DNA of 64,000 bases from Streptomonospora nanhaiensis. GTDB lineage: Bacteria > Actinomycetota > Actinomycetes > Streptosporangiales > Streptosporangiaceae. The DNA lies in NCBI RefSeq assembly GCF_026642255.1, contig NZ_CP113264.1:5270001-5334000 (forward strand), written 5' to 3'. Positions within the stretch are counted from its first letter, which is position 1, and each line of letters starts with the position of its first letter. Made by a program: the position numbers and the translations under genes. Below the pieces are notes generated by a model that was given only the letters and a program-made list of their open reading frames with translations, did no database searches and was not told where the DNA came from. Of the stretch, positions 1 to 64,000 are shown one piece after another.

Positions 1-524
1 ACCTCGACCGGTCCCATGGACACCACGTGGCTGACGATCTCGACGCCGAGGGCCTGGCGGCAGAACTGCCGGGCCACCTCGCCGATCGCGACGCGGGCCG
101 CCGTCTCACGGGCGCTGGCGCGCTCCAGGACGGGGCGCGACTCCACGTGCCCGTACTTCTGCATGCCGACCAGGTCGGCGTGCCCCGGGCGGGGGCGGGT
201 GAGGGGCGCGTTGCGCGCCAGGCCCTCCAGCTCCTCGGCGGGAACCGGGTCGGGCGACATCACCTTCTCCCACTTGGGCCACTCGGTGTTCCCGACCTCG
301 ATCGCGACGGGACCCCCCTGGGTGCGGCCGTGGCGAATGCCTCCGATGACGGAGACCTGGTCCTTCTCGAACTTCATCCGGGCGCCACGGCCGTACCCGG
401 CGCGGCGGCGGAGCAGCGCGGCGGCGATGTCGTCAGAGGTGACGGACACACCGGCCGGGAGGCCCTCCAGAATCGCGACGAGTGCGGGTCCGTGGGACTC
501 CCCCGCGGTCAGCCAACGCAACAT
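1..524 (-). CDS. aroC: Chorismate synthase, N-terminal part (runs off the window)
   Basis: Catalyses the last step of the shikimate pathway, EPSP to chorismate, with reduced FMN. The protein starts at the ATG ending at 524 ([20 protein letters not shown]) and 174 codons are visible before the window edge. The family's N-terminal signature GESHGPAL, a downstream [19 protein letters not shown] segment and the RPGHADL motif are all present, so the assignment is firm. The 3' end lies outside the window. The prepilin peptidase gene follows upstream in the same orientation, about 100 bp away, which is a common actinobacterial neighbourhood. Nothing appears disrupted in the visible part. Confidence 0.95.
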
Positions 525-628
525 GTGCACGATCCTCCCACGGATCGCGGGCCGGGGTGGCATCCGGGGCGGTGCGGGGGCCCGGGAGGGCGTCCGCCCC
601 GCTCGGGGCGCACGCGGGCCGGGACGGC

Positions 629-1591
629 CTACGGCAGCAGGGGCTGCCCGACGAGGACGGTCGCCAGGGTGGCGGCGAGCATGAACGGGCCGAGCGGGTA
701 GGGGTCCCTGCGCGTGAGGCGGCGCAGCGCCATGAGCGCGAGTCCCACGAGGGAGAACGCGGCGAAGGCCCAGAAGACCGCGACGAGCGCTCCGAGCGGG
801 CCCGCCGCCCACCCCGCGTACAGGCCGGTGAGGCCGGAGAGCTTGACGTCGCCGAACCCGATCCCGCCGCGGTGGACCCTCCACAGCAGCCAGTAGACCA
901 CCGTGACGAAGACCATACTGAGGAGCGCATCGGCGGCCCGCCCCGGATCGGGTCCGCTCGGCGGGAGGAGGACGGAGGCCCCCAGCAGCGCGGCGGCGAC
1001 CGGGTAGGCGGGGGCGACGACGGCGTCGGGCAGGCGCATCACCCGCAGGTCGATGACGGACAGCGGGACGCCCACCGAGACCAGCCACAGGACGGCGAGC
1101 AGGCCGAAGGGCGACAGGTCGGGGCCGAGGGTGCACACGGCGCCCACGAGCCCGAAGAGGACCGCGGTGGCGGCGATCACGGCGGGGTCGGAGCGGATGG
1201 CCCGTTCGCAGTGGGGGCAGGCCCCGCGTCTTCGGAAGGCCCGGGCCTCCACGGCGGGGAGCCCGGGGAGGAAACGGATCTCGGCCAGGCAGTGGGGGCA
1301 CCGCGGCGGCGGGGGTCCCTCGTCCTCCTCCTCGGCGGTCCCGGGGCGGGGACCGCCCCCGGTGGCCCCGGGCTCCGCCCCGGCGTCGTCGCGGCCCGCC
1401 CCGGGCGGGCCCTCCGCGGGCACCGGGACGGCGCCGGGGCCTCCCCTCGGCCGGGGAGGGCCTGCGGGCCCGAACAGCGGGACGACCCGGCCGTTGAGCC
1501 GGCCGACCGCCAGGCCGAGCAGGGCGAGGGGGACGGCGACGAGGACCGTCCACAGGTACGGGGAGGACGCGAGCACCGCGGGGGTGGGCAT
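629..1591 (-). CDS. Prepilin peptidase (A24 aspartyl protease family)
   Basis: A 320-residue integral membrane protein of the type IV prepilin peptidase family, which cleaves the leader of prepilin-like proteins at the cytoplasmic membrane. Two CPHC motifs about 25 residues apart match the family's cysteine cluster. The first catalytic aspartate lies in [12 protein letters not shown] and the second in the GFGDVKLSG box. Several hydrophobic segments flank these. A proline- and glycine-rich linker sits between the first membrane segment and the Cys cluster. Such enzymes in actinomycetes usually serve Tad/Flp-type pili, but no pilus genes are in this window, so the substrate is unknown. Confidence 0.88.
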
Positions 1592-1738
1592 GGTGGGAAG
1601 TTACCCTTCCGCCGCCCGCCGCGACACAACCCGGTCCCCCCTGTGGACAACCCCGCCCGCGGCGGGGTCCCCCGGCCGTGTTCCGCGGGTCGTTCCGGGA
1701 TCGCGGCGATCGGCGCGCCGGGCCCCGCGGGCCGCGCC

Positions 1739-2440
1739 CTAGTCGCGCCTGGCCCGTACGACGGCGCTGAGCTCGATGCCCCCCGGCAGCACGTGCCCGA
1801 GCTCGGAGGCGAGCCTCTCGGCCACGCGGCGCAGCGCCTCGTCGTCGCGCTCCTCGAGTTCGAGGCGGATGCCGATCTCGCCCCGCTCGGAGGGGTGGAT
1901 GCGCACGCGCTCGATGCCGAACTCGCCGTGGGTCACCCGGTAGACGAGGGCGAGGACCTGCGGGTCGTCCTTGGGTTCGGGAACGGCGCCGGTCTCGGCG
2001 AGCATGGTGAGGAAGCGGCCCTGGACGGTGTGGGGCACGGGGCCGGAGACGTCGACGACCAGGGCGTCGGCGCCCTCCTCCACGGCGGCCTGGCAGGCGT
2101 CCTTGGTCGTGAAGGGCACGGGGCGCGCGTCCGGCCGCCAGCGCCGCACCGCGTCGACCGAGGTGAAGGCGAGCACTCCGCGGCGCCCGTCCCTGCCCGT
2201 CATGATGGGGACGGCGACCTCGCTGCTCTTGTCCTTGGTCAGCCCGCCGACCCCCTCCTCGGTCCCGGTGGCCACGGCCACGACCGGGATGAGCAGGCGG
2301 GACCGGCTGAGGGCGGCGAGGACCTGGCGGTCGCCGATCTCGCCCGCCGCGTGCCGGCGCAGGCAGGACTCGACCTCCGGGTCGGCTCCGCCGTCGTCGT
2401 CACGGAAGTTCTGGGCGCCGATGATCGATGGTCTGCTCAC
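1739..2440 (-). CDS. SseB family protein
   Basis: A soluble 233-residue protein starting at GTG 2440. Residues from about 45 to 165 resemble the SseB N-terminal domain: a [11 protein letters not shown] strand, a [12 protein letters not shown] segment, [17 protein letters not shown] and an [11 protein letters not shown] strand. The C-terminal about 60 residues ([18 protein letters not shown]) form a second small domain. SseB-like proteins in actinobacteria are conserved and of unknown biochemical role. It reads toward the prepilin peptidase and aroC but about 150 bp separate them, so co-transcription is uncertain. Confidence 0.75.
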
Positions 2441-2482
2441 GGGCTCCGACTCTACCCGGGGCCCGGGCGGCCCGTACTCCGG

Positions 2483-2959
2483 TCACACGGAGTCCTGTCC
2501 CCGGGAAACGGCTTCGTCACCTTCCAGCGCGTCGATGACGGCGGCGAGCTGCCGCACCTGCTCCCCGGAGAGCTTGTCGAAGACCAGGGAGCGGACCCGC
2601 ACGGCGTGTCCGGGCGCGGCCCGGTCGAGGACCGCCGCCCCCTCGTCCTCCAGCACCGCCCAGAGCCCGCGCCTGTCGTCGTCGCAGTGCTCGCGGCGCA
2701 CGTAGCCGTCGCGTTCGAGCCGCGCGACCTGGTGGGAGAGCCTGCTCTTGGACACGATGACGCTGTCGGCGAGCACCCGCATGCGCATACGGCGGCCGGG
2801 GGCCTCGGAGAGGTGGACGAGGATGCCGTACTCCACGAGCGAGAGCCCGGTGCGGTCCCGCAGGTCCTTCTCCAGCTCGTCGTAGATCCAGGCGTTCATC
2901 CTGAGGAACCCGCGCCAGACGCGCTGTTCGCCTCCGTCGAGCCACGCAGCGTTCTCCAT
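2483..2959 (-). CDS. MarR family transcriptional regulator
   Basis: A 158-residue winged-helix repressor-type protein. The MarR core is clear: LSLVEYGILVHLSEAPGRR, a recognition-helix region SVIVSKSRLSHQVARLERDG and a wing containing DDDRRGLWAVLEDEG. It is divergent from the yceI-like gene at 3118, with about 160 bp between the start codons. An imperfect palindrome in that gap is a plausible operator for both genes. Family members usually respond to phenolic ligands or oxidants; the ligand here cannot be told from sequence. Confidence 0.88.
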   Translation of the reverse strand: MENAAWLDGGEQRVWRGFLRMNAWIYDELEKDLRDRTGLSLVEYGILVHLSEAPGRRMRMRVLADSVIVSKSRLSHQVARLERDGYVRREHCDDDRRGLWAVLEDEGAAVLDRAAPGHAVRVRSLVFDKLSGEQVRQLAAVIDALEGDEAVSRGQDSV

Positions 2960-3016
2960 GCGCCAAGCCTAGGCCGTGGCGGGCGGGCGCCCCTTGCACG
3001 GTTCCGGCGGAGACCC

Positions 3017-3044
3017 TAGAATCCTTCCCAGGAAGAATCTTCTA
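3017..3044. promoter_or_regulatory. Imperfect palindrome, candidate MarR operator
   Basis: The segment contains a strict palindrome AGAA-TC-TTCT at 3034-3043, embedded in a wider imperfect inverted repeat from TAGAATCCTTCC to GGAAGAATCTTCTA. It lies between a marR gene and the divergent yceI-like gene, in an AT-richer patch than its surroundings. The operator role is inferred from symmetry and position only. Confidence 0.5.
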
Positions 3045-3117
3045 AGGTACTTTGTTCCTCAGTAGAGACCACCGGACCCGACCCGCGGGTCCGCCGAACC
3101 CGACAGGGAGACACACC

Positions 3118-3660
3118 ATGGCAGCTCAGGAACTGAAGCCCGGCACCTGGACGATCGACCCGACCCACTCCGTCATCGGCTTCTCGGTGCGCCACATGAT
3201 GGTCAGCAAGGTGCGCGGCCGCTTCGAGAAGTTCGAGGCGACGCTGACGGTTCCCGAGGACCCCGCCCTGTCCTCCGTCGAGGCCACCATCGACGCCGGC
3301 TCCATCAACACCGACAACGGCGACCGCGACAACCACATCCGGTCCGCCGACTTCTTCGACGTCGACCAGAACCCGCAGTTCACCTTCCGCTCCACCGGCA
3401 TCGAGGCCAGGGGCGAGGACTTCGTCCTCAAGGGCGAGCTGGCCATCAAGGGCAGGACCAACCCGGTCGAGCTGGCCCTGGAGTTCAACGGCTCCACCCT
3501 GGACCCGTACGGCCTGGACCGCGCCGGCTTCGCCGCCAGCACGCAGATCAGCCGCAAGGAGTTCGGCGTGGACATCGAGATGCCCATGGACGGCGGCGGC
3601 GTGGTCGTCGGCGACAAGATCACCATCGAGATCGACGCCGAGTTCACCCGCCAGGCCTGA
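3118..3660 (+). CDS. YceI family lipid-binding (lipocalin-like) protein
   Basis: A 180-residue protein starting at ATG 3118, preceded by the ribosome site CAGGGAG; an in-frame upstream start at 3052 lacks one. The YceI beta-barrel signature is well preserved: GTWTIDPTHSVIGFSVRHMM at the start, DNHIRSADFFDVDQNPQFTF in the middle and FGVDIEM near the end. No signal peptide is visible, so it is probably cytoplasmic, unlike Escherichia coli YceI. Family members bind polyprenoid lipids in a hydrophobic pocket. The divergent MarR gene is the likely regulator. Confidence 0.88.
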   Translation: MAAQELKPGTWTIDPTHSVIGFSVRHMMVSKVRGRFEKFEATLTVPEDPALSSVEATIDAGSINTDNGDRDNHIRSADFFDVDQNPQFTFRSTGIEARGEDFVLKGELAIKGRTNPVELALEFNGSTLDPYGLDRAGFAASTQISRKEFGVDIEMPMDGGGVVVGDKITIEIDAEFTRQA

Positions 3661-3809
3661 GGCCCGCGGGACCCGGTGCGGCGGCGGGCGGCCGCCCCGG
3701 GACGGCCGGGACCCGGGGTCGCCGGACAGGCCCCCCGGTGGGACACGGACACCGCCCGGCCAAGGTGACGACACCCTGTCATCATCCTGGGGATCTCGGA
3801 TATCGTCGG

Positions 3810-3836
3810 CGGGGGAGGGCGCACAGCCCTCCCCCG
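3810..3836 (+). terminator. Intrinsic terminator hairpin downstream of the yceI-like gene
   Basis: A perfect 11-bp stem (CGGGGGAGGGC / GCCCTCCCCCG) with a 5-nt loop, followed by TTTC. It lies 150 bp after the yceI-like stop and about 40 bp before the DUF2470 gene, so it probably insulates the two. Confidence 0.7.
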
Positions 3837-3876
3837 TTTCGTCCTTCCGTGACACCGCCCACCTCCAGGAGGCACA

Positions 3877-4236
3877 TTGTCCCCGCCCAACCCCTTCTCC
3901 CCCGACGTCGTCGCCGCGGTCGCCGCGCACATGAACGGCGACCACCCGGAGGACACCCTCCTCATCTGCCGGGCCTTCGGGGGAGCGCCCGGCGCCACCG
4001 CCGCCCGGATGACCGGGCTGGACGGTGACGGGGGCGACTACGCGGTGACGGAGGACGGCGCCGAGCGGGTCGTCCGCGTCCCCTGGGAGCGGCCGCTGAC
4101 CGAGCGTCCGCAGATCCGCGCCGAGGTCGTGCGCCTGTACCGGGAGGCCTGCTCCGCACTCGGCCTCGTCCCGAGGGAGCAGCACCCGGGCGGCGCCGGA
4201 GCGGCGGGAACCGGGCGGAACTCCACGGAGGCGTGA
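3877..4236 (+). CDS. DUF2470 domain protein
   Basis: A 119-residue protein beginning at TTG 3877, with AGGAGG four bases upstream deciding the start. The DUF2470 features are FSPDVVAAVAAHMNGDHPED at the N terminus and a central beta-rich part ending in an RPQIRAEVVRLYREA helix. This domain is found at the C terminus of haem-degrading HugZ-like and flavin-binding split-barrel proteins. Here it is a stand-alone domain, a form common in actinobacteria and of unknown function. The C-terminal 20 residues are low complexity. Confidence 0.75.
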   Translation: MSPPNPFSPDVVAAVAAHMNGDHPEDTLLICRAFGGAPGATAARMTGLDGDGGDYAVTEDGAERVVRVPWERPLTERPQIRAEVVRLYREACSALGLVPREQHPGGAGAAGTGRNSTEA

Positions 4237-4392
4237 GGAGTCAAACGGGGTAGGAGGGAGACGGCGGACCCGCTCGCGGACGGTTCCGCGGCACCGGCGA
4301 CGGTGCCGCACGGGACCTACCCTGGAAAGGTCCGTCGATCCCCCCGGACACCGACGACACCACCGCCTATCCGAAGGATGGCCCCGACCTCC

Positions 4393-7098
4393 ATGGTCAC
4401 GCCCGACCCCGGTGACGAGAACGCGCCGACCCAACGGATCGACCCCACCGCGACCACCGCACGGAGCGGCCCGGACCGCGCGGGAGCCACGCGCTGGGTC
4501 ACGCGTGTCCTCCGCCCCGGCTCCGACGACCGCGACGGCGGGCCGGCTCCCACCCGCGTCGCCCCTCCTTCACCGGACCGCACCGGCGTCCTGCCCGGCG
4601 GCGGTCCGCCCGCCGGACCGACCGCGCCCGCCGGCCCCGGCGGACGGCGCCCGGCGCGGACCATCCCCGGGGACGGCCGCGACGACGGCCGCACCCCGTG
4701 GTGGAGGACGCTGTTCGGCCCGCTCCTGGACTGGATGGCCCGCCTGGTCTCCCGCGTGGTGGTCGGCCCGGCCGGCGACCTCGACTACGCCGTGCCCGCC
4801 GAGCTGCGGCGCCGGTACCAGGTGCTCGACCACGTCGGCGCGGGCGGCGAGGCCGTCGTCTACCTGGCAGAGCCCACCGACTCCCCCGGACGCCGCCTCG
4901 CCCTCAAGGTGTACCGGCCCGGCCACGACATCAACCGCGAACTCCTGGACCGGCTCCGGGCCCGCGGCACCGCCTCGCCGCACACCCCGGCCATCCACGG
5001 GTACGGCACCGCGGCCAGCTCCTGGGGGGAGGACCTGGCCTGGGAGGCCCAGGAGTACTTCTCCCTGGGGACGCTGCGCGCCGTCATCGACCAGGCGCCC
5101 CTGGACGACGACCGGGCGCGCGCCGTGCTCTCCGCCGTGGCCGAGTGCCTGCACCACTGGCAGGACGAGCTCCAGCACAACCACACCGACGTCAAGCCCG
5201 AGAACCTGCTGGTGCGCTCCCTGGACCCGCCGGTCGTGGCCCTGACCGACTTCGGCGGGGCCGTGCGGGCCACCATGAGCCGGGTCTACGGCGGACTCGC
5301 CATCACCGAGGACTACGCCGCCCCCGAGGTCGTCGAGGGCCGCCGGGAGGGCCCCGCCTCCTGGTGGTCCCTGGGCGTGATGGTGCACGAGCTCGTGACC
5401 GGGCGCCGCCCCGAGCGCGGCGGCAACTGGCTGACCGCCCGCAACACCGAGGTGGACATCTCCGCGATCACCGACGAGCGCTGGCGCCTGCTCGTCCGCG
5501 GCCTGCTCGCACCCGCCCCGTCCGCCCGGTGGGGCTACGACGAGGTCGCCCAGTGGCTGGCCGGCGAACGCCCGCAGATCCGCACCGCCCGCCGCCTGCG
5601 GCCCGTCAACTTCGCCGGGGCCAGCCACGAGGACCCCCCGAGCCTGGCCTTCGACCTGCTGGACCGCTCCGAGACCGGGGCCATGTGGCTGCGCAGCCAC
5701 TGGCCGGAACTGCGCACCTGGCTCGACCGCGAGGTCAACGACTACACCTTCGACCGCGCCTACCTGACCGGGCTGGACGCCCGGCCCGAGCTCGCCCACG
5801 TGGCGATCAGCGCCCTGGCCGCCCGCTACGTGCCCGGTATGCCGCCGCGCTTCCGGGGCCACGAGATCAGCGCCGACGGCCTCCTGGCGCTGGCCACCGG
5901 CGACGCGAGCCGCCACGCGGTGGTGCGCGAGGCCGTGGAGTCGGGCGCGGTGGGCCTGGGATCCCAGCACTGGTGCCCGCACCCGGCCTGCCGGTCGGGC
6001 GGTTCGGGCCGGTGCGCCCTGCTGGAGCGCGTCCAGCACGAGGTGCCGCTGCTCATGCGACGGGTCACCGAGAACGTGGACCGCCTGGTCGGCTCCGGGC
6101 CCGACGCCCCGCGCCGCCCCGACGCCCACGAGACGGACACCGCGTGGGCGCGGGCCGTCGAACTGGTGCTCGTCCCCGACACCGCCTCACGCCACCGCTC
6201 GCTGCTGCGCCGCCAGTCCTGGCACCCCAAGCAGCGCAGCGACGCCCCGCACGCCCCGTGGTGGGCGGAGCTGCGCCGCCAGGCGCTGCGCGACGGCGCC
6301 GGTGGCGACGCCGTCGCCACCAGGGGCGCCGTGCTCACGGCGCTCCTGCTGCTGCCCGAGGCCGCCCGGGTCGGCGGGGCCGTCGCCGCCCGGGAGCGGG
6401 CCGACGGCAGGGCGCGCCGCCAGGACCGGTGGGCGGCGCTGGCCGGATCGGCCCGGGCCCGCTGGACCGAGGCCCGGGGGAAGGTGTCGACGGCCCGGCA
6501 GCGCCGGGCGGAGGCCGCCACGGCTCCCACCCGGCCGGACAACCAGGCCGTCCCCAACCCCTACGACCCCTCGGGCGCCGGGGAGCCGGCGCGCAACCGC
6601 CGCGACCAGGAGAGGGCCACCCGCCGGGTCGAGCGGACCATGAGCCAGATCCAGCGGGCGATGTCCGCGGGCCGCTGCCGCCGCTTCGCCTACCCTGCCG
6701 CGCTGCTGGGCCTGGTCGACGGCCTGGGCCGCGTGATGCGTCCGGAGGAGGGCTTCTACCCCGAGAGCGAGTTCGTGACCGGTGCGTACACGGGGCTGCT
6801 GGAGGCGGGCGGCGGCGGCCTCCTGGGGTGGCTGTCCGAGGTGACCGGGTCGGTGACCGGCCTGCTGCCCGGCGGTGCGGGTGACGCGTGGTGGTTCCCC
6901 GTGCTGCTGGCGGTCGTGCTGGTGGCGCTGGGCCGGTCCGCCGCCAGCAAGAAGCCCAGCGCGCGTGCCCGCCGCCGCCTGGCGGCGTTCCGCCTGGCAG
7001 TGGCGGGGTCCCTGTTCATGCTGGTGGTCCTGCTCTCCACGGGGCTGGTCGCCCTGGGCTCGGGCGTGCTGATCCCGCTCGACGGCCTGCTCGGCTGA
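4393..7098 (+). CDS. Large protein kinase with C-terminal membrane anchor (non-RD type)
   Basis: About 901 residues from ATG 4393; GTG 4303 and ATG 4378 are in-frame alternatives and none has a strong ribosome site. An approximately 130-residue Pro/Arg-rich N terminus precedes a Hanks-type kinase domain from about 141. The Gly-rich loop is GAGGEAVVYLA, and the VAIK-like lysine is about K172 (ALKVYRPG). The catalytic loop reads HTDVKPENLL at 264-273 and DFG begins at D286. The canonical Arg before the catalytic Asp is Thr, making it a non-RD kinase, but Asp, Asn and DFG are kept, so activity is possible. Beyond the kinase are a long unassigned region with a possible Zn-binding cluster (CPHPACRSGGSGRC, near 527-541) and two hydrophobic C-terminal segments (about 833-850 and 866-895). 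The substrate is unknown and the gene stands alone. Confidence 0.8.
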   Translation: MVTPDPGDENAPTQRIDPTATTARSGPDRAGATRWVTRVLRPGSDDRDGGPAPTRVAPPSPDRTGVLPGGGPPAGPTAPAGPGGRRPARTIPGDGRDDGRTPWWRTLFGPLLDWMARLVSRVVVGPAGDLDYAVPAELRRRYQVLDHVGAGGEAVVYLAEPTDSPGRRLALKVYRPGHDINRELLDRLRARGTASPHTPAIHGYGTAASSWGEDLAWEAQEYFSLGTLRAVIDQAPLDDDRARAVLSAVAECLHHWQDELQHNHTDVKPENLLVRSLDPPVVALTDFGGAVRATMSRVYGGLAITEDYAAPEVVEGRREGPASWWSLGVMVHELVTGRRPERGGNWLTARNTEVDISAITDERWRLLVRGLLAPAPSARWGYDEVAQWLAGERPQIRTARRLRPVNFAGASHEDPPSLAFDLLDRSETGAMWLRSHWPELRTWLDREVNDYTFDRAYLTGLDARPELAHVAISALAARYVPGMPPRFRGHEISADGLLALATGDASRHAVVREAVESGAVGLGSQHWCPHPACRSGGSGRCALLERVQHEVPLLMRRVTENVDRLVGSGPDAPRRPDAHETDTAWARAVELVLVPDTASRHRSLLRRQSWHPKQRSDAPHAPWWAELRRQALRDGAGGDAVATRGAVLTALLLLPEAARVGGAVAARERADGRARRQDRWAALAGSARARWTEARGKVSTARQRRAEAATAPTRPDNQAVPNPYDPSGAGEPARNRRDQERATRRVERTMSQIQRAMSAGRCRRFAYPAALLGLVDGLGRVMRPEEGFYPESEFVTGAYTGLLEAGGGGLLGWLSEVTGSVTGLLPGGAGDAWWFPVLLAVVLVALGRSAASKKPSARARRRLAAFRLAVAGSLFMLVVLLSTGLVALGSGVLIPLDGLLG

Positions 7099-7099
7099 C

Positions 7100-7157
7100 G
7101 TCCCCGGCCGCCGGGGACGGGCCCGCGCCCGCCCCCGGCGGCGGGACCCCGCCGCCG
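7100..7157. terminator. Two hairpins between convergent genes
   Basis: Directly after the kinase stop is GTCCCCGG / CCGGGGAC with a 3-nt loop (7100-7118). It is followed by a second GC-only hairpin CGGCGGCGGG / CCCGCCGCCG (7136-7157). They sit between the kinase gene and the converging sigma-factor gene and probably terminate one or both transcripts. Neither has a T-tract. Confidence 0.5.
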
Positions 7158-7276
7158 CGTTCCCCGCCGGGCCGAGGGGCCGCGCGCACCGCGGCCCGGG
7201 TTCCGGCACACGGGCGGTCCCCACGGCACGTGCGCGACCCCACCCCGTCTGCGGGCGCCGGCCCGCGCACGCGGCC

Positions 7277-9241
7277 TCACCCCTTGAGCCGGCGCAGGGT
7301 GTACCCCTCCCCCGCCGGATCCAGTTCCCTGCCGGCCTGCTTGAACAGGTATTCGGCACGCGGATACGACAGGCGCCCGCGCCCCGTCACCGGGCACAGG
7401 TCCGCCTCGGCGGGCCTGCGGGCGGGGCCCGGACGCCGGTCCGCGAGGAAGAGCGGCCCCCGCTCCCGCCCCGCCACGAGCCGGGGCAGCAGCCGGGCCG
7501 TCCCCGAACGCCAGTGCACCCAGGAGCCGCCCGAGCGGGCGCGGCGGTCCTCCAGGTCCAGGTCCTCCACGTTCAGCGCCAGCACCGCGCCCACCCCCGC
7601 GCCGGACTCGTGCAGGAGCCGCCACAGGACCCGCTCCCGCAGGGCCCTGCCCTCCCCGTCCCACAGCAGGGCGAGCTGCGCGGGGTCGAGCGGCGGCGCC
7701 CCGGTCCGGGCCTCGGCGCGCCGCCCGAGTCCCGTGTCGAGGCCCTCCAGTCCGGCCCAGGCCCCGAACGAGCGGACCGCCGACCGGTGGCGGTTCCAGG
7801 TCCGCGGGGCCGCCTCCCCCCACGCCGCGGCGAACACCCGTGCCACGGCCCCGGCGTCGAGGTCGGCGGCCGGCAGGTCCTCTCCCAGCGACCGGCACAG
7901 GCGCCCCAGGGTCTGTCCGTAGGAGCGGACGGTCGCGGCGTCCAGGTCGGGTCGGCCGAGGAAGTCCCGGGAGAGGCTCCCCAGGGTCGGGCCCTCGGGC
8001 CGGGGCCCGGCGACGGTCTCGGCGCGGCCGAGCAGGAACGCCCGTTCGACGGCGTTGCCGGCCAGGGCGGCGGCGCGCAGGAACTCCCTCCCCGCCTCGC
8101 CCTCCCGCCCCAGCAGGAGCAGCAGGTCGCCCCGCACGCCGGGGAGGAGGTGGTAGTCGCGCAGCGCCGGATCGTCGGCCAGCACGTCGACCAGCGCCAG
8201 CCCCTCGGCGGGGCCGCGCGCCCGCCCCACCGCCACCGCCCGGTTGAGGAGGACGACCGGCGTCGGCAGCCGCTCGGCCAGCAGGTCGTACAGGACGGCG
8301 ATCCGCTCCCAGTCGGTGTCCTCGGCCGTGGCCGCCCCGGCGTGGCAGACCGCGATGGCCGCCTGGAGCGTGTAGGGACCGGGAGGGCCGCCCGCGTCGC
8401 GGGCCCGGAGCATGGCGGCGAACCCGCGCCGGATGAGCAGCGGGTCCCAGCGGCCGCGGTTCTGCTCGTCCAGCCGCAGGAGTTCGCCGGAGGGCCCGGT
8501 CCGGGCTCCGGCACGGGCCTGCTGGAGCTCCATCAGTGCCACCAGGCCGTGCGCCTCGGCCTCGTCCGGCACCAGTTCGGCCAGGGTCCGGCCCAGGCGC
8601 AGCGCCTCCAGGCACAACCCGGGACGCGTCAGCCCCTCCCCCGAGGTCGCCGTGTAGCCCTCGTTGAAGACGAGGTAGACGACGCCGAGCACGGACGAGA
8701 GCCGCTCGGAGAGTTCGGCGCCCGAGGGCAGCTCGAAGCCCACCCCCTGCTCGGCGAGCGTGCGCTTCGCGGCCGCCACGCGCTGGGCGATGCGGGCCTC
8801 GCCCGTGAGGAAGGCGCGGGCGATCTCCTCCGTGGTCAGCCCGGCGACCAGGCGCAGGGTCAGCGCGACCCGCTCCGCGGTGGCCAGTACGGGGTGGCAG
8901 GTGACGAACAGCAGGCGCAGGACGTCGTCGCCGTCCGGCTCCGGCTCGGGGCCGGTTCCGCGCTCCATGCCGTGGGCGATCAGCTCGTGCTTGCGCTCCA
9001 GGTTCCGGGAGCGGCGGATGCGGTCGACAGCCCGGCGCTTGGCGATCGCCATCAGCCAGGCGCCGGGGTTGTCGGGCACGCCCTTCTCGGGCCACTGCTC
9101 GAGCGCGGCCACGAGGGCGTCCTGGGCCAGCTCCTCGGCGGCGCCCACGTCGTGCACCATCCGGGTGAGCCCGGCGACGATCCTCGCCGACTCCAGTTTC
9201 CAGACCGCGTCGACGGTGCGGTGGGCATCGGTCACGGGCAC
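7277..9241 (-). CDS. ECF42-type sigma factor fused to a truncated integrase-like domain
   Basis: Read from GTG 9241 (VPVTDAHRTVDAVW) it has 654 residues; a TTG at 9271 is in frame. The first about 400 residues are an ECF42-group sigma factor. Sigma-2 has EELAQDALVAALEQWP and NPGAWLMAIAKRRAVDRIRR. Sigma-4 has ALTLRLVAGLTTEEIARAFL. The group's long helical C-terminal domain follows (VVYLVFNEGYTATSG; LLNRAVAVGRARGP). After ERAFLLGR the frame continues about 250 residues into a tyrosine-recombinase-like region: a core-binding-like segment (TVRSYGQTLGRLCRSL; TWNRHRSAVRSFGAWA), then a catalytic-domain half ([33 protein letters not shown]). The box I arginine is absent (SGAGVGAVL) and the protein stops at GYTLRRLKG, where the catalytic LRH..H and Tyr should follow. 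The DGPF gene upstream is the usual ECF42 partner. Confidence 0.85.
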   Translation of the reverse strand: MPVTDAHRTVDAVWKLESARIVAGLTRMVHDVGAAEELAQDALVAALEQWPEKGVPDNPGAWLMAIAKRRAVDRIRRSRNLERKHELIAHGMERGTGPEPEPDGDDVLRLLFVTCHPVLATAERVALTLRLVAGLTTEEIARAFLTGEARIAQRVAAAKRTLAEQGVGFELPSGAELSERLSSVLGVVYLVFNEGYTATSGEGLTRPGLCLEALRLGRTLAELVPDEAEAHGLVALMELQQARAGARTGPSGELLRLDEQNRGRWDPLLIRRGFAAMLRARDAGGPPGPYTLQAAIAVCHAGAATAEDTDWERIAVLYDLLAERLPTPVVLLNRAVAVGRARGPAEGLALVDVLADDPALRDYHLLPGVRGDLLLLLGREGEAGREFLRAAALAGNAVERAFLLGRAETVAGPRPEGPTLGSLSRDFLGRPDLDAATVRSYGQTLGRLCRSLGEDLPAADLDAGAVARVFAAAWGEAAPRTWNRHRSAVRSFGAWAGLEGLDTGLGRRAEARTGAPPLDPAQLALLWDGEGRALRERVLWRLLHESGAGVGAVLALNVEDLDLEDRRARSGGSWVHWRSGTARLLPRLVAGRERGPLFLADRRPGPARRPAEADLCPVTGRGRLSYPRAEYLFKQAGRELDPAGEGYTLRRLKG

Positions 9242-9337
9242 GATGACAGCACCGCCCCGGGACGAACGCAAACCGGGGCGGTGCCGTGCGGTGCGGAAGG
9301 GCGCCCCCGCGCGGGGGCCGGGTCCGGCACCGGCCGG

Positions 9338-9661
9338 TCAGGGGCCGAAGACCTGCTGGACCACGCTCTCGCCGTCGCCGACGATGCGGCGGAAGCGGCG
9401 GGCGACCTCCAGCGCCTCCTCCCTGGATCGCACCTCGACCAGGGCGAACCCGGCCACCACCTCTCTGGCCTCGGTGAACGGGCCGTCCGTCACCGTGATC
9501 TCGCCCCCGGCCGACGTCAACCGGAGGCCGCCGGGCTCCAGCCCGCCCGTGGCCAGCAGGACGCCGGAGGCGGTGAGCTCCTCCACGAACGCGGCCATCT
9601 CGGTGTAGAGGTTCTCGTCGGCGGCGGTGTCACTGGGCTTGGTGGTCATCAGAAAGCGCAT
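9338..9661 (-). CDS. DGPF/YCII-related domain protein
   Basis: A 107-residue protein of the YCII-like superfamily. It starts MRFLMTTKPSD, has the DGPF motif (ITVTDGPFTEAREVV) that names the subfamily, and ends in a ferredoxin-like beta/alpha pair (RSREEALEVARRF). Genes of this kind are the hallmark neighbours of ECF42 sigma factors and are thought to be their regulon or partner. Here it lies about 100 bp upstream of the sigma gene in the same direction, so the two are probably co-transcribed. Confidence 0.85.
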   Translation of the reverse strand: MRFLMTTKPSDTAADENLYTEMAAFVEELTASGVLLATGGLEPGGLRLTSAGGEITVTDGPFTEAREVVAGFALVEVRSREEALEVARRFRRIVGDGESVVQQVFGP

Positions 9662-9702
9662 GCGGTCGTTCTCCCTCGTGGGTTTCCGGTACTTCCGGTG
9701 GG

Positions 9703-9765
9703 ACGTCGATCAGGCCGATGTGACAGGGAACGAGGCCGTTCCCTGTCACATCGGCGCATCGACGT
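9703..9765. repeat. 63-bp near-perfect inverted repeat in a divergent promoter region
   Basis: The core is a perfect 19-bp inverted repeat (9714-9732 and 9737-9755, starting GCCGATGTGACAGGGAACG) around a 4-nt AGGC centre. Symmetry resumes outside as ACGTCGAT (9703-9710) and ATCGACGT (9758-9765), so only 3 and 2 bases interrupt nearly 30-bp arms. It lies between the divergent DGPF/sigma genes and the DUF998 gene, 42 bp from one start and 41 bp from the other. It could be an operator for a dimeric regulator of both directions or a hairpin in either leader. Confidence 0.85.
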
Positions 9766-9805
9766 GTCGGTGAGAACAGAGCAGCACACCGAGAGAGGAA
9801 CCACC

Positions 9806-10474
9806 ATGGCCGTCGCCCTGGAAACCGCCCCCGCCCCCGTCGGACGCACCGCGGCGAGCACCCGCCTCCTGTTGGGCGCGGCGATCGCCTCGGCCCCCCT
9901 CTGGACGGTGGTCTCCCTCGCCCAGGCCGCCACCCGTGAGGGCTTCGACCTGACCAGGCATCCCCTGAGCATGCTGAGCAACGGCTCCCTGGGCTGGCTC
10001 CAGATCGCCAACTTCACCCTGGCCGGAGCGCTGGCCGTCGCCGGGGCGTTCGGCCTGCGGCGCGTCCTGCGCGGCACCCCCGGGGGCTCCTGGATCCCGG
10101 GTCTGATCCTGGTCCACGGCGCCGGGATGATCGCCGCCGGCGCGTTCGTCATGGACCCGGCCGCGGGTTTCCCCTCCGGCACGCCCCTGGACACTCCGGC
10201 GGCGCTCAGCGGGCACGCCCTCGGACACATGGCCGCGGGAACGGTCTCCTTCTCCGCCCTGATCGCCGCCTGCTACGTCCTGGGCCACCACTTCTCCCGG
10301 AACGGGCGCCGGGGGACGACCGCGGCCTCCCGTGTCGCCGGCACCGCCCTGCTCCTCGGCAACGGCTGGGCGATGACGGGGGGACAGGGCGGGTCCCTGA
10401 CCCTGGCCGTGGGCGCCGTCACCGCGATGCTGTGGATCTCCCTGGTCGCCGCCCGGTGCCTGCGCACCGTCTGA
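9806..10474 (+). CDS. DUF998 family membrane protein
   Basis: A 222-residue polytopic membrane protein starting at ATG 9806 behind GAGAGGAA. About six hydrophobic helices are visible. Family-typical pieces are HPLSMLSNGSLGWLQIANF and a middle GAFVMDPAAGFPSGTP loop. Function is unknown for DUF998; in actinobacteria such genes are often adjacent to and controlled by TetR or similar regulators. It is divergent from the DGPF/sigma pair and shares the palindromic promoter region with it. A paralogue lies at 44433. Confidence 0.78.
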   Translation: MAVALETAPAPVGRTAASTRLLLGAAIASAPLWTVVSLAQAATREGFDLTRHPLSMLSNGSLGWLQIANFTLAGALAVAGAFGLRRVLRGTPGGSWIPGLILVHGAGMIAAGAFVMDPAAGFPSGTPLDTPAALSGHALGHMAAGTVSFSALIAACYVLGHHFSRNGRRGTTAASRVAGTALLLGNGWAMTGGQGGSLTLAVGAVTAMLWISLVAARCLRTV

Positions 10475-10539
10475 CCGTCCGCACCGCACCCTCCCCACCG
10501 CTCCTCCGCCACCAACCCGAACACGGACAGGGAACCACC

Positions 10540-10942
10540 GCGGCAGCGCACACGACCGTCGCCGACCACACCGCCGCCCTCCCTGACGGCCTGCGGGCGG
10601 CGGCCCGGGCCCTCGTCGCCGTCGTCGAGGAGGCCCTGCCCGGGACCGGCGCCCTCTGGCACGGCCACCCCGCATGGAGCCTCGGCGCGGAGCCCGGCCT
10701 GTCCCCCGTCTGCTACGTCAGGGGCTGCTCCTCGTACGTGACCCTCGGCCTCTGGGGGGAAGGAGCCGGCCGACCCCTCCGGCCGACCGGAGCCCGGGGC
10801 GAGGGGGACGGCCCAGGTCAGGCTCCGCTCGCCCGAGGACGTCGACGCCGCCCTGTTCGCCGACCGGCTCTCCCGGGCCCGCGCCCTGGAGGGGTCGGGC
10901 CCGTCCCCCGGCCCCGCGCTCCGGGAGCGGCGGGGCCGGTGA
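10540..10942 (+). pseudogene. Broken DUF1801 domain gene (lost start, frameshift)
   Basis: From 10540 the frame encodes the first about 80 residues of a DUF1801-like protein (LPDGLRAAARALVAVVEEAL, ALWHGHPAWSLG, SSYVTLGLWGEG). The family's C-terminal part (VRLRSPEDVDAALFADRLSR) continues in the next frame from about 10800 to a TGA at 10942. A single-base shift in the G-rich stretch around 10793-10806 explains the break. Where the start would be, after a ribosome-site-like AGGGAACCACC, the codon is GCG (10540) rather than ATG. A frame-1 reading from 10432 would run to 10974 but loses the conserved C terminus. A sequencing error could cause the frameshift but would not restore the start. Confidence 0.7.
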
Positions 10943-11024
10943 GACGAGGCCGGCGGACGTCCGGTGGGCTATGATCGGCCGGTTCGGCGCACGGCCGGAC
11001 CGTGACGGGAAAGCAGGGGTACTC

Positions 11025-11951
11025 GTGGGCGAGGTGATCGAGCTGCGCGCCGGGGAGTTCCTGGCCCGCGTCGACCGCACCGGGGCGGGCCTGCGGGCAC
11101 TCGCCTGGCGCGACCGCGACATCGTGTGGCCCTACGGCGACGAGGGCCCCCGGGCCTTCCAGGGCCAGGTCCTGGCCCCGTGGCCGAACCGGGTGGGCGA
11201 GGGCGTCTACCGCTTCGCCGGGACCGAGTACCGGCTGGAGGTCAACGACGCGGCGACGGGCACCGCGATACACGGCCTGGTCCACGACCGCGAGTGGTCG
11301 GTCGAGGAGGTCTCGGACGACGCGGCCACACTGCGGCTGGACTTCGGGGGCGCCCCGGGCTTCCCGTTCCCCCTGGAACTGGTCCTCGCCTACCGGCTGG
11401 GCGGCGACGGCCTGACGCTCACCGCCGAGGCCCGCAACACCGGTGACACCCCCGCCCCCTTCGGCCTGGGCTTCCACCCCTACCTCACCCTGGGCGAGCC
11501 CCTGTCGGTGCTCGCGGAGCGCGGCGACCTCACGCTGGAGGTCACCGCCGGCACCAGGCTGCCCGTGGACGACCGCCTGCTGCCCGCCGGCGACCCGGTC
11601 CCGGTGGAGGACGGCCGCCTCGACTTCCGCACCCCGGGCAGGCAGCTGGGCGACACGGTGCTGGACACCGCCTTCACGTCCCTGGAGCGCGACGGCGACG
11701 GACGCGCGTGGGTACGGGTCGGCGGCCCGGAGCACCGGGTGTCGGTGTGGTGCGACCGCAGCTTCGACTGGTTGCAGGTGTTCAGCTCCGACACCCTCGG
11801 CGGGTCCGACCGCCGGGCCTACCTTGCGGCGGAGCCGATGACCTGCCCCGCGAACGCGCTCGCCTCCGGCACCGACCTGATCGTGCTGCCCCCGGGCGGC
11901 GCCACCCGGCACACCTTCGGCATCACCGCCGAAGCCCTCCCCCGCCCCTGA
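11025..11951 (+). CDS. Aldose 1-epimerase family protein
   Basis: A 308-residue cytosolic sugar mutarotase-like protein. I chose GTG 11025 because CAGGGG lies six bases upstream; ATG 10971 is an in-frame alternative. Family features in order: VLAPWPNRVGEGVYRF (sugar-binding Asn-Arg), TAIHGLVHDREW (catalytic His), GFHPYLTLGE (second His), and a late acid-containing stretch AYLAAEPMTCPANAL. It probably interconverts alpha and beta anomers of an aldohexose. Converges on the MobA-like gene. No sugar pathway genes are adjacent, so the physiological substrate is unknown. Confidence 0.87.
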   Translation: MGEVIELRAGEFLARVDRTGAGLRALAWRDRDIVWPYGDEGPRAFQGQVLAPWPNRVGEGVYRFAGTEYRLEVNDAATGTAIHGLVHDREWSVEEVSDDAATLRLDFGGAPGFPFPLELVLAYRLGGDGLTLTAEARNTGDTPAPFGLGFHPYLTLGEPLSVLAERGDLTLEVTAGTRLPVDDRLLPAGDPVPVEDGRLDFRTPGRQLGDTVLDTAFTSLERDGDGRAWVRVGGPEHRVSVWCDRSFDWLQVFSSDTLGGSDRRAYLAAEPMTCPANALASGTDLIVLPPGGATRHTFGITAEALPRP

Positions 11952-11978
11952 CCGCCGCCGCCCCGGGCCGGTCCCGGG
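11952..11978. terminator. Hairpin between convergent genes
   Basis: GCCGCCCCGGG and CCCGGGCGG pair with one bulge just after the aldose-epimerase stop and before the converging MobA-like gene. No T-tract, so termination activity is a guess from position. Confidence 0.4.
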
Positions 11979-12007
11979 CGGCCCGCGTCCCACCGCGGCG
12001 CCGGCGC

Positions 12008-12643
12008 TCAGGCCGGGCCGGGGGCCTCCCCGCCCAGCAGCCCGGTGAGCCGCTCCAGGTCCTCGGCCGTGTCGATGTCCTCCGGGCTGGCGATGTCGTC
12101 GCAGGCCACAGCGGTCACCAAGTGCGAGTAGGCCCGCAGGAACGGGCGCGCGCCCACGTCGTGCACCGCCAGGCCGTAGACCGTCGACCAGTACTCCCGA
12201 CCCAGCATCACCGGGTTGCGCTGGTTGCCGTTGTACGTCGCCACGGCCGCGCGCACGCCCTCGTCGTGGGCCTCCACCAGCCGGTGCACAGCCTCCGGGG
12301 TCACCAGGGGCTGGTCGGCCAGGGCGATCAGGACGGCGTCCACCGAGTCGGGCAGGGCGTCGATCCCCGCGCGCACGGAGGACCCCATCCCGCTCTCCCA
12401 GTCGGGGTTGTACACCGTGTGGGCGTCGCGGACGACCGTGTCGGCCGCGCCCAGCACCACCATGACCGGCGCGCACCCGCCGTCTCCCAGGGTCCGCACG
12501 CCCCGGTCCACCAGGCGCTCGCCGCCCACCTCCACCAGTGCCTTGGGGCGCCCCAGTCTGCTGCCGGAGCCCGCAGCCAGAAGGAGGCCGGCGACCCGGC
12601 CCGCTCGCTCCCGCTCCTTGTCCTGCGCGTCCCCAGTTTCCAT
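12008..12643 (-). CDS. MobA-like nucleotidyltransferase (molybdopterin cytidylyl/guanylyltransferase family)
   Basis: A 211-residue NTP-transferase. The nucleotide-binding signature GLLLAAGSGSRLGRPKALVEV is followed by a metal-binding ALADQPLVTPEA motif and a conserved NPVMLGREYW segment. This matches the MocA/MobA-like group that attaches CMP or GMP to molybdopterin. The XdhC gene immediately upstream in the same direction supports a role in maturing a molybdenum hydroxylase. No hydroxylase subunit gene is in the window, so the client enzyme must be encoded elsewhere. Confidence 0.82.
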   Translation of the reverse strand: METGDAQDKERERAGRVAGLLLAAGSGSRLGRPKALVEVGGERLVDRGVRTLGDGGCAPVMVVLGAADTVVRDAHTVYNPDWESGMGSSVRAGIDALPDSVDAVLIALADQPLVTPEAVHRLVEAHDEGVRAAVATYNGNQRNPVMLGREYWSTVYGLAVHDVGARPFLRAYSHLVTAVACDDIASPEDIDTAEDLERLTGLLGGEAPGPA

Positions 12644-12768
12644 GACGCGATGATGCCACGCGTGCGGCCACGGGGCAGGTCACCTGGAGCAGACGGTCGG
12701 GTGACCTCTCACTCCGTCCGCGCGGCACCGGCCGTGACCAGGCACATCAGCACGAGCACCATTTCGGT

Positions 12769-13935
12769 TCACGTCGCCGCGCGACCGAATCCGGCCGGAA
12801 CCAGGGGGGTACCGGGGACATCCCGGTGAATTCGCCCACTGGTCTCGCTCAGCGCACGCCCGGTCCCGCCCCAGCGCGACCGCACCAGCTCGGCGGCGAT
12901 CGACACCGCCGTCTCCTCCGGGGTGCGCGCACCCAGGTCCAGGCCGATCGGCGAGTGCAGGCGCCCCAGCGCCTCCTCCCCCACACCGGCCTCGCGCAAC
13001 CGCTCCAGCCGGTCCTCGTGGGTGCGCCGCGAGCCCATCGCCCCGATGTACCCGGCGCGGGTGCCCAGGGCCGCCTTGAGCACGGGCACGTCGAACTTGG
13101 GATCGTGGGTGAGGACGCACACCGCCGTCCGCTCGTCGATCTCGTGGGCGATCTCGTCGAGGAACACGTGCGGCCACTTCACCACCACCTCGTCCGCGGT
13201 GGGGAACCGCTTGGCCGTCGCGAACACCGGCCGGGCGTCGCAGACCGTCACCCGGTAGCCGAGGTAGGAGCCCAGGTCGGCCACTGCCGCGGCGAAGTCG
13301 ATCGCGCCGAACACCAGCATGCGCGGGGCCGGCGCGAACGACTGGACGAACACCTCCAGCTCGTCGCCGCGCCGCTGCCCGTCCGAGCCGTAGCGCAGCA
13401 GCCCCGTGCTGCCCTGGGCGAGCATCCCCCGCACGTCGTCGTCCAGCGCGTCGGACAGCCGGGTGCCGCCGGGACCCAGGTCCCCCTCCGCGTGATCCGG
13501 CCAGACCACGCGGCGCCGACCCGTCCGCCCGGCCCCCGACGGGTCGGACACCACGGTCGCGACGGCGACCGGCCGGTGCCCGTCGATGGCCCCGAGCACC
13601 GCGCCGAGCTGCCCGTAGGAGGCCCGGCTGACCGGTTCGACGAACATGTGCAGGGTGCCCCCGCACGTCAGGCCGACGCTGAAGGCCTCCTCGTCGCTCA
13701 CCCCGTAGGTGCGGCGCACGGGGACGCCCGTGCGGATGGCCTCCAGCGCCTCCTCGTAGACGGCGCCCTCCACGCAACCGCCGGACACGCTGCCGACGAC
13801 CTCGCCGGAGGCGCTGACCAGCATCGCCGCGCCCGGGTCCCGGGGCGCGCTCTTGTCGGTGTCGATCACCGTGGCCAGGGCGAACACCTCTCCTGAGGCG
13901 TAGAGGTCGGACACCGCCGTTCGGATGTCGCGCAC
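12769..13935 (-). CDS. XdhC/CoxI family molybdenum-hydroxylase maturation factor
   Basis: A 388-residue protein from GTG 13935, chosen because GGAAGAGG lies just upstream; a longer reading to 14076 would run into the terminator hairpin of the neighbouring operon. The N-terminal XdhC domain shows FALATVIDTDKSAPRDPGAA and SVSGGCVEGAVYEEAL. The C-terminal Rossmann-like domain shows RMLVFGAIDFAAAVADLG and GYIGAMGSRRTHEDRLERL. XdhC proteins bind Moco, protect it and promote its sulfuration before insertion into xanthine dehydrogenase-type enzymes. About 125 bp separate it from the MobA-like gene downstream, so the two may be one transcript. Confidence 0.87.
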   Translation of the reverse strand: MRDIRTAVSDLYASGEVFALATVIDTDKSAPRDPGAAMLVSASGEVVGSVSGGCVEGAVYEEALEAIRTGVPVRRTYGVSDEEAFSVGLTCGGTLHMFVEPVSRASYGQLGAVLGAIDGHRPVAVATVVSDPSGAGRTGRRRVVWPDHAEGDLGPGGTRLSDALDDDVRGMLAQGSTGLLRYGSDGQRRGDELEVFVQSFAPAPRMLVFGAIDFAAAVADLGSYLGYRVTVCDARPVFATAKRFPTADEVVVKWPHVFLDEIAHEIDERTAVCVLTHDPKFDVPVLKAALGTRAGYIGAMGSRRTHEDRLERLREAGVGEEALGRLHSPIGLDLGARTPEETAVSIAAELVRSRWGGTGRALSETSGRIHRDVPGTPLVPAGFGRAAT

Positions 13936-14001
13936 GCGGCACCTCTTCCTGTTCGGTCGAGTGGCTCTCGGTACCAAACTATGTGCCCCACGCAACACGA
14001 C

Positions 14002-14036
14002 GGGAGTCCCCGTTCCGTCAAGAAACGAGGACTCCC
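14002..14036 (-). terminator. Terminator hairpin at the end of the riboflavin operon
   Basis: On the minus strand GGGAGTCCTCGTT pairs with AACGGGGACTCCC through one mismatch around an 8-nt loop, immediately after the PH-domain gene. A 13-position stem of this quality ends the rib operon and separates it from xdhC. Confidence 0.65.
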
Positions 14037-14047
14037 GTTGGAGGTAC

Positions 14048-14542
14048 CTACGACCGGCCGGGCTCCTGTGCCTCACCGCGGTCGTGCAGCAGGGACCGGA
14101 ACTCCTCCAGGTTGCGCAGGGCGAGCTCGCCGTCGGCGCTCTGGATGCCCATCACCGCCAGGGTGGTGCCGTCCGACAGGTCCACCGAGGGCCAGGGCTC
14201 GCCGACCGGCATCCGGATGTCGACGACCTCGGCCCACGACAGCACGTGGGTGCGGATGCCGTTGACCACGGTCACGCCCCCGTCCGCGGCGACGAGCCTG
14301 GGCCGGGCGATCAGGTGCAGGCCCGCGGCGATCGCCACGCCCAGGCCCACGAGCAGGAGCCTGTCCATGATCCGCCAGTCCCCGGGCAGGATCGCGGCGA
14401 GCACCGCCATGGTGGCCACGATCAGCAGGCCCAGGCCGTAGGCGACCATCCGCACCGCCCGGGGCCGCCACGTCCTCGGCAGGACCGGCTGCTTCGACGC
14501 CTCGTCCACCGGCTGTTCCTTCGTCCGCACCGACTGCTCCAC
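14048..14542 (-). CDS. Membrane protein with bacterial PH-like domain
   Basis: A 164-residue protein from GTG 14542. Two adjacent hydrophobic helices (VAYGLGLLIVATMAVLAAIL and LLLVGLGVAIAAGLHLIA) are followed by a small beta domain of the bacterial PH type (VTVVNGIRTHVLSWAEVVDI, GTTLAVMGIQSADG). This two-helix plus PH-domain layout is common in actinobacterial proteins next to riboflavin genes; the function is unknown. It is 50 bp after ribH in the same direction, so it is probably the last gene of the FMN-controlled operon. Confidence 0.72.
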   Translation of the reverse strand: MEQSVRTKEQPVDEASKQPVLPRTWRPRAVRMVAYGLGLLIVATMAVLAAILPGDWRIMDRLLLVGLGVAIAAGLHLIARPRLVAADGGVTVVNGIRTHVLSWAEVVDIRMPVGEPWPSVDLSDGTTLAVMGIQSADGELALRNLEEFRSLLHDRGEAQEPGRS

Positions 14543-14593
14543 CGTTCCACCAGACCTGGCCGGGATGACACCCGTGCGCGCGACGGGGTCCGG

Positions 14594-16459
<1,866 letters not shown>

Positions 16460-16550
16460 TACCGCTCCCTGAGGTGGATCGTGCGTGTGGGTGGTGTGGT
16501 GGTGACGGCCCGCGCGTGCGGGTCCGTCCCGTGGCGCCGCGCGCCGGCGG

Positions 16551-17183
16551 TCAGGCCCGTGGCCGGCTCGCGGCCACGGAGGCGATGCGCTCGACGTACT
16601 TGGCGACGACGTCCACCTCGATGTTCACGGTGGCGCCGGCCGGGAGGCCCCCCAGAGTGGTGGCCCTCAGGGTCTCGGGGATCAGGCTGACCTCGAAGAA
16701 CTCCTCGTCCGCACCGGGCGCGCTGACCGCGGAGACGGTGAGGCTGGTCCCGTCGACCGTGATCGACCCCTTCTCGACCACGTACGGGGAGAGCTCCGCG
16801 GGCAGGCTGAACCGTAGAACGTCCCAGTTGTCACCGGGATTCCGGGAGAGCAGGCGGGAGGTGCCGTCGACGTGGCCCTGGACGATGTGCCCGCCGAGGC
16901 GGCCGTCCACGCGGGCGGCGCGTTCGAGGTTGACCTCGGAGCCGACCGAGAGGCCGCCCAGGGAGGAGCGGTCCAGCGACTCCTTCATCACATCGGCGGT
17001 GAAGGTGTCCTCACCCCGGCCGACGACGGTCAGGCACACGCCGTTGACGGAGATGGAGTCGCCGTGCCCCGCGTCGGAGCTGACCAGGGGACCGCGCAGC
17101 GTCAGCAGCAGGGACTCGCCCGTGGTGCCCGCTGGCTCGATGGAGACGACCTTGCCGAGTTCTTCCACGATTCCGGTGAACAC
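16551..17183 (-). CDS. ribE: Riboflavin synthase, alpha chain
   Basis: A 210-residue trimeric riboflavin synthase. The start is GTG 17183 ([17 protein letters not shown]), the invariant family N terminus, with AAGGGAA upstream; a longer frame extends into the riboswitch leader and is rejected. The expected internal duplication is visible: [14 protein letters not shown] in the first half and [15 protein letters not shown] in the second, each followed by a SLIPETL- or [12 protein letters not shown]-type segment. It is the first gene behind the FMN riboswitch. The symbol ribC is used for the same gene in some species. No ribD homologue is present nearby. Confidence 0.95.
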
Positions 17184-17307
17184 GCCTGTGCATTCCCTTC
17201 GCCTGACAGGCTCCGGGGCAGGGGTGTGGAACGGGTCCACGACAAGGCCGGGGCTGGACGCCGCGGGTCACGGGGAGCCACGGCGGACAGACCGGCCCAA
17301 CACGCGC

Positions 17308-17427
17308 TGCCTCCCATCCGGACTTTCACCGTCGGTACCGGAATCTCACCGGTTCAACCGGCCGATGGATTCGACCGGGTCGCGGACTGTCACCGCCGGT
17401 TCGGAATTACACCGACCCCGGAGCACG
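17308..17427 (-). ncRNA. FMN riboswitch (RFN element)
   Basis: Reading the minus strand, the leader has the conserved blocks in the right order: GGGGTCGGTGTAATTCCGA, ACCGGCGGTGACAGTCCGCG, GGTGAGATTCCGGTACCGAC and GGTGAAAGTCCGGATGGGAG. These form the six-arm junction of the FMN aptamer. It ends about 125 bp before ribE, leaving room for an expression platform. FMN binding should turn off ribE-ribBA-ribH. The promoter must lie between 17428 and the PAP2 stop at 17501. Confidence 0.95.
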
Positions 17428-17500
17428 CGTTTGACTGTTGTCTCAACGGTTCGGATCTTAACGCGTCGGTAGCACGGCCGCATAGTTGGTGTGACCGGAA

Positions 17501-18592
17501 TCATTTCCCGTCGTCACGGGCGTGGCCGTCGCCGGGAAGGCCTTCGTGACCGTCCGCGAGCGGGGTGCCGCCGCCCTCCCCGGGCCGGTGGGCCAGACCG
17601 CTGCGGATGAACATCTCGGGCGCGCCGAAGGCCGCCCAGAGGGCGATCCCGGCGTAGGCGGCGAACATCACGACCGCCTCCGCGAGGCCCGTGAGGCCCC
17701 CGGCCAGGAGGTGGACCACCACCTGGACCACCACGATCCCCGAGAGGCCGAGGACGAAGCGGGCGGCCCTGGCGGACAGGCTCCCCTCCGCGCTGTACCA
17801 GCCGCGTCGGGCGAGCAGCGTGAAGCCGACGAGCGCGCCGAGCAGACCGCCGGCCACGGTGAACAGACCGGCGAGGGTGTGCCCGGCCGGATCGGTGGGC
17901 GTGGAGCCGATCCAGTCCGCCGGGACCGACCAGTCCCCCATGGCCAGCGCCTGCCACAGCGCCGCCGCCAGACAGGGCACGACGGAGACGGCCAGGGCGC
18001 AGCCGACCCAGCGGACCGTGTCCAGGCCCAGCCACCAGGCCACGAGCCGGTCCTCCCAGCGCAGGGCCGCCCACAGGACGGCGCCGCCCACCAGCAGCCC
18101 CGCCAGGACGTCGCTGACGAAGTGCACGCCCAGGTAGATCCGGGACACGCAGATCGCGGCGATGAGCGCGAGGGCCGCCCAGAGCCGGGTGCGGCGCCCC
18201 GACCTGAACCCCAGGTACCCCCAGAAGACGGTGGAGGCCTGGGCGTGCCCGGAGGGGATGCCGAAGCTCGATCCGCTCGCGTACGCGGTGACGTGGGCGC
18301 TGTACCAGTAGGGGCGCGCCCCGTGGAACACGGCCTTGCCCAGGTAGTTGAGCACCCCGGACGCGGCCAGGGCGACGAAGAGCCGCGCCCCGAAGCCGGG
18401 GTTCACGCACCAGAAGACGAGGGCGGTGAGGGGGATCAGGACGAACTGCGAGCCGAGCTGGGTGACCGCCACCAGCGGATGGGCGAGCCAGTCCCCCAGC
18501 CCCTGGAGCCACCCGATGGCGGTGGACTCGGGCTCCCACAGCACGTCCATGGCCAGGTGACCGGCCGTCCGAGCGTTCAACGCGCACTCCAC
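17501..18592 (-). CDS. PAP2 family membrane phosphatase
   Basis: A 363-residue integral membrane lipid-phosphate phosphatase-like protein. The three PAP2 signature parts are present: GKAVFHGARPYW, SFGIPSGHAQAST and SRIYLGVHFVSD, giving the catalytic His and Arg residues. Six helices form the core and additional C-terminal helices extend it (FVLGLSGIVVVQVVVHLLAG). The start is uncertain: GTG 18592 gives the longest form and ATG 18550 (MDVLWEPES) is equally plausible. It lies upstream of the riboswitch in the same direction but is probably a separate unit. The substrate could be undecaprenyl pyrophosphate or phosphatidate. Confidence 0.85.
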   Translation of the reverse strand: MECALNARTAGHLAMDVLWEPESTAIGWLQGLGDWLAHPLVAVTQLGSQFVLIPLTALVFWCVNPGFGARLFVALAASGVLNYLGKAVFHGARPYWYSAHVTAYASGSSFGIPSGHAQASTVFWGYLGFRSGRRTRLWAALALIAAICVSRIYLGVHFVSDVLAGLLVGGAVLWAALRWEDRLVAWWLGLDTVRWVGCALAVSVVPCLAAALWQALAMGDWSVPADWIGSTPTDPAGHTLAGLFTVAGGLLGALVGFTLLARRGWYSAEGSLSARAARFVLGLSGIVVVQVVVHLLAGGLTGLAEAVVMFAAYAGIALWAAFGAPEMFIRSGLAHRPGEGGGTPLADGHEGLPGDGHARDDGK

Positions 18593-18796
18593 GTGTCGGC
18601 GCCTGGCAACGCGCTCACGCCGCGCCGCTCCCCCGGGCGCGCGTACGCGGAGGGGAAGACGGAGCCGCGACCAAGCGGAATCCTCGACTTCTTCGACTGA
18701 CGACTACGGACCGGAAGCATAGGGGCCGCGGCCCCGCGTGGCCAGGCGTGCACGGGGCCGGGCCGGGATCGTTGTGCGCGGCCCCTGGGCCGGGTG

Positions 18797-18814
18797 GGAC
18801 CGGGGCCCCGGTCC
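18797..18814 (-). terminator. Palindrome immediately after rpe
   Basis: GGACCGGGGCCCCGGTCC is a perfect 18-bp palindrome lying 4 bp after the rpe stop codon. It can fold as a 7-bp stem with a 4-nt loop and probably contributes to ending the rpe transcript. Confidence 0.45.
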
Positions 18815-18817
18815 GGC

Positions 18818-19489
18818 TCACTCGGCCCCGGCCGCCCCGGCGGCGAGGGCGCGCAGGCGGTCGACGGCCTGGGCGGGGTCCTGGGCTCCGTAGACGGCCG
18901 ATCCCGCCACGAAGACGTCGGCCCCGGCCTCGGCCGCGCGCTCGATGGTCTCGGCGCTGACACCGCCGTCGACCTGGAGCCAGACGGAGGCCTCCCGCGT
19001 GTCGAGGATCTCGCGGGCCCTGCGGATCTTGGGCAGGACCACGTCGAGGAAGCTCTGGCCGCCGAAGCCGGGCTCGACCGTCATGAGCAGGAGCATGTCC
19101 ATCTCGCCGACGATGTCGGCGTAGGGCTCGACGGGCTCGGCCGGGTTGAGGGCCAGGCCCGCCCGCGCGCCGAGGCGGCGGATCTCGCGCAGGGTGCGCA
19201 CGGGGGCGGCGGCGGCTTTGGCGTGGATCGTGACGCTGCCGGCGCCCGCCTCGGCGTAGGCCGGGGCCCACCGGTCGGGCTCCTCGATCATCAGGTGGCA
19301 GTCCAGCGGGGTGTCGGTCGCCTTGAGCAGCGACTCGACCACCGGCAGGCCGAGCGTGAGGTTGGGGACGAAGTGCCCGTCCATCACGTCCACGTGGAGC
19401 CAGTCGGCGGACGGGGAGACCGCGGCGGCCTCGTCTGCGAGATGCGCGAAGTCGGCGCTCAGGATGCTGGGTGAGATCTGGATTGCCAC
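18818..19489 (-). CDS. rpe: Ribulose-phosphate 3-epimerase
   Basis: A 223-residue TIM-barrel enzyme of the pentose phosphate pathway interconverting ribulose 5-phosphate and xylulose 5-phosphate. The N terminus [20 protein letters not shown] and the active-site strands [30 protein letters not shown] and [16 protein letters not shown] all match, with the last acid in [10 protein letters not shown]. Start is GTG 19489. The family-typical neighbours rsmB, fmt and priA lie about 2 kb further on, separated here by an uncharacterised plus-strand gene pair. Confidence 0.95.
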
Positions 19490-19761
19490 GCCAGCAGTGT
19501 AGCCAGACGGGCCGCCGGCTTCGCCCCGGAGAGGGAGGACGAGCTGGGCGGACGCGGCTCCCGGCGGGCCGGGCCCCTCTCCCGTGTCCTCTCCTCACGT
19601 GGGAGCCGGACCCCACCCCTCGTGGCTTTACGACGTAGATTCACAGTCTCGCCGCGGCCGGTGGCGGACGCCCGGGAGGGAAGCTGCGAAAGCCCGGCGT
19701 CACCGGGCCCCGCGGGGGTACGCTCACCGCAGTCGGCCCCCCAGCGACCGGAGGTACCCCC

Positions 19762-20157
19762 ATGGGCGACGGCGCCGAGACCCGTCTGGGAAGCGTCTGC
19801 GAGCACGCAGCCGAGATCCGCGGCCGCCTCGCCGCGGTGGAGGGAGGCCCCTCCCTCGTGGACGCCGTGCTCAGGGCCGCGGCCGAGGGGCGCGGGGCGC
19901 CGGCCGCCCTGGACGAGCTGCACGGCGCCCTGGTCGCCCTCGGCGACGGGGCGGGGCTGTACGGCTACTCCAACGCCGCCCACCGCGTGGGCGCCCGCGA
20001 CCCGGCGCCCTCGGGCCTCGGCCTGCCCAGGCCCGCGTCCGCCGTGTACCGCTGCCCGCGGGGCCTGTGCGACCGGACCTGGGAGCCGAACCCGGCAGAG
20101 GACCCCCCGACCTGCCTGGTCGCCGGCCTCCCGCTCCGCTCCCCCAGGAGGGCGTAG
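19762..20157 (+). CDS. Hypothetical protein with C-terminal Cys cluster
   Basis: A 131-residue protein from ATG 19762, with GGAGG well placed upstream. The N-terminal about 75 residues look alpha-helical (EIRGRLAAVEGG, SLVDAVLRAAAEG). The C-terminal part carries VYRCPRGLCDRTWEP and a third Cys in DPPTCLVAG, suggestive of a small metal-binding ribbon. I do not recognise a family. The next gene starts 3 bp after the stop, so the two are translated together and probably work together. Confidence 0.6.
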   Translation: MGDGAETRLGSVCEHAAEIRGRLAAVEGGPSLVDAVLRAAAEGRGAPAALDELHGALVALGDGAGLYGYSNAAHRVGARDPAPSGLGLPRPASAVYRCPRGLCDRTWEPNPAEDPPTCLVAGLPLRSPRRA

Positions 20158-20160
20158 GCC

Positions 20161-21159
20161 GTGGGCGCCTTCCTGTCGGAGCTGGGCACCAGGCTCGCCG
20201 AGCGGTGGGTGACCGCGCTCGCCCTGCCCGGAGCCCTGTACCTGGCGGTCGCCACCGCCGCCTACGCGCTCGGCTGGGACCGGGCCTGGGACGTGGGCCA
20301 CCTGGTCTCGGAGATCACGCGCCTGGCCGAGGACCCGCGGGTGGACACCTTCGGCGGGCAGGCCCTGGTGTTCGCCGCGATCCTGGCCGGGAGCTCCGCC
20401 GCGGGGCTGCTCGCCCGGGGGACCGGGCGCATCGTCGAGCGCCTGTGGACGGCCGCCGACTGGCACCGGTGGCCGCCCCCGCTGCGGGGCTGGACCGGTC
20501 GGTGGGTGGAGTCGCGCCGACGCAGGTGGGACGTCCTGCGCGGCGAGGTGGAGCGGGTCCGTGCGGCCGGGGACGGCTCGGGCGGCGGGCAGGGCGCGGA
20601 GGCCGCCTTCGCCGCCGCCTACGACCGCATGGCGCGGCTCTCCCCCGAGAGGCCCGAGCGCCCCACCTGGGCCGGGGACCGTATCGGGGCGGCGCGGACG
20701 CGCCTGGACCGCGACCACGACGCCGACCTCGCCGTGCTGTGGCCGCACCTGTGGCTGGTCCTGCCCGAGGAGGCCCGGACGGAGGTCGCCGAGGCGCGGG
20801 ACGCGCTGTCGCGCTCCACGGGCCTGGCCGCGTGGGCGCTGCTGTACCTGCCGATGGCCGCGTGGTGGTATCCCGCCGCGCTCGCCTCCGCGGTGCTGGC
20901 CGCGATCGCGTGGGTGCGGACCCGGGCCGCGGCGGAGGCCTACGCCGCACTGGTCGAGGCCTCCGTCCGGCTGTACGCGACCGACCTGGCCGACCGGGCG
21001 GGGGTCGGGCACGGAGGGCGTTTCGACCGGGACCTGGGCGAACGGCTCACCCTGCGGCTCAGGGCCAGCATGCCCCCGCCGCCGCCCGTCCCCGCACCGG
21101 CGGCTCCCGCCGGTCCCTCCGGCTCCTCGGCCGCGGCGCCGGAGGGACCGGCGCGCTGA
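20161..21159 (+). CDS. Hypothetical membrane protein, partner of the preceding gene
   Basis: A 332-residue protein from GTG 20161. One hydrophobic segment near the N terminus (WVTALALPGALYLAVATAAY) and another around residues 63-80 (ALVFAAILAGSSAAGLLA) are followed by a charged, probably cytoplasmic region. A further hydrophobic pair lies at about 220-255 (LAAWALLYLPMAAWWYPAAL). The C-terminal 35 residues are Pro/Ala-rich and probably disordered. No enzymatic motif is visible. The tight pairing with the Cys-cluster protein suggests a membrane platform plus a soluble partner; function unknown. Confidence 0.6.
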   Translation: MGAFLSELGTRLAERWVTALALPGALYLAVATAAYALGWDRAWDVGHLVSEITRLAEDPRVDTFGGQALVFAAILAGSSAAGLLARGTGRIVERLWTAADWHRWPPPLRGWTGRWVESRRRRWDVLRGEVERVRAAGDGSGGGQGAEAAFAAAYDRMARLSPERPERPTWAGDRIGAARTRLDRDHDADLAVLWPHLWLVLPEEARTEVAEARDALSRSTGLAAWALLYLPMAAWWYPAALASAVLAAIAWVRTRAAAEAYAALVEASVRLYATDLADRAGVGHGGRFDRDLGERLTLRLRASMPPPPPVPAPAAPAGPSGSSAAAPEGPAR

Positions 21160-21461
21160 CCCGCGCGGCGTCGTGGCCACTGAACCGTCCGGGGGTGTCG
21201 TATTTCGCGACACCCGGTCTTCACGATTCCTCTTCCCACCCTTGAGGTGCGAGAACAGCCCGTGCGCTCTCGTCCTCGAACAAAACACCGGTGGCCCCCG
21301 CCCGAGGTCCCTCCGGGCCCCGTTCCCCGTGGCCGCGTACTCCCCGGCACGGCGCTGTCCTGCTGCCCGGAGGCGGCCGCCCGCGCCCGTCGGCGGGCCG
21401 GGACGGCCCTCGTGGGGCACGGGCAGACCGGGCGCCCGGCGGCGCGCGGCGCCGGCCGGGG
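21160..21461. other. Gene-free stretch between convergent genes
   Basis: About 300 bp between the membrane-protein gene and rsmB. It contains the hairpin at 21193-21215 and otherwise GC-rich sequence in which I see no gene, repeat or regulatory site. Confidence 0.5.
21193..21215. terminator. Hairpin after the membrane-protein gene
   Basis: GGGTGTCG and CGACACCC form a perfect 8-bp stem around a 7-nt loop (TATTTCG), about 35 bp after the stop of the plus-strand gene pair and facing rsmB. It is a plausible terminator without a clear T-tract. Confidence 0.5.
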
Positions 21462-22931
21462 TCAGTCCCGGGCCGCCTTGCGGAACAGGGCCAGGAACAT
21501 CGCGTCCGTGCCGTGGACGTGCGGCCAGAACTGGACGTAGTTCCCGTCCGGGCCCGCGGCCAGGTCCGGCACCTCGTCCAGGTAGTCGGCCGCGCGCAGC
21601 AGCGCCAGGTCGTCCCGCTCCGCGAGGATCCGCCGGACGATGCCGTCGGTCTCGTCCAGGTGCGGGGAGCACGTCACGTACGCCACCACGCCGCCGGGGC
21701 GCACGGCGTCCGCTGCGCGGGCCAGGAGGCCGTGCTGGAGGGGCGCCAGGTCGGCCGCGGAGGTCTCGGTGCGGCGCCAGCGCGACTCCGGGCGGCGCCT
21801 CAGCGCGCCCAGGCCCGTGCACGGCGCGTCCACCAGCACCCGGTCGAACACGCCCGGGCGCCAGGCGGGCCTGGTGCCGTCGGCCGCGATCACGCGCCCG
21901 GCGTCGCGGGGGGCCCGGCGCACCGCCGTGGCGACCAGCCCCGCACGGGCCGGCTGGACCTCGGACGCCAGGAGGCGGGCCCCGCGCTGCCCGGCGAGGG
22001 AGGCCAGCAGGCCGGCCTTGCCGCCGGGGCCCGCGCACATGTCCAGCCACAGGGCGTCGTCGCCGTGCGCGTCGACCCGGCTCAGGGCGAGGGCGACCAG
22101 CTGGCTGGCCTCGTCCTGCACGGCGGCCCGGTTCTGGCGGACCTCGCGGATCCCCGCCGGGTCCCCCTGGGGCAGGTAGGCGGCGAAGGGCGAGTAGCGC
22201 CCCTCCTCCGCGCCCGCGGCCACCAGGTCCTCGACGGTCGAGCGGCCGGGCTTGGCCACGAGCGTCACCCGGGGCCGCTCGTTGTGGGCGGCCAGCAGGC
22301 GCTCGGTGCGGACCAGGCCGGTGGAGGAGTGCTCCCCCAGTGCGCGGGCGAGCTCCTTGACCACCCAGCGCGGGTGGCTCCGTACGACCGCCAGGTACCC
22401 GCTGGGGTCGCGGTCCCGGTCGGGGGCGACCACGGCGGTCCACGCGTCCAGGTCGCGGGCCGACACCTTGCGCAGGACGGCGTTGACGAAACGGCCCCGG
22501 TGGTGGCCCACCACACGGCGGGCCAGGTCCACGGTGGCGCTGACGGCGGCATGCGGCGGGATCTTCGTGGACAGCAGCTGGTGGGCCCCCAGACGCAGGA
22601 CCGGCAGCGCGTCGGCGTCCACGGAGGCGAGCGTGCGGTCCACGCACGCCTCCAGGATCGCGTCGTAGGTGCCCTGGAGCCGCAGCGTGCCGTAGGTCAG
22701 CTCCGTGGCCAGGGCCGCGTCGCGCCCGCTGATGCCGCGCTCGGTGAGCAGCGCGGGCAGGAGGAGGTTGGCGTAGGCGTCGCGCTGCTCGACGGCGCAC
22801 AGCACGTCGTAGGCGACCCGGCGGGCGGGGTCACGGGGCGCGGGCGGCCCCGACGCCCCCTGTCCACCGCCCTGTACGGGCTTCGAGCCCCTGCGGGGCC
22901 GGCGGTACGGGGATCGGGACTGCTCGCTCAA
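21462..22931 (-). CDS. rsmB: 16S rRNA (cytosine-967-C5) methyltransferase
   Basis: A 489-residue two-domain protein. After a basic, low-complexity N terminus, a NusB-like RNA-binding domain runs from about 30 to 170 (RDAALATELTYGTLRLQGTY). The Rossmann methyltransferase follows, with the SAM loop LWLDMCAGPGGKAGLLASL and catalytic cysteines in LVDAPCTGLGALRRRPE and VAYVTCSPHLDETDGIV. It methylates C967 of 16S rRNA using SAM. It lies downstream of fmt in the same direction with about 75 bp between, the common actinobacterial order priA, fmt, rsmB. Confidence 0.93.
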   Translation of the reverse strand: MSEQSRSPYRRPRRGSKPVQGGGQGASGPPAPRDPARRVAYDVLCAVEQRDAYANLLLPALLTERGISGRDAALATELTYGTLRLQGTYDAILEACVDRTLASVDADALPVLRLGAHQLLSTKIPPHAAVSATVDLARRVVGHHRGRFVNAVLRKVSARDLDAWTAVVAPDRDRDPSGYLAVVRSHPRWVVKELARALGEHSSTGLVRTERLLAAHNERPRVTLVAKPGRSTVEDLVAAGAEEGRYSPFAAYLPQGDPAGIREVRQNRAAVQDEASQLVALALSRVDAHGDDALWLDMCAGPGGKAGLLASLAGQRGARLLASEVQPARAGLVATAVRRAPRDAGRVIAADGTRPAWRPGVFDRVLVDAPCTGLGALRRRPESRWRRTETSAADLAPLQHGLLARAADAVRPGGVVAYVTCSPHLDETDGIVRRILAERDDLALLRAADYLDEVPDLAAGPDGNYVQFWPHVHGTDAMFLALFRKAARD

Positions 22932-22961
22932 CTGTGCTGCCTCAACAAACCGGGGACGGGG

Positions 22962-22990
22962 CCTGGCGGACGTCCGTTCGGTCCGCCAGG
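22962..22990 (-). terminator. Hairpin between fmt and rsmB
   Basis: CCTGGCGGAC and GTCCGCCAGG form a perfect 10-bp stem around a 9-nt loop, 17 bp past the fmt stop and 31 bp before the rsmB start. It could be a partial terminator that lowers rsmB expression relative to fmt. Confidence 0.5.
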
Positions 22991-23006
22991 TCGAGACTAC
23001 GGCAGC

Positions 23007-23942
23007 TCACGCGCCCAGGCGGTCATCTTCGGTGGGACGCACGCCACGCGCCCAGTCCACGGCGGCCATGGACCGCTTGCCCTGCGGCTGCACCTCGCCG
23101 AGGGCGACGGGGTGGGTGCTGGTGCCGACCAGGACGTGCTTCTTGCCGGCGTGGATCCGACCGGGGGCGAGGTCGGGGGTGTCCGCGTCGGTCACGGGGG
23201 TGACGGGGCCGAGCTTGAGGCGGGTCCCGCGGAAGGTCGTCCAGGCGCCGGGGGCGGGGGTGCAGGCGCGGGCCACCCTGTCGACGCGCAGCGCCGGGAG
23301 CGTGAAGTCGAGTTCGGCGTCCGAGGGGGTGAGCTTGGCGGCGTAGGACAGCCCGTCGGCGGGCTGCTCGACCGGTTCGAGCTGCCCGGACGCGATGCCG
23401 TCGACGGTGCGCTTCAGGAGTTCGGCCCCGGAGACGGACAGCCGTCCGAGGAGCTCCCCGCTGGTGTCGGTGGGGCGCACGGCCTCGGTCAGGGTCCCGT
23501 AGACGGGCCCGGCGTCGAGCTCCTTGACGATCCGGAAGGTGGACGCCCCGGTGATGTCGTCGCCGTGCAGCACCGCGTGCTGGACGGGGGCGGCGCCGCG
23601 CCAGGCGGGCAGCAGGGAGAAGTGCAGGTTGACCCAGCCGTGGCGGGGGATGTCCAGGGCCGGCTGCGGCAGCAGCGCGCCGTAGGCGACCACGGGGCAG
23701 CAGTCGGGGGCGATCTCCTCCAGGCGAGCGAGGAACTCGGGGTCACCGGCCCTGGCGGGTTTGAGGACCTCGATGCCCTCGGCCTCGGCCACCTCGCCCA
23801 CCGGGCTCGCGGAGATCCGGCGGCCCCGGCCGGAGCGGGCGTCGGGCCGGGTGACCACGGCCGCCACCTCGTGCTCGGAGCCGATCAGCGCCCGGAGCGA
23901 GGGCACTGCCACCTCCGGTGTTCCGGCAAAGACGAGCTTCAT
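23007..23942 (-). CDS. fmt: Methionyl-tRNA formyltransferase
   Basis: A 311-residue enzyme that formylates initiator Met-tRNA from 10-formyl-tetrahydrofolate. [20 protein letters not shown] is the standard N terminus. The hydrolase-fold active site is covered by [20 protein letters not shown] and [20 protein letters not shown], and the C-terminal OB-like domain is present ([20 protein letters not shown]). Length is normal. It is divergent from priA, with about 110 bp shared promoter space. Confidence 0.95.
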
Positions 23943-24051
23943 GTTCGGATCCCCCTCCGCTGCGCGTACGGGACACTGTTCTACCAGTCACGGAGGGGGC
24001 TCCCGCCGCAGAGGAGCGGCGGTGTCGGACCGTTCTGGTAGACCAGTGGTG

Positions 24052-26244
24052 ATGACAGCGCAGTCCGATCCACCCGGCGACGCCCTCTTCGACGTGTCGG
24101 AGCTGGTGGACCCCAGAGCCGCGGCCAGGGCCAGGGCCGAGGAGGCGTCCCGTCCGGCGCCGAGGAAACCCGCCGGGCGGCTGTCCGTCGCGCGCGTCAT
24201 CGTGGACACCCCCCTGCCCCACCTGGACCGGCTCTTCGACTACCGGGTCCCCGCCGACCTGGACGAGGCCGCCGTCCCAGGCTGCAGGGTGAAGGTCGCC
24301 TTCCGCCACCGGCTGCTCGGCGGGTTCATCGCGGAGCGGGTGGAGCGCTCGGAGTTCGACGGCCGGCTCGCCTACCTGTCCGAGGTGGTCTCCCCGGAGC
24401 CGGTCCTCACGCCGGAGATCCTGGAACTGGCCCGGGCCGTGGCCGGACGGTACGCGGGCAACCTGCACGACGTGGTCAGGCTGGCCGTCCCGCCGCGCCG
24501 GGCGCGGGTCGAGCGCGAGGCCGTCCCTGACGCGGACGCCCCGGCGGGGGACGCGGAGGACGCGGAGGCAGGCCCCGCGGAACCGACCGCGGAACCCTCC
24601 GCCGAGCCCCCGGGCGGGACCGGGGCAGCCGAGCCCGGGGGCGCGGAACCCTCGGCCGAGGCCCCGGGGGCCGACTGCGGCCCCTGGGCGGACTACCCCG
24701 AGGGGCCCGCCTTCGTCGCGGCCCTGCGCGAGGGGCGCGCGGCGCGCGCGGTGTGGAACGCCCTCCCCGGGAACGACTGGCCGGACGCGATCGCGGTGGC
24801 CGCCGGGGCCGCCCTCGCTGCGGGGCGCGGGACGGTGGTGGTGCTCCCCAACAGCCGCGACGTCGAGGCGGTGGACGCCGCGATGGTGCGGCGCCTGGGC
24901 GGGGGGCGGCACGTCGCCCTGCCCGCCGACCTCGGACCGACCCCGCGCTACCGGCGCTGGCTGTCGGTCCTGCGCGGAGGGGTCCGGGTGGTCGTGGGGA
25001 CCCGCACCGCGATCTTCGCCCCCGTCCGCGACCTCGGTCTGGTCGTGCTCTGGGACGACGGCGACGACGTCCACGCCGACCCGCACACCCCCTATCCGCA
25101 CGCCCGCACCGTGCTGGCCATGCGGGCGCACCAGACGGGGTCGGGGGCGCTGTTCGGCGGGCACACCCGCACCACGGACGCCCAGCTCCTGGTCGAGTCC
25201 GGCTGGGCGCACCCGCTGGTCGCGGACCGCGCGACGCTGCGCCGCCGGGCCCCGCTCGTCAAGCCCGCGGGGGACGACCGCGAACTCGCCCGGGACGAGG
25301 CCGCCCGCACCGCCCGCATGCCGAGCCTGGCCCTCAAGTCGGCGCGGGACGCGGCCAGGACCGGGCCGGTGCTGTTCCAGGTTCCGCGCCGTGGCTACCT
25401 CAACACCCTGGCCTGCGCGGGCTGCCGCGAACCCGCGCGCTGCGACGGCTGCCGCGGGCCGCTCGCGATCCGCGAGGCGGACGCCCTGCCCTCCTGCGGC
25501 TGGTGCGGACGGGTGGCCGGGCAGTGGACGTGCCCCGACTGCGGGGCCTCCCGGATGCGCGCGGTGGTGGTGGGGGCCCGCCGCACCGCCGAGGAGCTGG
25601 GCCGGGCCTTTCCCTCCCTCACCGTGCGCACGTCCGGGCGCGACGAGGTGCTGCCGGAGGTCCCGGACAAGCCGTCCCTGGTGGTGGCCACCCCCGGGGC
25701 CGAACCGGTGGTCAGGGGCGGCGGGTACGCGGCGGCGGTGCTCCTGGACGGCTGGGCCCTGCTGAACAGGGCCGACCTGCGCGCTTCGGAGGAGACGCTG
25801 CGCCGCTGGTTCAACGCCGCAGCGCTGGTGCGGCCGGGCGGCACCGTGGTGGTGTCCGCGGAGGCGTCGCTGCCGGTGGTGCAGGCCCTGGTGCGCTGGG
25901 ACCCGGGCGGTTTCGCCGCACGGGAACTGGCCGAGCGCAGGGAGCTGGGGTTCCCCCCCGCCGTGACGATGGCGTCGATCACCGGCGCCGTGGACGACGT
26001 GCGCGAACTGCTCGCCCAGGTGGAGCTGCCCGAGTGCGCCGAGGTGCTCGGGCCCGTGCCGGTGGCCTCGGAGCGCGGCCCCGTCGCCGAGGGCGCGCCG
26101 CCCACGGAGCGCGCGCTGCTCCGGGTGCCCCGCGAGGGGGTGGGCGCGCTGGCCCGCTCGCTGAAGGCCGCGGCGTCGGCGCGCAGCGCCCGCGGGGACG
26201 AGCACCTCGCCCAGGTACGGGTGGACCCGCTGCAGGTGCTCTGA
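24052..26244 (+). CDS. priA: PriA-like replication restart protein lacking helicase motifs
   Basis: A 730-residue protein from ATG 24052 (GTG 24049 adjacent). The N-terminal DNA-binding domain is typical (ARVIVDTPLPHLDRLFDY, FRHRLLGGFIAERVE). An acidic Pro/Ala-rich insertion covers about 160-205. The zinc region has four pairs, CAGC, CDGC, CGWC and CPDC. The Walker A lysine motif is absent where expected (WNALPGNDWPDAI) and the DEAH-type box reads LWDDGDDVHAD. Loss of ATPase motifs is known for actinobacterial PriA, which are annotated as probable restart proteins. It presumably keeps the structural role at stalled forks without helicase activity. Confidence 0.88.
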   Translation: MTAQSDPPGDALFDVSELVDPRAAARARAEEASRPAPRKPAGRLSVARVIVDTPLPHLDRLFDYRVPADLDEAAVPGCRVKVAFRHRLLGGFIAERVERSEFDGRLAYLSEVVSPEPVLTPEILELARAVAGRYAGNLHDVVRLAVPPRRARVEREAVPDADAPAGDAEDAEAGPAEPTAEPSAEPPGGTGAAEPGGAEPSAEAPGADCGPWADYPEGPAFVAALREGRAARAVWNALPGNDWPDAIAVAAGAALAAGRGTVVVLPNSRDVEAVDAAMVRRLGGGRHVALPADLGPTPRYRRWLSVLRGGVRVVVGTRTAIFAPVRDLGLVVLWDDGDDVHADPHTPYPHARTVLAMRAHQTGSGALFGGHTRTTDAQLLVESGWAHPLVADRATLRRRAPLVKPAGDDRELARDEAARTARMPSLALKSARDAARTGPVLFQVPRRGYLNTLACAGCREPARCDGCRGPLAIREADALPSCGWCGRVAGQWTCPDCGASRMRAVVVGARRTAEELGRAFPSLTVRTSGRDEVLPEVPDKPSLVVATPGAEPVVRGGGYAAAVLLDGWALLNRADLRASEETLRRWFNAAALVRPGGTVVVSAEASLPVVQALVRWDPGGFAARELAERRELGFPPAVTMASITGAVDDVRELLAQVELPECAEVLGPVPVASERGPVAEGAPPTERALLRVPREGVGALARSLKAAASARSARGDEHLAQVRVDPLQVL

Positions 26245-26280
26245 CCCGTCGACGGGCAGCCGGGAGGCGCCCGCCCCGGC

Positions 26281-26823
26281 TCAGCTCCGGGCGGGCCCGG
26301 CGCGGTAGAGGTCGCGCAGCAGCGCGATCTCCGCCCCGTGGTGGATGATCTCCCGGTTGACGTGCAGCACGAGGGCGACCATCGGGAAGTCCTCCCACTG
26401 CCGCGCCTCGGTGCCGCCCACCTGCGCGGCGAGGCCGTCCTCGTCGAGGCCCTGGATGTTCTCGGACCAGGTCTCGTAGGCGTGGCGCAGACGCTGCTTG
26501 GCCTCGGCCGCGTCGCCGGGCCAGTTGACGCTCTCCCGGGTGTAGGTGCGGTCGCCGAAGTGCCAGTTGACGCGGGTCTCCAGGACGTCCACGACGAGGT
26601 GTCCGAGCCGCCAGGCGATGGTGGTCACGGGCGGGGGCTCGGGCTCGGGGACCGCGGAGTCCGGCCGGTACCGCCCGTCCTCCCCCTCCCGCACGGTCCA
26701 GGCCCCGGGCGCCGGGAGCCAGTGGTACTCGGCGTCGGTCAGCCCCTCCAGCCGCGGCCACAGCGAGTACTCCCAGTAGAACTGGAGCTGTGCCAGGACC
26801 TCGCCCGTCCAGTTCACCGCCAT
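26281..26823 (-). CDS. DinB family protein
   Basis: A 180-residue four-helix-bundle protein of the DinB/YfiT superfamily. The start is ATG 26823 behind GGAAGGGGGG. Potential metal-binding histidines are in WRLGHLVVDVLETRV and in the C-terminal HVNREIIHHGAEIALLRDLY, the position expected for the family triad. Superfamily members include thiol-dependent transferases using mycothiol or bacillithiol; the substrate is unknown. Its start codon lies inside the end of the preceding methyltransferase-like gene (10-bp overlap), implying translational coupling. Confidence 0.8.
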   Translation of the reverse strand: MAVNWTGEVLAQLQFYWEYSLWPRLEGLTDAEYHWLPAPGAWTVREGEDGRYRPDSAVPEPEPPPVTTIAWRLGHLVVDVLETRVNWHFGDRTYTRESVNWPGDAAEAKQRLRHAYETWSENIQGLDEDGLAAQVGGTEARQWEDFPMVALVLHVNREIIHHGAEIALLRDLYRAGPARS

Positions 26824-27521
26824 CGGCGGTCCCCCCTTCCGCTCCCCGGCGCGCGGCCGAGCCCCGCCAGGGTCCCGGTCCCCCTGTCGGAGACGTCCTC
26901 GTCCGGATAGGGCCACCATCGCAGGTCGGCCACCCCGGGTTCAACAGGGCGGAAGGGGCCGAAGGCGCGTTCGACCACGGCCCGGGGAGCGGGGGACGCG
27001 AGGGCGAGGTAGCCGCCGCCGCGCATGAGGGCGTGGAGGCCCGCGACGCCGCCGGGCGGGTCGTCGGCGGTGAAGGGGCGGGTCATCAGGACGGCGACGG
27101 GCTCGTCGAAGTCGACGAGCCCGGAGGCGCCCAGGCGGCGCAGGAGTCCGTCGGGTCCGGAGCCGTCCCCGGAGAGCACGGCCGCACCCGCGGTGGGGAG
27201 CATGCCGGCCGCCCCGTGCGGGACCAGGTGGACGACGGTGGCCCCGGGGTCGCCGGCGTGCACGCGCTCGGCCGTGCCGGGCACCGGGCACCCCCAGTCG
27301 ACGAACTGGCGGACGCCGGCGTCGACGCGCAGGTAGTCGATGACCCTGCCGAGGAAGGCCTGGTGCAGGCGGGTGGCCTCGCCCTGGCGGGAGGCGGGGG
27401 GTTCGGCCCCGCGCGGGTCGAGGCTGACCACGCGCGACCGCCGTCCGGGGACCTGCGCGGGTGGCCGCTGCCTGGACACGGCCGCGAGCGGGCCTGCCTC
27501 GGGTCCTCGGACGTCCGTCAC
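26814..27521 (-). CDS. Degenerate SAM-dependent methyltransferase-like protein (DUF574-related)
   Basis: About 235 residues from GTG 27521, chosen for GGGGGAG seven bases upstream; the frame is open to 27704. The middle resembles the actinobacterial S-adenosyl methyltransferase family PF04672: RLHQAFLGRVIDYLRVDAGVRQFVDWG, then LVDFDEPVAVLMTRPF and the late LMRGGGYLALASP. Family members start with an HNARVYDYLLGGKDNF-type segment, which is missing. Their SAM loop (DIGTGLP-type) reads DWGCPVPG here. It may have lost catalysis or been repurposed. Overlap with the DinB gene indicates an operon. Confidence 0.6.
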   Translation of the reverse strand: MTDVRGPEAGPLAAVSRQRPPAQVPGRRSRVVSLDPRGAEPPASRQGEATRLHQAFLGRVIDYLRVDAGVRQFVDWGCPVPGTAERVHAGDPGATVVHLVPHGAAGMLPTAGAAVLSGDGSGPDGLLRRLGASGLVDFDEPVAVLMTRPFTADDPPGGVAGLHALMRGGGYLALASPAPRAVVERAFGPFRPVEPGVADLRWWPYPDEDVSDRGTGTLAGLGRAPGSGRGDRRWR

Positions 27522-27825
27522 GGTCACGCTCCCCCAGCCGGTTCGCTCGTGGGAGGCAGGACGCGCCGAGGAGCGGACCGGTCGGGCCCGTCGGCGTCGC
27601 GCCATGCCGTCAGGGCCCGATGCTACAGGTTGGGAAAGTGATCCCCGGCACACCCTGGAGTGAAATATGCCCTGTTGTACTGTTTGTTGCCTCGTGCGAC
27701 GCAAGGTTCCGGAACATCCGTGCCGGAAGCCCTGACGGGCGCCGCCGGAGGCCCCGGACGCCAGGGGCGCGACGGCTCTTCCGGCGCCGCCGCGCCCCCT
27801 TCTCCGCCCGTCCGCCCGCCTCGGC
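27522..27825. other. Intergenic stretch upstream of the methyltransferase-like gene
   Basis: About 300 bp between the ABC permease stop and the methyltransferase-like start. An AT-richer patch at 27650-27700, unusual for this region, is a likely promoter for the minus-strand pair. I see no gene in it. Confidence 0.4.
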
Positions 27826-30417
27826 TCAACGGCGCGTCGGGGAGGTGGTCAGCCTCCTGGCGGGCACCGCCACGCACAGCCAGGCCACGGCCGACACGCC
27901 CAGGACCGCCACGGGCACCGGCCAGAGCGGGCCTGCGGGGAAGGGCCTCCCGAGCAGGCCCACGCCCACGCAGAGGAGCGGGAACAGCACGGCCAGGAGC
28001 CCGGCGGCGTTGGCGCCGAGGGCGATCATCGCGGCCTCCCTGCGCAGCACCGACCGGGTCTGCCCCGGCGTCGTCCCGATCGCCCGCAGGGCGTCCACCT
28101 CGCCCTGCCGCTGCAGGGTCTGGGCGGCGAGCCGGTTGGCGACCGACAGCACCATGTAGCCGACCAGCGCCAGCAGGACGACCAGGTTGAGGACGGCGCC
28201 GGCGTCCGGCCCCCGCGCGCCCTCCTCCGCGGCTCCCGCCTCCGCGACCTCCGCCCCGGGGTAGCCCTCGGCCGCCGCCTCCAGTACACGGCGCGCCTCG
28301 TCCTCCTGCCCCGGAGCCGCCAGGACCAGGAGCCGCGCGTCGACGTCGCCGGTGACGTGGCCCCGCGCCAGGTCCGACGGAAGGGTGACCGACCCGTATC
28401 CCAGGTCCCTGCGGTACACGGCGACGACCTCCGCGTCGACCCGCGCGCCGTCGCCGGTCCGGAACGCGAACGTCTCCCCCAGACCGGTGCCGAAGTGGCG
28501 CGCCGCCGAGGCGCTCACCGCGACCGTCCTCCCGGACAGCCTCCCCAGGTCCCCCTCGACCACGTCCAGGTCCAGGACCCGCTGCGCCCCCGGGCCGACG
28601 ACCTGGGCGGCCGCCTCCATGTGCGTCGTCCCGGGCTCCTCCCCCGGCAGGGCGAAGCCGCCGGCGCCCACCACCGCGGTCGGAGTGACCGCGACGGCCT
28701 CCTCCACCGCGGGCGACCGGCGGACCTCCTCCGCGAGGCCTGCGGGAACCCCGCCCAGGCCGGGTGCGGTCACCACCAGGTCGGCCTTCTCCCCGGCCGC
28801 GCGCTGGGCGCCGCCCGCGGCCGAGAGCGAGGTCTGCGCGTAGGTCTGCCCCAGGGTGAAGGCCACCGTCATGGCCAGGGCACTCGCCGCGCCGGCCACC
28901 CGGACGGAGTGCCCGTGCAGGTTCTGCACGGCGAGCCAGGTCAGCGGGGAGACCCGGGCGGGCAGCAGACGGACGGCGATCCCGCTCACCCGGCGGACCA
29001 GGGCCGGTCCCGCCAGGGCCAGGCCGACCGCCGCCACCAGTGACGCCACGGCCGCGCCGGCCACCGCCTCCGTGGCGTCCAGGACCAGCGCGGGCACCGA
29101 CGCGGCCACCGAGAGCACCAGCAGGGCGGTCCCCGCCCAGGTGCGCGCGCGGCCCGGGGCACGCGGTTCGGCGACGGACTCGGCGAGGGCGTCGACGGGG
29201 GCGGCCCCCGCGGTGCGGCGGACCGCTCCCGCACAGGCCGCCCACACCGCGAGGAGGGTCAGGACCGCGGCGGCCGGACCGGGCACGGGCCCGAGGACGG
29301 CGGGCAGGCCCGTGGGCGTCATCCCCAGTGCGGCGAGGCCCCGGAGCGCACCGTCCCCCAGCAGGTAGCCCGCGGCGATCCCGAAGGGCAGGGCCAGGGC
29401 GGTGGCGATCAGGTTGGGGAAGGCGACGAGGCGGCGGATCTGGCGCGGGGTGGCGCCGACCGCCCGAAGGAGGGCGAGGTCCCGGCGCTGGGCCGCGACG
29501 GACACCGAGAGGGCGCCGGCGACCGTGAAACCGACGACGATCAGGACGGTGCCGCTGAGCGAGGCGGCGATCGCGACCAGCTCCGACCGTGCGGCCGACG
29601 CCCCCGGCGACTCCGCGTCGCCGCGCCGGTCGCCGCCGAGGGCGACGAGGCCGTGTTCGCCGAACACGGCGCTCGCCTCCACCGCGGAACGGAGTTCGGC
29701 GTCGGTGACGCCCTCCGCGGCGTGCAGGCCGACCAGGTCTACGGTGCCCTCGCGGGGGCCTTCTGAGCGTCCGGCCAGGTCCGACGCGGTGGAGTCGTCC
29801 ACGAGGATCAAGGGCGCCGGGGTGTCCAGGACGCCGGTCAGCCGATACGCGGCCGTCCGGCCTCCTGCCACGAGGCGGACCTCCCCGCCGACCTCCGCGC
29901 CCGACGCCCCCGCCGAGGCGCGGTCCAGGACCACCTCGCCGGGGGCGCTCGGCGGCTCGCCGGTCAGGACGCCCCCTCCCGCCAGGGAGGCCGAGGACCA
30001 CCCGTGCCCGGCGGTGCGCGGATCGGCGCCCGCCACGGGCCCGTCCTCACCCAGGACCGCGGCCTGGAAACCCACGTCGCCGACGGCCAGGCCGACCTCG
30101 GACAGCTCGGCCAGCGCGTCCACCACGGTCCCGGGGACGGGCGCCCGTTCGGGAAGGGCGATGTCGAGGTCCTCGGGCACCTCCACGCTCTGGGGGGCCG
30201 TGACCACGACGTCGGCGCCCGCGAGCCGGCCGGCCGGGAGGACGGAGCGGACACCGGTGTCGGCGACGACCCCGCCGACCGTGATGAGCGCGGACCCGCC
30301 GAGGGCCGCGACGGCGACCGCGGCCAGGGACGCGGCGCGGCCCCGGGCCAGCTTCAGCGCCAGGGACCCGTGGCCCCCGCGGCCGGGGGCGGGACGTACG
30401 TCGGGCGTCCCGGTCAT
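27826..30417 (-). CDS. ABC transporter permease, FtsX/MacB type
   Basis: An 863-residue permease starting at ATG 30417, which overlaps the ATPase stop as ATGA. It has a duplicated FtsX layout. The first half has a membrane helix ([20 protein letters not shown]), a large extracytoplasmic domain and a three-helix FtsX block ([40 protein letters not shown]). The second half repeats this ([40 protein letters not shown]). Such permeases use mechanical transmission, often for peptide or antibiotic efflux or lipoprotein release. No sensor kinase or substrate gene is adjacent. Confidence 0.88.
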
Positions 30418-31223
30418 CGGTCCGCCCCCAGGGAGGCGAGGCGTCCGGCGAGGTCCGCGGCGGCGGGCGCGTGGAGGAGGTCCACGACGCGCCCCGAGGC
30501 CATCACGGCGGTGTCGTGGGCCCGGGCCGCGGCGGCGGGGTCGTGGGTGACCATGACGACGGTCTGGCCGAGGTCGTCCACGATCCCCCTGAGCAGGGAC
30601 AGCGTCCGGTCGGCGGTGGCGCCGTCGAGGGCGCCGGTGGGCTCGTCCGCGAAGACGATGTCGGGCCGGGCAGCGAGCGCGCGCACGATGGCGACCCGCT
30701 GCTGCTGGCCGCCGGACAGCTCCGAGGGCCGGTGTCCCAGCCGGTCCGCCACACCCACCCTGCGGACGAGCTCGTCGATCCACGCGGCGTCCGGCCGCAC
30801 CCCGGCCAGGCGCAGCGGAAGGGTGATGTTGTCCTCCGCCGTGAGGGTGGGGACCAGGTTGTAGGACTGGAAGACGAACCCCACGTGGTCGCGGCGGAAG
30901 ACGGTGAGGTCCGGTTCCCGGAGCCCGCTGATGTCCCTCCCGCCGATCTCGACCGTGCCGGAGGTGACGCGGTCCAGGCCGGAGGCGCAGTTGAGCAAGG
31001 TGCTCTTGCCGGAGCCGGAGGGCCCCATGACGGCGAGGAAGGTCCCCCGGGGGACCCTGAGGGTGACCCCGTCCAGGGCGGACACGCGGCCGTCGCCGTC
31101 GGTGTAGGAGCGGTGGACCGCCGTGAGGGCGACCGCGGCCCCGGCGGGGCCGCCCACGGCGCCCGGTGCGGGGGTCCGGCCGCCCGGAGCTGTGCGCGTG
31201 GGGGTGCGGAAAGGGGCGGGCAT
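30414..31223 (-). CDS. ABC transporter ATP-binding protein, MacB/LolD type
   Basis: A 269-residue ATPase of the MacB/LolD group. Walker A is [13 protein letters not shown], the Q-loop is [14 protein letters not shown], the signature is [17 protein letters not shown] and Walker B is [13 protein letters not shown], with H-loop VMVTHDP. The N-terminal about 30 residues are Pro/Gly-rich and not part of the fold. The stop overlaps the permease start by 4 bp, so the two form one complex. Confidence 0.93.
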
Positions 31224-31409
31224 GGCGAGTCCTCGCAGGTCGGCGTCGGGGAGGACGTGGCTCGGGAGGGGCCGTCCACGTCCCTGACGACACTACGGAG
31301 CCCGGTACAGGCGCACCATGCTGCGCGCTGGCCGACGGGAGCTACAGCCAGCACCACCATCGCGGCGCCGGGCCCGCCTGCGGGGCCCGCGGTGCCGGGC
31401 GCGGTCGCG

Positions 31410-31435
31410 CCCCGGCGGCCTGCCGGCCGCCGGGG
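31410..31435 (-). terminator. Terminator hairpin after the PLP-enzyme gene
   Basis: A perfect 11-bp stem (CCCCGGCGGCC / GGCCGCCGGGG) with a 4-nt loop, 28 bp past the stop of the PLP enzyme on the minus strand and well upstream of the ABC operon start. Confidence 0.55.
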
Positions 31436-31462
31436 CGCCTCCTTCCGGGCTCCGCTCCGGTG

Positions 31463-32833
31463 TCAGAGCACGTTGCGCGGGTCCGGGACCGGGGCCAGTC
31501 GGCCGTCGCAGTCGGCGTACTCCCAGGCCGGCCCGTGGGCGACCAGGTCGGCGATCGCGCCGACGAGCCGGTCCACGTGCTCCGGGGTCGTCCCGATCCC
31601 CAGGCTCGCCCGGACCGCCTGGGCGTGGCCCTCGGGCAGCAGGTGCCGGGTGAGCGGGTGGGCGCAGAAGAGCCCGTCCCGCACCCCGATGCCGTGCTCG
31701 GCGGAGAGCGCCGCGGCCAGCAGGTCGGCGGGCAGGCCGTCCACCGTGAACGAGACGATGCCGACCCTCGGGTGCTCGTCGCCCCACAGGGTCAGCTCAG
31801 TGACGCCCTCCACGTCGGCGAGCCCGGCACGCAGCCGCTCCAGCAGAGCGGACTCGCGGATGTGCAGGAGTCCCTGTACGTCGGGGGTGAGGGTGTCGCA
31901 GGCGGCGGCCAGGGCCACGGCGCCGAGCACGTTGGGGCTGCCCGCCTCGTGGCGCGCGGGGAGGTCGTTCCACACCACCTCGTGCTCGGTGACCAGGCGC
32001 GTGGCGCCGCCCCCGGACAGGTACGGGGTGGCCTCGCGCAGCCAGTCGGCGCGGCCGGCCAGCACCCCGGAGCCGAAGGGCGCGTAGAGCTTGTGCGCGG
32101 ACAGCGCCACGTAGTCGGCGCCGGTCTCCTCCAGGCCGAACGGCAGGTGCGGCACGTACTGGGCGGCGTCCACGACCACGCGGGCGCCCTCGGCGTGCGC
32201 GGCCGCGACCAGTTCCCCGACCGGCCAGATCTCGCCCGTGACGTTGGAGGCGGCGGTCACGCACAGGAGCCTGGGGCCCTCGGGGGACTCCCGCAGCGCG
32301 GTGCGGGCCGCCTCGACGGCCGCCTCGGGGGTGGCGGGCAGCGGCAGGCGGACCACTCTCCCGGCCCGTGCGGCGGGGTGCTCCCAGGGCAGGAGGGCTG
32401 CGTGGTGCTCGGTCTCGAACACCACGACCGTGCAGCCCTCCGGCACGGAGCGGGCCAGGAGGTTGAGGGCGTCGGTGGTGCCCCGCACGAACACCACCGC
32501 GTCGGCGGGTTCCGAGCGGGCCCCGAGGAAGCGGGCGACGCTGCGGCGGGCCCGCTCGTAGGCGTCGGTGCTCACCTGGGAGTGGTGGCCCGCACCCCGG
32601 TGCACGCTCGCGTAGTAGGGCAGCGCGTCGGCCAGGGCGTCCGCGACGGGGGTCAGGCAGGGGGCGCTGGCGGCGTAGTCGAAGTTCGCGTACTCCACGC
32701 GCTCGCCGGTGACCAGGGGGACGCCCTCGTCCGAGGCGACGACCGTGCACCCGGCGGCGCCGCCCGAGGGGTGTGCGGACGGGGCGGCGGAACGGAACGA
32801 GCGCGCGGTGTGGATGGGGCTGACGACGGTCAT
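31463..32833 (-). CDS. Class V aminotransferase / cysteine desulfurase-like PLP enzyme
   Basis: A 456-residue fold-type I PLP enzyme. VEYANFDYAASAPCLTPVAD opens the family core after about 45 unconserved residues. FVRGTTDALNLLARSV binds cofactor phosphate, VVVDAAQYVPHLPF contains the aspartate that contacts the pyridine ring, and YVALSAHKLYAPFGSGVL supplies the Schiff-base lysine. HEAGSPNVLGAVALAAA follows. The closest general description is SufS/CsdA-like, but class V enzymes of this length also act on other amino acids. A SAM-IV riboswitch in its leader ties it to sulfur amino acid metabolism and argues for a role in cysteine/methionine turnover. Confidence 0.82.
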   Translation of the reverse strand: MTVVSPIHTARSFRSAAPSAHPSGGAAGCTVVASDEGVPLVTGERVEYANFDYAASAPCLTPVADALADALPYYASVHRGAGHHSQVSTDAYERARRSVARFLGARSEPADAVVFVRGTTDALNLLARSVPEGCTVVVFETEHHAALLPWEHPAARAGRVVRLPLPATPEAAVEAARTALRESPEGPRLLCVTAASNVTGEIWPVGELVAAAHAEGARVVVDAAQYVPHLPFGLEETGADYVALSAHKLYAPFGSGVLAGRADWLREATPYLSGGGATRLVTEHEVVWNDLPARHEAGSPNVLGAVALAAACDTLTPDVQGLLHIRESALLERLRAGLADVEGVTELTLWGDEHPRVGIVSFTVDGLPADLLAAALSAEHGIGVRDGLFCAHPLTRHLLPEGHAQAVRASLGIGTTPEHVDRLVGAIADLVAHGPAWEYADCDGRLAPVPDPRNVL

Positions 32834-32926
32834 GGGGCACCTCTTCTGCGGGTCGTGGGACCCGCGGGGGCGCCGTCACGGCTACACCACAGGGGTCCGC
32901 GCTTGTCCGACACGGTCGTGTCGGGA

Positions 32927-33008
32927 CCTGGTCCTCACCCGGGGCACCCCACCGCGGAAGGAGGGTTGCCGACCAGCAAGCCGGGGCTTAGCGCTGGTAC
33001 TCGTGACC
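32927..33008 (-). ncRNA. SAM-IV riboswitch
   Basis: Minus-strand reading gives GGTCACGAGTACCAGCG, then AAGCCCCGGCTTGCTGG, CGGCAACCCTCC, CCGCGGTGGGGTGCCCCGGG and a closing GGACCAGG. This is the SAM-IV aptamer: a SAM-I-like core with the actinobacterial peripheral pseudoknot arrangement and a P1 stem formed by GGTC near 33008 with GACC near 32931. It ends about 93 bp before the PLP-enzyme start. SAM binding is expected to repress that gene. Confidence 0.9.
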
Positions 33009-33240
33009 TGCGAGGCAGGCTAGCACACGCGCCCCGGGAGGGACCAGGGGATCCCCTGTGGCCCGGGCCGCACACCGGCGGGACCGGGGCGCGCAAGGGC
33101 CGACCACGCGGGAGGACCGGCGGAGCGATCCGTACGGGCGGCCGGGCGCGAGGCTCACGGCCGCTCCGGAGGGCGCGGGGCCGAGGGGGCGTACGGAACG
33201 GGCCGGCCCCCGCGGGTCCGCCGTACGGGCCGCGCCCCGC
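33009..33240. other. Gene-free stretch between divergent units
   Basis: Holds the promoter region of the riboswitch-led gene, with CTAGCC near 33019 on the minus strand as a possible -10, and otherwise GC-rich sequence. I see no gene or repeat here. Confidence 0.4.
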
Positions 33241-33271
33241 TTGACAGCCGCCGAACCGGTCAGGACATACT
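33241..33271 (+). promoter_or_regulatory. Candidate housekeeping promoter for the DUF3870/CoA-transferase operon
   Basis: A consensus -35 TTGACA at 33241-33246 is followed after 19 bp by CATACT (33266-33271), or after 17 bp by GACATA. Transcription would begin about 100 bp upstream of the DUF3870 gene. Confidence 0.5.
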
Positions 33272-33382
33272 TGGGGTGCCTGCCCTCACGCCGCGGGCGC
33301 CCGGTTTCCCCCGGCCGCCCTCCAGGCGCGAGACTCCAGAGCGTTGGAGTTTTCGCATGCCCGCGAGCGAGAGGTGTGTCCG

Positions 33383-33766
33383 TTGCACGGCGACGACCGT
33401 ATCCAGCAGGTTCTCCGCAACCCCAGGGTTGTCCTCATCTCCGGCTACGCCCGTCTTCCCGACTCCGTGGCCAGCCATTCCCAGTACCAGCGGCTCGGCG
33501 TCGTCCTCGCCGTGGACACCGCGGACGGCCGCATCGTCGCCGCGGACACCACCCTGCTCACCGACCTGGGCAAGGACTTCTTCCGCGCCCTGGTCGAGGG
33601 GGCCTCGGTCACCGAGGACATCGCCGAGCTGGTCGGCCGGGTGCAGACGCGGTACGCCGGCCAGTCCGGCGCCGCGCTGACCACGGCCCTGCGCCGCTGC
33701 CTGGAGTCCTACCACCAGCTGCGGGAGGGCGACCAGCTGCCCGGCGGCGCCGACGCCGAGGAGTGA
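33383..33766 (+). CDS. DUF3870 domain protein
   Basis: A small protein of about 127 residues. The start is uncertain: TTG 33383 has GAGAGG seven bases upstream, and GTG 33374 and TTG 33344 are in frame. The DUF3870 core is clear: VVLISGYARLPDSVASHSQY, LGVVLAVDTADGRIVAADTT, LTDLGKDFFRALVEGASV and the closing AALTTALRRCLESY. The function is unknown, but in several bacteria these genes neighbour CoA-ligand metabolism and regulators. It is 7 bp from the CoA-transferase start, which uses a ribosome site inside its end. Confidence 0.75.
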   Translation: MHGDDRIQQVLRNPRVVLISGYARLPDSVASHSQYQRLGVVLAVDTADGRIVAADTTLLTDLGKDFFRALVEGASVTEDIAELVGRVQTRYAGQSGAALTTALRRCLESYHQLREGDQLPGGADAEE

Positions 33767-33773
33767 CATCCCC

Positions 33774-35135
33774 GTGACAGACATCCGATCCGGCGCGGGC
33801 CCCGCGCCCGACCCCGCCGGCCCGGCCGTCCCGCTGCCCCTGGCGGGGGTGCGCGTCGCCGACCTCTCCCGCGTCCTGGCGGGCCCGTACGCCACCATGC
33901 TCCTCGCCGACATGGGCGCGGAGGTGGTCAAGGTCGAGCAGCCAGGCCGCGGCGACGACACCCGGGCGTGGGGCCCGCCCTGGGCGGGCCCCACCGACGG
34001 GGGCGGGGGCCCCGGCGAGGCCGCCTACTTCCTGTCGGTGAACCGCAACAAGCGCAGCCTGGCCGTGGACCTGAAGGACCCCGAGGGCCTGGCCGCCGTC
34101 CAGGAGCTGTGCGCGTCCTCCGACGTGGTCGTCCAGAACTTCCGTCCCGGCGTGATCGACCGGCTCGGGCTCGGCTACGAGGCGGTGAGCGCGCGCAACC
34201 CCGCCGTCGTCTACTGCTCCGTGAGCGGCTTCGGCCCGGAGCACGAGCCGGCCGCCCGCCCCGGGTTCGACATCGTCGTGCAGGCCGAGAGCGGCCTGAT
34301 GGCGACCACGGGCCCGGCCGAGGGGCCGGCGAGCAAGGTGGGGGTCGCCCTCACCGACGTGCTGACCGGGCTCAACGCCGCCGTCGGCATCCTCGGGGCG
34401 CTGACGAGGGCCCGCGCGACCGGCCGCGGCGAGAACGTCAGCGCGTCGCTGATCAACTCCACGCTGTCCGGCCTGGTCAACCTCACACAGCAGGCGCTCG
34501 TGACGGGGGCGGAGCCGGCCCGTGTCGGCAACGCCCACACCACGATCGTGCCCTACCAGGTCTTCCCGGCCTCCGACGCCGAGATCGTGGTCGCCGCCGG
34601 CAACGACGCCCTGTACCAGCGGCTGTGCCGGGCACTGGACCGCCCCGACCTGGCCGAGGACCCGCGCTACGCCACCAACCCGGGACGCGTGGCCCACCGC
34701 GACGAACTGGTGGGGGAGCTGTCGGCCGTCCTGCGCGCCGAGCCGGCCGACCACTGGATGGACCTGCTGGTCGGGGCCGGGGTCCCGGTGGGGCGGGTGC
34801 GCGGGGTGCTGGACGCGCTGCGCACGGCCGACGCCGCCGGCGACGACGTCCTGCGCACCGTGGAGCACCCCACGGCGGGCCCGATCGAACAGGTCCGGGC
34901 GGGGTTCCGGCTGGAGGGCGCCCCACCGCCGCTCACGGCCCCGCCGCTCCTGGGACAGCACTCCCGCCGGATCCTCGCCGAACTCGGCGTGGACGCGGCG
35001 CGCGTGGACGCGATGATCGGGCGCGGGGCCGTCCAGGAGCCCGGCCCCGCGCCGGCGGCCGACCGCCGGACCGCCCCCGCAACCCCGCCCCAGGCCGCAC
35101 CGGCCGACGCACCACGAAGGGACACCCACCCATGA
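33774..35135 (+). CDS. Class III CoA-transferase (CaiB/BaiF family)
   Basis: A 453-residue CoA-transferase from GTG 33774. Family parts: LAGVRVADLSRVLAGPYATM, LADMGAEVVKVEQPG, YFLSVNRNKRSLAVDLKDPE, VVVQNFRPGVIDRLGLGYEA and the catalytic aspartate in ARPGFDIVVQAESGLM. These enzymes move CoA between carboxylates via an aspartyl-CoA intermediate. Its stop overlaps the glutaryl-CoA dehydrogenase start as ATGA, so it probably makes glutaryl-CoA from glutarate with a dicarboxyl-CoA donor, as SUGCT-type enzymes do. That substrate is inferred from context. About 40 C-terminal residues are Ala/Pro-rich. Confidence 0.87.
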   Translation: MTDIRSGAGPAPDPAGPAVPLPLAGVRVADLSRVLAGPYATMLLADMGAEVVKVEQPGRGDDTRAWGPPWAGPTDGGGGPGEAAYFLSVNRNKRSLAVDLKDPEGLAAVQELCASSDVVVQNFRPGVIDRLGLGYEAVSARNPAVVYCSVSGFGPEHEPAARPGFDIVVQAESGLMATTGPAEGPASKVGVALTDVLTGLNAAVGILGALTRARATGRGENVSASLINSTLSGLVNLTQQALVTGAEPARVGNAHTTIVPYQVFPASDAEIVVAAGNDALYQRLCRALDRPDLAEDPRYATNPGRVAHRDELVGELSAVLRAEPADHWMDLLVGAGVPVGRVRGVLDALRTADAAGDDVLRTVEHPTAGPIEQVRAGFRLEGAPPPLTAPPLLGQHSRRILAELGVDAARVDAMIGRGAVQEPGPAPAADRRTAPATPPQAAPADAPRRDTHP

Positions 35136-36322
35136 GCGACTCCCGCAGGCCCGCCGCCCCGGACCCGCACGACTTCCTGGCCCTCGACGCCGAACTGTCC
35201 GACACCGAGCGGGACGTCCGCGACGCCGTGCGCGGCTTCGCCTCGCGGGAACTGCTGCCGAACGTGGCCGAGTGGTTCGACGCGGGCACCCTGCCCGACC
35301 CGCGCGGGCTCGCCAGGGCCTTCGGGGACCTCGGGCTCCTGGGCATGCACCTGGAGGGGTACGGCTGCGGCGGCTCCAGCGCCGTGGCCTACGGGCTGGC
35401 CTGCCGCGAACTGGAGGCCGTCGACTCGGGTCTGCGCAGTTTCGTGTCAGTGCAGGGTTCGCTGGCCATGGCCGCCATCCACAAGTTCGGCGCCGAGGAG
35501 CAGAAGGGCGCGTGGCTGCCGAGGATGGCGGCGGGCGAGGTCGTCGGCTGCTTCGGGCTGACCGAGCCCGACTCCGGCTCCGACCCGGGCTCCATGCGCA
35601 CCCGCGCCCGCAGGGACGGCACGGACTGGGTGCTCGACGGCACCAAGATGTGGATCACCAACGGGTCCGTCGCCGACGTGGCCGTGGTGTGGGCGGCCAC
35701 CGGGGAGGGCATCCGCGGGTTCGTGGTGCCCACCGACACCCCCGGGTTCTCCGCCAACGTCATCCACAGGAAGCTGTCGCTGCGCGCGTCCATCACCTCC
35801 GAACTCGTCCTGGAGGGTGTGCGCCTGCCCGCCGACGCGGTGCTGCCCGCGTCGAAGGGCCTGGGGGCGCCCCTGTCGTGCCTGAACGAGGCCCGCTACG
35901 GCATCGTGTGGGGCGCCGTCGGCGCCGCGCGCGCCTGCTACGAGGCGGCCCTGGAGTACGCGGCGACACGCGAGCAGTTCGGGCAGCCGATCGGCGGGTT
36001 CCAGCTCACCCAGCGCAAGCTCGCCGACATGGTCGTGGACGTCAACCACGCGGGCATGACGGCGCTGCGGATCGGCCGCCTCAAGGACCGGGGGGACTGC
36101 CACCACAACCACGTGAGCTTCGGCAAGTTCGCGAACGTGGCCGCGGCCCAGCGGGTCGCGCGCACCGCGCGCGGGGTCCACGGCGCGAACGGCATCACCC
36201 TGGAGTACCCGGTGATGCGCCACATGGTGAACCTGGAGACGGTCGCCACCTACGAGGGCACCGAGGAGATCCACGCGCTCAGCATCGGCCAGGCGGTGAC
36301 CGGGATCTCCGCGTTCCGCTGA
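35132..36322 (+). CDS. gcdH: Glutaryl-CoA dehydrogenase-like acyl-CoA dehydrogenase
   Basis: A 396-residue flavoenzyme. Several stretches are characteristic of glutaryl-CoA dehydrogenase rather than other acyl-CoA dehydrogenases: YGCGGSSAVAYGLACRELE, VDSGLRSFVSVQGSLAM and GCFGLTEPDSGSDPGSMRTR. The catalytic base is the Glu of ATYEGTEEIHALSIG. The reaction is oxidative decarboxylation of glutaryl-CoA to crotonyl-CoA in lysine and tryptophan catabolism. Translational coupling to the CoA-transferase supports glutarate as the entry substrate. Confidence 0.86.
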   Translation: MSDSRRPAAPDPHDFLALDAELSDTERDVRDAVRGFASRELLPNVAEWFDAGTLPDPRGLARAFGDLGLLGMHLEGYGCGGSSAVAYGLACRELEAVDSGLRSFVSVQGSLAMAAIHKFGAEEQKGAWLPRMAAGEVVGCFGLTEPDSGSDPGSMRTRARRDGTDWVLDGTKMWITNGSVADVAVVWAATGEGIRGFVVPTDTPGFSANVIHRKLSLRASITSELVLEGVRLPADAVLPASKGLGAPLSCLNEARYGIVWGAVGAARACYEAALEYAATREQFGQPIGGFQLTQRKLADMVVDVNHAGMTALRIGRLKDRGDCHHNHVSFGKFANVAAAQRVARTARGVHGANGITLEYPVMRHMVNLETVATYEGTEEIHALSIGQAVTGISAFR

Positions 36323-36491
36323 CCCGGGCCCTCCGGGCCCCCGGTCCGCACGGCGCCCCGGGAGACGGGGCGGAGAGGGGGCCCGCGGCACGGGCGGAGC
36401 GGCCAGGAGGCGGGATCACGGCCCTCTGCCGGTGTCGTCGGCCGCCCGGAACCACCACAATGGGGAGCATCCGATCGAGGGAGTTGCCGAG

Positions 36492-36959
36492 ATGGTGAAC
36501 GAACCGACGAAGCGGTTCGAGATGACGCGGGTACGGCGGGTCGCCAACGCCTTCGTCAGCGGCTTGGTCAAGTACGGCCTGGGGACGCCCGCGACCCACC
36601 TGCTCACCACGCGCGGGCGCAAGTCGGGCTTCCTGCGGACCGTCCCGCTCGACGTGCTGGACAGCGACCGGGGCAGGTTCCTGGTCTCCCCGTACGGCGA
36701 GGTCGACTGGGTGCGCAACATCCGCAAGGACGGGTTCGCGACCCTGCGCCAGGGCGGCTGGATCGAACTGGTGAGCGTGCGCGAACTCGGGCACGAGGAG
36801 GCGGGACCCCTGCTCAAGGAGTACGTCAACCACCCGCGGGCCGCCGTCGTGGGGCCGTACTTCGACGCGCCGCCGGACGCCCCGGACGAGGCGTTCGCGG
36901 AGGAGGCCGACCGGCACCCGGTCTTCGAGATCGTGCGTTCCACGACGATCCGGATCTGA
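36492..36959 (+). CDS. Deazaflavin (F420)-dependent nitroreductase family protein
   Basis: A 155-residue split-barrel protein of the Ddn family. ATG 36492 is chosen because GAGGGAG lies just upstream; the frame extends to 36432. Typical parts: THLLTTRGRKSGFLRTVPLD, FLVSPYGEVDWVRNIRKDG and LKEYVNHPRAAVVGPYF. Family members use reduced F420 to reduce quinones or nitro compounds, often membrane associated. It stands alone and converges on relA. Confidence 0.85.
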   Translation: MVNEPTKRFEMTRVRRVANAFVSGLVKYGLGTPATHLLTTRGRKSGFLRTVPLDVLDSDRGRFLVSPYGEVDWVRNIRKDGFATLRQGGWIELVSVRELGHEEAGPLLKEYVNHPRAAVVGPYFDAPPDAPDEAFAEEADRHPVFEIVRSTTIRI

Positions 36960-36980
36960 CACCGGGCGCGGGAACACGAG

Positions 36981-37019
36981 GAGGCCCCGGCCGGCCCGCG
37001 AGGGCACGGCCGGGGCCTC
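36981..37019. terminator. Bidirectional terminator hairpin between Ddn-type gene and relA
   Basis: A perfect 13-bp stem (GAGGCCCCGGCCG / CGGCCGGGGCCTC) with a 13-nt loop lies between the two convergent genes, 21 bp past one stop and 46 bp past the other. No T-tract on either side. Confidence 0.6.
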
Positions 37020-37064
37020 CCTCCGTCCGGGGCGGCACCGGCCCGCGAGAGGACCTGCCGGCCC

Positions 37065-39506
37065 CTAGTTGCGGACCCGGTAGACGTCGTAGACGCCGTC
37101 CACGCCGCGGACGGCGCGGAGCACGCTGCCCAGGTGGGCGGGGTCGGCCATCTCGAACGTGAACCGGCTCTGGGCGACCCGGTCGCGGCTCGTCTGGACG
37201 GTCGCGGACAGGATGTTGACGTGCTGGTCGGACAGCACCCGCGTGATGTCGGAGAGCAGGCGGGACCGGTCCAGCGCCTCCACCTGCAACGCCACCAGGA
37301 ACATCGAGTCCTCGGTGGGCGACCAGTCCACCTTGACCATGCGCTCGGTGTCCAGGGTCGCGGCGTTCACGCAGTCCTCGCGGTGCACGGACACGCCGTT
37401 CCCGCGGGTGACGAAACCGACGATCTCGTCGCCGGGGACCGGCGTACAGCACTTGGACAGGCGCGCCCACACGTCGGCGTCGCCCTCCACGACCACGCCG
37501 GGGTTGCCCGCCTGGCGCTGGCGCGGCGCCTTGGTGGGCAGGGACGACTCCGCGATGTCCTCGGTGTGGCTCTCCAGCCCGCCCAGCGAGTCGACGAGCT
37601 TGGCCACCACGCTCTGCGCGCTGACCTGGTGCTCGCCCACGGCCGCGTAGAGGGAGTCCACGTCCGGATAGCGCAGGTCGCCGGCCAGGGCGATGAGCGC
37701 CTCGCCGCTGAACAGGCGCTTGACCGGGAGCTCCTGCTTGCGCATCACCTTCGCGATCTCGTCCTTGCCCTGGTCGATCGCCGCCTCGCGGCGCTCCTTC
37801 GTGAACCAGTGCCGGATCTTGTTGCGGGCGCGCGCGCTCTTGACGAAGTTCAGCCAGTCCCGGCTGGGACCGGCGTCGGGCGTCTTGGAGGTGAGGATCT
37901 CCACGGTCTCGCCGTTGTGCAGCTCGTTCTCCAGCGGGACGAGGCGGCCGTTGATCCTGGCCCCGACCGTGCGGTGGCCGACCTCGGTGTGGACCGCGTA
38001 GGCGAAGTCGACGGCGGTGGCGCCCTGGGGCAGGGGGATGACGTCGCCGTCGGGGGTGAAGACGAACACCTCCTGCACCGACAGGTCGAACCGCAGCGAC
38101 TCCAGGAACTCGCCCGGGTCCTTGGTCTCCTGCTGCCAGTCGATGAGCTGGCGCAGCCACTGCATGTCCGTGCTGCCCTTGGGCCTGGCCTCGGGGCCGC
38201 TGTTGCGGTCCTCCTTGTACTTCCAGTGCGCGGCGATTCCGTACTCGGCACGGCGGTGCATCGCCCTGGTGCGGATCTGGAGTTCGACCGGGTTGCCCGA
38301 GGGCCCTATCACCGTCGTGTGCAGCGACTGGTACATGTTGAACTTGGGCATCGCGATGTAGTCCTTGAACCGCCCGGGCACGGGGTTCCACCGCGCGTGA
38401 ATGGTCCCGAGGGCCGCGTAGCAGTCGCGGACGCTGTCCACCAGGACCCGCACGGCGATGAGGTCGTAGATCTCGTCGAAGCCGCAGTTGCGGGCGATCA
38501 TCTTCTGGTAGATCGAGTAGTAGTGCTTGGGGCGCCCGCGCACGGTCGCCTTGAGCTTGGACTCGCGCAGGTCGCCCGAGACCGCCTCGATGACCTCCTG
38601 GAGGTAGACGTCGCGCCGGGGGGCGCGCTCGGACACCAGGCGGGCGATCTCGTCGAAGCGCTTGGGGTAGAGGGTGGCGAACGCCAGGTCCTCCAGCTCC
38701 CACTTGATGGTGTTCATGCCCAGCCGGTGGGCCAGCGGGGCGAAGATCTCCAGGGTCTCGCGGGCCTTCTTCTCCCTCTTCGCCTTGGACGGCAGGTAGC
38801 GCAGGGTGCGCATGTTGTGCAGCCGGTCGCACAGCTTGATGACCAGGACGCGGATGTCGCGGGCCATCGCCACGACCATCTTGCGCACCGTCTCGGCCTG
38901 GGTGGCCTCGCCGTACTTGACCTTGTCGAGCTTGGTGACGCCGTCGACGAGCTCGGCGATCTCGTCGCCGAAGTCGGCGCGTAGCTCGTCCAGCGAGTAG
39001 TCGGTGTCCTCGACGGTGTCGTGCAGCAGCGCGGCGGCGAGGGTGGCCTCCTGCATCCCCAGCTCGGCGAGGATCGTGGCGACCGCGAGCGGGTGGGTGA
39101 TGTAGGGGTCGCCGCTCTTGCGCTTCTGCTCGCGGTGGTGGTGGGCCGCCACCTCGTAGGCGCGCTCGATCAGCCGCACGTCCACCTTGGGATGGGTGGC
39201 CCGCACGGTCTTGATCAGTGGTTCGAGCACCGGGTTCATCGTCACTCCCCGCTGGGCGCCGAGTCGGGCGAGCCTTCTGCGTACTCGCACGGTGGAGGGC
39301 GTCGCGGAGGGCGCCGGATGCCTCGGCGTCCCCTCCCCGTAGACGTCGGAGGGCGCCGCTCCGTTCGCGGCGCCCTCCGGACGGCCCTCCTGTGGTCCTG
39401 CGTCCGCGGACGGCACACCGGTGCCGTCCGCGTGCCCTCCCGGCACGGCGGGCCGCCGCGGCTCGCTCGCGGATACCGCCCCGGTCGAAACCACTTCGCT
39501 TGGCAT
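37065..39506 (-). CDS. relA: Bifunctional (p)ppGpp synthetase/hydrolase (RelA/SpoT)
   Basis: An 813-residue Rel enzyme, normal for actinobacteria. In order: HD hydrolase domain from about 105 ([40 protein letters not shown]), synthetase domain ([40 protein letters not shown]), TGS domain ([20 protein letters not shown]) and C-terminal ACT ([20 protein letters not shown]). The catalytic HD pair and synthetase residues are intact, so both activities are expected. The first about 90 residues are an Ala/Pro-rich extension. The start ATG 39506 follows GGGAGG. apt and yajC lie upstream in the same direction, but a 270-bp gap suggests relA has its own promoter. Confidence 0.95.
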
Positions 39507-39672
39507 GCCTACCTCCCGCGGATTCGCCCGGGGGCGCGGGCGCCGTCAGCGCCGCCCGGCTCCACCGGTGCACGTGCGTGTCATCAGGGCCAGTCGTGAC
39601 ATGGTCGCCGCGGTACCTCTCCCACCAGTCTAGTGTTCGGCCCCCGACCCCACCCCACCAGGTACGACAACG

Positions 39673-39688
39673 GGTGACCCGGGTCACC
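39673..39688. promoter_or_regulatory. Perfect 16-bp palindrome upstream of relA
   Basis: GGTGACCCGGGTCACC is fully self-complementary. It lies about 170 bp before the relA start, in the 270-bp gap that must hold the relA promoter, so it is a candidate operator. The binding protein is unknown. Confidence 0.45.
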
Positions 39689-39780
39689 AAACGCGTCACA
39701 TCCCGTGGTGGAGTACGTCAACGGTGACGAACCGCCGCGCATTCCCGCGGCGGCGGCGCCTGGCTCGGCGCGGCTCGGGG

Positions 39781-40335
39781 TCAGGCCGAGAGGAGGGCGT
39801 GCAGCTCCACGTCGGGCAACTTCTCGCGGCCGTGGAGCGCTGAGAGCTCCATCAGGACGGAGAATCCCACGACCGTACCACCCGCCTTGCGGACCAGGTC
39901 CACCGCGGCCCTGCCGGTGCCCCCGGTCGCGAGGACGTCGTCGACGATGAGCACGCGGCTGCCCGGGACGATCGCGTCGGCGTGGATCTCGACGGTCGCG
40001 GTCCCGTACTCCAGATCATAGGACTGGTCGATGGTCCGCGCGGGCAGTTTCCCCGCTTTGCGGGCGGGGACGAAGCCCGCGCCCAGCTCCATGGCGACCG
40101 GCGCCCCGAAGATGAAGCCGCGCGCCTCCAGCCCGACCACGTGGTCCACCCCGAGCCCGCGGTAGGGCGCGCAGAGGCCGTCCACGGCGGCCGCGAAGGC
40201 CTCCCGGTGGTTGAGCAGCGGCGTGATGTCCTTGAACAGGATGCCGGCGTGCGGGAAGTCCGGGATGTCGCGGATCTGCGCCTCGATGAGCTCCGTGCTC
40301 GGGGCGCCGTCCGCGGTCGCGGTGTCGTGGGGCAT
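39781..40335 (-). CDS. apt: Adenine phosphoribosyltransferase
   Basis: A 184-residue purine salvage enzyme making AMP from adenine and PRPP. The start is ATG 40335 behind AGAAGG; the frame runs further upstream without support. Family features: IRDIPDFPHAGILFKDITPL, VVGLEARGFIFGAPVAMELG, FVPARKAGKLPARTI and the PRPP loop VLIVDDVLATGGTGRAAVDL. Normally it follows secF; here it directly follows yajC with a 118-bp gap. Confidence 0.95.
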   Translation of the reverse strand: MPHDTATADGAPSTELIEAQIRDIPDFPHAGILFKDITPLLNHREAFAAAVDGLCAPYRGLGVDHVVGLEARGFIFGAPVAMELGAGFVPARKAGKLPARTIDQSYDLEYGTATVEIHADAIVPGSRVLIVDDVLATGGTGRAAVDLVRKAGGTVVGFSVLMELSALHGREKLPDVELHALLSA

Positions 40336-40453
40336 GTTCGGTGGAACCTTCTGCTGTGGTGTCGGGGCGGTCGCGTCCGGGCCGGACACGGCGGTACCGG
40401 CCCCGGAGGGGGGCCGGTACCGAAGTCTGTGGACCCGCCGGGGCCCGGGGGCC

Positions 40454-40819
40454 TCAGCCCTTGGGCTTGTCGTCGTCGCCGAAGTCGGGACGGTCCTCGA
40501 CCGGGGTGTCGTCCACGGCGGGGGTGATGACCTCGCCCACACCGGCCTTGAGCATGCGGATCCGCGTGCCGGGGGCGATCTCCAGCAGGACGTCCTGCTC
40601 GTGGATCTCGACGATGGTCGCGAAGATGCCAGCCTTGGTCATCACCTCGACGCCCGGGGCCAGCGCGCTCTGCATCTGCGCCTCCTGCTGGCGGCGCTTC
40701 TGGTTCGGGCGCCAGAACAGCAGCCAGAAGACCAGGATGATCATCAGGAACGGGAAGAGCATGCCGAGAAGCCCGCCCGTGGGCTCTGCTGCGTCGGCGA
40801 GATGGTAAAGGCCCTGCAC
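40454..40819 (-). CDS. yajC: Preprotein translocase subunit YajC
   Basis: A 121-residue single-span membrane protein of the Sec holotranslocon. The membrane helix (LLGMLFPFLMIILVFWLLFW) is followed by the family's RPNQKRRQQEAQMQSALAPG and MTKAGIFATIVEIHEQDVLL. Start is GTG 40819 behind AGGAAGGA. SecD and SecF, its usual partners encoded just downstream, are absent here. Confidence 0.92.
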   Translation of the reverse strand: MQGLYHLADAAEPTGGLLGMLFPFLMIILVFWLLFWRPNQKRRQQEAQMQSALAPGVEVMTKAGIFATIVEIHEQDVLLEIAPGTRIRMLKAGVGEVITPAVDDTPVEDRPDFGDDDKPKG

Positions 40820-41166
40820 GGGGGCGTCCTTCCTGACGTTTCGTCATGTGGTCCGCGGGTGCCGGTGGGGCACTCCGGCGGCCACCTTCTTCGTGTCGCC
40901 CGAACCCGGAACGATCCGGACCACACCCGGCACGTACAACGCGCGGGGCGGCCGAGTCGTTCCGCCGGTGTCGGACAACACGTACGGAGCCCTGCCCCGT
41001 ATCGGCTGATTCGTCCAAAGTTTACGTGGCGCCGGTCACCGATCCCCCACCGCCGGAGATCGGAGTGTTAACGGTTCAGCCCCGTTTCACACACGCGGGA
41101 CCCATTGTGCCCGGTGCGACGCCCCCTGTCAGCCCGCCCGGTCAGGAGGCGCCGCGGACCGTCCGG
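40820..41166. other. Gene-free stretch between ruvB and yajC
   Basis: About 350 bp with AT-richer patches around 40990-41075 (AAAGTTTACG, GTGTTAACGG) that probably carry the yajC promoter. I see no gene, strong hairpin or repeat. Confidence 0.4.
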
Positions 41167-42318
41167 TCAGGGCGTCGTCCCGGAGGCACCGCCCCCGGCG
41201 CCGGCCCCCGCGGCGGTGCCGGGCGCGGAGGCCCCGGCGGACGCGGGACCGGCGGACCCCGCGCCGAACGCGGCGTCCGGCGGCGGGGTGAGGCCCATGT
41301 GCGCCCAGGCCTGCGGCGTGGCCACCCGGCCGCGCGGGGTGCGCGCCAGGAAGCCGGACCGGACGAGGAACGGCTCGGCGACGACCTCCACGGTCTCCGC
41401 CTCCTCCCCCACCGACACCGCGAGCGTGGACAGGCCGACGGGGCCCCCGCGGAAGCGGTGCATGAGGACGTCGAGGATGGCGCGGTCCAGCCGGTCCAGG
41501 CCGAGGCCGTCGACCTCGTACAGCTCGAGCGCGGCACGGGCGGTCCGCAGCGACAGCTGCCCATCCCCCCGGACCTCGGCGTAGTCGCGCACCCGGCGCA
41601 GCAGCCGGTTGGCGATACGGGGCGTCCCGCGCGAGCGCCCGGCGATCTCCCGGGCCGCGTCCTCCGCGAGGGGCGCCCCGAGCAGACCCGCCGAGCGGTG
41701 CAGGATCAGCTCCAGCTCGTCCGGGGAGTAGAAGTCCATGTGCGCGGTGAAACCGAACCGGTCGCGCAGCGGGGCGGGCAGCATGCCCGCCCGGGTGGTG
41801 GCCCCGACCAGGGTGAACGGGGCGATCTCCAGGGGGATGGCGGTCGCGCCGGGGCCCTTGCCGACCACGACGTCGACCCGGTAGTCCTCCATCGCGACGT
41901 AGAGCATCTCCTCGGCGGGCCGGGCCATCCGGTGGATCTCGTCCAGGAACAGCACCTCGCCCTCCTGGAGGGTGGAGAGGACGGCCGCCAGGTCGCCGGA
42001 GCGCTCGATGGCCGGGCCCGACGTGATGCGCAGCGGGGCGCCCATCTCGGCGGCGATGATCATGGCCAGGGTGGTCTTGCCCAGGCCGGGGCCCCCGGAC
42101 ATGAGGATGTGGTCCGGGGCCCGGTTGCGCCTCCGGGCGCTGTCGAGCACCAGGGAGAGCTGCTCGCGCACCCGCTCCTGCCCGACGAACTCGTCCAGGG
42201 CGCGGGGGCGCAGGGCGCCCTCGACCTGGCGGTCGTCGAGGCTGGCGTCGGAGGAGACCGCCTCGCGCTCGTACGGGGCGGCCCCGTGGGCCTCGCCGGA
42301 CTCGTACGGTTCGTGCAT
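41167..42318 (-). CDS. ruvB: Holliday junction branch migration ATPase RuvB
   Basis: A 383-residue AAA+ motor, starting at ATG 42318 ([12 protein letters not shown]). Walker A is [20 protein letters not shown], Walker B is [19 protein letters not shown], sensor I is [19 protein letters not shown], and the winged-helix tail has [17 protein letters not shown]. About 35 extra Gly/Ala residues follow the usual C terminus. It is 14 bp after ruvA in the same operon and drives branch migration with RuvA. Confidence 0.96.
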
Positions 42319-42332
42319 GGGGTGCCTTCCTC

Positions 42333-42947
42333 CTAGGCGCGGCTGAGCCTGCGCAGGGCGGTGCGCAGCAGGACGGCGACGTCGGTGCTCGCGGACTCGG
42401 CGGTGACGGCGGCCGCGGCGGCCTCGGCGTCCTTGGCCGACCAGCCGAGGTTGACGAGGCCGGAGACGACCTGCGCGCGCCGGGCGGCGTCGGACGCCCC
42501 CGCCGGGGCCCCCTCCGCGGGGGGCAGCGTGCCGTCGGTGAGGACGGGCGACTCCAGCTTGCCCGCCAGCTCCAGGACGATGCGCTGCGCGCCCTTCCTC
42601 CCGATGCCCGGCACACGGGTCAGGGCAGCGGTGTCCTCGGTCGCCACGGCCTGGCGCAGGCCGGCCGGGCTGTGGACGGAGAGGATCGCCAGGGCCAGTC
42701 GCGGTCCGACCCCGGACGCGGTCTGCAACTGCTCGAACAGGTGCCTCTCGTCGTCGTCGGCGAACCCGAACAGGGTCAGGGAGTCCTCGCGGACGATGAG
42801 GCTGGTGGACACGGTGCCGGTCTCGCCGACGTGGAGCCGGGACAGGGCGGAGGGGGTGCACTGGACGGTCATGCCGACCCCGCCGACGTCGATCACGGCG
42901 CTGCCGGCGCCGCGTGCGGCCACCCGGCCGGTGAGGAACGCGATCAT
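42333..42947 (-). CDS. ruvA: Holliday junction DNA-binding protein RuvA
   Basis: A 204-residue RuvA of normal length from ATG 42947. The OB-fold domain starts [20 protein letters not shown], the helix-hairpin-helix region holds [20 protein letters not shown] and [20 protein letters not shown], and the C-terminal domain that contacts RuvB is [20 protein letters not shown]. Second gene of ruvC-ruvA-ruvB. Confidence 0.95.
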
Positions 42948-42997
42948 CTCGTGCGGGCACCGGGGGCGGTGCCCTTCTCCTTCCTGGGGGCGGGGAG

Positions 42998-43546
42998 CTA
43001 GCGGCCGCGGGTGCGGCGGGCGAGTTCCACCTTGCGGGCGAAGTCCTGTGCGGCCTGGGCGACCCGGGCCTGCGCCCCGCCGCGCCAGATGTGGCAGATG
43101 GCGAGGGCGACGGCGTCCGCCGCGTCCGCGGGCCTGGGAGGACCGTCGAGTCCGAGGATACGCGCCACCATGGTGCCGACCTGCGCCTTGTCGGCGCGGC
43201 CGCTGCCGGTGATGGCGGCCTTGGCCTCGCTCGGTGTGTGCAGGGCGACGGGCAGGCCCCGGCGCGCGGCGCACACCAGGGCGATGCCGCTGGCCTGGGC
43301 CGTGCCCATGACCGTGCTGAGGTTGTGCTGGGCGAAGACCCGTTCGACGGCGACCGCGTCGGGCCGGAACCGGTCCAGCCACTCCTCGATCCCGCGCTCG
43401 ATGCCGACGAGCCTCTGGGGCAGCTCGGTGTCGGGGCTGGTGCGGACGGCGTCGGCCCCGAGGAGGGTGAGCGGCTTGCCGATGGCCCCCTCGACGACAC
43501 CGACCCCGCACCGGGTCAACCCCGGGTCGATCCCCAACACTCGCAC
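42998..43546 (-). CDS. ruvC: Holliday junction resolvase RuvC
   Basis: A 182-residue endonuclease from GTG 43546 ([16 protein letters not shown]); longer upstream starts lack support. Catalytic acids are in [22 protein letters not shown] and the late [15 protein letters not shown]. It cuts crossed strands of junctions moved by RuvAB. In most actinobacteria yebC directly precedes ruvC; here the next upstream gene is a TetR regulator and yebC is 14.7 kb away. Confidence 0.95.
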
Positions 43547-43693
43547 TCCGCCCACCCTCGCCCGTCTTCGCGCATGTCCTCGAACGTCCGTTCGCACCAT
43601 GCTAGCGGTGGGCGCCGACCCCCCGCCGTCCGTCCGCCCGGGCGTGTCGCCTCCCCCGCCTGACCGGCACGCCCCGCGCGATCCCCCTGCGGA

Positions 43694-44338
43694 TCAGGCG
43701 GTCCGGTCCCGTTCGAGGCCGGCCGCGATGCCGTCGACGATCATGAGCAGGCCGTCCTCGAAGGCTTCGTCCCCACCGGGGTCCCCTCCTCCGGCGAGCG
43801 CCGCGGCCAGGGTGGGCGTCGCTCCGGTCAGCGCGGCCCGCGCCTCCTCGGGAAGGTCCTCGGGAGGCGTCTCCCCCGCGTCGGCGTGGCGCTGCGCGTC
43901 GGCCTGCTGCTGGAGGACCGAGCCCACCACGTAGTGGTCGACGAGGACCGCGGCGCGAACGGCGCGCACGGGACCGAAGCCGAAGCCGACCAGGACGGCG
44001 AGTTCGGCGTCGAAGGCGGCGAGGGTGGCCGCCCCCGCGCGGCTGCCCGCCACGACCCGGGCCGCGTCGCGGTGGGACGACAGCGCGGCCCGGTGTTCCC
44101 GGGCCCGGCGCAGCGACCAGGAACGCCAGTCCTCCCCGGGGCCCGGGGGGCTCTGGGGCGGGCGCAGGTGCTCGGCCATCCTGTCGAGGAGCTCCCGCTT
44201 GTCGCGGAAGTGCCAGTAGAGCGCCGGCGACTTCACGCCCAGGCGCTCGGCCAGCCGCCGGACGGTCAACCGGTCCAGCCCCTCGTCGTCGAGCAGTCCC
44301 AGTGCCGCCTCGACGATCGTCCGCCGGTCCACCCTCAC
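43694..44338 (-). CDS. TetR family regulator (TetR_C type)
   Basis: About 214 residues from GTG 44338, chosen for GAGGG five bases upstream. The ATG at 44380 lies inside the operator palindrome and is unlikely. The HTH is VRRLAERLGVKSPALYWHFR followed by DKRELLDRMAEH, and the C-terminal part resembles the tetracycline-repressor class (VRAAVLVDHYVVGSVLQQQ). It is divergent from the DUF998 gene and an exact inverted repeat lies between them, so it is very likely an autoregulated repressor of that gene. The ligand is unknown. Confidence 0.88.
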   Translation of the reverse strand: MRVDRRTIVEAALGLLDDEGLDRLTVRRLAERLGVKSPALYWHFRDKRELLDRMAEHLRPPQSPPGPGEDWRSWSLRRAREHRAALSSHRDAARVVAGSRAGAATLAAFDAELAVLVGFGFGPVRAVRAAVLVDHYVVGSVLQQQADAQRHADAGETPPEDLPEEARAALTGATPTLAAALAGGGDPGGDEAFEDGLLMIVDGIAAGLERDRTA

Positions 44339-44372
44339 ACCGCCCTCTGTCCCGTGTCTCCGGAACAGGGAG

Positions 44373-44406
44373 CTTATCACCGCTAAGGTAGCTTAGCGGT
44401 GATAAG
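44373..44406. promoter_or_regulatory. Perfect 15-bp inverted repeat, TetR operator
   Basis: CTTATCACCGCTAAG and CTTAGCGGTGATAAG are exact inverted copies around a 4-nt GTAG centre. The site sits between a tetR gene and the divergent DUF998 gene, 27 bp before the latter's start. A further half-site-like ACGCTAAG lies just downstream and merges with the DUF998 ribosome site. Confidence 0.8.
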
Positions 44407-44432
44407 GACTTACCAACGCTAAGGAGACAGGC

Positions 44433-45122
44433 ATGGCACCCCCCGCCGACCGCTTCACCCGCGCACTCCTCGCCTGCGGCGCCGCCGCCCCCCTGTTCGT
44501 CCCGGTGCTCCTCGCCGAGGGGGCGTACCGCCCGGACTACGAGCCGCTCCACCGGTTCGGCAGCGAACTCGCCCTCGGGGAGAGGGGCTGGATACAGACG
44601 GCCAACTTCATCGCCACCGGCCTCCTCCTGCTGACCTTCTCCGTCGGCGTGCGCAGGGCGGCGCCCACCGGCCGGAGCTCGTTCGCGCTGCCGGCCCTGA
44701 CCGCCCTGGCCGGGGCGTGCCTGGTCGTCGCCGGCGTGTTCCCGACCGACCCCGTGGGGGTCGGGACGGCGGGCGCGACCACCCCGGCCGGGACGGTCCA
44801 CGCGGTCAACGTGCTGCCCTTCCACGCCGCCCTCACCGCGGCGCCCCTGGCGATGGCGTGGCGCCTGGCCGCAGAGCCGGGACGGCGGGCGTGGGTGGCG
44901 TACTGCTGCGCCGCGGGCGCCCTCGTCCCGCCGCTCTTCGCGGCCTTCATGGCTTCCGCCGAGCACGGCTTCCACGGCCTGGGACAGCGGGTCGTCCTGA
45001 CGGTCGGACTGACCTGGTTCGCGGCCGCGGCATGGCTGCTCCTGCGCTCGACCGCCCGGAAGGACCCGGCCCCGGACGCGGGAGGTGGAAAAGGGGTGGA
45101 CGGGGGTCGGACTGCGTGCTAA
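44433..45122 (+). CDS. DUF998 family membrane protein
   Basis: A 229-residue multi-span membrane protein from ATG 44433, with AAGGAGA upstream. Features: an RFGSELALGERGWIQTANF segment equivalent to that in the paralogue at 9806, GACLVVAGVFPTDPVG, and HAVNVLPFHAALTAAPLAMA. About six hydrophobic helices. Control by the adjacent TetR is strongly suggested by the shared operator. Function of DUF998 is unknown. Confidence 0.8.
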   Translation: MAPPADRFTRALLACGAAAPLFVPVLLAEGAYRPDYEPLHRFGSELALGERGWIQTANFIATGLLLLTFSVGVRRAAPTGRSSFALPALTALAGACLVVAGVFPTDPVGVGTAGATTPAGTVHAVNVLPFHAALTAAPLAMAWRLAAEPGRRAWVAYCCAAGALVPPLFAAFMASAEHGFHGLGQRVVLTVGLTWFAAAAWLLLRSTARKDPAPDAGGGKGVDGGRTAC

Positions 45123-45128
45123 GTTCAT

Positions 45129-45155
45129 CTCAGTCAGAGAAAAACTCAGGTTGAG
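45129..45155 (+). promoter_or_regulatory. Tandem palindromes upstream of the NrtR-like gene
   Basis: Two 11-bp palindromes, CTC-AGTCA-GAG (45129-45139) and CTCA-GGT-TGAG (45145-45155), stand 5 bp apart, 18 bp before the GTG start. This is an AT-rich spot in GC-rich DNA. They are the natural candidate for autoregulation by the NrtR-like protein. Confidence 0.55.
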
Positions 45156-45173
45156 AATAACGAGGACCCGCAC

Positions 45174-46010
45174 GTGACCGAGGACAGGACGCCCCAGCAC
45201 GACGAGCCGGAGAGCAGGTTCCTCTCCGGCTACGACCCCCACGCCTTCGCCCCCGCCGCGGTCACCGTCGACGTCGTCGCCCTCACGATCCGTCCGGAGG
45301 CCGGGACCGGGGAGACCGGGGCCCGGCGGACGGGGACCCCCCACGTACTGCTCACACGGCGCGCCGCCCACCCGCAGCGCGGCCGGTGGGCGCTGCCCGG
45401 CGGGTTCGTCCGCGCGGAGGACGGGCCGGACGGCCCCGCCGACCCCGACCTGCCCGACGCCGCCCTGCGCGTGCTGTCGGAGAAGACCCGGCTCCCCACC
45501 GAGCTGCACCTGGAGCAGCTGGGCACCTACGGGGCGCGGGGGCGCGACCCCCGCATGCGCGTGTTCTCGGTCGCCCACATGCTCCTGGCCCCCGACCTGC
45601 CCGACCCCCACAGCGGCAGGGACACCGAGGAGGCCGCCTGGGTCCCGTGGAGCGAGCTCGGGCACGGCGAGGGCTCCCGGGCCGGCCGCGACCTCGCGTT
45701 CGACCACGGGCGGATCCTCGCCGACGCGGTCGAACGCGCCCGCTCCAAGCTGGAGTACACCGCCCTGGCCACCGCGTTCCTGCCGTCCGCCTTCACCATC
45801 ACGGCACTGCGGGAGGTGTACCAGGCGGTGTGGGGGCGCACCCTGCACGCCGCCAACTTCCACCGCAAGATCCTCGCCACCCCCGGGTTCGTGGAGGACA
45901 CCGGGGAACTCGCCGAGCACGGCGGCTCCGGAGGCGGGCGCCGTGCCCGCCTGTACCGGGCCGGCGGCGCCGCGCTCCTGCACCCGCCCCTGCTGAGGAG
46001 CACCCAGTGA
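45174..46010 (+). CDS. NrtR-like regulator (Nudix domain plus winged helix)
   Basis: A 278-residue protein from GTG 45174. The N-terminal Nudix-like domain has VTVDVVALTIRP, HPQRGRWALPGGFVRAED and GTYGARGRDPRMRVFSVAHM, the NrtR pattern. The Nudix box is decayed: the REXXEE stretch reads RVLSEK, so hydrolysis is unlikely, as in NrtR regulators that sense ADP-ribose-like ligands. The C-terminal winged helix is typical (KLEYTALATAFLPSAFTITA, LREVYQAVWGRTLHAANFHR). It heads a four-gene block and probably controls it through the palindromes before it. Classic NrtR governs NAD synthesis; no NAD gene is adjacent here. Confidence 0.85.
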   Translation: MTEDRTPQHDEPESRFLSGYDPHAFAPAAVTVDVVALTIRPEAGTGETGARRTGTPHVLLTRRAAHPQRGRWALPGGFVRAEDGPDGPADPDLPDAALRVLSEKTRLPTELHLEQLGTYGARGRDPRMRVFSVAHMLLAPDLPDPHSGRDTEEAAWVPWSELGHGEGSRAGRDLAFDHGRILADAVERARSKLEYTALATAFLPSAFTITALREVYQAVWGRTLHAANFHRKILATPGFVEDTGELAEHGGSGGGRRARLYRAGGAALLHPPLLRSTQ

Positions 46011-46104
46011 CCGGGGCGGTCCGACCGCGCCGGGACCCGCCCCGGCGCCGCCCCACCGTCCCCGCTCCGGGGGCCGCGCGCCACGTACGGGAAGGGAGGG
46101 ACCG

Positions 46105-47226
46105 ATGAGCACGGAACAGCACGACACCGCGGCGTTCGACACGGCCCTGCGCACGGTCTCCATGGCCGAGGACCCCGCCGCGCTGTTCGGCCCCGTGCCG
46201 GTCGGCGGCGGAGCCGTCCCCCCGGCCGCCACCGCCGAGTACCGCCGCCTGGCCCGCCTGGTCCACCCCGACCCGGCGCCCGGGAGCCGTCGCGCGGAGG
46301 CCTCGGAGGCCTTCACCCGGCTCACACGGCTGTGGGCCCTGTACCGGGAGATGGCCGCCGGGGACCTGCGCTTCGACGACCTCACCCTCGCCACCCGGAC
46401 GCGCGCCTACCGCGTCGCGGCGGGACGCCTGGCCCGGGGCGACGTCGCCGACCTGCACCCGGTCCGCTACCGCGACGGGGAGTGGCACGACGCCGTGCTC
46501 AAGCTCCCCCGGTCCCCCCGCGACAACGACCTGATGGAGGCCGAGGCGACCGCCCTGCGCCGCATGCGCGAGAAGGGCCACGAGCACTACCGGGCGTTCG
46601 TCCCCGAGCTGGTGGACTCGTTCAAGCACCGCGACTCCGCGACCGGGGTGGAGCGGCGCGCGAACGTGCTGGGGCGGCTGCACGGCTTCCACACCCTCGC
46701 CGACGTGCGCCGGGCCCACCCCGACGGGGTCGACCCCCGCGACGCGGCGTGGATGTGGCGCCGCCTGCTGGTGGCCGTCGGCAACGCGGCGCGGGCAGGG
46801 GTCGTGCACGGCGCGGTCGTGCCGGAGCACGTGCTGGTCCACCCCGCCGAGCACGGGCTGGTGCTGGTCGACTGGTGCTACTCGGTGACCTCGCACGCCT
46901 CGCGCACCGCACCGCACGTCCCGGCCGTGGTGCCGGGCCGCGAGGACTTCTACCCGCCCGAGGTGGCCGCGCGACGCCCGGCCCTGGCGCAGACCGACAT
47001 CCACATGGCCACCCGGTGCGTCGAGTTCGTCACCGGGGGGCGCCTGCCCCGGGAACTGCGCTCCTTCGCGCGCGGATGCACCCTGCCGGCGCCCGAGCGG
47101 CGGCCCCGCGACGGGTTCGCCCTGCTCTGCGAACTCGACGACGTGCTGGAGCGCGTCTTCGGCCCGCGCCGGTTCCGCCCGTTCCACATGCCGGAACCCT
47201 CCCCACCCACCGCCCCCGCCCGCTAG
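46105..47226 (+). CDS. J-domain protein fused to a degenerate kinase-like domain
   Basis: A 373-residue protein. Residues about 40-85 look like a J-domain helix pair with the diagnostic HPD at 54-56 (YRRLARLVHPDPAPGSRR). From about 115 a protein-kinase-like fold follows: AVLKLPRSPRDNDLMEAEAT gives a beta-3 lysine (K133) and helix-C acids. VVHGAVVPEHVLVHP sits where the catalytic HRD..N loop should be, with Asp replaced by Ala and Asn by His. LVLVDWCYS is in the DFG position and keeps the Asp (D256). It is probably a pseudokinase or scaffold that can recruit an Hsp70. It lies 95 bp after the NrtR gene. Confidence 0.65.
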   Translation: MSTEQHDTAAFDTALRTVSMAEDPAALFGPVPVGGGAVPPAATAEYRRLARLVHPDPAPGSRRAEASEAFTRLTRLWALYREMAAGDLRFDDLTLATRTRAYRVAAGRLARGDVADLHPVRYRDGEWHDAVLKLPRSPRDNDLMEAEATALRRMREKGHEHYRAFVPELVDSFKHRDSATGVERRANVLGRLHGFHTLADVRRAHPDGVDPRDAAWMWRRLLVAVGNAARAGVVHGAVVPEHVLVHPAEHGLVLVDWCYSVTSHASRTAPHVPAVVPGREDFYPPEVAARRPALAQTDIHMATRCVEFVTGGRLPRELRSFARGCTLPAPERRPRDGFALLCELDDVLERVFGPRRFRPFHMPEPSPPTAPAR

Positions 47227-47284
47227 GGCACCGACCCCGCGGCCCCTCCCGGCCGCCCCCGTCCCCTCAGAAGGAGACCCACCC

Positions 47285-48280
47285 ATGGGAAACAGCAACT
47301 GGTCCACCGACGCCTACCACGCGCGCCAGGCGTACAACTCCTCCGTCGGGTCCAGCAGCTTCGGCTACACCGACGACGTGCTCGCCTCCACCCCCCGCAG
47401 CAAGTGGAAGACCCACCCGAGCCTGGACCCCCGGGACGTCGGCGTCCGGGAGAGCCGCGACTCCGACGAGCACCCCAACTCGCTCGCCATCTCCGTGCTG
47501 TTCGACGTCACCGGCTCCATGGGCACCGTGCCCCGCGTCCTCCAGACCAAGCTGCCCGACCTGTTCGGACTCCTGCTGCGCAAGGGGTACGTGGAGGACC
47601 CGCAGATCCTGTTCGGCGGGATCGGCGACGCCACCTGCGACCGGGCGCCGCTCCAGGTCGGCCAGTTCGAGTCGGGGAACGAGCTGGAGGACGACCTCGG
47701 CAACATCCTGCTGGAGGGCGGAGGGGGCGGCCAGGCCACCGAGTCCTACGAGCTGGCCATGTACTTCATGGCGCGGCACACCGCGATGGACTGCCTGGAG
47801 AAGCGCGGACGGCGCGGCTACCTGTTCGTCATCGGCGACGAGATGGCCTACGGGTCGGTCAAGGCGCGCGAGGTGCGCGAGGTGATCGGCGACGACGTCA
47901 CCGAGAACATCCCGTTCCCGCAGATCCTCGCCGAGCTGCGGCGCAGCTTCGAGGTCTTCTTCATCATGCCCACGGGCAGCCACTACTACGGCGACCCGAA
48001 GGTCAGGGGGTTCTGGGACACCCACCTGGGCCAGAACGTCATCTACCTGGACGACCTCGAAGCGGTGTCGGAGACCATCGCGGTCACCGTCGGGCTGGCC
48101 GAGGAGGCCATCGACCTGGAGGAGGGGCTCTCGGACCTGGCCGAGGCCGGGTCGGACGCCGGAGAGGCGGTCGGCAAGGCACTGCGCCCCCTGTCCTCCG
48201 CGCGCGGCTCGGTGGTGGTCGCACCGGCCCCGGGCGGCCTCCCCGCGGGGGCCGACGAGGGCGGGGTGGGCCGGCTGTGA
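47285..48280 (+). CDS. von Willebrand factor A domain protein
   Basis: A 331-residue protein from ATG 47285 behind AAGGAG. The vWA domain begins near 66: SLAISVLFDVTGSMGTVPRV carries a MIDAS metal site of the form DxTxS (D74, T76, S78). Later metal ligands are likely in GGGGGQATESYELAMYFM and YLFVIGDEMAYG. The N-terminal 60 residues are polar and the C-terminal 40 Ala/Gly-rich. vWA proteins usually assemble partners or AAA ATPases; here its partners are probably the flanking J-domain and synthetase-like proteins. Its stop overlaps the next start as GTGA. Confidence 0.82.
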   Translation: MGNSNWSTDAYHARQAYNSSVGSSSFGYTDDVLASTPRSKWKTHPSLDPRDVGVRESRDSDEHPNSLAISVLFDVTGSMGTVPRVLQTKLPDLFGLLLRKGYVEDPQILFGGIGDATCDRAPLQVGQFESGNELEDDLGNILLEGGGGGQATESYELAMYFMARHTAMDCLEKRGRRGYLFVIGDEMAYGSVKAREVREVIGDDVTENIPFPQILAELRRSFEVFFIMPTGSHYYGDPKVRGFWDTHLGQNVIYLDDLEAVSETIAVTVGLAEEAIDLEEGLSDLAEAGSDAGEAVGKALRPLSSARGSVVVAPAPGGLPAGADEGGVGRL

Positions 48281-49674
48281 CGGGCACTCCTCCGCGGTGG
48301 TCCGACGGGAACGCGGTCGTCGTCGACCTGGGGTTCGGCGACGCGGGCAAGGGCGTGACGGTGGACCTGCTGTGCGCGCGGCGGCGCTTCGGCGCCGTCG
48401 TGCGCGCCAACGGGGGCGCGCAGGCGGCGCACAACGTCGTCGCCCCCGACGGCCGGCACCACACGTTCGCGCAGTTCGGGGCGGGAACCCTCGCCCCGGG
48501 CGGGCCGGTCCCCACCCACCTGTCACGGCTCGTGGTCGTGGACCCCTTCGCGCTGGCCGCCGAGGCCCGGCACCTCGCGGAGCTCGGGGTCCCCGATCCG
48601 TTCTCGCTGGTCACGGTCGACCGCCGGGCGCTGGTCAGCACGCCCTGGCACCAGGAGGCGAACCGGGTGCGGGAGCGGGCGCGCGGCGCCGGCCGCCACG
48701 GCTCCTGCGGGATGGGCGTGGGCGAGGCCATGGCCTACGCCCTGGCCCGCCCGGAGGACGCGCCGACCGCCGGCGACTGCGACCGCCCCGAGCGGCTGCG
48801 CCGCAAGCTGCGCCGCCTGGCCGACCACCTCGACGCGGTGCGGAGGGAGGCCGCCCGCTCGGGCGGTGCTCCGCGGGAGGCCGGTCCGGTGCCGGACGTC
48901 GAGGAGTGCGTGTCCGCGTACCTGGCGTTCGCGCGGCGGGTGCGGCTGGTGGACGAGGAGTACCTGCCCGGCCTGCTGGCCCGCTCCCCCGTGGTGTTCG
49001 AGGGGGCCCAGGGCGTGCTCCTCGACGAGTGGCACGGGTTCCACCCCTACACCACCTGGTCGACCACGACCACCGCGAACCCGCTCGCCCTGCTGGCCGA
49101 GGCCGGGCGGCCGGGTGACGCCCGCCGGATCGGCGTGGTGCGCACCTTCACCACCCGGCACGGCGCCGGACCGCTGGTGGCGGAGGACCCCGCGCTGGGC
49201 GAGCGGCTCGTGGAGCGGCACAACGGCACACACCCCTGGCAGGGGCCGTTCCGGGTGGGCCACCTCGACCTCGTGGCGCACCGGTACGCGCTCGCGGCCA
49301 CCGGCGGGGTGGACTCGCTGGTGGTCACGCACGCCGACGCCCCCGCCCGTGCCGGCGGCCGGCTGCGCTGGTGCACCGCCTACACGGGCCCGGACGGGGC
49401 CCCACTGGAGATCGCCCCCGGCGACGCGCCCGCGCCTGACCACCCCGCCCTCCGGGAGCCCGGCGGGCGCCGCGGGGGTCCCGCGGACGCCACCCGCGCC
49501 GCGGAGCGCCTGGCACGGCAGGAGCGGCTCACCCGGGCCCTGGAGTCCGCCGACCCGGTCCTCTCCGCCGCCCCCGCCGCACCGGAGGCGCTCGCCGAGG
49601 CGCTGGGCCCTCCGCTGGAGGCGGTGTTCTCCGGCCCCACCCGGGCCGACGCCCTCGTCCCGTCGGGCGTCTGA
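48277..49674 (+). CDS. Divergent adenylosuccinate synthetase-like enzyme
   Basis: A 465-residue paralogue of PurA from GTG 48277. Recognisable parts: VVVDLGFGDAGKGVTVDLL (catalytic loop, D22, canonical GDEGKGK), RANGGAQAAHNVVAPDG (catalytic-type H52, canonical NNAGHT), VVFEGAQGVLLDEWHGFHPY (242-257, well kept) and VRTFTTRHGAGPLVAED. It diverges at the guanine-specificity motif (T/N-KxD reads THAD, 351-354) and at the Asp/IMP-loop TTGRPRR, here THPWQGPFRV. It is about 35 residues longer than usual PurA. This suggests changed nucleotide or acceptor use rather than housekeeping AMP synthesis. Translation is coupled to the vWA gene. Confidence 0.75.
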   Translation: MTGTPPRWSDGNAVVVDLGFGDAGKGVTVDLLCARRRFGAVVRANGGAQAAHNVVAPDGRHHTFAQFGAGTLAPGGPVPTHLSRLVVVDPFALAAEARHLAELGVPDPFSLVTVDRRALVSTPWHQEANRVRERARGAGRHGSCGMGVGEAMAYALARPEDAPTAGDCDRPERLRRKLRRLADHLDAVRREAARSGGAPREAGPVPDVEECVSAYLAFARRVRLVDEEYLPGLLARSPVVFEGAQGVLLDEWHGFHPYTTWSTTTTANPLALLAEAGRPGDARRIGVVRTFTTRHGAGPLVAEDPALGERLVERHNGTHPWQGPFRVGHLDLVAHRYALAATGGVDSLVVTHADAPARAGGRLRWCTAYTGPDGAPLEIAPGDAPAPDHPALREPGGRRGGPADATRAAERLARQERLTRALESADPVLSAAPAAPEALAEALGPPLEAVFSGPTRADALVPSGV

Positions 49675-49799
49675 CCGGCCTCCCCGCGGGGCCGGGGCGG
49701 ACCGGCGTCCGGACCCCGCCCGGACGGCGGCGCCGGTCGGGGCGGGACCGGATCCGGCGGTAGGCGCCGCACGGGGTCCGGGGCGCCGGCCGCCGCGCC

Positions 49800-50309
49800 T
49801 CAGACCACGGTCAGGTGGTAGGTGGTGTCCACCCGGAAGCCCCGGCCGCTGTCCGCCCGGATCTCCAGCACGTACCCTCCGGGGCTCAGGGGGGCGACCG
49901 CTCCCCACAGCCCCCAGCTGTGCCTGCGGACCCACAGCGGGCTGCGGAACACCCCCTGGAACTCCTCCAGCGGCAGGGGCACGCCGTTGAGGTGCGCCTC
50001 GGCCCTCGCGACCGGGATGGCCGCCGGCTCCGGGGAGTACTCGAAGGTGTGCTGCCGGTTGAGCACCGGGAAGAACAGGGGGCGCCCCGAGGGCACCTCG
50101 CACCGGCGCACGACCCTGCCCCCGTAGGTGCCGGCGAGGAACCACAGGTCCTCCGGCTGGTTGAGCGCGGCGTGCCGGCCGGTGGCGTCCCTGACGGGAT
50201 CGCACCCCTCCGGCGCGGACCACACCCACTTCCACCAGCGGGCCGAGAGCGCGACGCCCTCGCGGGCCCCGATCCGCCACGTCCCGCCGTCCGGCACGAC
50301 CTCGCTCAT
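49800..50309 (-). CDS. Conserved hypothetical protein
   Basis: A 169-residue protein. ALSARWWKWVWSAPEGCDPVR, AALNQPEDLWFLAGTYGG and GRPLFFPVLNRQHTF resemble a family I recognise only as uncharacterised, whose members are often secreted; no signal peptide is seen here. The rest is beta-rich (LSPGGYVLEIRADSG). It converges with the PurA-like gene and is divergent from the PPOX gene. Function unknown. Confidence 0.6.
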   Translation of the reverse strand: MSEVVPDGGTWRIGAREGVALSARWWKWVWSAPEGCDPVRDATGRHAALNQPEDLWFLAGTYGGRVVRRCEVPSGRPLFFPVLNRQHTFEYSPEPAAIPVARAEAHLNGVPLPLEEFQGVFRSPLWVRRHSWGLWGAVAPLSPGGYVLEIRADSGRGFRVDTTYHLTVV

Positions 50310-50457
50310 GACGACCCCTCTCCCCTGCCCGACCGCCCACCACGGACGCCTTCTCTGCGTGGATCGTACAGATATCAGTGGTTTCCTCAGCGCGCGGGCA
50401 CACGCGTGGGACGTGTCGCGACGGCGGTCACGGACGGACCCGGGTTAGCGTTGCGCC

Positions 50458-50883
50458 GTGACTTCCATCTCCGATCCCCGGGTCCGCGACTTCCTGCTCG
50501 AAGGCACCCGCACGGGCAAGCTCGCCTACGTCGCCGCCGACGGCCGCCCCCTGGCGGCGCCGGTGTGGTTCACCGTCGAGGGCGACGAGCTCGTCTTCAA
50601 CACCGGCAGGGAGACCGCGAAGGGGCGGGCCATCGCCCGCGACCCGCGGGTGACGCTGGTCGTGGACCTGGAGGAGGCGCCGTTCGGCTTCGTCCAGGTC
50701 CAGGGCGAGGCCGCCGTGTCCGAGGACCCCGGCGAACTCGTCCGGACCGCGACGGTGATCGCACGGCGCTACATGGGGCCCGACCAGGCGGAGGAGTTCG
50801 GCCGGCGCAACGGCACCCCGGGCGAACTCGTGGTGCGCGTGCGCCCCACGAAGGTGCTCGCCGCCTTCGACATGACCGGCTGA
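50458..50883 (+). CDS. PPOX-class F420-dependent flavoprotein/oxidoreductase
   Basis: A 141-residue split-barrel protein from GTG 50458. Typical sequence: VRDFLLEGTRTGKLAYVAAD, PVWFTVEGDELVFNTGRETA, KGRAIARDPRVTLVVDLEE and PFGFVQVQGEAAVSED. Such proteins bind F420 or a flavin and reduce varied substrates. It stands alone between divergent and convergent neighbours. Confidence 0.85.
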   Translation: MTSISDPRVRDFLLEGTRTGKLAYVAADGRPLAAPVWFTVEGDELVFNTGRETAKGRAIARDPRVTLVVDLEEAPFGFVQVQGEAAVSEDPGELVRTATVIARRYMGPDQAEEFGRRNGTPGELVVRVRPTKVLAAFDMTG

Positions 50884-50898
50884 GGGCCGGGGGCCCGC

Positions 50899-51771
50899 TC
50901 AGCCGACCGCGTGGGCGGCGAAGGCCTCCGCCCCCGCGGTGAGGGGCCCGCGCCTGCTGATCAGCGCCACGTCCAGGTGACCGGTGGGGACCAGGTCCAG
51001 GACCAGCGCGCCCGCCCTCTCGGCGAGGTCGCGCCAGGCGTCGGTCACCACGGCCAGTCCCGAGCCGGCCAGGACCAGCGGCAGGACGGAGAGGCGGTCC
51101 TCCGTCTCCACGGCGATGTGGGCCTCCAGCCCGTCGGCGACCAGGTCGTCGACGAACCGGCGCATGCCCGACCCCTGCTGGCCCACGATCAGCCTCCGGC
51201 CCGCCAGCCGCTCGGCGGGCACGGGCTCCCCCTCGCGGAAGGGGCCGTCCCGCGGGGCCAGGAGCACGAAGGCCTGCCGGACCAGCGGGCGCACGCGGAC
51301 CCCGGCCTCGGGAAGCGGTCCCGCCGTGGCCACCACGCCGAGCTCGCACGCCCCGGTCCGGACCATGTCGACCGCGTCGCGCGCGGTCAGGGCCACCCTG
51401 ACCGATACCGACATCTCCGGGTGCAGCGCCGTGAACCCCGAGACCAGGCCGGTCAGCGGCTGGATCGCCTGGGTGGGCAGGGTCGCCACGTCCACCCTGC
51501 CGCGCCTCAGCCCCTGGGCCGCCTCGACGGCGGAGCGGGCCAGGTCCAGGCCGCGCACGGCCTCGCGGGCCGGTCCGACCAGCGCGTGCCCGGCCCCGGT
51601 CAGGACGACCCTGCGGCCGATCCGGTGGAAGAGGTCGCTGCCCAGGTCCCGCTCCAGCGACCGGAGCGCCTGGGAGAGCGAGGGCTGGGCCAGGTGGAGG
51701 GCGGTGGCCGCGCGGTTCACGCCGCCGTGGTCGACCACGGCCAGGAAGTACTCCAACTGCCGGACGTCCAC
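50899..51771 (-). CDS. LysR family transcriptional regulator
   Basis: A 290-residue LysR-type protein from GTG 51771. The HTH is MDVRQLEYFLAVVDHGGVNR and AATALHLAQPSLSQALRSLE; the effector-binding domain follows from about 90 (GRVDVATLPTQAIQPLTGLV). It is divergent from the tartrate dehydrogenase-like gene and an ideal LysR box lies 20 bp before its start, so it probably activates that gene in response to its substrate and represses itself. Confidence 0.9.
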   Translation of the reverse strand: MDVRQLEYFLAVVDHGGVNRAATALHLAQPSLSQALRSLERDLGSDLFHRIGRRVVLTGAGHALVGPAREAVRGLDLARSAVEAAQGLRRGRVDVATLPTQAIQPLTGLVSGFTALHPEMSVSVRVALTARDAVDMVRTGACELGVVATAGPLPEAGVRVRPLVRQAFVLLAPRDGPFREGEPVPAERLAGRRLIVGQQGSGMRRFVDDLVADGLEAHIAVETEDRLSVLPLVLAGSGLAVVTDAWRDLAERAGALVLDLVPTGHLDVALISRRGPLTAGAEAFAAHAVG

Positions 51772-51790
51772 AGCGAACTCCCGTCTCCTT

Positions 51791-51805
51791 ATAGGCCTGG
51801 CCTAT
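51791..51805. promoter_or_regulatory. LysR-type operator (ATA-N9-TAT)
   Basis: ATAGGCC-T-GGCCTAT is a perfect 15-bp palindrome with the T-N11-A architecture of LysR regulators. It lies between the lysR gene and its divergent target, closer to lysR as expected for the regulatory binding site. Confidence 0.75.
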
Positions 51806-51993
51806 CAAAGGTATCGGCAGACGGTCTTGGACGCGCGCCCCTGCGGCTGCTGGGATCGGTGCAGGAACGAGCCGCCGTCCGCCGGGCTCCCGCGCACGCC
51901 GCGGGACCCGCGTGCCCCCGGGCCCGCAGCTCCCCTCCGCCGGGTGCCCCGCGCCCCCGCCGGGCACACCGGCCCTCACCCACGGGAGACGAC

Positions 51994-53052
51994 ATGAAGC
52001 ACTACCGCATCGCCACGATCCCCGGCGACGGGATCGGCAAGGAGGTCCTGCCCGCCGCCCGCGCCGTCCTGGACCGGGTCGGCCGCCACCACGGCCTCTC
52101 GCTGTCCTACGACGAGTTCGACTGGTCCTGCGAGCGCTACCTGGCCGAGGGCTCGATGATGCCCGAGGACGGCCTCGACCGGATCAGGCACCACGACTCC
52201 GTACTGCTGGGCGCCGTGGGCCGGCCCGGGGTGCCCGACCACGTCTCGCTGTGGGGACTGCTCATCCCCATCCGGCGGGGGTTCCGGCAGTACGTCAACC
52301 TGCGCCCGATCACCGTCCTGGAGGGGGTGCCGAGCCCGGTCTCCCGGGCGCTCCCCGGAGAGGTCGACCTCGTGGTCGTGCGCGAGAACAACGAGGGCGA
52401 GTACTCGCAGGTCGGCGGGCGTATTTTCGAGGGGACCCCGGAGGAGGCGGTCGTCCAGGAGTCGGTGTTCACCCGCAGGGGCGTCGAACGGGTGCTGGAG
52501 TACGCCTTCGACCTGGCCGGCCGGCGCGGCGGACGGCTGACCTCCGCCACCAAGTCCAACGGGATCGTGCACACCATGCCGTTCTGGGACGAGCTGGTGG
52601 CGGAGCGCGCGGCCGAGCACCCGGACGTGTCGTGGGACCAGGAGCACATCGACGCCCTGGCCGCCAAGATCGTCCTGGACCCGGCCCGGTTCGACGTGAT
52701 CGTCGGCTCCAACCTGTTCGGGGACATCCTCAGCGACCTCGCCGCCGCGGTCGCGGGCGGTATCGGGGTGGCCCCGTCCGCGAACCTCAACCCGGAGCGC
52801 GAGTTCCCGTCGATGTTCGAGCCGGTGCACGGGTCGGCCCCCGACATCGCGGGCCGGGGGCTGGCCAACCCGCTCGGCGCGATCTGGTCGGCGTCGATGA
52901 TGCTCGACCACCTGGGCCACGCCGAGGCGGGCGCGCAGGTGATGGACGCGGTCCGGGGCGTCCTGGCGTCCTCGCCGGTGCGCACGGCCGACCTGGGCGG
53001 GACCGCGGGCACGGACGAGTTCACGGGCGAGGTGCTCAGCCGCCTCCCCTGA
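51994..53052 (+). CDS. Tartrate dehydrogenase/decarboxylase-like beta-decarboxylating dehydrogenase
   Basis: A 352-residue member of the isocitrate/isopropylmalate dehydrogenase family. RIATIPGDGIGKEVLPAAR opens it; VNLRPITVLEGV, VVVRENNEGEYSQVGG, FDVIVGSNLFGDILSDLAAA and FPSMFEPVHGSAPDIAGRGL follow. The last stretch and GAIWSASMMLDHLGHAEAG are closer to tartrate/D-malate dehydrogenases (TtuC, DmlA) than to LeuB. It uses NAD with a divalent metal. The adjacent LysR mirrors the DmlR-DmlA arrangement, so D-malate or tartrate use is likely. Confidence 0.83.
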   Translation: MKHYRIATIPGDGIGKEVLPAARAVLDRVGRHHGLSLSYDEFDWSCERYLAEGSMMPEDGLDRIRHHDSVLLGAVGRPGVPDHVSLWGLLIPIRRGFRQYVNLRPITVLEGVPSPVSRALPGEVDLVVVRENNEGEYSQVGGRIFEGTPEEAVVQESVFTRRGVERVLEYAFDLAGRRGGRLTSATKSNGIVHTMPFWDELVAERAAEHPDVSWDQEHIDALAAKIVLDPARFDVIVGSNLFGDILSDLAAAVAGGIGVAPSANLNPEREFPSMFEPVHGSAPDIAGRGLANPLGAIWSASMMLDHLGHAEAGAQVMDAVRGVLASSPVRTADLGGTAGTDEFTGEVLSRLP

Positions 53053-53067
53053 GCCCGCCCGGAACCG

Positions 53068-53106
53068 GGGCCCCGCCCGCGCCGGTCGGTCCCCGTGGCG
53101 GGGCCC
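53068..53106 (+). terminator. Terminator hairpin after the tartrate dehydrogenase-like gene
   Basis: GGGCCCCGCC and GGCGGGGCCC form a perfect 10-bp stem around a 19-nt loop, 16 bp past the stop codon. No T-tract. Confidence 0.5.
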
Positions 53107-53286
53107 TCCGTGGAGCGGGGGCGCCGGTGCGGACGGATGCGCGCCGCCGGTCGCCGGGACCCGCCCTCCACGAGGCGGAGGGCGGGCGCGGGCGCGACCA
53201 CGGGACGGGACCCCGGCCGTCACGGGGCGGGGCGTCCGCGACGCCGGTCGGGACTCGCCGGTGCCGTCGACGGCCCTCGGGCGGGT

Positions 53287-53856
53287 TCACCCCAGCGCCC
53301 TGCCGAGGACGCTCCGGATGTGGTCCGGGTCGGCCTCGCGGTCGTCGAGGAGGATGGCCGCGCACAGGCCGTCGGACAGCGCGACGACGGCTTCGACCGC
53401 ATCGGGGTCGTCGGTCTGGGTCCGGGCGAGCTCCGCGACGTTGTCGCGCCAGTGCCGTGCCACCGGCCGCAGGGCGGGGCGGCGGGCCGCCAGGGTCGAC
53501 AGCTCCCGTTCGGCGAGTGCGCGTTCCCGGCCCGGACCGGCGGATTCGGCGATGAGGTGGGCGAGGCCGGCGATCGGGTCGTCCTCGGACTCGATGAGTC
53601 GGCGGATGCGGCGGGTGTACTCGTCCGTGACGCTGGTCAGAGCGGCCACCAACAGGTCGTCCAAGGTCGCGAAGTAGTAGAGGGTCAGGCTGGTGGTGAT
53701 GCCCGCCTCCTTGGCCACGGTGCGGTGGGTGACGCCGGAGGCCCCGTCGCGGCGGACGATCGCGAGCGTCGCCTCGATGATCTGGGCCCGGCGGCGTTCA
53801 CCGCGCAGTCTGCGCCCGTCGACAGGTTTTCGTTCAGCCGCCATCTTCCCGCTCAC
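53287..53856 (-). CDS. TetR family regulator, co-operonic with an MFS exporter
   Basis: A 189-residue TetR-type protein from GTG 53856 (ATG 53844 also in frame). HTH: GASGVTHRTVAKEAGITTSL followed by TLYYFATLDDLLVAAL. Its start overlaps the end of the MFS gene by 23 bp, so the transporter and its regulator are made from one message, an autoregulatory efflux arrangement. The regulator's site is probably the inverted repeat upstream of the transporter. Confidence 0.87.
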   Translation of the reverse strand: MSGKMAAERKPVDGRRLRGERRRAQIIEATLAIVRRDGASGVTHRTVAKEAGITTSLTLYYFATLDDLLVAALTSVTDEYTRRIRRLIESEDDPIAGLAHLIAESAGPGRERALAERELSTLAARRPALRPVARHWRDNVAELARTQTDDPDAVEAVVALSDGLCAAILLDDREADPDHIRSVLGRALG

Positions 53857-55399
53857 CAGTGGTCGCCGTTCCTGCCGACGAGGCTATCGGCTCGGCCCCA
53901 CCGGCGGTGTCGCCCAGGGGCCGGAGGTGGCGCAGCGCCGTGAAGCAGACCAGCGAAGCAGCCGCCACGGCGAGGCCGGCCAGCACGGCGGCGGTGTTGA
54001 GTCCGCCGGTGAACGCGGCTCGTGCCTGGTCGAGGGCCGGGGCCGACAACTGGTCCCCGAGGGAGGAGGCCCCGAGGAGGCTGTCACCGTAGGCATCGGC
54101 CTCGGAGGGGGACAGCCCGGCCGGGGCCTCGACCCGGCTCCGGTAGATCACGGTGGTCAGGCTTCCCAGGAGCGCGACCCCCGCCGCGATGCCGAGTTCC
54201 TGAACGGTCTCGGAGAGCGCGGCCGCCGATCCGGACTTCTCCGGTGGCGCCGCGCCCACGACGATGTCGGTACCGAGCGCGGCGATGACCCCGAGTCCGA
54301 GGTAGACGAACGCGAATCCGGCGATCACGCCCGGTGTGCCGTCGGCCCCCGCGAGGGAGAGCAGGGCGTATCCGGACAGCGACAGCGCCAGGGTGGCCGA
54401 CATGACGACGCCGGGCGACACGCGAACGGCCACGAGCGGGGCGCCGACGGCGCCGACGAGCATGGCCAGTGCGGGCGGCCCCATCCACAGCCCGGCCGTC
54501 AGCGGTGAGAGGCCCGCGACGAGCTGTAGGTACTGGGTGACGAGGTACATCGCTCCGCCGAAGCCGGCCAGGCCGACCAACAGGACGGACAGGGCCGCGG
54601 AGAAGGCCCGGCCGGTGAAGAGCCCCATGTCCAGCAGCGGCTCGCTCAGGCGCAGCTGGCGACGGACGAACGCGACCGCGGCGCCACCGCCGACGAGGGC
54701 CGCGACCACCGCCGGGGCATCGACGCCGTGGGCGGCCGCGTGCTTGACCGCGTAGACGATCGGCAGCATCGCCGCGAGGGACAGCCCGACGCTCAACAGG
54801 TCGAGAGGGCCGGCGGAGGACCGGTACTCCGGCAGGAGCACCGGCGCGGCGACCAGGACCAGCACGGCGACCGGCACGGCGACGAGGAAGACCGCGCCCC
54901 ACCAGAGGTCGGCGACCAGCGCCCCGCCCGCGACCGGGCCCGCCGCCATCCCCAGGGCGAACATCGTCGCCCACACGCCGATCGCCAGCGCCCGCTGCCG
55001 GACGTCGGTGAACATGGTGCTGACCAGCGACAGCGTCGAGGGCATGAGCGTCGCGCCGGCCACTCCGAGCAGTGCCCGCGCCACGATCAGCCACAGGGCG
55101 CTGGGGGCGAACGCCGCGAGGACCGAGGTCGCGCCGAACGCCGCCGCCCCGATCATCAGCAGTCGGCGCCGCCCGATCCGGTCGCCCAGCGTCCCCATCG
55201 TGATCAGGAAGCCCGCGATGAGGAAGCCGTAGGCGTCCATGATCCACAGTGTCTCCGTCGCGGTCGGGTCCAGGTCCGCGGCCAGGCTCGGAACGACGAG
55301 GTAGAGCGCCGTCACGTCGAGCCCGAGCAGCATGGTCGGCAGCGCCAGCAGCGCGAGACCGATCCACTCGCGCCACCCGGCGCGCTCTGATTTCCCCAT
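53834..55399 (-). CDS. MFS drug-type efflux transporter (14-helix, QacA/EmrB family)
   Basis: About 521 residues from ATG 55399; GTG 55408 also in frame but with the ribosome site touching it. The DHA2 family layout of 14 helices is visible. Motif D1-like LGLDVTALYLVVPSLAADL opens it, motif A is GTLGDRIGRRRLLMIGAAAF, and motif C-like WATMFALGMAAGPVAGGALV follows. This group exports lipophilic cations and antibiotics with proton exchange. Control by the TetR gene translated from its 3' end is likely; the natural substrate is unknown. Confidence 0.88.
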   Translation of the reverse strand: MGKSERAGWREWIGLALLALPTMLLGLDVTALYLVVPSLAADLDPTATETLWIMDAYGFLIAGFLITMGTLGDRIGRRRLLMIGAAAFGATSVLAAFAPSALWLIVARALLGVAGATLMPSTLSLVSTMFTDVRQRALAIGVWATMFALGMAAGPVAGGALVADLWWGAVFLVAVPVAVLVLVAAPVLLPEYRSSAGPLDLLSVGLSLAAMLPIVYAVKHAAAHGVDAPAVVAALVGGGAAVAFVRRQLRLSEPLLDMGLFTGRAFSAALSVLLVGLAGFGGAMYLVTQYLQLVAGLSPLTAGLWMGPPALAMLVGAVGAPLVAVRVSPGVVMSATLALSLSGYALLSLAGADGTPGVIAGFAFVYLGLGVIAALGTDIVVGAAPPEKSGSAAALSETVQELGIAAGVALLGSLTTVIYRSRVEAPAGLSPSEADAYGDSLLGASSLGDQLSAPALDQARAAFTGGLNTAAVLAGLAVAAASLVCFTALRHLRPLGDTAGGAEPIASSAGTATTGEREDGG

Positions 55400-55423
55400 G
55401 CCCGCCACGCCCCCTCAGAAGTA

Positions 55424-55458
55424 GTTGAACCAACGTACTACTTGTACCATAGTTCAAC
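55424..55458. promoter_or_regulatory. Inverted repeat upstream of the MFS/TetR operon
   Basis: GTTGAAC (55424-55430) and GTTCAAC (55452-55458) are inverted copies 21 bp apart, with GTAC repeats between them. The AT-rich segment lies 25 bp before the transporter start and is the best candidate for the TetR binding site and promoter. Confidence 0.5.
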
Positions 55459-55602
55459 ATTTGGTGGCGGAGAGGACGGGGCCGGGCCCCACGGGCGCCC
55501 GCCCCTCGGCACGGAGGGCCGCCGGCGACGGCGCCGGGCGACACCGGAGCACCACTGTCATGGCTTCGACCCTTGTGCCGCCGTGACATTCAAAGCCCCT
55601 TG

Positions 55603-55623
55603 TGTTGTCCTCTGGGGACAACA
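55603..55623. promoter_or_regulatory. 8-bp inverted repeat upstream of the FAD oxidoreductase
   Basis: TGTTGTCC and GGACAACA are exact inverted copies around a 5-nt centre, about 60 bp before the oxidoreductase start. A regulator-binding site is likely from symmetry and position; no regulator gene can be matched to it. Confidence 0.45.
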
Positions 55624-55684
55624 CCCGGGTGCGGGCGAGGCACCAGTCTGGGGATCGGGCACACGGAGGACGGAGGGCACGGAC

Positions 55685-56962
55685 ATGGCGGGCAGGGGTC
55701 TCGGCGGCAGGGCACGGAGGGTGCTGGTCGTCGGCGCGGGGGTCGTCGGGCTGTCCACGGCCTGGTTCCTCCAGGAGCACGGCGCCCGGGTCGTCGTCAT
55801 CGACCGCGGCGACGTCGGCTCCGGTGCGTCCTGGGGCAACGCCGGATGGCTCTCGCCCGCTCTCGCGCTGCCCCTGAACGAGCCCGGCGTCCTCCGCTAC
55901 GGCGCACGCGCCCTCCTGGACCCGTCCGCGCCGCTGTCGGTCCCCCTCTCCCCCGACCCCGGCCTGTGGGCCTTCCTCGCCCGCTTCGCCGCGCACTGCC
56001 GGTGGGGCGCGTGGGAGCGCGCGGTCCGCGCCAACCTTCCCCTGAACTCCGCGTGCCTGGACGCCTTCGACCTCCTGGCCGAGGGGGGCGTCGTGACGAC
56101 CGGGGTCCGCGCACCCGTCACGGCGGTGTTCCGTTCGCCCGGCGCCGCCGTCGCACTGCTGCGCGAGCTCGACCGCGTGGCCCGTTCGGGGCTGTCCGTG
56201 GACCGCTCCGTACTCACCGGCGACCAGGCGCGCGAGGCGGTCCCCCAGGTCTCCGGCCGCGTGGCCGCGGCGGTGCGCCTGGAGGGGCAGCGCCATGTGG
56301 ACCCGGGCGCCCTGGTCCGGGCCCTGGCCGCGTCCGTGCGCGAGCGCGGGGGCGAGGTCCGGGGCGGCGCGGAGGCCGTCGGCGTCCGCCCTGACGGAGG
56401 CGGGGTCGTCGCGGACCTCGCCGGTTCCCGGGGTTCCTCCGGCGGGGAGCGGCTGACCGCCGACGCCGCGGTCGTGGCGACGGGCGCGTGGTTCGACCGC
56501 CTCGTCCGCGCCCACGGCGTCCGGGTCGGGGTCCGCGCCGGCCGGGGCTACTCGTTCACCGTCCCCACCGACGTCCCGGTCCCCGGTCCCGTGTACCTCC
56601 CCGAGGCACGGGTGGCGTGCACGCCGTACCGGGGCGCGATGCGCGTGGCGGGGACGATGGAGTTCCGACCGCCGGACGCGGCCATGGAGGAGCGGCGGGT
56701 CGCGGCGATCGTCAGGTCGGCCCGCACCCACCTGGCCGGGGTGGACTGGGAGGGCCGTACCGACGAGTGGGTCGGCCCGCGTCCGGTCACCCCGGACGGC
56801 GCGCCCCTGGTCGGGGCGACCCGCACGCCCGGCGTGTACGTGGCGGGGGGCCACGGGATGTGGGGGCTCACCCACGGTCCCGTCACGGGGCGGCTGCTCG
56901 CCGAGCAGGTCGCCACCGGGAAGCGCCCCGAGGAGCTGCGCCTCCTCGATCCGCTGCGCTGA
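55685..56962 (+). CDS. FAD-dependent D-amino acid dehydrogenase-like oxidoreductase
   Basis: A 425-residue DadA/DAO-fold flavoprotein from ATG 55685. The dinucleotide-binding motif is RVLVVGAGVVGLSTAWFLQE followed by ARVVVIDRGDVGSGASWGNA, the latter typical of DadA-like proteins. The substrate domain has LEGQRHVDPGALVRALAASV, GRGYSFTVPTDVPVPGPVYL and PLVGATRTPGVYVAGGHGMW. It probably oxidises a D-amino acid or related amine with electron transfer to a quinone or oxygen. Regulated perhaps through the inverted repeat just upstream. Confidence 0.83.
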   Translation: MAGRGLGGRARRVLVVGAGVVGLSTAWFLQEHGARVVVIDRGDVGSGASWGNAGWLSPALALPLNEPGVLRYGARALLDPSAPLSVPLSPDPGLWAFLARFAAHCRWGAWERAVRANLPLNSACLDAFDLLAEGGVVTTGVRAPVTAVFRSPGAAVALLRELDRVARSGLSVDRSVLTGDQAREAVPQVSGRVAAAVRLEGQRHVDPGALVRALAASVRERGGEVRGGAEAVGVRPDGGGVVADLAGSRGSSGGERLTADAAVVATGAWFDRLVRAHGVRVGVRAGRGYSFTVPTDVPVPGPVYLPEARVACTPYRGAMRVAGTMEFRPPDAAMEERRVAAIVRSARTHLAGVDWEGRTDEWVGPRPVTPDGAPLVGATRTPGVYVAGGHGMWGLTHGPVTGRLLAEQVATGKRPEELRLLDPLR

Positions 56963-57126
56963 CCCCCGGCCCGCGGCGCGTGCGAGCACCGCCCCGGCCC
57001 CGCCCCTCCTGCCAGGCCCGCGCCCCGTCCCGGGGCCGGGCCGCTTCCCGTGCCCCGGCGCGCCCCGGACGGCTCCCGCCGCTCCGGGTCCCGTGCGCGC
57101 CGCGGCCTGCCGTCCGAAGGTGAGAG

Positions 57127-57996
57127 ATGTCGACCCCGTTCCCGGCACACGTGCGCGTGTACCGTTCCAGATCCGGCGAGGCCGCCGTGCGCTCGTGGTG
57201 CGAGAGGGAGCTGGCCGCCTGCCCGGGGATGCGTCCCCTGCCCCGGATCGTGGCGGACGGCCGCGGCACCCGGGTCCACGTGCTCGGCGGCGGTGGCGGG
57301 GTCCCGGTCCTGGTCCTGCCCGGTGCGGGTCTGGGCGCGGCGACCCTCACCGGCGCCGCGCGGCTCCTGGCCCGGGACCGCACCGTGATCCTCGCCGACC
57401 TGCCGGGGCAGCCGGGGCTGAGCTCCCCCCTCCGCCCCCTCGGGGGCCGGGCCGCCGCCTACGGCGCGTGGCTGGACGCCCTGCTGCCCCAGGTCACGGA
57501 CCGCCCGGTGGTCCTCCTCGGACACGCGCTGGGGGCCGCCGCCGTGCTGTCCTCGCCGCCCTCTCCGCTGGTGGACCGCCTGCTGCTGGTCAACCCGGCC
57601 GGCCTGGCCGCCCCGGCGAGGGATCCCGGGCGCCTGCGCGCGACGTGCGCGTGGCGGCTCCGCCCCGGTGAGGACACCAGTGCCCGGCTGATCGGCGCGT
57701 GGGGCGGGCCGGCCGGGCCGGGGCCGCTCGCGGAGTGGATGACGCTGGTGGGCCGCCACTGCCGGGCGGACACGGTGCCCGGGCTGCTGCGGGGCGAGGA
57801 GTTCCGCGACTGGCGCGGGACGCCGGTGACCGTGGCGACGGGGGCACGCGACCGCGTCGTCTCCCCCGCGCTCCTGCGCGGGGCGGCCCGGCGGCTCCTG
57901 GACACCGGCGTCCACGAGATCGCGGACGCGGGGCACCTGGTGCTCCACGAGGCTCCGGAGCAGGTCCGCGAGCTGCTCCGGAGGGGCGGCGGCTGA
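57127..57996 (+). CDS. Alpha/beta-hydrolase fold protein with Ala in the nucleophile position
   Basis: A 289-residue alpha/beta hydrolase from ATG 57127. VPVLVLPGAGLGAATLTGAA forms the oxyanion-loop region, VILADLPGQPGLSSPLRPL is the following strand, and the nucleophile elbow reads VVLLGHALGAAAVL, where GxSxG hydrolases have Ser. The acid and histidine are apparently kept (VATGARDRVVSP, IADAGHLVLHEAPEQV). Without the Ser it is probably not a classical esterase; it could be a binding protein or use another mechanism. Confidence 0.75.
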   Translation: MSTPFPAHVRVYRSRSGEAAVRSWCERELAACPGMRPLPRIVADGRGTRVHVLGGGGGVPVLVLPGAGLGAATLTGAARLLARDRTVILADLPGQPGLSSPLRPLGGRAAAYGAWLDALLPQVTDRPVVLLGHALGAAAVLSSPPSPLVDRLLLVNPAGLAAPARDPGRLRATCAWRLRPGEDTSARLIGAWGGPAGPGPLAEWMTLVGRHCRADTVPGLLRGEEFRDWRGTPVTVATGARDRVVSPALLRGAARRLLDTGVHEIADAGHLVLHEAPEQVRELLRRGGG

Positions 57997-58180
57997 ACCC
58001 GCGGCGCGACCGCGCGGAGGGGCTCGGCCACCGGCGTCCGCGCCCGGTCTCCTCCGCGTCGCGCGCGACGGGTGGAGCCGTCGCGGGGCGGCCGGGCACG
58101 GGCGGTGACGGCCCCGCGGCCCGCCCGGGGTCCCCCGGCGCGGTGGTCCGAGGGGTCCGCGGTCCCACCCCTGCCGCCGC

Positions 58181-58233
58181 GATCCCGTACCCGTGGCGGG
58201 CCGTCGGCCGGGACCCGCCACGGGTACGGGATC
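58181..58233. terminator. 20-bp perfect hairpin between convergent genes
   Basis: GATCCCGTACCCGTGGCGGG and its exact reverse complement flank a 13-nt loop, between the hydrolase gene and yebC, which converge on it. Most likely a bidirectional terminator at the edge of the accessory block; it lacks a T-tract. The remaining about 230 bp of this gap (57997-58283) show no gene. Confidence 0.6.
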
Positions 58234-58283
58234 AGCGGGGCCGGGGGCCGTGTGTCGCGCCGGCCACGCCCGCGGCCGGCGCG

Positions 58284-59033
58284 CTAGCCGAGTTCGGCCA
58301 TGACCTCGTCGGGGATGTCCGCGTTGGTGAAGACGTTCTGCACGTCGTCGGAGTCCTCCAGCGCGTCCACGCACCGCATGACCTTCTTGGCGGTCTCGGC
58401 GTCGACCGGGACCTCCATGGTCGGCAGGAAGCTGGAGTCGGCGGACTCGTAGTCGATGCCGGCCTCCTGGAGCGCGGTGCGCACCTGCACCAGGTCGGTG
58501 GCCTCGCAGACGATCTCGAACGCCTCGCCCAGGTCCTCGACCTCCTCGGCCCCTGCGTCCAGCACGGCGAGGGTGACGTCGTCCTCGGTCGTCCCCTCCT
58601 TGGGGACGATCACGACGCCCTTGCGGTTGAACATGTACGACACCGATCCGGCGTCGGCCATGTTGCCGCCGTTGCGGGTGACCGCCACGCGCACCTCGGA
58701 CGCGGCGCGGTTGCGGTTGTCGGTCAGGCACTCCACGAGCAGCGCCACGCCGCCGGGGGCGTAGCCCTCGTACATGATGGTCTGCCACTCGGCGCCGCCG
58801 GCCTCCTCGCCGGAGCCCCGCTTGCGTGCGCGCTCGATGTTGTCGAGCGGCACCGAGTTCTTGCGCGCCTTCTGGATGGCGTCGTAGAGCGTCGGGTTCC
58901 CGTCGGGGTCCCCACCACCGGTACGCGCGGCCACCTCGATGTTCTTGATCAGCTTGGCGAAGAGTTTGCCGCGCTTGGCATCGATGACGGCTTTCTTGTG
59001 CTTGGTGGTGGCCCACTTGGAGTGGCCGCTCAT
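58284..59033 (-). CDS. YebC/PmpR family translation/transcription factor
   Basis: A 249-residue YebC-type protein. [20 protein letters not shown] and [20 protein letters not shown] are the family start, with [20 protein letters not shown] and [20 protein letters not shown] following. Family members have been described as DNA-binding regulators and more recently as ribosome-associated factors. Its start overlaps the pdxT stop (ATGA), so it is the last gene of pdxS-pdxT-yebC here. Confidence 0.93.
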
Positions 59034-59650
59034 GCATGTCCTTTCACGAGGTCGACGAAGAGGCGGTGGATGCGCGCGTCGCCGGTCAGTTCGGGATGGA
59101 AGGACGTGGCCATCAGGCCGCCCTGTCGTACGGCGACGATCCTACCGGCCCCGTCGGGGCCCGGTACGCTGCCGAGCACCGTGACCTCGGGGCCCGTCCG
59201 CTCCACCCAGGGCGCGCGGATGAACAGCGCGTCGAACGGCGCGCCGTCCAGGCCGTCGATGTCCACGGACGCCTCGAAGGACTCGGTCTGGCGCCCGAAC
59301 GCGTTGCGGCGGACCGTCATGTCGATCCCCCCGACGGTCTCCTGCCCCTCGACGGCGCCCTCGACGCGGTCCGCCAGCATGATCATGCCCGCGCACGTGC
59401 CGTAGGCGGGCATCCCCGCCCGGACCCTCTTGCGCAGCGGTTCCAGCAGACCGTACCTGACGGCCAGCTTGGACATCGTGGTGGACTCCCCGCCGGGGAG
59501 GACCAGGCCGTCCACGGTGTCGAGCTGGTCGGGGGAGATCACCTCGGCGGTGTGCACGTCCAGCGTGTCGAGGACGCGCAGGTGCTCGGCGACGTCGCCC
59601 TGGAGGGCGAGGACTCCGATGGTGGGTCTGCTGGTCACGAACGGCCTCAC
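59030..59650 (-). CDS. pdxT: Pyridoxal 5'-phosphate synthase glutaminase subunit
   Basis: A 206-residue class I glutaminase that feeds ammonia to Pdx[21 protein letters not shown] opens it, [19 protein letters not shown] is the oxyanion region, [17 protein letters not shown] carries the nucleophilic Cys, and [15 protein letters not shown] the His/Glu pair. Start is GTG 59650 or GTG 59638. It lies about 90 bp after pdxS. Confidence 0.94.
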
Positions 59651-59741
59651 TCGTCGGCTGAGGGGGGAGCGGGGACGGGGAGGGCGGGAGGCGGCACCGG
59701 CGCGGGACCGCCTCCCGCCCGGGGCGCCGGGGCGCCCGGGT

Positions 59742-60653
59742 CTACCAGCCGCGTCCGGCGTAGCGCTGGGCGTCGGAGAGCTCGTCGAGGTTGATGCCGA
59801 CCATGGCCTCGCCCAGACCGCGGGAGACGCGGGCGATCACGGCGGGGTCCTCGTAGTGCAGGGTCGCCTGCACGATGGCGTCGGCGCGCCGGGCCGGGTC
59901 GCCGGACTTGAAGATGCCCGAACCCACGAACACGCTCTCCGCCCCGAGCTGGCGCATGAGGGCGGCGTCGGCCGGGGTGGCCACGCCGCCCGCGGAGAAC
60001 AGCGGAACGGGGAGCCTGCCCAGGCCGGCGACCTCCTTGACGATCTCGAACGGGGCGCGCAGCTCCTTGGCGGCGCCGAAGAGCTCGGCCTCGTCCAGGG
60101 TGCCCAGGCGCTTGATCTCGGAGCGGATGGACCGCATGTGCCGGGTCGCCTCGACCACGTTGCCGGTCCCGGCCTCCCCCTTGGAGCGGATCATGGCCGC
60201 GCCCTCGGCGATGCGGCGCAGCGCCTCGCCGAGGTTGGTCGCCCCGCACACGAAGGGGACGGTGAACGCCCACTTGTCGATGTGGTAGGCCTCGTCGGCG
60301 GGGGTGAGCACCTCGGACTCGTCGACGAAGTCGACGCCGAGGGACTCCAGGACCTGTGCCTCGACGAAGTGCCCGATGCGGACCTTGGCCATGACCGGGA
60401 TGGAGACGGCGGCGGTGATGCCGTCGATCATGTCCGGGTCGGACATGCGGGCGACGCCGCCGTCCCTGCGGATGTCGGCGGGGACGCGCTCCAGGGCCAT
60501 GACCGCGACGGCGCCGGCGTCCTCGGCGATCTTGGCCTGCTCGGGCGTGACGACGTCCATGATGACGCCGTTCTTGAGCTGCTCGGCCATGCCTCGCTTG
60601 ACGCGCTGGGTACCGACCACTGCCTCGGTGCTGTTCGATGCGTTGTTGGCCAC
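59742..60653 (-). CDS. pdxS: Pyridoxal 5'-phosphate synthase, synthase subunit
   Basis: A 303-residue TIM-barrel enzyme making PLP from ribose 5-phosphate, glyceraldehyde 3-phosphate and ammonia. The start is GTG 60653 ([14 protein letters not shown]), with GGGAG upstream; the longer frame is unsupported. Key parts: [40 protein letters not shown] with the first catalytic Lys, and [20 protein letters not shown] followed by [20 protein letters not shown] with the second. Length and motifs are standard. Confidence 0.96.
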
Positions 60654-60839
60654 GGTTGTGGACTCCCGTTCGTCGAGTTGCCGCTGGGGGCCTGCGGTCG
60701 CCGGGCAGCGGGGGCGGCGGCCGCGCGGTGGCACGCGGGCACCGTCGGTGCCGCGCACCCCGGGTCGACCAGCCCCCCATCCTAGTTCCACCCCCTTTCG
60801 GGGGCTTTGGCCAGATCGGTGGTTTCCCGGACCGGGGTT

Positions 60840-61373
60840 CTACAGGGTGTCGGGGCGGGCGGCCGGGGGCGCGGTCCGGGGCGGACGGTCGTCGATCTCG
60901 AAGTAGTCCGGCAGGGGCGCGGTGCCCGCCAGGCGGAACACGCGGACGATCCTGGAGCGGCGCGCCCGGCGGGTGTCGGAGACGGCGTCGTTGTAGAAGG
61001 TGCGGGCGATGTGGACGCCCTTGGCCGCCGCCTCCACCTCGGCCCGCACGGGGGGCGCCGACGCCGCGCCCCCGGGCCCCGCTTCCTCGACGACGTCCCG
61101 CAGGACCCGGGAGAGCCTGCTCTCCGCGAGGTCGAGGCGCCGCTCCCCCGCCTCGCCGGCCGCCGCGACCGCCTCCTCCAGCGCACGGGCCCCCGCCCGC
61201 GGAACGCACCCGGCCCCCGCCAGGGCGAGCACGGCGGACCGGCGGCGCGCCAGCGCGCCCTCCAGCCCCGCGCGGGCCACGTCGACCCGGTGGTGCAGGC
61301 GGTGCAGGCGCGTGGCCCTCCAGGACAGGTAGAACCCGAACAGCGCCAGGGCCAGGACCGCCCAGGCGACCAC
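60840..61373 (-). CDS. LemA-like membrane-anchored protein
   Basis: A 177-residue protein from GTG 61373, behind GAGGACG at a distance. One N-terminal membrane helix (VAWAVLALALFGFYLSW) is followed by a helical cytoplasmic part, and IARTFYNDAVSDTRRARRSR plus a late LPDYFEIDD match the LemA family's conserved AR.YND stretch and YFE. It is between pimA and pdxS; a Nudix gene occupies that place in some relatives. Function unknown. Confidence 0.7.
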   Translation of the reverse strand: MVAWAVLALALFGFYLSWRATRLHRLHHRVDVARAGLEGALARRRSAVLALAGAGCVPRAGARALEEAVAAAGEAGERRLDLAESRLSRVLRDVVEEAGPGGAASAPPVRAEVEAAAKGVHIARTFYNDAVSDTRRARRSRIVRVFRLAGTAPLPDYFEIDDRPPRTAPPAARPDTL

Positions 61374-61434
61374 GGCGGCGAAGAGGACGTCCTCGATCAG
61401 GGCCGCTCACCCCGATCCGCGGTTCCGGTCCCGC

Positions 61435-62628
61435 TCACACCGACCCCCTCCGCAGCAGAGCCGTGGCGCGGGGCCCGGTGTCCAGGCGCACCCCCGGGCG
61501 GCGCCCGTCACCGGTCCCCTGCCCCGCGAGCACCGTCTCGTACACGTGGACGACGTCGGCGGCGACGGTCTCCCAGTCGTAGGCGCGCACCGCCCTGCGG
61601 GCGGCCGCCGAGAGGGCGCGGCGCCGTTCCGGGTCGTCCAGGAGCGCTCCCGCCCGCTCCGCCAGGTCGGCGGGGTCGCCCGCGGAGAACAGGTCTCCGG
61701 CGTCGCCCCCCTCCAGCACCGCGGAGAAGGCGGGGATGTCGCTGGCGACGATCGCCGCCCCTGACGCCATCGCCTCGGTCAGGACGATGCCGAAGCTCTC
61801 CCCTCCCAGGTTGGGGGCGCAGAAGACGTCGGCGGAGCGGTACGCGCGCGCCTTGTCGGCGTCGTCCAGGCGGCCGAGCGGTACGACGCGCTCCCGGAGC
61901 CCTGCGGGGACGCCGGCCAGCGCCGCCTCCCGGTCCCCGGGACCCGCGACCAGCAGTCGCAGGCCCGGGCGCGCGGGAGCCATCAGGGCGAAGGCGTCCA
62001 GCAGCACGGCCAGGCCCTTGCGCGGTTCGTCCAGCCTGCCGAGGAAACCGAGGGAGCCGCCCTCCCCGGGCCAGCCCGGCAGGGGGTCGGCGTGCTCGAA
62101 GGCCCGCACGGCGACCCCGTTGGGGATGAGCACGGCGTCCCCGCCGACGTGCTCCACCAGGGTCCGCCGGGCGGCCTCGGACACGGCGATGCGTCCGTTG
62201 ATCTTCTCCGTCGCCGAGCGCAGGGCCCGGGAGCTCGCGGCCATCGCCCGCGAGCGGGGGTTGGACGTGTGGAACGTGGCGACCAGGGGGCCGTCCGCAG
62301 CCCAGCACGCCAGCAGGGAGACGCTGGGCGCCGAGGGCTCGTGGACGTGCAGCACGTCGAAACCGCCCTCGGAGATCCAGCGGCGGACCCGTGTCGCCGT
62401 GCGCGGACCGAAGCTGAGCCTGGCCACAGACCCGTTGTAGGGGACCGGGACCGGCCGCCCCGCGGGGACGAGGTGGTCGGGGAGCACGGCCGTCCCGGCG
62501 TCGCCCACCGGGGCGAGCACCGACACCTCGTGCCCCATGCCGGTCAGGGCCTCGGCGAGGTCCCCGACATGCTGCTGCACCCCGCCCGGGACGTCCCAGG
62601 CGTAGGGGCAGACCAGGCCGATCCGCAT
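61435..62628 (-). CDS. pimA: Phosphatidylinositol alpha-mannosyltransferase (PimA family, GT4)
   Basis: A 397-residue GT-B glycosyltransferase. MRIGLVCPYAWDVPGGVQQH is the characteristic PimA N terminus, followed by FDVLHVHEPSAPSVSLLACW, LVATFHTSNPRSRAMAASS and the nucleotide-sugar site GGESFGIVLTEAMASGAAIV. It transfers the first mannose from GDP-mannose to phosphatidylinositol at the inner membrane. The acyltransferase and pgsA lie directly upstream in the same direction, only 8 bp away from the former. Confidence 0.92.
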   Translation of the reverse strand: MRIGLVCPYAWDVPGGVQQHVGDLAEALTGMGHEVSVLAPVGDAGTAVLPDHLVPAGRPVPVPYNGSVARLSFGPRTATRVRRWISEGGFDVLHVHEPSAPSVSLLACWAADGPLVATFHTSNPRSRAMAASSRALRSATEKINGRIAVSEAARRTLVEHVGGDAVLIPNGVAVRAFEHADPLPGWPGEGGSLGFLGRLDEPRKGLAVLLDAFALMAPARPGLRLLVAGPGDREAALAGVPAGLRERVVPLGRLDDADKARAYRSADVFCAPNLGGESFGIVLTEAMASGAAIVASDIPAFSAVLEGGDAGDLFSAGDPADLAERAGALLDDPERRRALSAAARRAVRAYDWETVAADVVHVYETVLAGQGTGDGRRPGVRLDTGPRATALLRRGSV

Positions 62629-62635
62629 GTGCGCC

Positions 62636-63586
62636 TCACCCGTTCCGGCGCCCGGGGGGACGGAGGTCGGCGGCCCCGGCCCCCGGGCGCCGCAGTCGGT
62701 CCTGCTCGTGGTCGAGGCTGAACACCGGCTGGAGCATGTGCCAGTCCTCGGGGTGCTCGGCGATGGCGCCCTCGAAGACCCGGGCCAGCTCCTGCGCGGT
62801 GGCCTGGATCCGCGCGGAGCGCGTGGGCCCCTCCGCGACGGGGATCTCGTCGTGGACGCGGATGTTCCAGTACGGGCCGTCGTACCAGAGCGAGACCGGC
62901 ATGAGTGCGGCCCCGGTGTTGAGGGCGAGCGCGGCGGGCCCCGAGGGCACGCGGGCGCGCTCCCCGAAGAAGTCCACCTCCAGGCCCGTGCCGTGGATGT
63001 CGCGGTCGGCGAGCAGGCAGACCAGCCCGCCGTCCCGCAGCCGGCGCGCCAGGGTCGCGACCGTGTTGCCTCCGCCGGTCAGCGGCAGCACCTCCATCCC
63101 CAGGGACTCGCGGTAGGCCGTGAACCGCTCGAACAGGCTCTCCGGGCTCAGCCGCTGGGCGACGGTGGTCAGGGGGGTGCCCCGGAGGGTGATCCAGGCC
63201 CCGGCGTGGTCCCAGTTGCCCATGTGGGGAAGTGCGGCGACCACGCCCCGGCCCGACCCGATGTGCTTCTCCAGGACCTCGATGCCGGTGGCCCGGGTGC
63301 GGCCGAGGATGTACCGCTCGTCCATCGCCGGCAGCCGGAACATCTCGTAGTAGTAGCGCATGTAGGAGCGCATGCCCGCCCGGGACAGCGCGCGCAGCCG
63401 GGCGTCGGTGGCCCCGGGGCCGAGCAGGCGGCGCAGGTTGCGCTCCAGGCCGCGCGTCCCGCCGTCGTGGGCGCGCCAGGAGCGGTCGGCCAGGTGCCGG
63501 AAGACGGCCCGGCCCGCCCCCTCGGGGGCGCGTCGGACCAGCTCCCAGCCCGCGGAGTAGGCCAGATCGGCCCAGCGTTCGTCCAC
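62636..63586 (-). CDS. Phosphatidylinositol mannoside acyltransferase (PatA-like)
   Basis: A 316-residue LpxL/HtrB-superfamily acyltransferase. The catalytic HxxxxD is in VAALPHMGNWDHAGAWITL; VCLLADRDIHGTGLEVDFFG and EHPEDWHMLQPVF are the other conserved blocks. In mycobacteria the orthologue PatA acylates the 6-position of the mannose on PIM1. Position between pgsA and pimA is the classical arrangement. Confidence 0.92.
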   Translation of the reverse strand: MDERWADLAYSAGWELVRRAPEGAGRAVFRHLADRSWRAHDGGTRGLERNLRRLLGPGATDARLRALSRAGMRSYMRYYYEMFRLPAMDERYILGRTRATGIEVLEKHIGSGRGVVAALPHMGNWDHAGAWITLRGTPLTTVAQRLSPESLFERFTAYRESLGMEVLPLTGGGNTVATLARRLRDGGLVCLLADRDIHGTGLEVDFFGERARVPSGPAALALNTGAALMPVSLWYDGPYWNIRVHDEIPVAEGPTRSARIQATAQELARVFEGAIAEHPEDWHMLQPVFSLDHEQDRLRRPGAGAADLRPPGRRNG

Positions 63587-63607
63587 GTCGTGCTCCCCGT
63601 CCTTTCC

Positions 63608-64000
63608 TCAGGCCCCGCCGACGGTGTCGTCGGTGCCCTCCGCCGTGCCTTCCGTGCTCCGGGTGACGTCGACGTAGGAGGGGTCGTTGAGGCGGGCCCT
63701 GGTCTCGACCAGGCGCTGGAGGACCGTGAGCAGGCTCATCCCGGCGAGCAGCCACAGGCCGCCGGCCAGGACGTAGGGCACGCCGAGCTCGCTGAGCCCC
63801 ACGGCCACCAGGATGATCACCAGGCGTTCGGTGCGCTCGGCGACGCCGACGTCGCAGTTGACGCCCAGTCCCTCGGCCCGCGCCTTGATGTAGGACACCA
63901 TGAAGCCGCTGATCAGGCAGAAGAGCGTCAGTCCGGCGAGCAGCGGGTCGTCACCGTCGCCGATGAACCACCAGAGCAGCCCGGCGAGGATGGAGGCGTC
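63608..64000 (-). CDS. pgsA: Phosphatidylinositol phosphate synthase, C-terminal part (runs off the window)
   Basis: The last 130 codons of a CDP-alcohol phosphatidyltransferase-type membrane protein; the catalytic CDP-OH motif lies beyond the edge. Visible: a helix through DASILAGLLWWFIGDG, a helix LLAGLTLFCLISGFMVSYIK, the conserved KARAEGLGVNCDVGVAERTE and two more helices (LVIILVAVGLSELGVPYVLA). It joins inositol phosphate to CDP-diacylglycerol to start PI and PIM synthesis. Identity rests mainly on the KARAE..G......GVAER stretch and on its place before the acyltransferase and pimA. Confidence 0.9.
   Translation of the reverse strand, partial: DASILAGLLWWFIGDGDDPLLAGLTLFCLISGFMVSYIKARAEGLGVNCDVGVAERTERLVIILVAVGLSELGVPYVLAGGLWLLAGMSLLTVLQRLVETRARLNDPSYVDVTRSTEGTAEGTDDTVGGA

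What the first reader, a model, noticed from the sequence alone, without database searches (positions are those of the whole stretch)
45129..49674. NrtR-like / J-domain-pseudokinase / vWA / PurA-like four-gene block
Four genes in one direction combine an ADP-ribose-type sensor regulator, an Hsp70-recruiting J-domain fused to a degenerate kinase fold, a MIDAS-containing vWA protein and a PurA relative with altered specificity motifs. The last two overlap (GTGA) and the block starts behind tandem palindromes. Sensor plus chaperone or scaffold plus nucleotide ligase suggests a nucleotide-linked stress or anti-phage system. The parts are read from sequence; the joint function is inference.
Basis: partly seen in the sequence, partly recalled or inferred. 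Interest (0 to 1): 0.8.

Follow-up and report, generated by a model that had tools for sequence, protein, structure and literature searches.

The report
Conserved PurA-like, vWA, J-domain gene system
Four neighbouring genes in this actinobacterium are the local copy of a gene set, apparently undescribed, that recurs in many bacteria and large phages and is built round an unusual purine-ligase-like enzyme that almost always travels with a metal-binding partner protein; what it does is not yet known.

Summary
PurA-like and vWA genes are a near-obligate pair: the PurA-like gene is present in 77 of 80 vWA-bearing bacterial contigs and 126 of 136 viral contigs, and vWA in 75 of 79 viral loci found through the PurA-like gene. 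A J-domain pseudokinase (57/80, 73/136) and an NrtR-like Nudix regulator (39/80, 5/136) are frequent additions. The PurA-like proteins form one clade apart from PurA and a PurZ; they keep the catalytic Asp and His but lack the aspartate-binding TTGR loop. The vWA proteins begin Met-Gly in 245 of 247 readable cases. A tandem CTC-N5-GAG operator is conserved in 21 of 21 congeneric regions. I infer a locally repressed, GTP-dependent purine ligase with changed amine or nucleotide specificity, acting with or on its vWA partner. A NAD/nucleotide-stress role is plausible but weakly supported; defence is unproven, since here the block sits at a fixed place beside ruvC and phages carry it too. Most daring reading: the enzyme purinylates the vWA N-terminal glycine. 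Ten paper searches found no description.

The parts
45097..45125 (+). promoter-like elements: TGGACG (45097-45102), 17 bases, then extended -10 TGCTAAGTT (45117-45125)
   Evidence: TGnTAnGTT just upstream of the tandem operator in 18 of 21 regions; the generic sigma-70 scan found nothing
45129..45155 (.). tandem operator CTC-N5-GAG, N5, CTC-N5-GAG, presumed site of the NrtR-like repressor
   Evidence: 21 of 21 regions; one site in this genome, but the backward control pattern also has one; stricter form in 20 of 37 genus genomes with 0 control matches
45174..46010 (+). NrtR-like regulator: Nudix domain with degenerate Nudix box plus NrtR winged helix
   Evidence: Pfam; relatives; canonical Nudix box in 3 of 69 relatives' frames, cut-off frames included
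46105..47226 (+). J-domain (HPD at residues 54-56) fused to a kinase-fold domain lacking the HRD aspartate
   Evidence: phrog_3043 2.3e-50
47285..48280 (+). vWA protein with DVTGSM MIDAS and conserved Met-Gly start
   Evidence: phrog_2971 6.2e-68
48277..49674 (+). PurA-like enzyme of a clade separate from PurA and PurZ; GTGA overlap with the vWA gene
   Evidence: phrog_1211 2.4e-69

Best explanation
The block is one self-regulated enzymatic module. SHOWN by comparison: the PurA-like enzyme and the vWA protein are a near-obligate gene pair; the J-domain pseudokinase and the NrtR-like regulator are frequent extra parts; the enzyme clade keeps the PurA catalytic core but not the aspartate loop. 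INFERRED: (1) the NrtR-like protein sits on the tandem operator just downstream of the -10 box and blocks transcription until it binds an ADP-ribose-type nucleotide made under stress or infection; (2) the PurA-like enzyme uses GTP to phosphorylate the 6-oxygen of a hypoxanthine-type nucleotide and displaces it with an amine, amine or nucleotide (or both) differing from those of PurA; (3) the vWA protein, probably co-translated through the GTGA overlap, is the enzyme's partner: it presents the acceptor through its metal site or is itself the acceptor; (4) the J-domain recruits Hsp70 to load, release or recycle the complex, the pseudokinase serving as a docking fold. Purpose (inferred): making or repairing a purine nucleotide or nucleotide conjugate when NAD or purine pools are attacked, useful to cells and to large phages alike.
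For: PurA-like gene in 77/80 bacterial contigs, 126/136 viral contigs, 5/5 plasmids and 4/4 phage isolates that carry vWA; conversely vWA in 75/79, the 4 without it having the PurA-like gene at a contig edge. In a Gemmataceae genome the two genes are present but apart. All 14 genomes tested, and the window's, also hold a canonical PurA. Catalytic Asp 228/228, P-loop Lys 228/228, His 229/229; TTGRxR loop replaced by N300 (229/230), Q306 (227/230), R310 (224/230). One clade. Conserved operator. At least 11 phage/bacterium label changes on a quick tree of 167 rows. NAMPT within 10 kb of vWA in 5 of 15 viral contigs that carry it, 1.34 expected.
Against: No biochemical evidence; substrate and product are guesses. 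Q306 and R310 could still bind aspartate in another way: PurZ uses aspartate (PMC12884076 passages) and lacks TTGR in the alignment. Ligand of the NrtR-like protein unknown. The J-pseudokinase is absent from 23 of 80 bacterial and 63 of 136 viral loci; of 13 such viral records searched whole, 12 had none and one only a 26.8-bit piece, while 7 positive controls all matched. 33 of 49 large viral records show no NAMPT match. Coupling counts rest on the best-scoring 80 relatives per scan, with near-identical phage contigs counted apart.
Confidence: 0.45

Rival explanations
1. Backup AMP maker: ordinary adenylosuccinate chemistry (IMP + Asp + GTP) with relaxed control, used by cells and phages to turn IMP or dIMP back to adenine nucleotides when adenine is deaminated or NAD is destroyed; vWA and J-protein only help fold or assemble the enzyme.
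For: Catalytic Asp, Lys and His kept in all readable rows; Asp of the guanine loop in 208 of 229; NAMPT and NadM-type genes near some viral copies; NrtR-type regulator.
Against: TTGR loop gone and E. coli N38 position Gln in 224 of 229; every one of 14 genomes tested already has PurA; a simple backup enzyme would not need an almost obligate vWA partner.
Confidence: 0.22
2. Anti-phage or anti-stress effector system: on induction the PurA-like enzyme makes a harmful or signalling purine, or drains GTP/IMP, to stop phage growth; large phages captured it for use against competitors or as counter-defence.
For: Patchy presence: 140 of 297 genomes of the order, 2 of 396 in the phylum sample; decayed copy in G008; plasmid and phage carriage; a dedicated regulator.
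Against: Fixed place beside ruvC in 11 of 12 genomes; no PADLOC system model; no toxin-like domain in the four proteins; same gene set in phages.
Confidence: 0.18
3. Peptide-handling chaperone unit: vWA and J-domain are the working parts and the PurA-like protein is only a GTP switch that times their action.
For: vWA with MIDAS 249-250 of 250 and HPD 126 of 129 are highly conserved; vWA proteins are proposed as peptide-binding chaperones in related contexts (PMC9503650 section 3.8).
Against: The enzyme keeps the full catalytic core, not only the nucleotide site; the J-protein is often absent while the enzyme is not.
Confidence: 0.1

Closest known systems
Adenylosuccinate synthetase PurA (PF00709)
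   Same: Fold by homology; GD(E/A)GKG loop with catalytic Asp; catalytic His; EGAQG; TKLD-like loop with Asp in 208 of 229.
   Different: TTGRxR loop gone; TRVG becomes TRHG (His 230/230); N38 position Gln in 224 of 229; separate clade; near-obligate vWA neighbour; carriers hold PurA as well.
PurZ/PurZ0 of 2-aminoadenine phages
   Same: Phage-borne PurA paralogue; PHROG 1211, the family's best match, is named '2-aminooxy adenylosuccinate synthetase'.
   Different: PurZ has Ser for the catalytic Asp (PMC12884076); here Asp 228/228; the one PurZ in the tree falls outside the family, on a long branch.
NrtR, NAD-metabolism repressor
   Same: Nudix sensor + NrtR winged helix; degenerate Nudix box.
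   Different: The block's operator pattern occurs at one place in the genome, the block itself; two further NrtR_WHD proteins exist elsewhere in the genome.
ARG-centred Nudix-TF/vWA systems (Iyer et al. 2022, PMC9503650)
   Same: Nudix-HTH repressor and a vWA chaperone gene in one neighbourhood (section 3.8 read).
   Different: No ADP-ribosylglycohydrolase in the four genes or the five flanking proteins scanned; PurA-like enzyme and J-pseudokinase instead; the paper's main text has no 'PurA', 'AdSS' or 'succinyl'.

Membership tests
PurA | Catalytic Asp13 and His41 equivalents | tested here: met
   228/228 and 229/229. Asp13 as essential: PMC12884076 passage; His41 role recalled.
PurA | Aspartate-binding loop TTGRxR | tested here: not met
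   Absent from the 16 family rows aligned with PurA; N/Q/R pattern in 224-229 of 230. Role of the loop recalled.
PurA | NCBIfam purA cut-off; place inside the PurA clade | tested here: not met
   107 vs 395.55 bits; separate clade, 39 rows, SH-aLRT 97.
PurZ | Ser in place of the catalytic Asp; NCBIfam PurZ cut-off | tested here: not met
   Asp kept; 42.5 vs 300 bits.
NrtR | Nudix domain + NrtR winged helix | tested here: met
NrtR | Control of NAD metabolism genes | tested here: inconclusive
   The block's operator pattern has no second site in the genome; sites of another sequence are not excluded.
NrtR | Binding of ADP-ribose or NAD | not testable with these tools
   Needs a binding assay.
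J-domain proteins | HPD motif between helices II and III | tested here: met
   HPD 54-56 between helices 40-53 and 60-84; HPD 126-127 of 129; DnaJ in 28 of 48 relatives. Window protein itself under the Pfam cut-off; fold of this part not searched alone.
Active protein kinases | HRD and DFG aspartates | tested here: not met
   HRD Asp 15/146, absent in the window protein (HGA); DFG Asp 46/146, present in the window protein (VDW).
vWA/MIDAS proteins | vWA fold with DxSxS-type MIDAS | tested here: met
   DxTxS, Asp 250/250; Z 15.5.
ARG/Nudix-TF/vWA systems | ADP-ribosylglycohydrolase gene | tested here: not met
   None among nine proteins scanned with Pfam.
Known defence systems (PADLOC 2023) | Block proteins match system models | tested here: not met
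   Only partial kinase-fold hits, best 5.3e-06 to MkoA.

The most novel reading that the evidence does not exclude
Protein purinylation: the PurA-like enzyme joins C6 of an IMP-type nucleotide to the free N-terminal glycine of its vWA partner, which takes the place of aspartate. The product would be a protein whose N-terminus carries an adenine nucleotide through N6: a new post-translational modification, perhaps a carrier of purine or ADP-ribose signals, with Hsp70 (through the J-domain) recycling it. Basis: Met-Gly start in 245 of 247 readable vWA proteins with no such conservation in the first profile columns of the two other proteins; the lost TTGR loop; the near-obligate pairing. Against: the three enzymes that lack Q306 still have Met-Gly partners, two vWA proteins without Met-Gly (L069, L184) have ordinary enzymes, and the vWA N-terminus is predicted to be ordered (residues 1-10 mean pLDDT 86), so a structural reason for Gly is possible.
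Probability: 0.12. Interest if true: 0.97.

Novelty: categorically new. Interest (0 to 1): 0.82.

Why it matters
If right, a third clade of the adenylosuccinate synthetase family, distinct from PurA and PurZ, works in a fixed partnership in bacteria of at least seven phyla by record title and in many large phages, including about 190 mycobacteriophage records whose genes are annotated only as 'kinase', 'hypothetical protein' and 'PurA-like' or '2-aminooxy adenylosuccinate synthetase'. Recognising one system would correct those names. It also makes an unknown purine chemistry directly testable in I3-like phages on the laboratory strain M. smegmatis mc2 155. 'Categorically new' is about distance from systems I found described; each part belongs to a known superfamily and the function is unproven.

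Tried and rejected
Canonical PurA or PurZ membership rejected. Mobile or defence-island idea rejected for this genus on synteny; not tested for other lineages. Regulon idea: no second operator site in the genome; the backward control pattern also gave one match there, so the loose pattern alone proves nothing, while the stricter form gave 20 of 37 genomes against 0 control matches. Clustering of neighbour genes in 205 loci, with crude gene calling, found no fifth constant gene; the largest family was in 12 loci, and most were viral (one ABC transporter family, 8 loci, 6 not viral). NAD link kept only as weak: P 0.007 without correction for relatedness. Generic promoter/terminator scan and repeat finder returned nothing. 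Paper searches listed no paper that describes the set by title or abstract start; only open-licence PMC text is searched. Seen: PMC9503650 passages and section 3.8; PMC12884076 passages and one section; PMC7824862 passages; all others search listings only.

Limits: relatives were the best 80 of 411, of 280, of 133 and of 436. Searches scored only the first 7 or 5 candidates per genome, so tallies are lower bounds. For one search I left out 20 duplicate viral loci and L050; near-identical contigs remain. IMG/VR contigs may include host or prophage pieces. PurA_L410 dropped from the tree (no frame found). One PurZ only; PurZ, L185 and L251 have long branches. Operator regions: 20 of the 26 other genomes with a hit. 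G034's operator lies on another contig than its vWA gene, not resolved. One search used 49 viral records of 100 kb or more that I picked. Roles of E. coli PurA residues other than Asp13 are recalled.
Full report
WHAT IS THERE. The window is G000:C1:5270001-5334000 of a 7.27 Mb genome. Four genes run in one direction from 45174 to 49674: a Nudix protein with an NrtR winged helix; a J-domain protein with a kinase-like half; a vWA protein that no Pfam model recognises; and a PurA relative. Genes three and four overlap by GTGA. PHROGs has families for the last three: phrog_3043 'kinase' 2.3e-50, phrog_2971 unknown 6.2e-68, phrog_1211 '2-aminooxy adenylosuccinate synthetase' 2.4e-69.

THE SET IS CONSERVED. 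In Mycobacterium phages I3 and Cane17 the order is kinase, vWA, a small gene, PurA-like. Plasmids of Tsukamurella and Rhodococcus opacus have kinase-vWA-PurA-like-Nudix; that of Agrobacterium vitis has a divergent Nudix and then kinase-vWA-PurA-like; that of Acetobacter has kinase-vWA-PurA-like, with a divergent Nudix found by profile. vWA relatives occur in 208 phage records, 189 of them Mycobacterium phages, and in 21 plasmid records. In the window's order 140 of 297 genomes have one; in a wide sample of the phylum 2 of 396, the window's own included. A scan of bacterial genomes gave 411 relatives, the best 80 kept; record titles name Pseudomonadota, Bacillota, Cyanobacteria/Melainabacteria, Acidobacteriota, Planctomycetota, Chlorobiota and Actinomycetota members. 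Viral scans gave 280 and 133 relatives, 80 kept from each.

COUPLING IN NUMBERS. Profiles of the four families were run on open frames of the loci. Of the three bacterial contigs without the PurA-like gene, two (L074, L118) end just after vWA; the third (Gemmataceae, L131) has a family member with the WQG..R motif elsewhere in the genome. Starting from the PurA-like gene instead, vWA is present in 75 of 79 viral loci; in the other four the PurA-like gene lies at the contig's edge. The core is therefore the vWA/PurA-like pair. Of 13 viral records whose locus lacked the J-kinase, 12 had none anywhere and one had only a 26.8-bit piece, while 7 positive controls all matched, so a J-less form is real.

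THE ENZYME. All 14 tested bacterial genomes with the block, and the window's genome, also hold a canonical PurA. A quick tree of 54 rows puts the 39 family rows on one side of a branch (SH-aLRT 97), apart from 14 PurA and one PurZ. In 230 distinct family sequences the catalytic Asp is kept in 228 of 228 readable, the His in 229 of 229. The E. coli N38 position is Gln in 224 of 229. The loop TTGRxR is replaced by a pattern with N300 (229/230), Q306 (227/230) and R310 (224/230, otherwise Lys 5 and Ser 1). PurZ differs again, with Ser for the catalytic Asp (PMC12884076 passages and section 24). That paper's tree of 767 sequences has 251 in the PurA group and 151 in the PurZ group; by subtraction 365 lie outside both, and this clade may be among them (inference).

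THE PARTNERS. The vWA model is confident (pLDDT 92.6) and matches integrin beta-I domains over residues 63-312. Its MIDAS Asp is invariant (250/250). Its second residue is Gly in 239 of 239 aligned rows; start codons are ATG 234 and TTG 3 of 237, and in 166 of these no other start lies upstream before a stop. Of the 11 rows not aligned there, six read Met-Gly by eye, three are cut off or broken before that point, and two do not fit (L069, L184). The first profile columns of the other two proteins show no such conservation. The J-kinase model (pLDDT 92.4) has a PknB-like fold in its kinase half; the HRD Asp is present in only 15 of 146 and the DFG Asp in 46 of 146 relatives (the window protein has the second, not the first), while HPD is kept in 126-127 of 129.

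REGULATION. A tandem CTC-N5-GAG operator lies just downstream of an extended -10 element in the window and in all 20 congeneric regions fetched (21 of 21; the -10 pattern in 18 of 21). In this genome the loose pattern occurs only here, but its backward control also occurs once. The stricter form occurs once each in 20 of 37 genus genomes, with no control match. One of these, G026, shows no vWA match, but its contig ends about 1.9 kb after the operator; one, G034, has the site on another contig than its vWA gene; one, G008, keeps it beside a decayed block. Local autorepression is the simple reading; the ligand is inferred from the NrtR family only.

PLACE AND SPREAD. In 11 of 12 genomes fetched the block lies by ruvC and in 10 of 12 by the PNPOx gene, so in this genus it is inherited in place; the one without ruvC is from another genus. 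Between lineages it has moved: at least 11 phage/bacterium label changes on a quick tree of 167 PurA-like sequences. Near some viral copies lie NAMPT, NadM-type, RNA ligase and TROVE genes. NAMPT is over its cut-off in 15 of 49 large viral records and within 10 kb of vWA in 5, with 1.34 expected: suggestive, not strong.

READING. Best: a repressible GTP-dependent purine ligase whose amine donor or nucleotide differs from PurA's and which works with or on the vWA protein, with Hsp70 help where the J-protein is present. Most daring: the vWA N-terminal glycine is the amine donor. Neither has direct biochemical support. The families, the coupling, the operator and the motif changes are tool results; the chemistry and the purpose are inference.

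Noticed in passing
L120, L128, L129: Some gut Clostridia carry two tandem vWA genes before the PurA-like gene, as if the partner had duplicated.
   Followed up: no
L036:199-2484: J-kinase and vWA matches share one open frame in this genome: a fusion or a frame error.
   Followed up: no
L042 (G008:C71): A decayed copy of the block: only pieces of vWA and of the PurA-like gene remain, the operator is intact.
   Followed up: partly
L131 and L412 (Gemmataceae genome): vWA and a PurA-like clade member in one genome but not neighbours.
   Followed up: partly
L277:8679-10361; L164:9691-11094; L175:10279-11337: TROVE (Ro-like), DUF2828/DUF7788 and RNA ligase genes lie near viral copies of the pair; an RNA-repair setting is possible.
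   Followed up: partly
Bixzunavirus records, e.g. L002:4835-8683: Deposited names ('kinase', '2-aminooxy adenylosuccinate synthetase', 'hypothetical protein') are probably misleading: most relatives lack kinase catalytic residues, and the enzyme is not PurZ.
   Followed up: partly
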